Shown here piece by piece: positions 1-30,856 of a stretch of DNA of 30,856 nucleotides. A model generated the notes under the pieces. The model was not told where the DNA came from. It searched no databases and saw nothing but the letters and a program-made list of their open reading frames with translations. This DNA is from a virus. A program made the translations under genes and the position numbers. Numbering within the stretch: the first letter of the stretch is position 1; each line of letters opens with the position of its first letter. Location: positions 1-30,856 of the IMG/VR virus record IMGVR_UViG_3300046010_000778; one strand, 5' to 3'.

Positions 1-3
1 AGA

Positions 4-129
4 AGCACTTCTAAAGTTATATTTTCCAAAGCTGTTAAACCTTGACTTGTTAGCTTTAAATTCAATTTGTATTCTGCTTAATTTTTCGTTTAATGATAAC
101 TCTTTCATCTTTAATTTTGTTTTAGTTCG
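4..129. repeat. Terminal direct repeat, copy 1 (circular-assembly overlap)
   Basis: These 126 bases are identical to 30731-30856 at the other end of the window. Bases 4-108 repeat the 5' end of the ERF gene, so the gene fragment here is not a second gene. The simplest reading is an assembler overlap on a circular or circularly permuted molecule with a unit length of 30,727 bp. A true short terminal redundancy is the alternative. The first three bases (AGA) differ from the TTC expected at this place. Confidence 0.95.
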
Positions 130-290
130 TAAATTTGTTGTTTGATTAATGTTTTGTACTCTTGTGTAATTCCTTCTTCTAATGCTTCAAAGCAATAAGT
201 AGATAGTAAATTGTTTTCCTGTTTTAGTTTACAAATTTCTGCTTGTAGTGCTTCTATTTGAAATCTGTTAAAGTCAATTAAATCTTTCAT
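111..290 (-). CDS. Small hypothetical protein, 59 aa, upstream of ERF
   Basis: This ORF starts with ATG at 290 and stops with TAA at 113-111. Its stop lies 2 nt before the ERF start once the circle is closed (ERF start at 108 here, 30835 in the other copy). The protein is helical and charged, with a coiled-coil-like stretch (EALQAEICKLKQENNLL) around residues 13-29. Its start is 1 nt beyond the stop of the 36-aa gene, as expected in an operon. No family is recognised. A role linked to ERF, SSB and replication is inferred from position only. Confidence 0.75.
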   Translation of the reverse strand: MKDLIDFNRFQIEALQAEICKLKQENNLLSTYCFEALEEGITQEYKTLIKQQIYELKQN

Positions 291-291
291 C

Positions 292-402
292 TTATTTTAC
301 TAATATAAAGTTTACTACTATTAAAGCTGATAAAGCTATCATTCCAATAAATAGACAAAAGTTTTTTGCATCGGTTCTAAATTCTTTTTCTTCGTTTGAC
401 AT
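292..402 (-). CDS. Small single-pass membrane protein, 36 aa
   Basis: This ORF begins at the ATG at 402, 43 nt downstream of a TACATTTG promoter element, and is the first gene of the early operon. Its N-terminus is charged (MSNEEKEFRTDAK), followed by a continuous hydrophobic segment at about residues 15-35 and a terminal lysine. That is the layout of a one-helix inner-membrane protein with its N-terminus in the cytoplasm. Early phage membrane microproteins often act on host membrane functions or superinfection, but nothing here identifies a target. Confidence 0.65.
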   Translation of the reverse strand: MSNEEKEFRTDAKNFCLFIGMIALSALIVVNFILVK

Positions 403-445
403 AATTTCTGTTTTTAAAATTGTTATTTGTTATTGTTTGATGAAG

Positions 446-453
446 CAAATGTA
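446..453 (-). promoter_or_regulatory. Early promoter -7 element TACATTTG
   Basis: On the minus strand TACATTTG matches the Bacteroidota -7 consensus TAnnTTTG and is followed by CTTCA, as at the promoter near 25106. It lies 43 nt upstream of the 36-aa gene and downstream of the NinG terminator, so it is well placed to start the replication/recombination operon. No clear TTG/TTTG is visible at the usual -33 distance. Confidence 0.6.
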
Positions 454-515
454 TAAATTCATTTTAGATAAAATACTATCTTAATTTTTTTTAACAAAAA
501 TTTAACACTTTTGCC

Positions 516-544
516 AAAAAAAGGGCTACCGTTTAAAGTAGCCC
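516..544 (-). terminator. Rho-independent terminator after the NinG-like gene
   Basis: On the minus strand, GGGCTAC and GTAGCCC form a perfect 7-bp stem around an 8-nt AT-rich loop, followed by seven Ts. It ends the late/lysis transcription before the early promoter. Confidence 0.9.
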
Positions 545-575
545 AATTTAACATTAACCAAATTATAAAGAGAAA

Positions 576-962
576 TCAGAAAAGACTATTTAGCTGTGTG
601 TAGTGTTGTATTAGTTCTTGCAATTCTACATCGGTAAATTTACAAGTTTCTTTTGATTTAATGTATAGTTCTTGAGATAGTTTATCACCAAGATATTGAC
701 TAAAGATATACTGCTCACCATATCGGAATACGTTGCATCCTGCGCATTGTACTTGGCAATTGTCTTCATTCCATCTTGTAGACATATGTTTACGTGACAT
801 AAAGTGTCCGCATTGTAAACTTTTCCAGTGGTCTTCTTTACCACAAGTTATACATTTAGATATATCATTCACCGCATATCTGCGTCTTATATATATACTA
901 AATACTGTATCAAGCTTTTTAACTATAGAAGTTCGTGTAGGTTTTTTAGTTTTCTTTTCCAT
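576..962 (-). CDS. NinG/Rap-like zinc-binding (HNH-type) nuclease
   Basis: The 128-aa protein resembles lambda NinG (Rap), which acts on recombination intermediates. It has paired zinc ligands C37-x2-C40, then LQCGHF (C51, H53), RWNEDNCQVQCAGCN (C73, C76) and a following YGEQY segment, an arrangement typical of NinG/HNH zinc folds. Start choice: ATG at 962. A longer reading would begin at TTG at 968, inside the promoter element. The gene has its own promoter at 966-973 and a strong terminator after its stop, so it forms a single-gene unit. Together with ERF, SSB and the RecE-like exonuclease it fits a phage recombination set. The exact branched-DNA substrate is inferred from the family. Confidence 0.8.
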   Translation of the reverse strand: MEKKTKKPTRTSIVKKLDTVFSIYIRRRYAVNDISKCITCGKEDHWKSLQCGHFMSRKHMSTRWNEDNCQVQCAGCNVFRYGEQYIFSQYLGDKLSQELYIKSKETCKFTDVELQELIQHYTQLNSLF

Positions 963-965
963 ATT

Positions 966-973
966 CAAATATA
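966..973 (-). promoter_or_regulatory. Promoter -7 element TATATTTG, leaderless NinG transcript likely
   Basis: TATATTTG on the minus strand fits the Bacteroidota -7 consensus. Only three bases (AAT) separate it from the NinG ATG, so the transcript should start at or next to the start codon. A TGTTAAT element lies about 16 nt upstream, similar to other promoters in this genome. Confidence 0.6.
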
Positions 974-994
974 ATTAATAGATATTAACATTTT

Positions 995-1172
995 GTAAAT
1001 AACTTTGCGTTTTTATCTATTTACTATGTCAAAAAAAACAACTAACTTTGCCTTGTTCTCAAAACTTAAGCATTTAGAATTTAACTAAAAGAATAAATAA
1101 AAAGACAAAAACAAAAAAAGATTCTAAACGCAAGAGAAAAAAGTAAACAAGAACAAAGAATTACAACAAGGC
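995..1172 (+). ncRNA. Candidate structured noncoding RNA region
   Basis: No protein gene is found between 963 and 1185. On the plus strand TAACTTTGC occurs twice (1000-1008 and 1043-1051), each a good Bacteroidota -7 element, pointing opposite to all genes. Nested inverted repeats follow: GCCTTGTT (1050-1057) with AACAAGGC (1165-1172), and TTTAGAAT (1073-1080) with ATTCTAAA (1121-1128), the inner stem extendable through GC and CTT/AAG. GTAAATA/TATTTAC (995-1001, 1018-1024) flank the first promoter motif. The strand is uncertain because stems read equally on both strands; a minus-strand 3' UTR or a replication or packaging site are alternatives. Confidence 0.35.
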
Positions 1173-1185
1173 GAGTTATGCAAAC

Positions 1186-1323
1186 TTATCTACCCTGTCC
1201 TGCGTATTTTTTCTTGTAGTTTTTACTGCTTTTAAGCGAAGAAGTTTTAGACTTTGAATGTACACAAGGTCTTGAAATTTTAACATCTAATTTAGCAGAT
1301 ACTTCAGTTTGTTTTTTAGCCAT
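1186..1323 (-). CDS. Small basic Lys/Ser-rich protein, 45 aa
   Basis: ATG at 1323 overlaps the spanin stop by one base (TAATG), showing translational coupling. The protein is very basic and ends in a Lys/Ser/Tyr-rich tail (SKTSSLKSSKNYKKKYAGQGR region, residues 25-45). Similar small basic proteins, as I recall, often close the lysis cluster of Bacteroidota phages, but their function is not known to me. It is the last gene before a 220-bp noncoding region. It may be nucleic-acid binding, on charge alone. Confidence 0.75.
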   Translation of the reverse strand: MAKKQTEVSAKLDVKISRPCVHSKSKTSSLKSSKNYKKKYAGQGR

Positions 1324-1775
1324 TACAGAAATAGTTTATTTTTAATTTGTCTATAGATATACATTCCTATTGGAATAAGTAGAAGCCATAAATAAACAAA
1401 ATTGTTTACTTTTTTATCTATGTGCTTTTCTTTTATATTTTTAGTTTCTTGCTTTGATCTGGAAACTTTTTTTAGCACCTTTTTAGACACTATTATCTTA
1501 CTTGTATCTACTAATACTTTGTTTTGCTTTTTATACTTTAAAACAGCGTTAAAATAGCTTGTGCCATCTATTACAATAGGTAAACTATCATTCAATGGTT
1601 TTATTTCTAATTCTGTAGTATTTTCAGTAAAATAAACATTTTTGTTTATAATTGAAGTGCTATCTGTTTTTGTGATAGCTGTAGAATCTGTATTGGTTTT
1701 TATATCTGTTTTAGATACATCTACTTTTCTTGAAGCACAAGAAGTAATTAATAAAAGTAAAACTAAATATTTCAT
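1323..1775 (-). CDS. Unimolecular spanin (u-spanin) candidate, 150 aa
   Basis: The N-terminus is a short lipoprotein signal with a lipobox LITSC (lipidated Cys13), which would anchor the mature protein in the outer membrane. The C-terminus holds one transmembrane helix at about residues 126-141 (FVYLWLLLIPIGMYIY) with a basic tail. The periplasmic middle is polar and Thr/Lys-rich. This two-ended topology is that of u-spanins such as T1 gp11, which fuse the inner and outer membranes in the last step of lysis of Gram-negative hosts. It starts 4 nt inside the end of the endolysin gene (ATGA overlap) and follows holin and endolysin. Function is inferred from topology and context, not from sequence similarity. 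Confidence 0.8.
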   Translation of the reverse strand: MKYLVLLLLITSCASRKVDVSKTDIKTNTDSTAITKTDSTSIINKNVYFTENTTELEIKPLNDSLPIVIDGTSYFNAVLKYKKQNKVLVDTSKIIVSKKVLKKVSRSKQETKNIKEKHIDKKVNNFVYLWLLLIPIGMYIYRQIKNKLFL

Positions 1776-2221
1776 TTGGTAAAGTATAATGCTGATTCAG
1801 CAATGCGTCTATTGGTTAAACCATTTAAAACTTTACCTGCAGCTTTATTCCACTTTAAAAACTCTTTAGCTATATTACCATCATTTGGATTTATGATAAC
1901 CAATTTTAATAAAGTAGATTTTTGTAAATTAGCTACACCTACATTATACGCAAAAGAAGTTAATGCGTTTAGTTGGTTTACAGTTATTTTTGACTTTACA
2001 AGTTTCAATACATCTTCAGCAAATTCATCAGCAGTATGTGCTAATATTTCATTTGCGTATTCTTTTGTAATTGCTTTGTCTGTAATTTTAACTTTAGTTC
2101 CGTTTGGATAGTATGTATTACCATATCCGATTGTAGATATTCCTGCAGGGCATTTATAAGGTTTTGCACTATACCCTTCAAAACGTTTTATTAACTCGTA
2201 ACCTTTATCGCTTAATTTCAT
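1772..2221 (-). CDS. Endolysin, T4-type lysozyme (GH24)
   Basis: The 149-aa protein is a muramidase that cleaves the glycan strands of peptidoglycan. The catalytic pattern E-x8-C-x5-T is visible as E15 (RFEGY), C24 (KCPAG) and T30 (STIGYG), the variant of the E/D/T triad common in phage endolysins. The segment NQLNALTSFAYNVG (residues about 87-100) is the second conserved GH24 stretch, and the C-terminal GLTNRRIAE is also typical. No signal peptide is seen, so export depends on the holin encoded just upstream, whose gene overlaps this one by 17 nt. It is followed by the spanin gene. Confidence 0.93.
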   Translation of the reverse strand: MKLSDKGYELIKRFEGYSAKPYKCPAGISTIGYGNTYYPNGTKVKITDKAITKEYANEILAHTADEFAEDVLKLVKSKITVNQLNALTSFAYNVGVANLQKSTLLKLVIINPNDGNIAKEFLKWNKAAGKVLNGLTNRRIAESALYFTK

Positions 2222-2639
2222 TGAAGTCTGCTTTTATTTCTTTAGCCCTGTTAAATGCTGTTTTTAATAATTGCCAAATATCAACTTTAAATGATGCTTC
2301 TATGTTTTCTTTAATAGATACTAATTCAACAAAGATTAATAGTATAGCACAAATCTTGGTAAACATAAAGTCAAAACCAAAAGCTTTTTGTATAAACTCA
2401 TTTAAAACGAATTTGTCAATTAAGAATAAAAAGATTATACATATTTCGTATAACGCCATTTTAGAAATTACATTACTTAATTTTCTACTTCTTATAGATT
2501 GTAAACCCTCAAGTTTTATGCTTTTAAATATACCTGTAAAAGTATCTAAAATTATTGCACTACCTACGGCTATTAATAAACCGTAGATAGGTACAAATAA
2601 TAAAATTAATGAAGCAAAAAAATAATTAATGTATTTCAT
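2205..2639 (-). CDS. Holin
   Basis: The 144-aa protein has a hydrophobic N-terminus (about residues 5-35, probably one long or two short helices), a second membrane segment near residues 62-85, a third near 92-112, and a charged, mostly cytoplasmic C-terminal tail. The size, the D-T-x-T-G-I motif after the first hydrophobic block and the ELVSIKENIE segment resemble phage_holin_4/toxin-secretion type holins. The gene directly precedes and overlaps the endolysin gene. It would permeabilise the inner membrane at the time of lysis. Confidence 0.85.
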   Translation of the reverse strand: MKYINYFFASLILLFVPIYGLLIAVGSAIILDTFTGIFKSIKLEGLQSIRSRKLSNVISKMALYEICIIFLFLIDKFVLNEFIQKAFGFDFMFTKICAILLIFVELVSIKENIEASFKVDIWQLLKTAFNRAKEIKADFNEIKR

Positions 2640-2658
2640 TCTAAATTTGTTATTCTTC

Positions 2659-2802
2659 TTATTCTTCTATTACTTCTTCTTTAGGTGCTAATGTATTAAT
2701 AGCTTGTGCTACTGCTACTGCATCAGCTAATTGTAATAGACCACCTTTTTGTGCTAAATGTGCTACTTGTACTAAAATTTCGATTGCTTGTTTAGTTTCC
2801 AT
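2659..2802 (-). CDS. Small hypothetical protein, 47 aa
   Basis: ATG at 2802, TAA at 2661-2659. The protein is a predicted amphipathic Ala/Gln/Leu-rich helix (residues 4-38) with an acidic end (KEEVIEE). It lies 19 nt before the holin start and after the 105-aa tail-associated gene, in the same direction. Composition is clearly protein-like and the reading frame uses the AT-rich third positions of the genome. No family is recognised. Confidence 0.7.
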   Translation of the reverse strand: METKQAIEILVQVAHLAQKGGLLQLADAVAVAQAINTLAPKEEVIEE

Positions 2803-2865
2803 AATTGCTTGTTTTTTTATTGTTTATTTAATTTACTTAAAAATAACATAAAGTTACTTTTGTTT

Positions 2866-3183
2866 TTAGTTGCTAAATGGTGGCGGTAAAGTTACGTTAA
2901 CAGGGTTAATTAGCAAGTCTAATTGCTTGTCTAAACTTTCTTCCATTGCAGGTACATCTAATGTAGCTTCTAACCATCCACAAACTTGCTCTTTTGTTAA
3001 ATCCTCATAAGGTGTAAAATCCTCACCCGTAGGTAAAGGCATAGAAGTAGCCCCGTACATATCTGTACTAACCTCATCTTTTGTTGCAGCATAACGCCAA
3101 TGTATTGTAATTACTACATCTTGTAAATCACCATCGTTTTTGATGCATTCCATTGCTGAAATTATCCACTTAAATTCTGTCAT
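2866..3183 (-). CDS. Tail-fibre-associated small protein, 105 aa
   Basis: The gene follows the tail fibre gene with a 1-nt gap and is likely co-translated. The sequence has an N-terminal beta-rich part (KWIISAMEC...VVITIHWRYAA) and a C-terminal helix with EDLTKEQVCGWLEATL, ending in a Pro-rich tail. Proteins of this shape (a WRY-containing strand followed by an LTxEQVxxWLE segment) occur next to fibre genes in many tailed phages and are usually annotated as hypothetical. A role in fibre assembly or as a virion component is inferred from position. Confidence 0.75.
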   Translation of the reverse strand: MTEFKWIISAMECIKNDGDLQDVVITIHWRYAATKDEVSTDMYGATSMPLPTGEDFTPYEDLTKEQVCGWLEATLDVPAMEESLDKQLDLLINPVNVTLPPPFSN

Positions 3184-3184
3184 A

Positions 3185-6100
3185 TTATTTTGTTTTTAAA
3201 ATTTCTATTTCTGCTTTTAGTTCTTGTATTGCCTGAACTAATATAGGCACTAATTTTGAATAGTCAACTTGTTGCATTTCTTCAGCATCTTTTTCGCCAC
3301 TTACTGCGTATGGAACTACTTCTTGTAATTCGTGTGCAATTACACCGTCCATTCTTAAATCACTATTTTTAAATTTAAAATCATATATTTTTATTTTAGA
3401 AATTAAATCTAAACCATTTATACTTTTAAAGTCTTCTTTTAAACGATAATCTGAAGTAATATTATAAGAAGTTGTAGTTCCATTTGTTGAAATACTACCT
3501 CTTTGAGAACCACTTGTATAAAAATTTATTAAAGTACCATTTGAAAAACCCGATGCTTTTGATAAATAAATATTGGCGTCATTATTTCTTTGGGATGTTA
3601 AAGTTCCGCTTGGTCCTTCAATTATAACACCCGTATTTGTACTACCACCATCGCTATTTCCTGATATTGTTGTAGTTCCAATTAATACATTACCACCTGA
3701 AGTGATACGCATACGTTCGGCTGTATTTGTAGCAAATCTTAAATTATCATTTCCTACTACAATTTCAGTTGATAATCCTCTATTATTTTTAATAGATAAT
3801 TCGTAATCTAAAACTGTTTGGATTAAAACTGTACCTGCCGCTCCTGTCGTGTCAAAAGCAATTGCACTTCCGACTCCTCCTATATGTAGTTTTTGAGCGG
3901 GACTTGTTGTTCCTATTCCAACATTTCCACCTGAAGTGATAGTCATTCTTCTTGTATTGTTAGTATTAAAAGCTAACATACCATTTGCAACGTTATTTAA
4001 TATGGCATTACCTGCACTATCAAATTGACCAATTAAAAATTCACTTGGACTAAATGACTCTTTTTGCGATATCATTGTACCTACAACTTCTAAAGTTCTT
4101 GTTGGCGAAGTGGTACCTATTCCTACGTTTCCGCCTGAAGGTTGTAATAATAAATTATAGACAGCATTATTTGCATCATTTCTTTGAACTTGTTGCCAAA
4201 CATCTCCTGTATTTGAAACGCCCGTATAAAGTCCATATAAACCATTTGCAGAAAGAATTGCATTTGCTCCAATACTACCCGAACCTAAAGTCGGTGTTGG
4301 TGCTAAAGTTGCTCCTGAATTTACAAATTTAACTCCGGGCGAAGTTGTTCCGATTCCTACGTTGCCGCCTGAAGTGATACGCATACGTTCGACAGTATCT
4401 GTATAAAATGAAGTGAATCCTCCCCAACCTACACTTCTTCCATTTGATATTCTAAATTCTCCCGTAGAAGGTAATTGTTTGATAAAAGCGTCAAAACCTG
4501 CTCCTTGTCTAAATTCAATTCCGTGAAATGTAGCTGAATCTGAAGCCTGTATTCTAAAAATCGGACTTGCTTGTGAAATTTCTAATATGCTATTAGGGCT
4601 TGAAGTTCCAATACCTACATTTGTACCATTATCAAATATCAAAGAGTTACCTAAAGCAGTTGAACCTGTAAATTTAGGTAAGTAATTAGTAGTACCTGTT
4701 CCTGTAATTGGATTTGTTAGTAATGGTTGGTAAGCAGTAGATGTATAAGCATTAGAACCTAAATCACCTAATTGTGTAGTTAAAACACCTGTAGCATCGT
4801 TATACTTAAAGTTTGTTATTGTCTTTAATTGATTACTTGCATCAGCATAAACAATTTGACCATTAACACCACTTGCAGCAGATAAAATAGGCATATTGCT
4901 AAAGGTTTTTACACCTGAAATAGTTTGACTGCCTGACAATTTAACAACTGCACTATCTAAAGCGTATGTAGAACTATCTACACTACCATCAGCTTTTAAG
5001 AATTGTGAACTTGTGCCACCTGATTTAATGAATTTATTTCCTGTTATTTCACCCGCATCATTTATAGTAAGAACGTTGCTATTTGATTTAGCAATTACAA
5101 AAGGCAATCCTGTAGCACCTGTGGTATTATTAATAAATAAACCAATACCACTTGAAGTACTATTTATATATGCACCTTTACCTGTTGAATTGTTTTGTAA
5201 ATATAAACCATTACCTGTAGAAGTATTGAACGAAGATATACCATTACCTGTAGAACTATTTGTAACAAAAATACTTGATGAACTTGTAGCGTTATTAAAG
5301 CTTTTTTCACCTGTAATAGTTTCTGCTCCTGTTAAGTGAACAACTGCATTGTCTAAAGCGTAAGTGCTATTATCATAAGAAATAGTAGTACCTGATATTT
5401 TAACAAAACCCGTTCCATTTAAAGCAGCTTGTTTTGCGTTCCAAGTAGCCGCACTTGCAATATAAGCATCAGCTAAATCAGTATTTAAATGCAATTCGTC
5501 TAACAAAGTAACACCACCTAAAATACTTGCAGCGTTTCCACTTCCTGAAGTTTTAAGTACTGTTAATGCTTCACCACTACCACCTTTTGTAATTGAAGCA
5601 GCGACACCCGAGCCGCTTGCGTGATTAATTACTAAATCCGCAGCGGTTAATTTGTGAGTTCCTAAATTAACGTTTGAAGTTGCACCCGTGTAAGGAACAA
5701 GCCCACTTATATCAGTTGTGTAATTAGGTATGTTTAAAGTTGAACCTACTAAAGTAGCTGAACCACTTGTACCCGTTGTAGTTAAAGTTATTGTGTTTTG
5801 TTTAGCATCTAAAGCAGCTTGTAAGTCTGTTTGACTACTTAATGTTCCTGTAATTGCACCCCAAATAGTGTTATTAGCAGCGATTTCTATATAAACTGAA
5901 CCACTCCAACGATAGATTTTATTATTATCTAATGTTACATATATCTTACCCGTTTCACCCGTTGCAGGTAAAGCAGCATAATTAGCTACTTCTACTACGT
6001 CATCTACATAAGAAGGTAATTCTGAAGCAGGAACTTTACCACCTACTAAATTAGCTTTTAAATTTAAGGCGTTTTGTAAATCTGTTTGGTCAGATAGTGT

Positions 6101-6295
6101 GCCTAATATAGTACCCCACTTTGCAAAAGAAGAACCTCTATTAACGTTAATTTCAATTACAGTAGGTGTTATATTCAAAGTAACATCATCTGCATTATCA
6201 ATTACGCTTATATCTACGATTTGGTCGTTTGGCTGTGCAGTAACTTCAATATTATTTACAATTTCAGTTACACCAATAGTAATATCATCACCCAT
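3185..6295 (-). CDS. Tail fibre / receptor-binding protein with S74 chaperone domain
   Basis: At 1036 aa this is the largest gene. The N-terminal part (residues 1-60) should attach to the tail. The middle is low-complexity, Gly/Ser/Thr/Asn-rich and repetitive, with five copies of a GGNVGIGTTSP-like unit and copies of RMRITSGGNV, typical of beta-helical trimeric fibres. The C-terminus from S948 (SDYRLKE ... MDGVIAHELQEVVPYAVSG) is a Peptidase_S74 intramolecular chaperone: it trimerises the fibre and cuts itself off, with the conserved Ser of SDYRLKE at the cleavage site. It ends in a coiled coil (IQELKAEIEILK). It likely recognises the host surface. Confidence 0.92.
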   Translation of the reverse strand: MGDDITIGVTEIVNNIEVTAQPNDQIVDISVIDNADDVTLNITPTVIEINVNRGSSFAKWGTILGTLSDQTDLQNALNLKANLVGGKVPASELPSYVDDVVEVANYAALPATGETGKIYVTLDNNKIYRWSGSVYIEIAANNTIWGAITGTLSSQTDLQAALDAKQNTITLTTTGTSGSATLVGSTLNIPNYTTDISGLVPYTGATSNVNLGTHKLTAADLVINHASGSGVAASITKGGSGEALTVLKTSGSGNAASILGGVTLLDELHLNTDLADAYIASAATWNAKQAALNGTGFVKISGTTISYDNSTYALDNAVVHLTGAETITGEKSFNNATSSSSIFVTNSSTGNGISSFNTSTGNGLYLQNNSTGKGAYINSTSSGIGLFINNTTGATGLPFVIAKSNSNVLTINDAGEITGNKFIKSGGTSSQFLKADGSVDSSTYALDSAVVKLSGSQTISGVKTFSNMPILSAASGVNGQIVYADASNQLKTITNFKYNDATGVLTTQLGDLGSNAYTSTAYQPLLTNPITGTGTTNYLPKFTGSTALGNSLIFDNGTNVGIGTSSPNSILEISQASPIFRIQASDSATFHGIEFRQGAGFDAFIKQLPSTGEFRISNGRSVGWGGFTSFYTDTVERMRITSGGNVGIGTTSPGVKFVNSGATLAPTPTLGSGSIGANAILSANGLYGLYTGVSNTGDVWQQVQRNDANNAVYNLLLQPSGGNVGIGTTSPTRTLEVVGTMISQKESFSPSEFLIGQFDSAGNAILNNVANGMLAFNTNNTRRMTITSGGNVGIGTTSPAQKLHIGGVGSAIAFDTTGAAGTVLIQTVLDYELSIKNNRGLSTEIVVGNDNLRFATNTAERMRITSGGNVLIGTTTISGNSDGGSTNTGVIIEGPSGTLTSQRNNDANIYLSKASGFSNGTLINFYTSGSQRGSISTNGTTTSYNITSDYRLKEDFKSINGLDLISKIKIYDFKFKNSDLRMDGVIAHELQEVVPYAVSGEKDAEEMQQVDYSKLVPILVQAIQELKAEIEILKTK
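3696..3719. repeat. 24-bp repeat in fibre gene, copy 1
   Basis: An exact 24-bp match to 4368-4391. It encodes the RMRITSGG part of the fibre repeat. A diverged third copy lies near 3928-3945. Such repeats inside a receptor-binding gene could recombine and change fibre length. Confidence 0.85.
4368..4391. repeat. 24-bp repeat in fibre gene, copy 2
   Basis: An exact copy of 3696-3719 within the same gene and frame, 672 bp away (a multiple of three), so recombination between the two copies would keep the frame. Confidence 0.85.
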
Positions 6296-6299
6296 TTTT

Positions 6300-6638
6300 T
6301 TATCTTGTTACTTCGTTAGTAATATTGAACCCACCTTGTACATACGTTTTAACTACTCCACTCGCTAAAGTAATTTGAATATCGTATACATAATTGTAAA
6401 CAGGGATGTCTATAATTTGTGTGTTAATTTTAAATTCTCCATTTGTGGCATTAGTTATAGTAATACCTGCTGAAGAAACCGAAGTAAGTGATAAAGCAGC
6501 TACAGTATCTGAATAGCTTTTGCGTAATTGCATTTTAATAGTTGCACCTGTTAAATTAACAACTGTAGTATTAATCTTTAATTGAAAAGCAACTTCATCA
6601 AAAGTGTCTCCTTTTATATGTGTGAATTGTAAACTCAT
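6300..6638 (-). CDS. Baseplate/upper-fibre-like protein, 112 aa
   Basis: The protein is predicted to be nearly all beta-strand. It starts with FTHIKGDTFDEVAFQLKIN and contains LTGATIKMQLRKS and a late VYDIQITLASG, the pattern of the N-terminal domain of BppU-like baseplate proteins and related adaptor proteins. It lies immediately upstream of the tail fibre gene (4-nt gap), so it may link the fibre to the tail tip. Its start overlaps the stop of a 29-codon ORF (ATGA). The assignment is by fold pattern and context. Confidence 0.75.
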   Translation of the reverse strand: MSLQFTHIKGDTFDEVAFQLKINTTVVNLTGATIKMQLRKSYSDTVAALSLTSVSSAGITITNATNGEFKINTQIIDIPVYNYVYDIQITLASGVVKTYVQGGFNITNEVTR

Positions 6639-6724
6639 TTTTTATCTTTTATTTTATTTAAAAATAATTCTAACTTCTTTACGTTAGTTTGTTTTGGTTT
6701 GTAAGTTTCTTTTAGATTACCCAT
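6635..6724 (-). CDS. Possible 29-aa basic protein between connector and baseplate genes
   Basis: ATG at 6724 lies inside the end of the 166-aa connector gene (13-nt overlap), and the TGA at 6637-6635 overlaps the ATG of the next gene (ATGA). Both junctions look like translational coupling. The protein is Lys-rich (MGNLKETYKPKQTNVKK followed by a short helix). It is short enough that a chance ORF cannot be excluded; the ribosome may simply use it to reach the next start. Confidence 0.5.
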   Translation of the reverse strand: MGNLKETYKPKQTNVKKLELFLNKIKDKK

Positions 6725-7212
6725 CCTATGAAATTTGCTTCTGAGTCAGGGAACATATCCCCGTTTGTGTTACTATTGTATTCAGGGAAAATTGCTGTTT
6801 GGTAAGGTATATAATCTAAAAACCTATTTGTGTAATGCTGTGCAATATCCCTTTCCTTTTCAATTAAAAAATCTACTTCGTTTTTTTCTACATTTGTACT
6901 ATTTTCACTATTGTGTTTAAATACACCCTTATTAGCTACAGTATAGGCTGCAAAAGGCAAATATTCTACCATAGCCCAATGTATTACCATTGGTTTGATA
7001 TACTTGCTTAAAAGCGTTGTATATGGGCTTGCTAAAGTACCTGCTACGATGTCATCGTTTATTTTGTCAAATAGCTTTGTACCTAAATAGTTTTGAATGT
7101 GTGTGTCTTGTGCAATTTTTACAAACTGAATAAATTTATCCGTGTCAACGTTTCCATTCATTACTGTAAACTTTACTATATCTTCTCTTGTGACAAATAA
7201 TGCTTGCGCCAT
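6712..7212 (-). CDS. Head-tail connector candidate (DUF6712-like)
   Basis: The 166-aa protein starts with MAQALFVTREDIVKFTVMNG and continues with a helical body including IQNYLGTKLFDKI and a W-A-M-V-E-Y-L-P-F segment near residues 79-87. This matches the general look of Bacteroidota-phage connector proteins annotated DUF6712, similar in role to HK97 gp6-type adaptors. It follows the portal gene after 8 nt and precedes fibre-related genes. The role, bridging portal and tail, is inferred from family memory and gene order. Confidence 0.75.
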   Translation of the reverse strand: MAQALFVTREDIVKFTVMNGNVDTDKFIQFVKIAQDTHIQNYLGTKLFDKINDDIVAGTLASPYTTLLSKYIKPMVIHWAMVEYLPFAAYTVANKGVFKHNSENSTNVEKNEVDFLIEKERDIAQHYTNRFLDYIPYQTAIFPEYNSNTNGDMFPDSEANFIGWVI

Positions 7213-7220
7213 CTTTATAA

Positions 7221-8951
7221 TTATTTAGGTAAGAATCCTTGGTTAGGCATATCAATAGGCTTTTGATACACTAATGGATTGTTAGTTGGTAATATTTCTC
7301 CTTCTTTTCTTGCTTGTGCGGGTGTAATTTGTGCAGCTAATGGGTTGTTAATATCAGCTTTTTTTCTATAGGTTTCACGTGTCCAAAAATGGTGACAAGC
7401 CCCACCGCCTTTATATAAAAATACATCGTAAGTATCTGCTCCTTTTGGACCCCAACCCTCGTTGACTTTAGTTTGGCTCATTCGCATTATATCTTCTTTT
7501 CTATATACTTTATTAGCTGATAGCATTTTAACGCAAAATGGACGGCTATTTTCGCTTTCCTTGCCGCTATACCTGTAGCGTGATTTAAATAATTTACCGT
7601 CTTGTTCAGATTTTGCATTAGGGTTTGCAATACCAGTACTAACAAAGTTCCAAACTTTACTTAATAATGATGTTTTAGGGTTGTTTAAAGCTTCTAATTC
7701 TGCATCTAATTTAGCTTCTTCTTCATAAGTAACTTCCCTTGCATCAATTAACTCCCATTCGTTTAAATCAATTTCTTCACCAAATGAATCTAAATCAATA
7801 TTATCTAAATGCGAACTCATTTTAATACCAGTTTCTTCTTCAGCAGTTTCTGCATTCATACCGCTTGCATCTACAAACTCTAAAGGCTGTATAGTTTTAA
7901 AGTATAATTTTAAACTAATTTCATTTACTGCCAGTACCTCATCTAAAGCTTCAATTATTTCAAGTTGGTAAGGTTTAATTACTATATTGTCAAATAACAA
8001 AGTAGCGGTTTTAATTTCATCTGCATTATTACCTAATCCACCACCTGTATCACGAATACCTAAAAGCATAGGGCTTGTAACCCTGTGGCCTACAATTAAC
8101 TTTTCAAAACATTCTTTAGATAAATATTCATAGTGTGCAGGTGCATCGTTTAAAGGAATGTCTTCTACTGTGGTTTTGCTTTCAGCATTAGCGTTAAAAG
8201 CTACAATAACTTTTTCTCCCCTTGAACCTGTTAATTTATTTAATACGTCACGCTTGATTTTGTCACGCATTTCTTCGGTTGGAATACCGTTATTAAAGTT
8301 GATTACTTTAGTACCACTAAAACCGTTTTGTACATCGTTAATTAAGTATTCACCAATTTCTTCTTCTAAAACAGAATAAGGCAAAGCACCACTATAATCA
8401 ATAGGTGTATAATAATGGAAACCTGAAACGTATGGTTTAATAACATATATTTCAACTTCATTACCATTACCAAAACCAAAAGCAGGAATGCGTTTTGCGG
8501 CCTCTGAAGGCTTCTTTTTATTCCAGTCAGGATAATAGTACCAAGCTTCAATTTCGCCCTTGTCATTGCATTTTTCTGCTCTTAAGGTGTGCATAGGAAA
8601 ATGGTCTAAGGTTTTAACTTTTCCTTTTTCCATTACTACCTGCATTGCAGCCATTCCAAGCATCTTTCTTTCTAAGGCTACTTTCTTTAACATATCGCCT
8701 TTAATAATGCTACGCATCTGAGCGTATTCATTAGGCTTTTTGTTAGAATCTAAAGCATCAATACCTTTACCGTAAATCATATTGGTAACACCAGTGATAA
8801 TAGCGTTGTTTGTTGCTGAATATAAATACCTGTCTATTAAATACTGAAAGTAATTGTTGTCGCTTCCGTATTCTATAAAGTCGTTCTTTTTGTTTTCTTG
8901 AATTACAGGGCTTGTGTAAGCACTTAAATTTACAATTGATATATTACTCAT
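7221..8951 (-). CDS. Portal protein with extra C-terminal domain
   Basis: The 576-aa protein has a portal body: an N-terminal ATNNAIITGVTNMIYGKGI segment (residues about 46-65), clip/stem regions, and a conserved stretch with ECFEKLIVGHRVTSPMLLGI near residues 280-300. It forms the dodecameric ring through which DNA enters the capsid. From about residue 450 an additional domain follows, with SRPFC, a GWGPKG turn, YDVFLYKGGGACHHFW and TRETYRKK. This block is rich in aromatic, Cys and His residues and is not part of ordinary portals. It is similar to C-terminal blocks I recall in structural proteins of Bacteroidota phages. The gene overlaps the preceding 109-aa gene by 8 nt. Confidence 0.85.
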   Translation of the reverse strand: MSNISIVNLSAYTSPVIQENKKNDFIEYGSDNNYFQYLIDRYLYSATNNAIITGVTNMIYGKGIDALDSNKKPNEYAQMRSIIKGDMLKKVALERKMLGMAAMQVVMEKGKVKTLDHFPMHTLRAEKCNDKGEIEAWYYYPDWNKKKPSEAAKRIPAFGFGNGNEVEIYVIKPYVSGFHYYTPIDYSGALPYSVLEEEIGEYLINDVQNGFSGTKVINFNNGIPTEEMRDKIKRDVLNKLTGSRGEKVIVAFNANAESKTTVEDIPLNDAPAHYEYLSKECFEKLIVGHRVTSPMLLGIRDTGGGLGNNADEIKTATLLFDNIVIKPYQLEIIEALDEVLAVNEISLKLYFKTIQPLEFVDASGMNAETAEEETGIKMSSHLDNIDLDSFGEEIDLNEWELIDAREVTYEEEAKLDAELEALNNPKTSLLSKVWNFVSTGIANPNAKSEQDGKLFKSRYRYSGKESENSRPFCVKMLSANKVYRKEDIMRMSQTKVNEGWGPKGADTYDVFLYKGGGACHHFWTRETYRKKADINNPLAAQITPAQARKEGEILPTNNPLVYQKPIDMPNQGFLPK

Positions 8952-9273
8952 AAATTATAAAATCGTTATTTGTAGCGTGTGCCACATATTCATCTTTGTT
9001 GACTGTATAGTTAACTATATTTTGGTTAGTGCAAAAAACTTTATCTTTATAAACTACTTCAGCACCATTCTTAATAGTTAAATTATAAAATGTATCTTGT
9101 AATAAATCAAAAGCAGTAGTAGTTGTCAAATAATATTTATCTAAAGCAAATGATGCAGAAATAGTCTGTACTTCGTTTGTAGTTTCGTTTCTTAATACAA
9201 TAGTATCTGCCCCATAACTACGTGGTATGAATTTTAAAACTTGTGCAGCTTCTTGTTCTTTTAAGATTATCAT
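8944..9273 (-). CDS. Hypothetical virion-associated protein, 109 aa
   Basis: The protein is predicted to be mostly beta-strand (TIVLRNETTNEVQTISA..., FYNLTIKNGAEVVYKDKVFC), resembling a small Ig-like or tail-associated domain. It lies between the tail-tube candidate and portal genes and overlaps the portal start by 8 nt. A promoter-like element and a terminator lie upstream, so it may open the portal-fibre-lysis transcript. No specific family is recognised. Confidence 0.65.
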   Translation of the reverse strand: MIILKEQEAAQVLKFIPRSYGADTIVLRNETTNEVQTISASFALDKYYLTTTTAFDLLQDTFYNLTIKNGAEVVYKDKVFCTNQNIVNYTVNKDEYVAHATNNDFIIYE

Positions 9274-9292
9274 TATATTTTTTATTTAATAA

Positions 9293-9300
9293 TAAATGTA
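9293..9300 (-). promoter_or_regulatory. Possible promoter TACATTTA upstream of portal operon
   Basis: On the minus strand TACATTTA differs from the -7 consensus only at the last base. A TTTG lies 21 bp upstream (9322-9325), within the poly-T tail of the preceding terminator. It would restart transcription after that terminator. The match is imperfect, so this is tentative. Confidence 0.35.
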
Positions 9301-9322
9301 TCCACTTATTGTTATTTAAAAC

Positions 9323-9347
9323 AAAAAAAGGGCAGCCGAAGCCACCC
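9323..9347 (-). terminator. Rho-independent terminator after the 175-aa structural gene
   Basis: On the minus strand GGGTGGC pairs with GCTGCCC (two G-U pairs) around a stable TTCG tetraloop and is followed by seven Ts. It separates the highly expressed capsid/tail-tube genes from the portal group. Confidence 0.88.
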
Positions 9348-9372
9348 ATTTTCCAATCAAAAAAACAAACAA

Positions 9373-9900
9373 TTATGAACCTGAAACTACTGTAAACCCT
9401 GCAGCAGTTAAAGTAGTACTTAAGAAGTTAGCAGGTACAGGTTCTTGGCCTGATAATGTCAAAGTATATCCTGACAAATCACCCATAGCAGCTCCTGTCA
9501 CAATTGTACCACCAGACACATCCATTCCGTGTTCTAAACCACAAAGAAATAAGTTTCCGTTATTGTCTTCAACAACTACCTGCGGGCGGCCATAAGCTAA
9601 TAATTTAATTTGTTTGTGGTCTACAATAGACAATTTCTTTAAAGTTAAGTTCAAAGTTTGTTCAAAGAATGTAGTACCATTTTCTCTTGAAGAAGTAATT
9701 GCTTGTTCAAATGAACTATTACCTTTCAAGTCATATTTGTAAGCACTTGGCGTACCTGCTACAGCGTCAATAACATCTGTATTAGTATCGTCATAAGTTA
9801 CTCCAGTCATATCTCCCCAGTTTACAAAGTAAACCGATTTTAATCCACCATTGCTATCTTTGCAAGGTTCAATTCTACCTAATGAAATTTCACAAGCCAT
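9373..9900 (-). CDS. Major structural protein, tail-tube candidate, 175 aa
   Basis: The sequence begins MACEISLGRIEPCKDSNGG and ends in beta-rich segments including GLEHGMDVSGG, GAAMGDLSGYTLTLSGQEP and PANFL. The pattern of a compact beta-sandwich protein with GDLSGY near the C-terminus resembles tail-tube or capsid-associated structural proteins of Bacteroidota phages. It lies directly after the major capsid gene, between two terminators, an arrangement suited to an abundant transcript. Tail tube is favoured over a capsid decoration protein because no other tail-tube candidate was noticed in the tail cluster; this remains an inference. Confidence 0.65.
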   Translation of the reverse strand: MACEISLGRIEPCKDSNGGLKSVYFVNWGDMTGVTYDDTNTDVIDAVAGTPSAYKYDLKGNSSFEQAITSSRENGTTFFEQTLNLTLKKLSIVDHKQIKLLAYGRPQVVVEDNNGNLFLCGLEHGMDVSGGTIVTGAAMGDLSGYTLTLSGQEPVPANFLSTTLTAAGFTVVSGS

Positions 9901-9924
9901 CTATATATATATTTAAAAGTTAAT

Positions 9925-9954
9925 AAAAAAAAAGGGAAGGCATTTTACCTCCCC
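9925..9954 (-). terminator. Rho-independent terminator after the major capsid gene
   Basis: On the minus strand GGGGAGG pairs with CCTTCCC (one G-U pair) around a 7-nt loop, followed by nine Ts. Because the 175-aa gene downstream has no clear promoter, read-through is likely and the hairpin may set the ratio or protect the 3' end of the capsid mRNA. Confidence 0.88.
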
Positions 9955-9977
9955 TTTTTAATTTAAAAAGCTAATTT

Positions 9978-10931
9978 TTAGTTAGCAGAGTTTGTGATTC
10001 CGTAAGTTACGATATCTTCAACAATTCCGTATTGAACTGCAGCAGTAAACCTCATTACTACACGAACGTTTTGTGATCCGTCAACTGGAGACATATCAAT
10101 TACTTGAACTTCGTTTTGGTCAGATAACAAACCAGTTCCAAAGAATAAGTTAGATTTTTGAGCAGCGATAGCAGTGTTGTTAGCTAATCCGTTTGCAACA
10201 AAGATCTTAACACCATCAAAAGATAATGAACCATTGTTAAACCATTGTGTTCCTTGAGCGTTTGTACCATTAGCACCCAATCCTGACGCACCAAATCCAC
10301 CTAAAGCACGAACGTAAGCACGAGCGATGTTTTGAGAAACGTATAAATACAAATCTTCTTTTCCGTAAAGTGCAGCAGGAATAGCGTCAACGATTTTTCC
10401 TAATTCAGCCACAACGTTAGAAGCAGTAACTGTAGTACCTGCAACTTCGTTAGCAGTTGGCAAAGCAGCATCAGCAGCTAATAAAGCAGCAAATCCGTTA
10501 AATTCACCTGCATTAGCGGTAGCACCTCTCCAAATGTTTTGTTCTGTTTTTTCAGCAACTTTAGCAGCAACGTGAGAAATTAAGAAATCAGCAAAGCTTG
10601 AAGGCAATGAATCAAAAGCAGAATATCCCATAGAAATAGCTTCCCAAGTTGAGTGGAAGTCTTTTTTACACAACTGTAGGTTCACTTGGAATTCCTCAGG
10701 AGTAATAATTCTTTCGCTTAATGTTACAGTAGATGTAGCAGAAAAATCACAAGTTGCATCTTTTACGATAGCATCGGTAGCAATTTTTTGGATTACAGAT
10801 TTATACTTAACATTAGGCATTACCTCAATTCCACCATTTTCAATAGTAGAAGCAGATAATAAAGCAGCAGAGATATATTTTGAAGCAAATTCTCCTGCAT
10901 AAGATGTAGTGATACTTGTAGTAGTCGCCAT
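9978..10931 (-). CDS. Major capsid protein, HK97-fold candidate
   Basis: The 317-aa protein has the composition of a capsid protein: Ala/Ser/Thr/Gly-rich, with an N-terminal arm (MATTTSITTSYAGEF), a middle helix block EEFQVNLQLCKKDFHSTWEAI (residues about 79-99), ISHVAAKVAEKTEQNIWRG before residue 140, and a beta-rich P/A-domain end (VRVVMRFTAAVQYG). The helix-strand order fits the HK97 fold (spine helix, then P and A domains). It follows the scaffold candidate and is followed by a strong terminator. Its codons look more GC-rich than those of its neighbours, as expected for a highly expressed gene. No internal protease site can be pinpointed. Confidence 0.85.
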   Translation of the reverse strand: MATTTSITTSYAGEFASKYISAALLSASTIENGGIEVMPNVKYKSVIQKIATDAIVKDATCDFSATSTVTLSERIITPEEFQVNLQLCKKDFHSTWEAISMGYSAFDSLPSSFADFLISHVAAKVAEKTEQNIWRGATANAGEFNGFAALLAADAALPTANEVAGTTVTASNVVAELGKIVDAIPAALYGKEDLYLYVSQNIARAYVRALGGFGASGLGANGTNAQGTQWFNNGSLSFDGVKIFVANGLANNTAIAAQKSNLFFGTGLLSDQNEVQVIDMSPVDGSQNVRVVMRFTAAVQYGIVEDIVTYGITNSAN

Positions 10932-10952
10932 TTTTATTTATTTAGTTTATTA

Positions 10953-11525
10953 TTAATTAAAAAGTTTTGCCATAACTCTATCTTGAGTTGTCATAGCGCG
11001 GTTAGATGCAAATTTTTGAACTTGTGGTGCTTTAACTTCAGGTGAATGTGTTAATGGTTCAACACTTAATTCAACTCCTTTAGATTTTAAATCCTCATCA
11101 GTTTTATCTTCTTCATCTACAGAAAGTTTTACACCTTTCAATTCAGCAATTTCATTTCTTAATTTTTCAATTTCAGAAAAGAACATTTCTTTAGTGATTG
11201 ATTCAACAATCTTTTTAGGAGTTGCTTCAGCAGCAGCTTCAACCTCAACTTCAACTTCAGGAGCTTCCATTTCAGGCTCTGGCATTACTTCTTCAGGCAT
11301 TTCAATAGCTGCAATTACACCTTCAACTTCAACTTCTAGAACATTTCCATTTTCTAAAATGTATTCGCCAACTGGTAACGCAATTCTATCTTCCTCGTTA
11401 ACTATAAAAACAGCCATAGCAGGTTCAAAAGCTTCAGCTTCTAAAACAGTACCGTTTTCAAGTTTCATTTGGGCAAGTTTTACTTCCATTCCCAAAAGAG
11501 TTTTGATTTCGTTAATTACACTCAT
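10953..11525 (-). CDS. Scaffolding-like acidic protein, 190 aa
   Basis: The N-terminal part (residues 1-70) is beta-rich with two similar units (LENGTVLEAEAFEP and LENGNVLEVEVEG). It is followed by a very acidic Glu/Val/Pro stretch (about residues 75-100), a coiled-coil helix (FFSEIEKLRNEIAELKGV) and a disordered end with VQKFASNRAMTTQDRVMAKLFN. Acidic, helical, partly disordered proteins directly before the capsid gene are typical scaffolds. The C-terminal TTQDRVMAKLFN resembles the capsid-binding tails seen in Bacteroidota phage scaffolds. Role inferred from composition and place. Confidence 0.7.
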   Translation of the reverse strand: MSVINEIKTLLGMEVKLAQMKLENGTVLEAEAFEPAMAVFIVNEEDRIALPVGEYILENGNVLEVEVEGVIAAIEMPEEVMPEPEMEAPEVEVEVEAAAEATPKKIVESITKEMFFSEIEKLRNEIAELKGVKLSVDEEDKTDEDLKSKGVELSVEPLTHSPEVKAPQVQKFASNRAMTTQDRVMAKLFN

Positions 11526-11585
11526 TTTTAAAATATTTAATTTGTTTATTAATAATTTTATTTTTATTTGTTATAAATTAGGGTT

Positions 11586-11768
11586 TTAACCGTTACTTCT
11601 AACAATAGTTTTTACACCATCAATTATTGTAATAGTTGCACCACCTTGTTGAACTGTACTACCAATTCCTTGTGATTGTAATTCACCATCACAATTTTTA
11701 ACATCGTACTTTCCGTCTTTACCAAGACAACCCCTGTTACCGCCCTTTGGACTTGTTGTTTTTCCCAT
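11586..11768 (-). CDS. Small hypothetical protein, 60 aa
   Basis: The chosen start is ATG at 11768 (MGKTTSPKGGNRG); a longer frame begins only with TTG. The protein is Gly-rich with two Cys residues (CLGKDGKYDVKNC) and a beta-rich end (ATITIIDGVKTIV). It sits between the XkdF-like gene and the scaffold candidate. Proteins with this look are common in capsid modules of Bacteroidota phages, but the function is unknown. Confidence 0.75.
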   Translation of the reverse strand: MGKTTSPKGGNRGCLGKDGKYDVKNCDGELQSQGIGSTVQQGGATITIIDGVKTIVRSNG

Positions 11769-11792
11769 TATTTTATTTATTATATTTAACAA

Positions 11793-12692
11793 TTATTTAC
11801 TTCTTATAGATTTTAATTTTCTTTGAGCCCATTCTACACCTGCATCACCACCCCAAGCTAACCACATTAAACGGCCACAACCATCACCAAGTTCTTTGTC
11901 AGAATTTTGTCTTTGTCTTTCAAAGCTTGCCATTCTTGCAATAGTATCTTCGCTAATTGGTTCACGGTTTGCTAATTGGTTTGCTCTTGCTTTACCTACT
12001 GCAGTACCACAACTACCCCAACCATTTTCTTCAGCATAACGCAAAGCTATTTTAGCATTTTCAGTAGCTTGTTCAGGGTAGTCTGTATAAGATTCTAAAT
12101 CAACCTTTTTTTTTTGGTCTTTTAAAATTATATCTTTTATTTTTTGTATAAGTTCTTGTTCTTTTTCTAACTGCAAACTCATTTCTAATTTGTCAGCAAA
12201 ATAACCTTCAATGCTAAAGCCTTTTACTTTACCTGTTTTAACAAAGTCATTCCAAATAGTATCATTATTTACTTTCATACTAACCATCCAAGTTCCAACT
12301 GGTGCGTTTAAACCATATTTTTTAGACTTGTCCATTTCGGTATCTTCTACAATCCAAGATTCAACTACAGACAAATCATTTATCTTTTTTTGGTGTTCTA
12401 ATGTAGCGTTGTTTTGGTTGCTATTCATTAAGAACAATTCACTTGCTTTTTTTACAGTTGCATCTGAAAAGAAAATATAATACTCATCTTCACCATTACG
12501 TCTGTAAATATTTTTATTTGGAATTAAAGCAGCGCCCATTAAAATGCGCTTTTCATCATCTACTTTTGCTAATTGTAATTGTTGGTTAAGTGCTATGAAG
12601 TTTTCTTCTATGGCAGGGAATTCTACAACTGAAATAGCTTCTACACCACTTAAGTCTTCTTTTTCGTCTATGATTAATTCTACTATTCGCAT
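11793..12692 (-). CDS. XkdF-like protein (putative prohead protease) with conserved C-terminal domain
   Basis: The 299-aa protein begins MRIVELIIDEKEDLSGVEAISVVEFPAIEENF, the signature of XkdF-like putative serine proteases of phage head modules. Residues about 46-165 hold the rest of that domain, including LMGAALIPNKNIYR and GTWMVSMKVND. After a Lys/Glu-rich linker, residues about 205-299 form a second conserved block: a RYAEENGWGSCGT segment, ISEDTIARMASFERQRQNS and GDGCGRLMWLAWGGDAG. Its position before scaffold and capsid supports a role in head maturation. Protease activity is inferred from the family; no catalytic triad was demonstrated here. Confidence 0.85.
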   Translation of the reverse strand: MRIVELIIDEKEDLSGVEAISVVEFPAIEENFIALNQQLQLAKVDDEKRILMGAALIPNKNIYRRNGEDEYYIFFSDATVKKASELFLMNSNQNNATLEHQKKINDLSVVESWIVEDTEMDKSKKYGLNAPVGTWMVSMKVNNDTIWNDFVKTGKVKGFSIEGYFADKLEMSLQLEKEQELIQKIKDIILKDQKKKVDLESYTDYPEQATENAKIALRYAEENGWGSCGTAVGKARANQLANREPISEDTIARMASFERQRQNSDKELGDGCGRLMWLAWGGDAGVEWAQRKLKSIRSK

Positions 12693-12729
12693 TTTATTTT
12701 TATTTATAAATTAAATTATTTGTTTTTTG

Positions 12730-14571
12730 TTAATTACCTAATGATGCAGTCTTAACAATATTTCTATCTAAACTTTGTGCAGTAGTTACATCACCTGATA
12801 CTACATAAGCTTTAACGGGTGCTTGATTACCTAAACTTTGCGCAATTTGATTTTGCCCGCTTGTACCTACTACATTAAAACTTGGTGCAGCAGCTGCTGT
12901 AGGTGTTGAAGAAGCCATTACACCTGTAGCGGGTTTAGGCATAGAAGGAACTGAACCACCACCACCACCACCGCTTGGTGTTTTAACAGCCAAAATAGAT
13001 TTAACAGATTTAATACCACCTGCAATAGCTAAAGCAGCGTTAATAGGTGCTAATATAGGGCCAACAAATGGAATACCTACAGTAGATTCATAAGCTTTTT
13101 GTGCAGATAAAAATGTAGATATAGTTGCACTTGCTACAGCAGCAGCTTTTCCTGCAGCAGTTTCTTTACCTAACAATTCAGATAACCCTGATAGCGTAGC
13201 AGAAGCGGCTTCGGCTGCTTGTATTTTAGCTTCTTTTTCTTTTTTAGCAAGTTCTATTCTTGAAGCTGTATCTTCCGCTAAAGTTTGTGTATTTTTTGCT
13301 TCTAAATTGTCAACCGCATCAGCTATTTCAAAAAGGTCATTAATCTTATTTTCTTTAGCTTCCATATCAGCAATGTTTTGTGCTGACTTGGCTTCGCTTA
13401 TTTTTATCTGAAACTGATTAAATTCTTCTTGGTCTTTTGCTGCTTTTTCTTTAATCTTGTCATCAGCTTCTTTTTGAGCCGTTTCATTTTTAACTCTTTC
13501 AGCTTTTGAAGTTTCACTTGCTTGTCTGTCTATTGAGTTAATAGATAGCTGTAAACCTGCTCTATCGTTTTTTAGTTTTTCTAAAGCTTTTCTTTGTTCG
13601 GCTACAACTGCATCACCATCTTGCTTAACTTTTACAGGGTCAAACATAAGTGAAGATAAACCACCAAAAACTTTGTCTTCTAAACCAAAATCTTTTCCTA
13701 AAGCTTTACCAATACTATCTACTGTTTTTAAAAGTAAAGTTAATGGTATGCTTATAAATTTTAATACCCCCGCTAAAATATCTTGGTTTCTTCTTGCTGC
13801 TTCAGTTTGTGCTTTAGCAGTAGCAATAGATTGCTCTATTTGTACTTCAGATGCTTTAATTACTTGGTCAGTCTGTGCTATTTTAATTTTTAAAATATCC
13901 TTTTCACTTTTACCTTGTAATTTTAGAATATTATCTTGACCACCAATAGTGTCTAATTTTTGCTGCTCTTGTTCTAAATTTCTTTTAGATAGTGCATTTA
14001 AATTTTTCTGTTCAGCACTTACACTACTAACCGCTTCTTTAATGTCATCCCAATAAGCGTATATTGCCCCTGCAGCGATTACAATTAAACCAATACCTGT
14101 GCTACCGATAGCTGTTTTAATAGCGTTAAATGCGTTTACACCTACTGCTTTTAATTGTTTAAATGAATCCCTTGCTTCTCCAAGACCTTGCAGCCCTTCG
14201 GCAATAGCCATTGCGGACTGAACTTTTAAAAGCTGCTTTTCTAAATCTTTGCTTTCAACACCAACTAAACCCATCGCACCCTGATAGGCAGCAAAACCAC
14301 TTGCTACACCACCCAAAGATGAACTTAATGCGTTAAATTTTGCATCAGGATTGAAGGCATCTGTTAAAGCTTTAGCATCACCAATTCTATCTTTTAAAAT
14401 AGCGGCTTTTTTAGCAGCTTCTACTGCCTCTCTTGAAGTGTCTCCAAACTTATCAGATAATTCTGCAACCTCTTGTTGAGCAAGTCTTAATTGCGTTTTT
14501 AAACTAACTACAGATTTTGTAGTTTCGTCAATATTATCGTTAACTTGAAGATTTACTATTTTATTTTCCAT
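12730..14571 (-). CDS. Tail tape measure protein
   Basis: The 613-aa protein is almost all helical. An N-terminal coiled-coil region (residues 1-75) is followed by Gly/Ala-rich segments, a strongly hydrophobic helix at about residues 156-174 (GSTGIGLIVIAAGAIYAYW), long charged coiled coils with many Lys/Glu/Gln (about residues 190-470), a second hydrophobic patch (VGIPFVGPILAPINAALAIAGG) and a Gly/Pro/Ser-rich end. These are tape measure features; the protein sets tail length and helps DNA pass the membrane. With about 1.5 angstrom per residue it implies a tail near 90 nm. It follows a 48-aa gene with a 16-nt overlap. Confidence 0.88.
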   Translation of the reverse strand: MENKIVNLQVNDNIDETTKSVVSLKTQLRLAQQEVAELSDKFGDTSREAVEAAKKAAILKDRIGDAKALTDAFNPDAKFNALSSSLGGVASGFAAYQGAMGLVGVESKDLEKQLLKVQSAMAIAEGLQGLGEARDSFKQLKAVGVNAFNAIKTAIGSTGIGLIVIAAGAIYAYWDDIKEAVSSVSAEQKNLNALSKRNLEQEQQKLDTIGGQDNILKLQGKSEKDILKIKIAQTDQVIKASEVQIEQSIATAKAQTEAARRNQDILAGVLKFISIPLTLLLKTVDSIGKALGKDFGLEDKVFGGLSSLMFDPVKVKQDGDAVVAEQRKALEKLKNDRAGLQLSINSIDRQASETSKAERVKNETAQKEADDKIKEKAAKDQEEFNQFQIKISEAKSAQNIADMEAKENKINDLFEIADAVDNLEAKNTQTLAEDTASRIELAKKEKEAKIQAAEAASATLSGLSELLGKETAAGKAAAVASATISTFLSAQKAYESTVGIPFVGPILAPINAALAIAGGIKSVKSILAVKTPSGGGGGGSVPSMPKPATGVMASSTPTAAAAPSFNVVGTSGQNQIAQSLGNQAPVKAYVVSGDVTTAQSLDRNIVKTASLGN

Positions 14572-14702
14572 TGTCTTTTAATTTGGTTTATTCCTTTACT
14601 CCAAGTTGTAGGTATTTCGTACTTGCCTTTGGCTATTTCTATCGTTTCGCTTTGTCCGTAATGGTTGTCTAACATTAACAGATTTAATATTTCTTTTATC
14701 AT
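14556..14702 (-). CDS. Small hypothetical protein overlapping the tape measure gene, 48 aa
   Basis: ATG at 14702, TAG at 14558-14556, overlapping the start of the tape measure gene by 16 nt. The protein has an N-terminal helix (MIKEILNLLMLDN) and an aromatic, basic end (TTWSKGINQIKRQW). The frame fills the space between the 128-aa gene and the tape measure exactly, which supports it being real. No family is recognised; tail genes just before a tape measure are often chaperones or tail-tip parts. Confidence 0.7.
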   Translation of the reverse strand: MIKEILNLLMLDNHYGQSETIEIAKGKYEIPTTWSKGINQIKRQWKIK

Positions 14703-14703
14703 A

Positions 14704-15090
14704 TTATCTTGCAAAAATTACATAATCAAAGTTAACGTTTTGTGTAACTGCTGCAGTTTCTCTAATGAATATTGTAAATCCATTTACAGTTTTGTTACCA
14801 ATTGCGTATTGAACTTCATTGTCATTTTGACCTGCACCTGCAGAAATAATAGTTCCGCAAATTATATAATCAGCACTACTTAATGCAGTAGCAAATGTTG
14901 CTGTGAAACTTGCTGTAGTAGTTGTAAGGTTACCCATTGTTAGCGTTCCTTTTGCTAATGGTTTAAACGAATTAAAATCATCCATAAAATTTAATAATGC
15001 AGTTTCTACCTCTCGGTGTTTTACTGCTGTTATTGTAGATGCTGATGCTAAATTTGAATCTATTAATGCTTGTACTTCTGCTTTTGTCAT
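14704..15090 (-). CDS. Tail/baseplate-associated protein, 128 aa
   Basis: The N-terminal third is helical (MTKAEVQALIDSNLASASTITAVKHREVETALLNFM), and the rest is a beta-rich Thr/Ala/Gly domain (TTTTASFTATFATALSSADYI ... FTIFIRE). The VKHREVETAL helix followed by a small beta domain is typical of short fibre or baseplate decoration proteins in Bacteroidota phages, where the helix would trimerise the protein. It lies between the 677-aa tail protein and the tape measure unit. The role is inferred. Confidence 0.7.
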   Translation of the reverse strand: MTKAEVQALIDSNLASASTITAVKHREVETALLNFMDDFNSFKPLAKGTLTMGNLTTTTASFTATFATALSSADYIICGTIISAGAGQNDNEVQYAIGNKTVNGFTIFIRETAAVTQNVNFDYVIFAR

Positions 15091-15101
15091 TTTTTTTATT
15101 T

Positions 15102-17135
15102 TTAAATGTAATAATCTGATGAATAATCTGATGAATAATCTACTGTGGGTGTAATTGGTAATGGGTCAGGTGTTGTTATTCTGAAATCACTAATCAATTC
15201 TAAATCTACTAAACCCGTATTTAAGTCTATTTTCATATTATTAATAATATAAATCCTATCGCGTATTACTAATCTTGTATTTAATTTTATAGAAGTTAAT
15301 AAGCTTATAGGAAACTTCGCCTTAACACTATACTTTCTTGATTTAATATTATAAATGTTTTGCAAATAAGAATTGTAATACGTGTTATATAAACCTGATT
15401 GTATAGATGTTAAATAAAAACTACTAATATCAGCACCAAAGTTAGATGTGTAATTAAACCCGTTTGCAATTGTATCTTGCCCAAAGCAATTATAAGTTAA
15501 GGCATTTACTCTTGATGTAGTCAAACTACCTATGTAAAAATCACAACTTGCTAAAACACCTAAATCGTAAAGTATTACAGGTTTAGGAATGTATGCTTTG
15601 AAATCTGTTTTTAAAGAATATCCTACTTGTAAATTCTGACCTGTAAATTTATTGAATAGTAAATTTTCAAAAGGTAATTGAATTGTGTAGTCACCACCAT
15701 CAGAATCTAAATCAGCTTTTAAATCACCATACTCAATAGCATTATTGCTGAAGTAATTTACGTTCATAAAACTTTGACTTTTTGTATAGTTAAAGTTTAT
15801 TTTGTTAAACGTTTCTAATTTTGAAACTGTTAAATCATCAGATAAAACATATTGGCTAATATCTTCAATCGCTCCATTTGTGTACCAACTTTCTAACTGC
15901 TCTATTTCGTATACATTATCTTGATAACTTAAGCAAGTAAGGTTAAACATTTTTAAGATACCACTAAAGAAATCTTCTACTTTCATTTCAGGCATATAAG
16001 CAGCTAAATTTAAACCTTGAGTTGAAGAAACTGTAGGTGTAAATACAGAGTATGTACTATCTGAAATAGGAAAACCTGTAGAGTTAAAAGTCATCATATA
16101 AAACTCTAATTCAATGCTGTAATTCATTGGCTCTAAAGTTTCTATAAAAAAAGTATAAACCCCTTCTTCAACTGAAGTAAATGGTGGTATTATAATTGCA
16201 CCTGTAGTGGATGCTTTAACTTTACTAAATAAATTTCCGTTTTTATAAGTATAAATAAAACAATCTTCTGAACCTGTAGTAGTTAATATAGCCCTTAAAC
16301 GATAAGTATTATACCCGCCTGTAGGGTATGACTGATTAAGTAGAGTTACACTATTATTAGTTAAATCAGCAGTAGCAAAATTTGGTGTTCCTGTTACAGA
16401 ATTTAAATCAAGTCTTGTTAAATTACCTTTTACATTAAATACATCTGCATTCTTTAACCAAAGAAAAGCGTTTTTAAACTTTTCATCATTTAAAAAAGTG
16501 CTATTAAACGAAATACCATAATAATCTTCTATTGCTTCAAATACTTTATTTAAACGTAATGCAGGGAATAATTCACTTGTATCTACAAATGAACCTATAG
16601 TAGTTATATCTTCAGCGCCTGTATCAGCCCATAAACGATTTGAAGTAATCATTGGAAACTTAACATCGTTATCTACACCACCTGTTACCCTTGCAACTAC
16701 ATCGGCATCTGAATAAACAAAGCTATATGCTGAATAATTTAAATCAGATAATAGTTTGCCATTAAATATGTCTTTTAAAGAAACCAAACTACCAAAGAAT
16801 GTTATAGTATAATCTTGTGGCATTCCGTCTTTAAACGTAGCTTTTTCTAATTGTATGTTTCCATTTCTAAAAGGTATAGTGTCTAATTCAATATAAGCTG
16901 CTTTTCTTTTCTTTGCATCAAATCCACCATCAATAGAATTATCATACCAATGTGAAAAGATTTTATTGTTATTGTCATTAGCAGGTACTGTAAAAGATTG
17001 ACTAAAATCTGTGTAAACCTTTGAAATATCTGAAGCATCTTGAACTGAACTATTTAAAGATATTTTTTCATCATCAAATAATGCAACCCTTTTAGCTACA
17101 CCATCTATATAAATATATATTCCTACTGTTACCAT
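15102..17135 (-). CDS. Large tail-tip/baseplate protein, 677 aa
   Basis: The sequence is beta-rich and starts MVTVGIYIYIDGVAKRVALFDDEKISLNSSVQD, then DISKVYTDFSQSFTVPANDNN; I recall this opening as typical of Bacteroidota-phage tail-tip proteins. The segment MPEMKVEDFFSGILKMFNLTCLSYQDN (middle-late part) and LISDFRITTPDP near the end resemble domains of tail hub proteins. The start overlaps the end of the 351-aa gene by one base. The extreme C-terminus is a small repeat (YSSDYSSDYYI) encoded by a 12-bp tandem repeat. Likely part of the tail tip or baseplate. Confidence 0.7.
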   Translation of the reverse strand: MVTVGIYIYIDGVAKRVALFDDEKISLNSSVQDASDISKVYTDFSQSFTVPANDNNNKIFSHWYDNSIDGGFDAKKRKAAYIELDTIPFRNGNIQLEKATFKDGMPQDYTITFFGSLVSLKDIFNGKLLSDLNYSAYSFVYSDADVVARVTGGVDNDVKFPMITSNRLWADTGAEDITTIGSFVDTSELFPALRLNKVFEAIEDYYGISFNSTFLNDEKFKNAFLWLKNADVFNVKGNLTRLDLNSVTGTPNFATADLTNNSVTLLNQSYPTGGYNTYRLRAILTTTGSEDCFIYTYKNGNLFSKVKASTTGAIIIPPFTSVEEGVYTFFIETLEPMNYSIELEFYMMTFNSTGFPISDSTYSVFTPTVSSTQGLNLAAYMPEMKVEDFFSGILKMFNLTCLSYQDNVYEIEQLESWYTNGAIEDISQYVLSDDLTVSKLETFNKINFNYTKSQSFMNVNYFSNNAIEYGDLKADLDSDGGDYTIQLPFENLLFNKFTGQNLQVGYSLKTDFKAYIPKPVILYDLGVLASCDFYIGSLTTSRVNALTYNCFGQDTIANGFNYTSNFGADISSFYLTSIQSGLYNTYYNSYLQNIYNIKSRKYSVKAKFPISLLTSIKLNTRLVIRDRIYIINNMKIDLNTGLVDLELISDFRITTPDPLPITPTVDYSSDYSSDYYI
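15111..15141. repeat. 12-bp tandem repeat at the end of the 677-aa gene
   Basis: The unit ATAATCTGATGA occurs twice in a row (15111-15122, 15123-15134) plus a partial third copy. It encodes a Y-S-S-D repeat at the C-terminus and keeps frame, so copy number could vary between isolates. Confidence 0.85.
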
Positions 17136-18190
17136 TAAACTACGTTGTTAATTAAGTTAAATGCGTATTCAAAATCTATTTCATAATTCACATTTCTATC
17201 TATTAAAGAAGTCTTTAATGTAGTTGCTTGTGTTTTAACTTCTACAGGTAAGCCATCTAACAAAACCGTTTCACTTAATAACAAATCTTGTATTAAATCA
17301 GAATAGTTTTCAGGAACAAAACCTGAACTTAATTTAATTGATTGTTTACCATTAATGTTAAACGATTTACTTTGCCCTTTAGACACGCTGTAATTAATTG
17401 AATCTTGAAGTTGGTTATAACTTGTGCCTTTAGTATTTATGTTGTCTATACGTGTCTTAAAAAAGGTTAAGAATTGCCATCCACCAAAGCGATTAATATA
17501 AGAACAAATTACAGGCGAATATTTAGGTTCACAAATTGGAATAACTCTATAAACGTAATCAGTATCGTTATAAGAAATAGTTAACGTGTTACCTTTATTG
17601 TATTTTACGTTTGTAGTTGTCAATGGTATTTTTAACATTCCTTTAGTTTCTGTGTAACCAACTACCAATTCATTACGACCACGTAAATCTTTATAAGTTG
17701 CTTCTATTACATCACCAACTTCAGGGTTAATTAAAACGTTAACATAAGGGATAGATTTTGTAATGTCGTATCTAATTTCTTTTTCTCTATCTGATAATAA
17801 CACAAAAGTGTCTGACGGGTCTGTGTAATTATAACCACCCACAAATTGAGTGTAGCCATTAGTGCCTAAATAAGTAGTAGTGTCTAATAAAGAATACCCT
17901 TCTTCAGTTTCTGTATATCGTTTAACTTGCACGTTTGCCCACATAGAAGTAGAATCAGTTTCACCTGCAGCGTAAATAGGTGCTACATTATCAATATATT
18001 CTTTTATGAATGGGCTGATGTTATAGATATTTTCTATTTGACTTGCACTTGCAATAGGTTTACTGAATATATAAGTAGCATCTGTAGGTGCTGAACCTGT
18101 ACCATTCCAAATTCTTAATTCTATGCGTGAACCTAATTGGCCTGCTTCGTCTACTGTTATAAAGTACGGGCTTCTTGAATATATTATCAT
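17135..18190 (-). CDS. Tail-tip/distal tail-like structural protein, 351 aa
   Basis: The 351-aa protein starts MIIYSRSPYFITVDEAGQLGSRIELRIWNG and is beta-rich. The YSRSPYFI opening, followed by IYNISPFIKEYIDN near residues 55-68 and INRFGGWQFLTFFK near residue 230, recurs as I recall in structural proteins of Bacteroidota phages. It sits between the gp10-like gene and the 677-aa protein, with a 1-nt overlap to the latter and a 1-nt gap to the former. The two proteins probably form one sub-complex of the tail tip. No enzymatic motif was seen. Confidence 0.7.
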   Translation of the reverse strand: MIIYSRSPYFITVDEAGQLGSRIELRIWNGTGSAPTDATYIFSKPIASASQIENIYNISPFIKEYIDNVAPIYAAGETDSTSMWANVQVKRYTETEEGYSLLDTTTYLGTNGYTQFVGGYNYTDPSDTFVLLSDREKEIRYDITKSIPYVNVLINPEVGDVIEATYKDLRGRNELVVGYTETKGMLKIPLTTTNVKYNKGNTLTISYNDTDYVYRVIPICEPKYSPVICSYINRFGGWQFLTFFKTRIDNINTKGTSYNQLQDSINYSVSKGQSKSFNINGKQSIKLSSGFVPENYSDLIQDLLLSETVLLDGLPVEVKTQATTLKTSLIDRNVNYEIDFEYAFNLINNVV

Positions 18191-18191
18191 T

Positions 18192-18773
18192 TTATTTTAT
18201 ATCTTTTAAATTATAATCTACCATTGTATCTACATCTTGACCAAATGCTTCCATTAAATCAGTGTCTATATATTTTTTATATCCTGCTTCAAAAGGTTTA
18301 GTGAAAAATAAACTTGGTTTAATTCCCCTTGAATAAATATTTCTTGCAATTATCTGGGCTATTGTTTTATAATTGCCTTCTTTAAATTTACCTTTTTCAT
18401 CACGCAATCTTATATTTTTATTCTTTGCCCATTTTTCTATTCTATTTGTAAATTGACTCCATTTGCCTCTAAAGTTGCCGCTACCAAATCTATATGGACT
18501 ATTTGGCGCTTGTTGACCCCTTATTTTTGCGTTTGCAGAAACCTTTGACGGGTCTTTACCTTTTACACCTTTGTCTACAAACTGACCGTATTCGGCCATA
18601 GAAAAGCCTACAATTGAATAATTATCTTCAGTTATTACTTCACCTTTTAAACTATTATATAGTTCTTTAGAATCTGCCTTGCCTGCTTTAGATAAATTAC
18701 TTCTACTTTGTTGTATAACGTAATCTTTAAAGCGTTTTAATACTTGTTCAACTTCTTTTAGTTCTTTTGCCAT
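18192..18773 (-). CDS. HK97 gp10-like tail completion protein
   Basis: The 193-aa protein is basic and mixed alpha/beta. Motifs are MAEYGQFVDKGVKGKD (residues about 58-73, the conserved G-x-FVD-KG turn of gp10-like and neck-protein families) and a helix-rich end with GIKPSLFFTKPFEAGYKKYI. The central KWSQFTNRIEKWAKNKN is basic. HK97 gp10-like proteins join head and tail or complete the tail. It follows the 151-aa gene after a 1-nt gap, consistent with a tail-completion pair. Confidence 0.75.
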   Translation of the reverse strand: MAKELKEVEQVLKRFKDYVIQQSRSNLSKAGKADSKELYNSLKGEVITEDNYSIVGFSMAEYGQFVDKGVKGKDPSKVSANAKIRGQQAPNSPYRFGSGNFRGKWSQFTNRIEKWAKNKNIRLRDEKGKFKEGNYKTIAQIIARNIYSRGIKPSLFFTKPFEAGYKKYIDTDLMEAFGQDVDTMVDYNLKDIK

Positions 18774-18774
18774 A

Positions 18775-19230
18775 TTAACAAATAGTCATATCGTTTTGTG
18801 CAATAACATTAAAGCTTACCGTTACACCTGCAACCTTATTTTCAAACCTGTCTACAAAGTATTCTATACTTGCACCATCTTGTAATTGAAAACCATCATC
18901 GTATAAGTCGCCACGTCTTAACATTTCAAGTAAACGTGTTGCAACCATTTGTTGAGTATTTAACACATCCTGCTCGTTATCATTACCTAAAAAAATATCA
19001 GTAGTAGCTTCTTTTGATTCATCTACTATATCCATACATAAAACAGAAATACTATAATTAAAAGTATTACCATTGTAAGCAGCTGAATTAATCATTATGT
19101 GTGATAAAGGAAATATAGTTTGCTTGTTTAAATCTACTTTAAATATATCGCCCATTGTAACCGTATTTACAAAAGCATCTGCATCTAACTGGTCTTTAAT
19201 TGCTTTGCTTATTTGGTAAAATCCTTTCAT
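18775..19230 (-). CDS. Tail terminator-like protein, 151 aa
   Basis: The protein starts MKGFYQISKAIKDQLDADAFVNTVTMGDIF and continues with FPLSHIMINSA, a beta region (FNYSISVLCMDIVDE) and ends in a VTVSFNVIAQND strand. An N-terminal helix followed by two beta layers with a C-terminal strand fits the tail-terminator (gpU-like) fold. It lies next to the gp10-like gene, as in many siphoviruses. The assignment rests on fold pattern and order, not a distinct motif. Confidence 0.6.
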   Translation of the reverse strand: MKGFYQISKAIKDQLDADAFVNTVTMGDIFKVDLNKQTIFPLSHIMINSAAYNGNTFNYSISVLCMDIVDESKEATTDIFLGNDNEQDVLNTQQMVATRLLEMLRRGDLYDDGFQLQDGASIEYFVDRFENKVAGVTVSFNVIAQNDMTIC

Positions 19231-19240
19231 TATTTTTTAT

Positions 19241-19983
19241 TTAACTACGTTTATTAATTAGTTTTATTTCTATTTCTGTCTTTTCTTTTTCAAATGTTAA
19301 CCACGTTAAACTTTGGTGTATGGGTAACTTGGAAACTTCATCAAATCTTCTAACGTCTCCTTCAGCAAGAGCATAGATACTTGAATACCATCCCCAACGT
19401 TTTCCAAATTGTGCTTGTTCAGAATATTCTGCACTTCCTGATTCCCCTCCAAATAGTTTATCGTACTGCTTAATAAGTCGTTGCCTAAATTGTAAAAAAA
19501 AACCATAGCACCTAAAACTACGTCCAAAGGTGCGTGACGCATTACATCAGCATAAGTAATAGAACCTTTGTATTCTTCTATTTCATATTTGTTGCCTAAC
19601 TTATTTACAATAGGCCTGTATAATACTGCCATTGCATTGTGCATTGTATCCCAATCAGTAATATAAGCATCTAAATCCATATATTCACCTGTAGACATTT
19701 CATCAAGGTTAGGAATAAAACCAAACTCTACTCCACCCATTTTAAAGCGTTGTACAAACTTATTTTCTTTACTGAATAGGTTGTTAATGTTTGCAGTAAT
19801 TTCAGCTACATCTTTGTATCTAATTTGTGCTACATCTTTTAAATCTATACCACAAAATAGCTGCACCATTTTCTGCTGCAAAAATTCTGATTCTTCGTTG
19901 TCTTTTGCAATAGCTAAAAACTTTTGGTACTGCACCAGTTTTATTTCTGATAGTGAAGTTGGTATTTTTAATTCTATCTTCAT
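19241..19983 (-). CDS. Tail assembly chaperone, long form by programmed -1 frameshift (gpGT-like, 247 aa)
   Basis: Translation starts at ATG 19983. At the slippery run (T TTT TTT, 19501-19495) ribosomes can slip back one base after F163 and continue for 84 residues to TAA at 19243-19241. The added part has a strongly protein-like sequence, including KLFGGESGS, FGKRWGWYSSIYALAEGD, VRRFDEVSKLP and TWLTFEKEKTEIEI, as in the C-terminal (T) domains of tail assembly chaperones. The -1 frame has no ATG, GTG or TTG start between its last stop and the slippery site, so it can be reached only by frameshifting. It uses the AT-rich third positions of the genome and fills the gap to the next gene. The long form would recruit tail-tube subunits to the tape measure. 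Confidence 0.82.
19306..19983 (-). CDS. Tail assembly chaperone, short form (gpG-like, 225 aa)
   Basis: Without frameshifting the gene gives 225 aa. The N-terminal part (MKIELKIPTSLSEIKLVQYQKFLAI) begins with beta-strands and a LxxYQ helix, as in tail assembly proteins that coat the tape measure. Residues 164-225 are read in the normal frame over a region that also encodes the -1 extension. They still look like protein (NLGNDLLSSTINYLEGN ... LKETLEDLMKF) although their third positions are unusually G/C-rich, as expected under dual coding. The gene heads the tail cluster, after a terminator, and is followed by tail-completion genes. Confidence 0.85.
   Translation of the reverse strand: MKIELKIPTSLSEIKLVQYQKFLAIAKDNEESEFLQQKMVQLFCGIDLKDVAQIRYKDVAEITANINNLFSKENKFVQRFKMGGVEFGFIPNLDEMSTGEYMDLDAYITDWDTMHNAMAVLYRPIVNKLGNKYEIEEYKGSITYADVMRHAPLDVVLGAMVFFYNLGNDLLSSTINYLEGNQEVQNILNKHNLENVGDGIQVSMLLLKETLEDLMKFPSYPYTKV
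19495..19501 (-). promoter_or_regulatory. Slippery heptamer T TTT TTT for -1 ribosomal frameshift
   Basis: The minus strand reads ATG GTT TTT TTT TAC in the zero frame, a run of nine Ts (19502-19494). The heptamer fits X XXY YYZ, so both tRNAs can re-pair after slipping back one base. No obvious Shine-Dalgarno-like stimulator or stable downstream hairpin was noted. Confidence 0.8.
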
Positions 19984-20045
19984 TGTTGTTTTTTATTTAT
20001 TAATAAATATTTTACATTATTGTATTAAGCTACGCATTTAAGCAC

Positions 20046-20072
20046 AAAAAAAGGCAGCCAATTATGACTACC
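20046..20072 (-). terminator. Rho-independent terminator after the Cys-rich microprotein gene
   Basis: On the minus strand GGTAGTC pairs with GGCTGCC (two G-U pairs) around a 6-nt loop, followed by seven Ts. It closes the small unit that starts at the promoter near 20466. Confidence 0.88.
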
Positions 20073-20095
20073 TAATTAACTAACCTATTTAAAAC

Positions 20096-20215
20096 TTAAT
20101 CTTCATCTGCTCGTTCACATTGTTTGTCACAATATGTTTTTTCACAAGGTTCACCGCAATACCTGCATTCGTTTTCAGGATATTCGTTTGGGTTTAAAAA
20201 ATCATACCATTCCAT
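20096..20215 (-). CDS. Cys-rich zinc-ribbon-like microprotein, 39 aa
   Basis: ATG at 20215, TAA at 20098-20096. Five cysteines are packed in the C-terminal half: C17, C20, C24, C29 and C33 (CRYCGEPC, then YCDKQC). Two C-x2/3-C pairs suggest one zinc ion in a treble-clef or ribbon-like knuckle. The N-terminus is acidic and aromatic (MEWYDFLNPNEYPENE). It starts 4 nt after the stop of the 71-aa gene and ends just before a strong terminator. The pair has its own promoter. A regulatory or host-interaction role is suggested by this moron-like layout only. Confidence 0.8.
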   Translation of the reverse strand: MEWYDFLNPNEYPENECRYCGEPCEKTYCDKQCERADED

Positions 20216-20219
20216 AATA

Positions 20220-20435
20220 TTAGTTTTTAAAAGTTTCTTCAATTGCGATTCTACCTATTAAAGAATTTACTACATAAGTAAATAAATTATCTTGCTCTTC
20301 TTTTGTTGCTTTAAAGAACTCTTTTTTAAAATCAACATTGTCATTTAAAAAGTTATTAAAAGAGTTTAATAAAAATTCTTGATTGTTGTAGATGTTATTG
20401 GTTACAGTTTCAAAGTTGTTTTTTAAAGTTTCCAT
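20220..20435 (-). CDS. Hypothetical protein, 71 aa, first gene of moron-like unit
   Basis: The start is taken at ATG 20435 (METLKNNF); the longer frame would read through the promoter element. The protein is Asn/Phe-rich, acidic and helical (NNQEFLLNSFNNFL, FKKEFFKATKEEQDNLF). It has a 30-nt A-rich leader from the promoter at 20466-20473 and is followed by the Cys-rich 39-aa gene. No family is recognised. Confidence 0.75.
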   Translation of the reverse strand: METLKNNFETVTNNIYNNQEFLLNSFNNFLNDNVDFKKEFFKATKEEQDNLFTYVVNSLIGRIAIEETFKN

Positions 20436-20465
20436 AATTTGTGTTTTTGTTTGTTTTAACTTGTA

Positions 20466-20495
20466 CAAATATACAAAGGTTATTAACAATACAAA
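20466..20495 (-). promoter_or_regulatory. Bacteroidota-type promoter, TTTG-N18-TATATTTG
   Basis: On the minus strand the -7 element is TATATTTG (20473-20466) and the -33 element TTTG (20495-20492), 18 bp apart, close to the Bacteroidota consensus. Between them lies TTGTTAATAAC, an element shared with the region upstream of the 99-aa gene near 28011. Confidence 0.82.
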
Positions 20496-20520
20496 ACTAT
20501 TTTAAAACTTTAACATTTCT

Positions 20521-20673
20521 TTAACTTTTGTTTAAGTATTCTTGTGCAATTTGATACATTTTCTGCATCTTTTTAATTTCACCTATATTACGAGGCAGGT
20601 TAATTACTACCTCAACACCCTTTACGTGGTGGATATAACATTGTATTACTGCTATAATATTACCGTATGTCAT
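20521..20673 (-). CDS. Small hypothetical protein after TerL, 50 aa
   Basis: ATG at 20673 overlaps the TerL stop by one base (TAATG). The N-terminal half is beta-like with a His pair (NIIAVIQCYIHHVKG), then EVVINLPRNIG, and the end is helical (IKKMQKMYQIAQEYLNK). The coupling to TerL supports translation. Function is unknown; a packaging accessory role is possible from position. Confidence 0.7.
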   Translation of the reverse strand: MTYGNIIAVIQCYIHHVKGVEVVINLPRNIGEIKKMQKMYQIAQEYLNKS

Positions 20674-21839
20674 TAGTAGACGTAATAAGTACCCTTGTTT
20701 GGGTTTTCTAATTGTGAAGTAATTGCATAACGCATTGCATCAATAGCGTGGTTGTATGCGTCAATAGGTTTGTTTAATTTATTACCTTGTTTGTCAGTCA
20801 TCCAAATGTAGTTTCTTAATTCATTAATTAAGTTCTTGCTTCTTGATGTTACATAAACTTTATTTTGGTTAATTAAATTAAGGCCATATACTATGCTATC
20901 TCTACCCTTGCTAACTGGTAACACATTGTGTCCATAACTATTTAACTCAGCTATTGATTTAGGCTCAGCACTATCAGCATAAACTATATCTTGAACTCCA
21001 TTTGTTTTAAGTAAGTCACTAATATCTGAATTCAGCAATCCTTTTTGGTAAATCAATTCATCAAAGATATACGCATCGTTATATTTGTACATTGCTATTA
21101 ATGATGTAGGGTCATTTGAGTAGCCCCAATCCATACCATAACATAACAGCCTTGCTTCTGTAGGTAAGTTAATCTCTTGCCAATCAGGAATACATACACC
21201 TTCTAAAGAACCTGTTAAACCTAATCCGTATACTTGCCACCAATTAGCCCAATATGCAGAAGTTTCTGCTTTAACTTTTGCTGATTCAATTTCTTTTACA
21301 ATCGTTTCAGGTAATGCTTCATTATCTAAATAGGTTAGTGTAATAAAATCTACATCATCTTGGTTTATAATTTCCCTATCTACCCAAAACAAGCTTGAAG
21401 GGTTGTAGTCTAACCAGATCTCACCACTTGTTCTAATTGCTAATTGATAGTAAGAATCAAAATCTACATTGTTACACTCGTTAACATATAGAACATTCCT
21501 TCTTGCTCCTCTTAATTTATCAGGTTGATCAACTGAAAAGAATTCAATATAACTACCATTGCCAAATACATACTTCAAAGTAGACTTATTAAATTGATTA
21601 TCGTTATACCTACCCAATGCCATCATTATTTTTAAGAAGTCTTTTAAAGCTCCTCTACGTAAATGTGGTATAGATTCAGATACTACACTAATCTCTAAGT
21701 TAGGTGTCTTAATTGCTCTATCTATTAATATAGGCAATATAGAAAAGGTCTTAGAAGCAGACGTACCACCTCTAACAACCTTTATACGCTTTTTAAGACG
21801 CAATAACTTCTTTAAAGCTGTAGTTACTATGAATTCCAT
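20673..21839 (-). CDS. terL: Terminase large subunit
   Basis: The 388-aa protein is the packaging motor with ATPase and nuclease. Walker A is RGGTSASKT (residues 23-31) and Walker B is VLYVNE with the catalytic E121. The RNase-H-like nuclease shows three acidic positions: D237 (YGMDWGY), D289 (VYADSAEP) and D367 (NHAIDAMRYA). Length and motifs fit a Terminase_3/PBSX-type family. The gene starts 9 nt after the small subunit stop and is followed by a coupled 50-aa gene. Phages of this subfamily often package by headful, which would agree with a circularly permuted genome, but the packaging type cannot be proved here. Confidence 0.95.
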   Translation of the reverse strand: MEFIVTTALKKLLRLKKRIKVVRGGTSASKTFSILPILIDRAIKTPNLEISVVSESIPHLRRGALKDFLKIMMALGRYNDNQFNKSTLKYVFGNGSYIEFFSVDQPDKLRGARRNVLYVNECNNVDFDSYYQLAIRTSGEIWLDYNPSSLFWVDREIINQDDVDFITLTYLDNEALPETIVKEIESAKVKAETSAYWANWWQVYGLGLTGSLEGVCIPDWQEINLPTEARLLCYGMDWGYSNDPTSLIAMYKYNDAYIFDELIYQKGLLNSDISDLLKTNGVQDIVYADSAEPKSIAELNSYGHNVLPVSKGRDSIVYGLNLINQNKVYVTSRSKNLINELRNYIWMTDKQGNKLNKPIDAYNHAIDAMRYAITSQLENPNKGTYYVY

Positions 21840-21848
21840 TATCGTTGC

Positions 21849-22109
21849 TTATATGTCTCCTAAATCTTCTAAGTTGAATATAGGTTGCTCTGTTGTAAGA
21901 GTTACATCTTTTGTTTCTCTCGGTTTACCTGCATAGTAGTTATAGAATAATTGAGTGAATTTAAAATCACCTTTCTCTAATCCTTTTTCTAATGCCGCAA
22001 ATGCTAATGGTTCCAATGGAGTTAACTTCTCAATTAAAGCTACCTCCTCTGCTTTAGGCTTTCTACCTGCATTTTTATTACCACCGTTGAATTTTCTTTT
22101 ATCTTCCAT
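21849..22109 (-). CDS. Terminase small subunit candidate
   Basis: Short (86 aa) basic-to-acidic protein, MEDKRKFNGGNKNAGRKPKAEEVALIEKL followed by helices and an acidic end (FNLEDLGDI). The N-terminal K/R/G-rich segment (KRKFNGG, AGRKPK) and a C-terminal TEQPIFNLEDL tail resemble short DNA-binding small subunits in Bacteroidota phages. It lies directly before terL. Start chosen at ATG 22109; an in-frame ATG at 22130 would add seven residues. It would recognise the packaging site, by family and position. Confidence 0.8.
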   Translation of the reverse strand: MEDKRKFNGGNKNAGRKPKAEEVALIEKLTPLEPLAFAALEKGLEKGDFKFTQLFYNYYAGKPRETKDVTLTTEQPIFNLEDLGDI

Positions 22110-22145
22110 AGTATAATCATTTAATATCATTATTGAAATAATAAT

Positions 22146-22162
22146 AACTATTTCTTATAGTT
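22146..22162 (-). other. AT-rich inverted repeat before the terminase genes
   Basis: AACTAT and ATAGTT form a perfect 6-bp stem around a 5-nt loop, just after the stop of the 55-aa gene and before terS. It lacks the GC content and T-run of the other terminators; it could be a weak attenuator or an operator. Confidence 0.4.
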
Positions 22163-22163
22163 G

Positions 22164-22331
22164 TTAAAGACTCTCTAATTCTTTTTTAACTTTGTACCAA
22201 TAAGCAGATCCTGTTTCAGATATTAATTCATCAACTAATACTAAAGCACATTCTTTTGCTTCTTCATTAAATAGATCAAACTTATTCCAAAATTTATTTA
22301 ATATTTGTTTGGCTTTTTCTCTTGGTTCCAT
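22164..22331 (-). CDS. Small hypothetical protein, 55 aa
   Basis: ATG at 22331, TAA at 22166-22164. It is helical and acidic with conserved-looking features: MEPREKAKQILNKFWN, NEEAKECALVLVDELI and a final YWYKVKKELESL. This layout (short helix, E-A-K-E-C-A, V-D-E-L-I, Y-W-x-x-V-K) is, as I recall, common in small proteins of Bacteroidota phages placed near replication and terminase genes. Function unknown. Confidence 0.78.
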   Translation of the reverse strand: MEPREKAKQILNKFWNKFDLFNEEAKECALVLVDELISETGSAYWYKVKKELESL

Positions 22332-22333
22332 AA

Positions 22334-22708
22334 TTACTTATTTATAAATTCATATTCATCAATATATTTTTGTACTGCATTTGGTCTACCATTTAAAGCT
22401 AATGATATAGAAGATCTATTTAATCCTGTCTCTCTACATAGTTGAATCATACCACTAAATACTTTACCATCAGATTTTCTTCTTATAGGTTTCATTCTAT
22501 GTGATTGTTCTTGCTGCATTTTTAAACTTTTGTCCGATAGTCCTAAATCATCTATCAATATTTTTTTGGTTTTATACTTCGCACCATTCTTAATAGCATC
22601 TAATACATCAAAGTCTTCTTGTTTCCATTTAGGTCTTGGTAAGTCCCATAGATAAATATTATTGTTATTCGCTTGTCTCAATATTTTGCTTATATCTGAA
22701 TTTTTCAT
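22334..22708 (-). CDS. NUMOD1-like DNA-binding protein, 124 aa
   Basis: The C-terminal part (residues about 74-122: IRRKSDGKVFSGMIQLCRETG, then NRSSISLALNGR) fits a NUMOD1-type module, a helix-turn-helix-like domain usually attached to homing endonucleases, where it contributes to DNA recognition. No nuclease motif (GIY-YIG, HNH) is visible in the N-terminal 70 residues, which are basic and include KKILIDDLGLSDKSLKMQQEQ. It may be a relic of a homing nuclease or a DNA-binding regulator of the downstream terminase genes. Its start overlaps the stop of the 29-aa gene (ATGA). Confidence 0.78.
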   Translation of the reverse strand: MKNSDISKILRQANNNNIYLWDLPRPKWKQEDFDVLDAIKNGAKYKTKKILIDDLGLSDKSLKMQQEQSHRMKPIRRKSDGKVFSGMIQLCRETGLNRSSISLALNGRPNAVQKYIDEYEFINK

Positions 22709-22794
22709 TTGCCTTTATTAATTAAGTAATACCATAGCCAAATCACTTTTGACCTTATTAGTTCATATAGTGCAATTACAATTAAGTATTTCAT
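22705..22794 (-). CDS. Possible 29-aa membrane microprotein
   Basis: ATG at 22794, TGA at 22707-22705, overlapping the next start by 4 nt (ATGA). It begins 4 nt after the stop of the DnaA-like gene. Hydrophobic and aromatic (MKYLIVIALYELI, IWLWYYLINKGK), it could span or lie on the membrane. The tight fit on both sides supports translation, though its shortness limits certainty. Confidence 0.55.
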   Translation of the reverse strand: MKYLIVIALYELIRSKVIWLWYYLINKGK

Positions 22795-22798
22795 AGCT

Positions 22799-23275
22799 TT
22801 ATAGTCTAATGTTTTTATTCATTGAATAGAATGCTTCTAATCTTAAAGTGATTAACTCGTGTTGTTCAGTTCCTTTAGTAGCTTCTAATAGGTTGTTTAG
22901 GTTTTCAATTATTTTGAATTCGTATCTTGGTTGATTCAATTGCTTTTCTAAATCGTGCAACTTCTTCTTAAAGATGTCTTCTTGTGATAGTTCTTGTTCT
23001 ACTTCACCACCAAGTAGTTTTAATATTAAATTCTTGCAGTCTAATATCTTTGTGTTGTATTCTTCATACATTGAAAAGTTCTTTAGTGAGTGTACTACTG
23101 TAGCGTGATTCATATCGAAGTCTGATGCTATAGATTGTAAGCTTCTTTTCTTATATAGCTTTCTTACTAAATAGAAGTATAATGCTCTGCCTTCTATTAT
23201 TTCTCGTTTCCTGCAATTTTCTGTTATATCTACTTTTAGTTCTCTTAATATTAATTCTTTTATCTGATTTTCCAT
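22799..23275 (-). CDS. DnaA domain IV-like protein, 158 aa
   Basis: Residues about 14-68 resemble the C-terminal DNA-binding domain of DnaA: helices with RKREIIEGRALYFYLVRKL, then SLQSIASDFDMNHATVVHSLKN, where the NHATVVHSLK segment corresponds to the DnaA-box-reading signature (D-H-x-T-V-x-x-A in DnaA). No AAA+ domain is present. The remainder is a helical, charged tail. A free DnaA domain IV could bind phage or host DnaA boxes to help start replication, or block host DnaA. The gene lies 2 nt after the methyltransferase stop. Confidence 0.82.
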   Translation of the reverse strand: MENQIKELILRELKVDITENCRKREIIEGRALYFYLVRKLYKKRSLQSIASDFDMNHATVVHSLKNFSMYEEYNTKILDCKNLILKLLGGEVEQELSQEDIFKKKLHDLEKQLNQPRYEFKIIENLNNLLEATKGTEQHELITLRLEAFYSMNKNIRL

Positions 23276-23277
23276 TA

Positions 23278-23919
23278 TTAAAATAGTTTAGTTTGATTTG
23301 TATGGTTTACTATTCTTTGTATTGCTTTGTCGTAATACTCTTTGTCTAATTCACAAGCTGTTAGTTCAAATCCGTAATCGTGACAAGCTATTGCTATTGA
23401 ACCTGAACCTAAATGTGTGTCAAGTATTTTATCTCCTTCTTGAGCATATTTATCTAATATCCATTTATAAAGTTTAGATGGCTTTTGTGTTGGATGCATT
23501 GGTTTTTCTTGCCATAAATGAGTTCTATGTAGATTAAACATTCTTGTTACTTCTTTTGTAGAAGTCCAAGCCATTTCTCCATCGCTCATTGTTAAATCCT
23601 GTTGTCCTTTATACCAAAATATCCAAGACTTTGTAGGTTCTAAAAATTCTGTAAAATAATTACCTCCCCAAATTATTTGGTTTTTAGATACTCTTTTTAA
23701 TTCGTTGAAATATTCTTCAGATGGTATTGCATTATCCCATCCTTTAAATTCGTGATGTTTTCTTATTTGAGTTCCATTTTTAATACTTTTCTTTTGTCCA
23801 TCTATTCCTATACCATAAGGCGGGTCTACAATAGCTAAATCAAAATAGTTATCAGGATAACGAGCCATCAAAAGCATATTATCTTCGTTCGTTATTGTTA
23901 TTTTATCTGTTACTTTCAT
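23278..23919 (-). CDS. DNA methyltransferase (N6-adenine/N4-cytosine type)
   Basis: The 213-aa protein transfers a methyl group from SAM to an exocyclic amine of DNA. The catalytic motif DPPYG is at residues 32-36 and the SAM-binding motif DTHLGSGS at 167-174, the order of beta-class enzymes. KPMHPTQKP (about residue 140) is also typical of this class. The target domain between them is short, so the site is likely short. It is an orphan enzyme (no cognate restriction gene next to it) and probably protects phage DNA from host restriction. It shares the operon with the exonuclease. Confidence 0.92.
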   Translation of the reverse strand: MKVTDKITITNEDNMLLMARYPDNYFDLAIVDPPYGIGIDGQKKSIKNGTQIRKHHEFKGWDNAIPSEEYFNELKRVSKNQIIWGGNYFTEFLEPTKSWIFWYKGQQDLTMSDGEMAWTSTKEVTRMFNLHRTHLWQEKPMHPTQKPSKLYKWILDKYAQEGDKILDTHLGSGSIAIACHDYGFELTACELDKEYYDKAIQRIVNHTNQTKLF

Positions 23920-23922
23920 AGC

Positions 23923-24696
23923 TTATAGTATTCCACGCATTACATATTGATTCAAATCTACTTCGTCTTGTCCAAAGAAGTATTTGTAATTAGCAATACC
24001 TTGTTCAAGTTTGTCTTTACCTTTTTGGTAGAAGTCATCACTACATTCAAAGATTCCAATGTCTAAACTGCCTTTGTCAATACATACAAATATGAATTCA
24101 TCTACTCCAAACATTTCTTTGTACATATAAGCTTGTAAGTCGTAAGAGTATTTATCTGCTGAATATCTAAATTCATTTAGTCCTGTAGTAGTTTTTAAAT
24201 CTATTATTTGATTGCCTCTTAAAATATCTGCTTTGGCTCTAAATGGTATTCCATCTATCATAGCTACTTCAGGTATTTCAAATTCTGCACCCATAAAATA
24301 ACTTGTAGCTTCATTGTTCTTTAGTATTGCATCAGCTAATCTTTCAGCATCTCTTAATTCGTTTGTAGTGTATACGTTTTGTTTTTCTTCTACTGCAAGT
24401 TTATATTCTTTTGCTGCTTTAGTTTTACAATCTACAAATGTAAAGTCGTCTATCTTATTAGGTTCAAGTATAAGTGTGTGAAATAGTTTACCATCTCTTA
24501 ATGGTTGCGTTTCTGCTTGTCCGTATTTTGTAACGTACTTATATGTTTTAGGTGATTTAAGCACCATCTTTAGACTTGATGAAGATAATGCTTGTTTTCC
24601 TAAATAACCATAGTAGAAGTCATCGTCATACATATTATCTAATAGTTCCTGTTTGTCCCAAATCTTGTTATCGAATGTTTTAATTTTTTCTTGCAT
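23923..24696 (-). CDS. RecE-like PD-(D/E)XK exonuclease (DUF3799-type)
   Basis: The 257-aa protein fits exonuclease VIII/Cas4-like nucleases. Visible are H73 in LFHTLILEP, the metal ligands D157 and D166 with K168 (FRAKADI ... IIDLKTTTG) and the QxxxY motif at Q188-Y192 (QAYMY). Such enzymes degrade one strand from double-strand ends and leave 3' tails for a single-strand annealing protein. Its expected partner is the ERF protein at 30257-30835, with the SSB; the pair is split about 6 kb apart. The gene overlaps the preceding 65-aa gene by 17 nt. Confidence 0.9.
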   Translation of the reverse strand: MQEKIKTFDNKIWDKQELLDNMYDDDFYYGYLGKQALSSSSLKMVLKSPKTYKYVTKYGQAETQPLRDGKLFHTLILEPNKIDDFTFVDCKTKAAKEYKLAVEEKQNVYTTNELRDAERLADAILKNNEATSYFMGAEFEIPEVAMIDGIPFRAKADILRGNQIIDLKTTTGLNEFRYSADKYSYDLQAYMYKEMFGVDEFIFVCIDKGSLDIGIFECSDDFYQKGKDKLEQGIANYKYFFGQDEVDLNQYVMRGIL

Positions 24697-24877
24697 CTTG
24701 TATAATTAAGTCGTAAATATAATAGTGTGTTTGTATGTCTCTTTCAGTTGAATCTATCATTGCCATAAATTGGTCATCATTTAATTGTGCGTTGAAGTAT
24801 TCGTGGTATATCCATTGCAAGTCCCGCTCTAAAGATTGTATCTTGCTGAATATCTTTATAGTTGCATCTTCATTCAT
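24680..24877 (-). CDS. Hypothetical helical protein, 65 aa
   Basis: Acidic, all-helical protein (IFSKIQSLERDLQWIYHEYFN, DDQFMAMIDSTERDIQTHYYIYDL). It overlaps both neighbours (8 nt with the 70-aa gene, 17 nt with the exonuclease), so translation is probably coupled. The size and helix pattern suggest a small dimer or partner protein. Not recognised. Confidence 0.72.
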   Translation of the reverse strand: MNEDATIKIFSKIQSLERDLQWIYHEYFNAQLNDDQFMAMIDSTERDIQTHYYIYDLIIQDARKN

Positions 24878-25082
24878 ATATTGTTATGTTATTTAGATTG
24901 TTCATTGTTTCTTCATAGTTTAGAATGTTATCTATTTCTTGCGTAAAGTAAGCTGATTCATTCCAATCCTGCTCTAAAGCTGATAGTACTGCTTTTAGTT
25001 TAAGTGCTGCGTAATCGTTTTCTAATGTTTCTAAAACGTAGATTACATTCTCTAATTCTGTTTTGATTTCTTGCTTTGTCAT
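24870..25082 (-). CDS. Hypothetical acidic protein, 70 aa, first gene of operon
   Basis: Start chosen at ATG 25082 (MTKQEIKTELENVI). A longer frame starts at GTG inside the promoter -7 region and is rejected. The protein is helical and acidic (VLETLENDYAALKLKAVLSALEQDW), ending with an Asn-rich tail. It is the first gene after the promoter at 25106, with a 23-nt leader. No family is recognised. Confidence 0.75.
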   Translation of the reverse strand: MTKQEIKTELENVIYVLETLENDYAALKLKAVLSALEQDWNESAYFTQEIDNILNYEETMNNLNNITIYE

Positions 25083-25105
25083 AATGTTTGGTTTTAATGT
25101 TGAAG

Positions 25106-25136
25106 CAAATATAAACACTTTTTTAACAACTGCAAA
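25106..25136 (-). promoter_or_regulatory. Bacteroidota-type promoter, TTTG-N19-TATATTTG
   Basis: On the minus strand -33 TTTG (25136-25133) and -7 TATATTTG (25113-25106) are 19 bp apart, a near-ideal Bacteroidota promoter. It lies just downstream of a terminator and drives the exonuclease-methyltransferase-terminase transcript. Confidence 0.88.
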
Positions 25137-25153
25137 GTATTAACATAATTTTA

Positions 25154-25182
25154 ACAAAAAAAAGGATAGCTAATTGCTACCC
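25154..25182 (-). terminator. Rho-independent terminator overlapping the end of the 42-aa gene
   Basis: On the minus strand GGGTAGC pairs with GCTATCC (one G-U pair) around a 5-nt loop (AATTA) followed by eight Ts. The stop codon of the upstream gene lies inside the hairpin, so ribosomes reaching the stop may affect folding. Confidence 0.88.
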
Positions 25183-25298
25183 TCTAATTTTAGTTTTATA
25201 ATCTTTCTGTATACTGCATTAACTCTTTCAGAATTCAAACCTCTATTGTAATTGAATTTCATAATGCGTTGTATTCTTTGTAATGGTGATTGTTTCAT
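25170..25298 (-). CDS. Small basic protein, 42 aa
   Basis: ATG at 25298, TAG at 25172-25170. It is basic and helical with MKQSPLQRIQRIMKFNYNRG at the start and a RVNAVYRKIIKLKLEG helix after. It starts 2 nt after the stop of the MazG-like gene, and its stop lies in the terminator stem. The layout is typical of the last gene in an operon. Function unknown. Confidence 0.72.
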   Translation of the reverse strand: MKQSPLQRIQRIMKFNYNRGLNSERVNAVYRKIIKLKLEGSN

Positions 25299-25300
25299 AT

Positions 25301-25522
25301 CTATAGTCTTTTAAGTTTCTCAAGATAAAGCAAAGCATCCATCAGTTCTTCTGAAATATGCGTTATCCATTCATCTCTTGTTAAATCATCTCTATCCATT
25401 GTAGTGCCATATTTCTTTATTCCTACTTCACTACGTTGTTTGAACTTATTAATTACTGATTGCACTACACTATCTTTTACTTGTGCTTCAATCCATTCGG
25501 TCATTGTATCTTTTACTTTCAT
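25301..25522 (-). CDS. MazG-like small protein, 73 aa (tentative)
   Basis: The segment SEVGIKKYGTTMDRDDLTRDEWITHISEELMDALLYLEKLK resembles the Y-G-T-x-x-D-R-x-D-L ... EExxDAxxYL pattern of phage proteins related to MazG-like or dATP/dGTP pyrophosphohydrolase families (metal-binding EE and D in one helix). The protein has 73 residues, so it may be only a minimal all-alpha version. Nucleotide pool control is a possible role. It lies among small unknown genes, with a 3-nt gap to the preceding 84-aa gene. Confidence 0.68.
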   Translation of the reverse strand: MKVKDTMTEWIEAQVKDSVVQSVINKFKQRSEVGIKKYGTTMDRDDLTRDEWITHISEELMDALLYLEKLKRL

Positions 25523-25525
25523 ATC

Positions 25526-25780
25526 TTATAATAATTTACTTTGGTTAACATATAATTCCATAATCTTTTTTGTTGCTTCATATTCGCTGAACTCTACTTT
25601 CTTGTTATTCTCTTTCAAATAGATTACATTTTTATAATCACTTGGAATATATTTGACTATGTGAAATCTTTTATTAGTGTTTGCTTCTAATGAATAAGCA
25701 ACGTTTCTTTTAACGCAATACACCATAGCATCTACTTCTTTATAGTTTGCCTGATATATTTCTATTTTACGTTTAGCCAT
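25526..25780 (-). CDS. Hypothetical protein, 84 aa
   Basis: Mixed alpha/beta, basic protein (MAKRKIEIYQANYKEVDAMVYC, VIYLKENNKKVEFSEYEATKKIMELY). Its start overlaps the end of the 119-aa gene by 8 nt. No recognisable motif. Confidence 0.7.
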   Translation of the reverse strand: MAKRKIEIYQANYKEVDAMVYCVKRNVAYSLEANTNKRFHIVKYIPSDYKNVIYLKENNKKVEFSEYEATKKIMELYVNQSKLL

Positions 25781-26132
25781 CTATTCTTAAAAATTCTGCA
25801 TTAGCATATTCTGAAAACCACTCTTTGTTATCGTTATACTTTTCAATAACTGCATTTATCATTACAAGTTCATCCAAGTTTGAAGTGGTTAGCTTTGTAG
25901 TTAAATCTTCAATACTTCTTAATATGTTTGTAGTCATTTCCGCATCAGTGTTGTAAATCTTCCTGTATTCATCATAAACAGTTGTTTCAAGGTGACTATT
26001 CACTTTATTAAGTAAATGCTTTAAAGCACCGTTATATTGCTTTGTGAAGCGTAAATTTTCATTACATTCTAATAGCAGTTGTGATAGTAGTACTGATTTT
26101 AAAAATTCTAATTGTATTGGATTTTCTTTCAT
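25773..26132 (-). CDS. Hypothetical helical protein, 119 aa
   Basis: All-helical protein, acidic at its end (EWFSEYANAEFLRIDG). The N-terminal half includes LLSQLLLECNENLRFTKQYN and a HLLNKVNSHLE segment. It overlaps the nuclease gene upstream by 4 nt (ATGA) and the 84-aa gene downstream by 8 nt. Proteins like this occur in replication clusters of Bacteroidota phages, by my recollection. No function assigned. Confidence 0.72.
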   Translation of the reverse strand: MKENPIQLEFLKSVLLSQLLLECNENLRFTKQYNGALKHLLNKVNSHLETTVYDEYRKIYNTDAEMTTNILRSIEDLTTKLTTSNLDELVMINAVIEKYNDNKEWFSEYANAEFLRIDG

Positions 26133-26521
26133 AATTTTAATGCTTGATTAATTTCTAAATATGTAACTTCTTTTTCTATTCGTTGTGTGTTGTAAAATTG
26201 TGTTGTAGCAGGGTTCTTATTGTTTATTTCAAACGTTGGGTGTATCTTATGCAAGTTAAAACTAAATACTCCTTCAGGCGTTGAATTAATATAAATTGGA
26301 ATATCTAAATGCTTTTCACATTCTTCTATCATTGCATCATATTTTTTCTTTTCAAGTAGTAGTGTTGGGTAGTGTCGTTTCCTGCATTTTAATTCTATTC
26401 GATGTCCTGCAGTGGGACTATAACAATCCCACCTTGACATCTGATTTTTTGATTTAACTAAATCAGGGTAAACGTTCAAGCGTAAAAACTCGAACAAATC
26501 CGCCTCGTTCCAATTAATCAT
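26129..26521 (-). CDS. PD-(D/E)XK nuclease-like protein, 130 aa
   Basis: The small protein carries the nuclease fingerprint: D32 in MSRWDCYSPTAGH, then E43 and K45 in RIELKCR, followed by a helix (LLLEKKKYDAMIEEC) and strands (IPIYINSTPEGVFSF). This D-x(10)-E-x-K spacing matches the PD-(D/E)XK core of Holliday-junction resolvase-like and restriction-like nucleases. It may process replication or recombination intermediates. The gene overlaps the neighbours by 8 and 4 nt. Activity is inferred; the substrate is unknown. Confidence 0.78.
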   Translation of the reverse strand: MINWNEADLFEFLRLNVYPDLVKSKNQMSRWDCYSPTAGHRIELKCRKRHYPTLLLEKKKYDAMIEECEKHLDIPIYINSTPEGVFSFNLHKIHPTFEINNKNPATTQFYNTQRIEKEVTYLEINQALKL

Positions 26522-26903
26522 TTACTTCATATTCGTTAAAAACTTTTCTTAAATCAGAAAGTGTATCTCTCCAACAAGAACCACAATTTGAATGCTGTAT
26601 TTTAACTTCAAATACCCTTTCGTAAATAGCTTGAATTTGCCATTGTTCGTTTGGTGTTAAGCTGCCTTTCTTTGGTGATATAAAAGGTTTTAAAGCTTCA
26701 TAATCTGATTCTGTTAAACAGTTAACTTTTCTTCTATAAGGAATTAAGTTGTTTAGTTTTGCTTTACGTTCATCACATCCACAATCTAAACCTGTTGCTT
26801 TGCTAAATGTTTCTACTACTTTTTTAATTCCTGTTGCTTCAGTAATTTTTTCGATGGTGTCACCTAATCCTTTTGATGGTGCTTTTGTTCTTGCTTTTGC
26901 CAT
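26514..26903 (-). CDS. Cys-containing conserved phage protein, 129 aa
   Basis: The N-terminus (MAKARTKAPSKGLGDTIEKI) is basic, followed by TEATGIKKVVETFSKATGLDCGCDERKAKLNNL. Cysteines C41, C43, C62, C107 and C110 (CGC and NCGSCW) could bind a metal. The GLGDTIEKITEATGIKK and CGCDERK segments are familiar from Bacteroidota phages and prophages, where the function is not known to me. It lies between the sigma-like gene and the nuclease gene (8-nt overlap). Possibly DNA- or polymerase-associated. Confidence 0.78.
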   Translation of the reverse strand: MAKARTKAPSKGLGDTIEKITEATGIKKVVETFSKATGLDCGCDERKAKLNNLIPYRRKVNCLTESDYEALKPFISPKKGSLTPNEQWQIQAIYERVFEVKIQHSNCGSCWRDTLSDLRKVFNEYEVND

Positions 26904-26905
26904 AA

Positions 26906-27445
26906 TTAATAAATTGAGTTATAATCGTTTTCTATGTAATCAGTGTAATCTTTTTGGAATTTATCCTTTAAAATAATCTTGTAATTCTTAATTGAATTGA
27001 ATATTGAAATTAAACTGATATTAGTTTCTTTGGCTATATCACGCATAGATAAATCTGTGTCCCTGTACAGCTTAAATAGTTTCCTGTCGTACCAATCCCA
27101 ATTCTTTATTTCTTCATCAATTAACATACAGATGTCATTATAAGCTTTGTGTTCTTCTATATTTGAATCGTCAAATAGTTCCCAACATCCATCAAAAGAT
27201 ACCTTATTAACCTTTTTCTTTTTGTTGTAATATTGATAAAACAAAGAACGCAAAGTAAAGTACATATATCCTTTTCTTACCTCACCACTTGAATCAATCA
27301 ATTTATCAGCATCTGCATACTTCCAAAGTGCAATGTAAGATTCTTGTACTATGTCTTCAGCATAGTCATATTCACCAAATGTCTGAATAACTTTTATCCA
27401 TTCGGAATGATGTTCGGCTACTTTGCCAAGCCATTGGTTATTCAT
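26906..27445 (-). CDS. Sigma-70-like regulator, 179 aa
   Basis: Start chosen at ATG 27445, inside the end of the 70-aa membrane gene (8-nt overlap); an upstream TTG would add ten residues. The layout is that of a small sigma factor: region 2-like helices with YDYAEDIVQESYIALWKYAD (residues about 26-45) and GYMYFTLRSLFYQYYNKKK, and a region 4-like helix-turn-helix with YDRKLFKLYRDTDLSMRDIAKETNISL (about 119-145). It likely directs RNA polymerase to phage promoters or acts as a DNA-binding regulator. Confidence 0.82.
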   Translation of the reverse strand: MNNQWLGKVAEHHSEWIKVIQTFGEYDYAEDIVQESYIALWKYADADKLIDSSGEVRKGYMYFTLRSLFYQYYNKKKKVNKVSFDGCWELFDDSNIEEHKAYNDICMLIDEEIKNWDWYDRKLFKLYRDTDLSMRDIAKETNISLISIFNSIKNYKIILKDKFQKDYTDYIENDYNSIY

Positions 27446-27650
27446 AGGTATTCCAAATAATTGTAAAAGATACAATACCTAAAAGAACTTGAATAGTGTG
27501 TTCAGTTCCATCGTCAAAATGTTCAGGGTTGTATAACCAACCTACCATAAATCCAATAACAGGGCTAATAATCAATTCCCCACCATACCTTTGAATCATC
27601 ATTAAGATAACCCATACCACTGCTGCAATAGCAAATAAAATTGTAATCAT
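27438..27650 (-). CDS. Small membrane protein, 70 aa
   Basis: Two or three hydrophobic segments: residues 1-19 (MITILFAIAAVVWVILMMI), 25-40 (LIISPVIGFMVGWLYN), and 53-66 (TIQVLLGIVSFTII), with an acidic loop (PEHFDDGTEHT) between the second and third. It is an inner-membrane protein by topology. It overlaps the sigma-like gene by 8 nt. Early phage membrane proteins of this size can act in exclusion or lysis control, but there is no direct evidence. Confidence 0.72.
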   Translation of the reverse strand: MITILFAIAAVVWVILMMIQRYGGELIISPVIGFMVGWLYNPEHFDDGTEHTIQVLLGIVSFTIIWNTYE

Positions 27651-27711
27651 ATAAATAGTTTAAATTAATAATCAATTCTTCTTTTCTGACTATTCTAAAC
27701 TAATTTATTTT

Positions 27712-28011
27712 TTATAGATATAATTTAGCATCTATTACACCAAACTTTTTCTCTACTTCTACAGGTCTAACCTGAAAGTTAACATAAACGTGCGTTAAAT
27801 TTTCATCTTTTTTATACATATTCTTAACTGCATCAGCTACATCTGTAAAATGTAATTCATTTTCTAATTCAATTAAGTCTTCTATTTGTTCTAACTTCAA
27901 AAGTACATCTTGCACAAAAGAAAACATAACTTTATTATCACAGAATACTAATCCTGTTCGTGATGCTGAAGTTTTTAATTCCTGAATTTGGTTTTTAATA
28001 GTTGTTTTCAT
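27712..28011 (-). CDS. Hypothetical protein, 99 aa
   Basis: Start taken at ATG 28011 (MKTTIKNQIQEL); the longer frame would read through a -7-like TATATTTA. The protein is mixed alpha/beta (LKTSASRTGLVFCDNK, VLLKLEQIEDLIELENELHF, VYVNFQVRPVEVEKKFG). It has a promoter-like element directly upstream and is separated from the 70-aa membrane gene by 61 bp. No family recognised. Confidence 0.72.
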   Translation of the reverse strand: MKTTIKNQIQELKTSASRTGLVFCDNKVMFSFVQDVLLKLEQIEDLIELENELHFTDVADAVKNMYKKDENLTHVYVNFQVRPVEVEKKFGVIDAKLYL

Positions 28012-28015
28012 TTTG

Positions 28016-28041
28016 TAAATATAATTAAAAGTTATTAACAA
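28016..28041 (-). promoter_or_regulatory. Possible promoter TATATTTA with shared TTGTTAATAAC element
   Basis: TATATTTA on the minus strand is one base off the -7 consensus and lies 4 nt before the 99-aa start, so transcripts would be leaderless or nearly so. The upstream TTGTTAATAAC is identical to the element in the promoter near 20466. Confidence 0.45.
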
Positions 28042-28042
28042 T

Positions 28043-28987
28043 TTAAAATAGTTCAGTTTGAATAATTGGCTTATAGCTTGAATCGTACCTTTTATTTTTC
28101 CCTTTTGGGTATGTTTGTATATTTAGTTTTAAATTTTTAATACAGTTGTTTTTGAAAGTTTTACTTCCTTTAAAAAAAATATATCTATGCTTTGGTAAAA
28201 TTTCAATTTTTGTTAATTGTAGTTTTTTAATTATATCTTTAGAACAAGGAACTAACTCAAAATTACACATTATATCGTCAAATGTATTGTCTAAATTTAA
28301 TAGTATTTTTAGTTTATTCCAATCGTCTATATTTGGGAAACTAAAACCATCATCTATTCTAAACCAATGTGCAGCAGTGTCTTTATATCCAAATTCTATA
28401 TCTAATTTTTTAGAAGTCCAAAATCCTTTATTTTTTTTTAAATATAAAGCAATTTCAACTTTATTAATTTTATCTTCATTTAATCTTCTTTTTATTAATT
28501 TTGCATTTATTTTATTGTTTTTTTGATAATGACCAATATTTCTAAAATGAAATTCATCTCCAAATTTATCTATTAATTTAGTTGTATTAGAAGTTAAACC
28601 TGTATAAATAAAATTAGTTGCTTGATAAATATACCCGTTATGATTCATATTTGCATCAGCAAAAGAAACTATAATTTTATTATTTGGTAATTTTTTAATA
28701 GAATTAGAGACAAAGTATGATAACATATTTTTATCTATATTATCATTTACAACAAGTCTATTTAATTCTAAAACATTTTCTTTAAAATCATTACCACAAA
28801 TACTTTCAGATAATGTGCTACTTGGTGGCATTCCAAAAGTTATAACTCCATTTAAAATATTATCTACATATAAACCAAAAGAATAAGATATACTACAAAG
28901 TCTTTTAGCGTAATGCTTATTTAACAACCAATCCTTACATAGATAGCTATCTATACTTTTTACCGAATATTTTTCTTTTATACTCAT
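28043..28987 (-). CDS. Mom-like DNA adenine modification protein, 314 aa
   Basis: Residues 1-170 fit the Mom family, GNAT-fold proteins that change adenine in phage DNA to N6-carbamoylmethyl-adenine in phage Mu. Visible are WLLNKHYAKRL, GVITFGMPPSSTLS, NVLELNRLVVND, IIVSFADANMNHNGYIYQAT and DEFHFRNIGHY. Residues about 173-240 form a helical domain with GYKDTAAHWFRIDDGFSFP and DDWNKLKILL, which I recall in phage methylases and Mom-like proteins as a possible DNA-recognition part. The end (HRYIFFKG ... YPKGKNKRYD) is typical of longer Mom-like proteins. The gene is more AT-rich than its neighbours (8 of 60 bases are G/C at 28441-28500), a sign of transfer. The modification would block host restriction. 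Confidence 0.85.
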   Translation of the reverse strand: MSIKEKYSVKSIDSYLCKDWLLNKHYAKRLCSISYSFGLYVDNILNGVITFGMPPSSTLSESICGNDFKENVLELNRLVVNDNIDKNMLSYFVSNSIKKLPNNKIIVSFADANMNHNGYIYQATNFIYTGLTSNTTKLIDKFGDEFHFRNIGHYQKNNKINAKLIKRRLNEDKINKVEIALYLKKNKGFWTSKKLDIEFGYKDTAAHWFRIDDGFSFPNIDDWNKLKILLNLDNTFDDIMCNFELVPCSKDIIKKLQLTKIEILPKHRYIFFKGSKTFKNNCIKNLKLNIQTYPKGKNKRYDSSYKPIIQTELF

Positions 28988-28989
28988 AA

Positions 28990-29838
28990 TTAAAATACTC
29001 CTTTTAATGGGTCGTAAACTGCTCCTTCTACTTGTGGCAACCCAAAGTTGTTTACTTTAAAGCTAAATGTTTCAAACGATGCATTACGACTCCTTTTGCA
29101 ACTTACAGTTACCAAGTCTTTGTTTACTGTGTTAAGTTCTAATTGTATTTGTGTTTCTGTTTTCTTTTCTAAAAAGCTTCCTAAATGTCCTGTAGGCTTA
29201 TCTGAACCAAAGTTACTATGAATAACTGTTATAATGTGACAATTCAATTCCTTTGACCATTTCATTAATTTCTGCACTACTGCATTTGATTCTTCAATAT
29301 TATTTACATCACTACATAAATCCGCTACACCATCTATAATTACTAAACCTACATCTTTACCTTCTAATTTGTTATACAAGTACCATTCTATAAATTGTAT
29401 GCGTTCTTTAAATCCTAATTGACGTAGTGCAAACGTATGGTATTTCTTTGTATCTATTTCAGTCATATCAATAGGTCTTCTAAAAACCATTTGAGCGTGA
29501 AAGTTCCCTTGTTCAGTATCAAAATGTATCAGGTGTTTTCCGTTGCTATAACCTTGTAATTCTCCACCGAATGCATCAAGTCTACCTTTCATATATACAG
29601 CACTTAAAAGTGAAATAAAGAATGTCTTCTTGCTTTTAGGCGGTGCCTGTACAAAGCTGAAGTTTCCATAAGTTCCTAATGGTAATGGAAATTCTTTTAC
29701 ACCATCTTTTGTTTCATATGTTTTTGTACCTAAAGATAAAGCAGGTTCAGGATGTTCTATTTTTTGTGTTGGGTCTATTCTTAATTCATCTTCATACATT
29801 TCCATAAGGAGCTGTATTGCATCTTTATCTAATTCCAT
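28990..29838 (-). CDS. RecA/RepA-like AAA ATPase (replicative helicase candidate)
   Basis: The 282-aa protein has a RecA-like ATPase core: a degenerate Walker A (QAPPKSKKT, residues 64-72, without the usual second Gly), a Walker B at 163-169 (VGLVIIDG), an FDTEQ motif (106-110) and a later strand with H207 (VIHSNF), as in RepA/DnaB-type ATPases. Such proteins act as replicative helicases or loaders in phages. It lies between SSB (after a terminator) and the Mom-like gene, in the replication block. A separate primase was not seen in this window. Confidence 0.82.
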   Translation of the reverse strand: MELDKDAIQLLMEMYEDELRIDPTQKIEHPEPALSLGTKTYETKDGVKEFPLPLGTYGNFSFVQAPPKSKKTFFISLLSAVYMKGRLDAFGGELQGYSNGKHLIHFDTEQGNFHAQMVFRRPIDMTEIDTKKYHTFALRQLGFKERIQFIEWYLYNKLEGKDVGLVIIDGVADLCSDVNNIEESNAVVQKLMKWSKELNCHIITVIHSNFGSDKPTGHLGSFLEKKTETQIQLELNTVNKDLVTVSCKRSRNASFETFSFKVNNFGLPQVEGAVYDPLKGVF

Positions 29839-29853
29839 AATGTTTTTTGATTT

Positions 29854-29883
29854 AAAAAGGGGAGCAATATCCCGTTACTCCCC
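29854..29883 (-). terminator. Rho-independent terminator after the SSB gene
   Basis: On the minus strand GGGGAG pairs with CTCCCC, the stem being extendable by AA/TT past a mismatch, followed by five Ts. With no clear promoter for the ATPase gene downstream, partial read-through is likely, giving more SSB than ATPase. Confidence 0.8.
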
Positions 29884-29892
29884 TGATTTAAT

Positions 29893-30189
29893 TTAGAACG
29901 GCAAATCTGAAGCTACTTCTTTAGCAGTTGCAGGTTGCTCTTTTTTTACAGCTACGATGTTTCCATCTGTCCAAACTACTGACCCGTTACCGATGTAGTT
30001 TTTAGCTTTTTTAGCTTCACGTTCTTCTTTAGTTTGTGAATCTGTTAAAGAAACATTTTGACCGAATTGGTTTGCTTCATCGTTAATACCGATAGTGAAG
30101 TTGTAATAAACTGCTCCATCTTTACCTGCTACAAATTTTTCTTTTGGTAATTTGTCTACTCTTAAACTTACATTAATTAATGCACCCAT
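29893..30189 (-). CDS. ssb: Single-stranded DNA-binding protein
   Basis: A short (98 aa) OB-fold-type protein. The N-terminus (MGALINVSLRVDKLPKEKFVAGKDGAVYYNFTIGIND) fits the first strands of an SSB, and NGSVVWTDGNIVAVKK fits the last. The C-terminus ends in DLPF, a minimal version of the acidic DDIPF tail that recruits partner enzymes. It coats single strands in replication and recombination with ERF and the RecE-like exonuclease. A terminator follows directly, 10 nt after the stop. Confidence 0.88.
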   Translation of the reverse strand: MGALINVSLRVDKLPKEKFVAGKDGAVYYNFTIGINDEANQFGQNVSLTDSQTKEEREAKKAKNYIGNGSVVWTDGNIVAVKKEQPATAKEVASDLPF

Positions 30190-30256
30190 AATTATTATTT
30201 TTTGATTGTTTACTTTGCCTACTCTATTCAGTTTTCGGCTACCCTGTTTTTACGTA

Positions 30257-30835
30257 TTATTTTACTTTTAGTAATTCGTCTTTTACTGCTTTGGCTAATT
30301 TATACTTTTTTTCAATAGCTTCTATGTTACCACCGCTTTTTAAGTATTCAATTGATTTAGTAAATTCAGGTGTATTTTTATTTAACCATTTTTTATCATC
30401 AACCAGATCAGCTATTTTTATACCGCTATCGTGTTTGTTATTAGCATCAGCATCTTGTGTATCGTCAATTAATAATAGATTACCTAAAGCATACTTTTTA
30501 GCATAAGAAGAAGCTGAACCAAATTGCTGCGGTACTTGCATTCCTTTTTGGTTTAAGTCTACACCTACAATTGCAATAGCTGATAGTTCGTTAATTCCAT
30601 TGTTGTCATATACTGTAGCAGTAGATTCCATTATAGGTAAATCTGAACCTACGTTAATTAATTTTTCTGTAATGGTAAAAGATACTCCATACTTTTCGTT
30701 GAATGGTTTTAAACCTTCTAAAATATCTTCAGCACTTCTAAAGTTATATTTTCCAAAGCTGTTAAACCTTGACTTGTTAGCTTTAAATTCAATTTGTATT
30801 CTGCTTAATTTTTCGTTTAATGATAACTCTTTCAT
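30257..30835 (-). CDS. ERF-family single-strand annealing recombinase
   Basis: The 192-aa protein belongs to the ERF superfamily (Essential Recombination Function), which anneals complementary single strands. The signature is visible in YNFRSAEDILEGLKPFNEKYGVSF (residues about 30-53) and MQVPQQFGSASSYAKKYALGNLL with the following IDDTQDAD. Its nuclease partner is the RecE-like enzyme at 23923-24696. ERF starts 2 nt after the 59-aa gene on the closed circle. Its 5' end is repeated at 4-108 because the assembly overlaps itself. The C-terminal part is short and basic. Confidence 0.93.
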   Translation of the reverse strand: MKELSLNEKLSRIQIEFKANKSRFNSFGKYNFRSAEDILEGLKPFNEKYGVSFTITEKLINVGSDLPIMESTATVYDNNGINELSAIAIVGVDLNQKGMQVPQQFGSASSYAKKYALGNLLLIDDTQDADANNKHDSGIKIADLVDDKKWLNKNTPEFTKSIEYLKSGGNIEAIEKKYKLAKAVKDELLKVK

Positions 30836-30856
30836 CTTTAATTTTGTTTTAGTTCG
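30731..30856. repeat. Terminal direct repeat, copy 2
   Basis: Identical to bases 4-129. It contains the ERF start and its upstream spacer, so trimming one copy closes the circle without breaking a gene. Confidence 0.95.

Follow-up and report, generated by a model that had tools for sequence, protein, structure and literature searches.

Recoding in tail chaperone genes is already known, and a conserved tail-gene frameshift was reportedly described by Xu, Hendrix and Duda in 2004. In the lambda G/GT layout of these genes (PMC5009743), gpG and gpGT have one start and a common N-terminal part, and a -1 slip at a slippery heptamer yields a minor longer product with a second domain. The gene analysed here, which also lies in a tail region, is alike in each of these respects, its products being predicted from sequence comparison, but it differs from lambda in that no sequence similarity was found, its slip site lies in a run of at least nine Ts and it is not adjacent to the tape measure gene. 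In the E/E+E' genes of phage P2, a TTTTTTG slip site is found in the tail operon with no downstream hairpin (PMC3091744), and the T-rich site, the operon and the lack of a hairpin all resemble our locus; however, E (91 aa) and E+E' (142 aa) belong to another protein family, and the P2 site is not a run of nine. Transcriptional slippage at A9 or T9 runs of bacteria (Thermus dnaX, IS elements) likewise involves a run of nine and needs no RNA structure, but the gene studied here is a phage tail-region gene, for which such slippage is a candidate reading. The distance from the slip to the zero-frame stop averages 26 nt in SEA-PHAGES phages and 36 nt in the phages of Xu et al. (PMC10885494), whereas about 186 nt are shared, and under selection, in our gene; the preliminary description was right to single out the long overlap. 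What is new here is dual coding that is long, selected and lineage-wide.

The window, by which we mean the whole stretch of 30,856 nucleotides that was analysed, is an IMG/VR virus record (IMGVR_UViG_3300046010_000778) with 31% G+C. The features discussed below are collected in the table.

Table. Features of the window that bear on the recoded gene (a blank cell means that no entry applies)
Feature	Position	Strand	Description	Basis
Zero-frame gene	19983-19306	minus	225 aa; residues 1-163 (19983-19495) form the shared N-terminal domain, followed by the zero-frame tail	ORF, phrog_32199, AlphaFold2
Slip site T9	19502-19494	minus	Read GTT TTT TTT TAC; heptamer T TTT TTT at 19501-19495	
-1 frame T-like extension	19495-19241 including stop	minus	84 aa (19495-19244), stop 19243-19241; fusion product 247 aa	Open frame, homology, selection
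Dual-coded stretch	19494-19309	minus	186 nt, 62 zero-frame codons; zero-frame stop 19308-19306	
Terminase large subunit	21839-20673	minus	Upstream of the slip gene, same direction	PF17288 and PF04466, above cut-off
Tape measure protein candidate	14571-12730	minus	Possible partner	phrog_24676 (tail length tape measure protein), E 1e-11
Portal	8951-7221	minus	After the protease and further head genes	

In the zero frame the T run stands in the context ...GGT GCT ATG GTT TTT TTT TAC AAT TTA GGC..., and the -1 frame has 101 open codons from stop to stop, with no ATG, GTG or TTG upstream of the run in the window. The sequence bears out the coordinates given earlier for the gene, its heptamer within nine consecutive Ts and the stop at 19241, and reading of the ORFs agrees with the claim of an 84-residue -1 frame that has no start codon before the slippery site; the roughly 190 shared bases and 62 zero-frame codons reported after the slip hold as well, with 186 nt counted. 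The zero-frame protein matches phrog_32199 with an E value of 9e-19, and 71 of the 71 members of the family alignment match this phrog too.

If the zero frame were open only by chance downstream of the slip, random codon choice for the T peptide should leave it open equally far. We kept the T peptide fixed and redrew its codons from the phage's own usage, and 0.4% of such trials kept the zero frame of the window open as far as it is. Among 73 divergent members, a median of 0.8% of trials left the zero frame open as far as observed. The third frame behaved as the trials predict, with 9.3 stops observed and 9.6 expected.

The zero-frame protein, used as a query against IMG/VR, drew 232 relatives, 80 of which were retained. 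In all 79 close relatives whose sequence extends over the site, the run numbers exactly nine Ts, and the dual-coded overlap aligns across them without gaps. Scans with broader alignments, each returning at least 600 places, included six loci from bacterial assemblies of Bacteroidota; the run comprised 9, 10 or 12 Ts in 168 of the 168 first-round loci that reach the site. Overall, the site is present in 396 of 417 loci, representing 184-186 clusters below 90% identity, again with a run of 9, 10 or 12. The count accepted runs of at least seven, so that runs of 7 or 8 could have appeared, and none was found among the approximately 185 clusters. Two further scans, each with the T peptide only (a pattern around F-x-K-W-G-W-Y), were independent of both the run and the zero frame, and they recovered at least nine Ts at the junction in 78 of 79 and 79 of 80 loci; one exception (L325) ends at a contig end and the other (L228) begins within the domain, preceded by a different sequence. 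Except in L228, every locus that reaches the site has an in-register T TTT TTT within a run of 9, 10 or 12.

Both frames downstream of the run are also kept. The zero-frame overlap extends for 50-85 codons in 177 clusters, for 40-48 in five and for fewer than 30 in two (median 57). The -1 extension is homologous in all relatives, its peptide aligning from the first codon after the run, and in 182 of 184 clusters codons 1-30 of the -1 frame contain no ATG, which implies that T needs the slip. Comparison of the relatives shows that the slip site and the two coding frames are kept across the lineage. The carriers are flavobacterial phages of Bacteroidota, and we found no report in the open-access literature of recoded tail chaperones in Flavobacterium phages. 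The cultured Nonlabens phages P12024L and P12024S belong to the same family through their ORFs 40/41, an unannotated homologue that retains T9 and homologous zero and -1 frames. They differ from the window in that the zero-frame tail has 25 codons and T is annotated as a separate 55-aa hypothetical protein. The tail measures just 16-25 codons in P12024L/S and in two further loci (L084 and L085), indicating that a long tail is dispensable in some members. The separately annotated proteins, ORF 41 of P12024L (L082:6528-6695) and ORF 39 of P12024S (L083:3528-3695), correspond to the 3' part of the T frame and start at an internal ATG.

Integrated copies are rare, as judged from a prophage survey that gave one match in 395 genomes of the phylum and three in 397 genomes of the family, the seed genome counted. 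One distant copy from a bacterial assembly (L255) keeps nine Ts and the T frame, has stop codons in the zero frame and is probably a decaying prophage.

To measure constraint in each frame, we used a four-class count (NN, SN, NS and SS) that follows the logic of OLGenie in a script of our own rather than the published program. Over the full overlap in 58 pairs, which like those of the second set are not strictly independent on the tree and in a few cases span different clades, dNN/dSN for the zero frame was 0.42 (0.36-0.50) and dNN/dNS for the -1 frame was 0.37 (0.32-0.43). A set of 59 pairs, with each sequence used once, gave 0.42 (0.35-0.51) and 0.47 (0.38-0.57) in the overlap, compared with 0.17 for the zero frame and 1.24 (1.07-1.48) for the -1 frame in the 50 codons upstream. 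Past the zero-frame stop, as far as the T stop (58 pairs), the zero frame gave 0.89 (0.67-1.29) and the -1 frame 0.14 (0.11-0.18). The -1 frame upstream and the zero frame after its stop thus look neutral by these ratios, and constraint switches where the model predicts; the ratios carry no correction for transition bias, but these flanking controls speak against it as their cause. Within the overlap, the first 25 codons of the -1 frame are weakly constrained (0.80, 0.64-1.01) and the next 25 strongly (0.28, 0.20-0.37). In the window's clade, differences at the zero-frame third position fall from 0.268 per site upstream to 0.078 in the overlap. Three clades analysed separately each agree with selection on two frames. 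As judged from these substitution patterns, the comparison shows purifying selection acting on both frames of the overlap, and the relatives strongly support what the preliminary description put forward, programmed -1 recoding and a genuinely dual-coded region.

The comparative evidence points to a short product and a -1 extended product with a common N-terminus, and we infer that both are made. Their role has to be approached through context and structure. Neither part of the gene matched a named chaperone profile in Pfam, NCBIfam or the sequences of solved structures (PDB), and the -1 extension, which had been thought to look like the T part of gpGT proteins, showed no similarity to named chaperones when searched against tail chaperone profiles. 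Tail chaperones are a very diverse group in which profile matches usually fail. There is a faint match to the tail-protein family phrog_166 in 7 of 71 members (best E 1e-4); a link through phrog_166 to gp26 and gp51 of T4 was considered and is unsupported, as those T4 proteins match phrog_150. Five ORFs (151, 193, 351, 677 and 128 aa) separate the slip gene from the tape measure candidate downstream. By analogy, a tail assembly chaperone pair of the G/GT type is plausible: the layout fits, the gene sits in the tail module between the terminase and the tape measure candidate, and there is the faint phrog_166 match. The earlier assignment to a tail assembly chaperone gene is partly supported, by these three points and not by any match in Pfam, NCBIfam or solved structures.

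An AlphaFold2 model built from 71 sequences has a confident core (pLDDT of about 90 to residue 165) followed by a zero-frame tail that is helical and of low confidence. In this zero-frame model, the slip after residue 163 falls inside a predicted helix (153-180). Modelled alone, the T part is predicted to be a confident all-helical domain (pLDDT 87.7). Comparison with the PDB gave no match better than widespread helical arrangements would give (Z at most 4.8 for G and 2.7 for T). Nine unnamed viral proteins in BFVD, 226-267 aa long, each resemble G as well as T in fold, in some cases weakly; these model-based matches suggest, as a lead, that distant phages may carry a G-T fusion in one frame. 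No such one-frame fusion was seen among IMG/VR loci in T-based or G-based samples, and tblastn with the T part found no match in GenBank phages. A single fold match is named as a tail assembly chaperone (A0A8S5V8Z8), and it is weak (E 0.3). Another faint fold match, gp10 of Flavobacterium phage 6H, lacks a clean -1 junction and was set aside. After gp10, an unannotated stretch of phage 6H (L256:10351-10048, minus strand) has an open -1 frame of about 100 codons, with a stop directly after a T TTT TTC candidate.

Several other readings of the locus have to be weighed. Runs of one base invite errors and the record comes from a metagenome assembly, so that a sequencing or assembly error, or a decayed gene, could leave a single real frame; but the same run recurs in about 185 clusters from many assemblies and in the cultured P12024L/S, and were one frame alone real, the other would lose the selection that both display. 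For practical purposes, an assembly error, a pseudogene and an accidentally open frame are all excluded. That T is instead a separate protein that starts inside the overlap, with no fusion, would agree with the annotation of P12024L ORF 41 from an internal ATG; we consider it very improbable given the scarcity of early ATG codons in the -1 frame and a -1 peptide that is common to the relatives from the first post-run codon onwards. A different function for the two recoded proteins, for example as two isoforms of a protein for packaging or head-tail connection, is a more serious alternative, albeit a rather unlikely one. The gene adjoins the terminase gene in P12024L/S and is the first conserved gene after it in the window, no chaperone profile matches and the tape measure gene is not adjacent; on the other hand, the G/GT-like layout with its -1 slip and helical T part, the tail genes that follow and the faint phrog_166 match all favour a chaperone.

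The same two proteins could also arise if RNA polymerase slipped at T9, so that some mRNAs with ten Us were translated normally into the T frame, which we regard as possible if somewhat unlikely. The run, which occurs in three codon registers, is never shorter than nine, though 7 or 8 Ts would suffice for the ribosomal heptamer. A run that begins a base sooner keeps the length of nine, and a C can follow the run in that case alone (L115, L139, L154 and L298). It is also at nine that many bacteria avoid A/T runs in coding regions and that slippage is exploited (PMC1088944). The third frame closes within about three codons, as would suit a site that yields all frames, and no RNA structure is conserved downstream of the slip (mean z 0.01 in 76 members; control -0.24). 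However, RNA structure is likewise dispensable at P2-type T TTT TTG sites (PMC3091744), the extra Ts may reflect coded residues (hydrophobic before the site and Leu in the -1 frame after it), and the third-frame stop may stem from Phe-Arg in the T frame. For a ribosomal slip, the T TTT TTT heptamer has the right register, and the known tail-gene cases are ribosomal (PMC5009743); by this precedent, we prefer the ribosome as the probable agent.

We think it fairly likely that, through -1 recoding, the gene encodes a tail assembly chaperone pair of the G/GT type, two proteins with a common N-terminal domain. One gene would then give two proteins that share 163 residues: normal reading would end in the zero-frame tail, while a fraction would slip at T9, inside the long predicted helix, into the 84-residue helical T-like domain. 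By analogy with lambda gpG/gpGT, the two forms, made in a set ratio, would act as tail assembly chaperones; the shared part may have the tape measure protein as its binding partner, and the major tail protein may be recruited by the T-like part. A further-reaching idea, which we hold to be doubtful, is that this Bacteroidota phage lineage places two C-terminal domains on the same DNA, that polymerase slippage at runs of at least nine Ts sets their ratio and that the zero-frame tail is an overprinted domain that has a role of its own in tail assembly.

Across a large lineage whose proteins are listed as unknown (phrog_32199 and phrog_38404), about 170-190 nt appear to serve two reading frames, both under selection, and the T domain is overlooked there by standard gene calling. 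The locus offers a natural system in which to study the function of the G-only tail and the evolution of a dual-coded domain, and to ask whether polymerase slippage can set a phage assembly ratio.

The surrounding genes have an unusual order (21839-7221, minus strand), in which tail-like genes lie between the terminase and a block that runs, past the tape measure candidate, from the protease through further head genes to the portal. A second recoding site was considered at an A10 run (12115-12106, minus strand), which sits within the protease gene, and at an A9 run (28439-28431); at both, the other two frames close within a few codons, and neither is a recoding site. The head protease ORF (12692-11793, minus strand) resembles the first half of phrog_24921 and the ORF at 11525-10953 (minus strand) its second half, and from this likeness the two may be one gene elsewhere. 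The N-terminal part of the protease resembles P12024L, and the protease's residues 201-296 are 55-60% identical to proteins of haloarchaeal tailed viruses.
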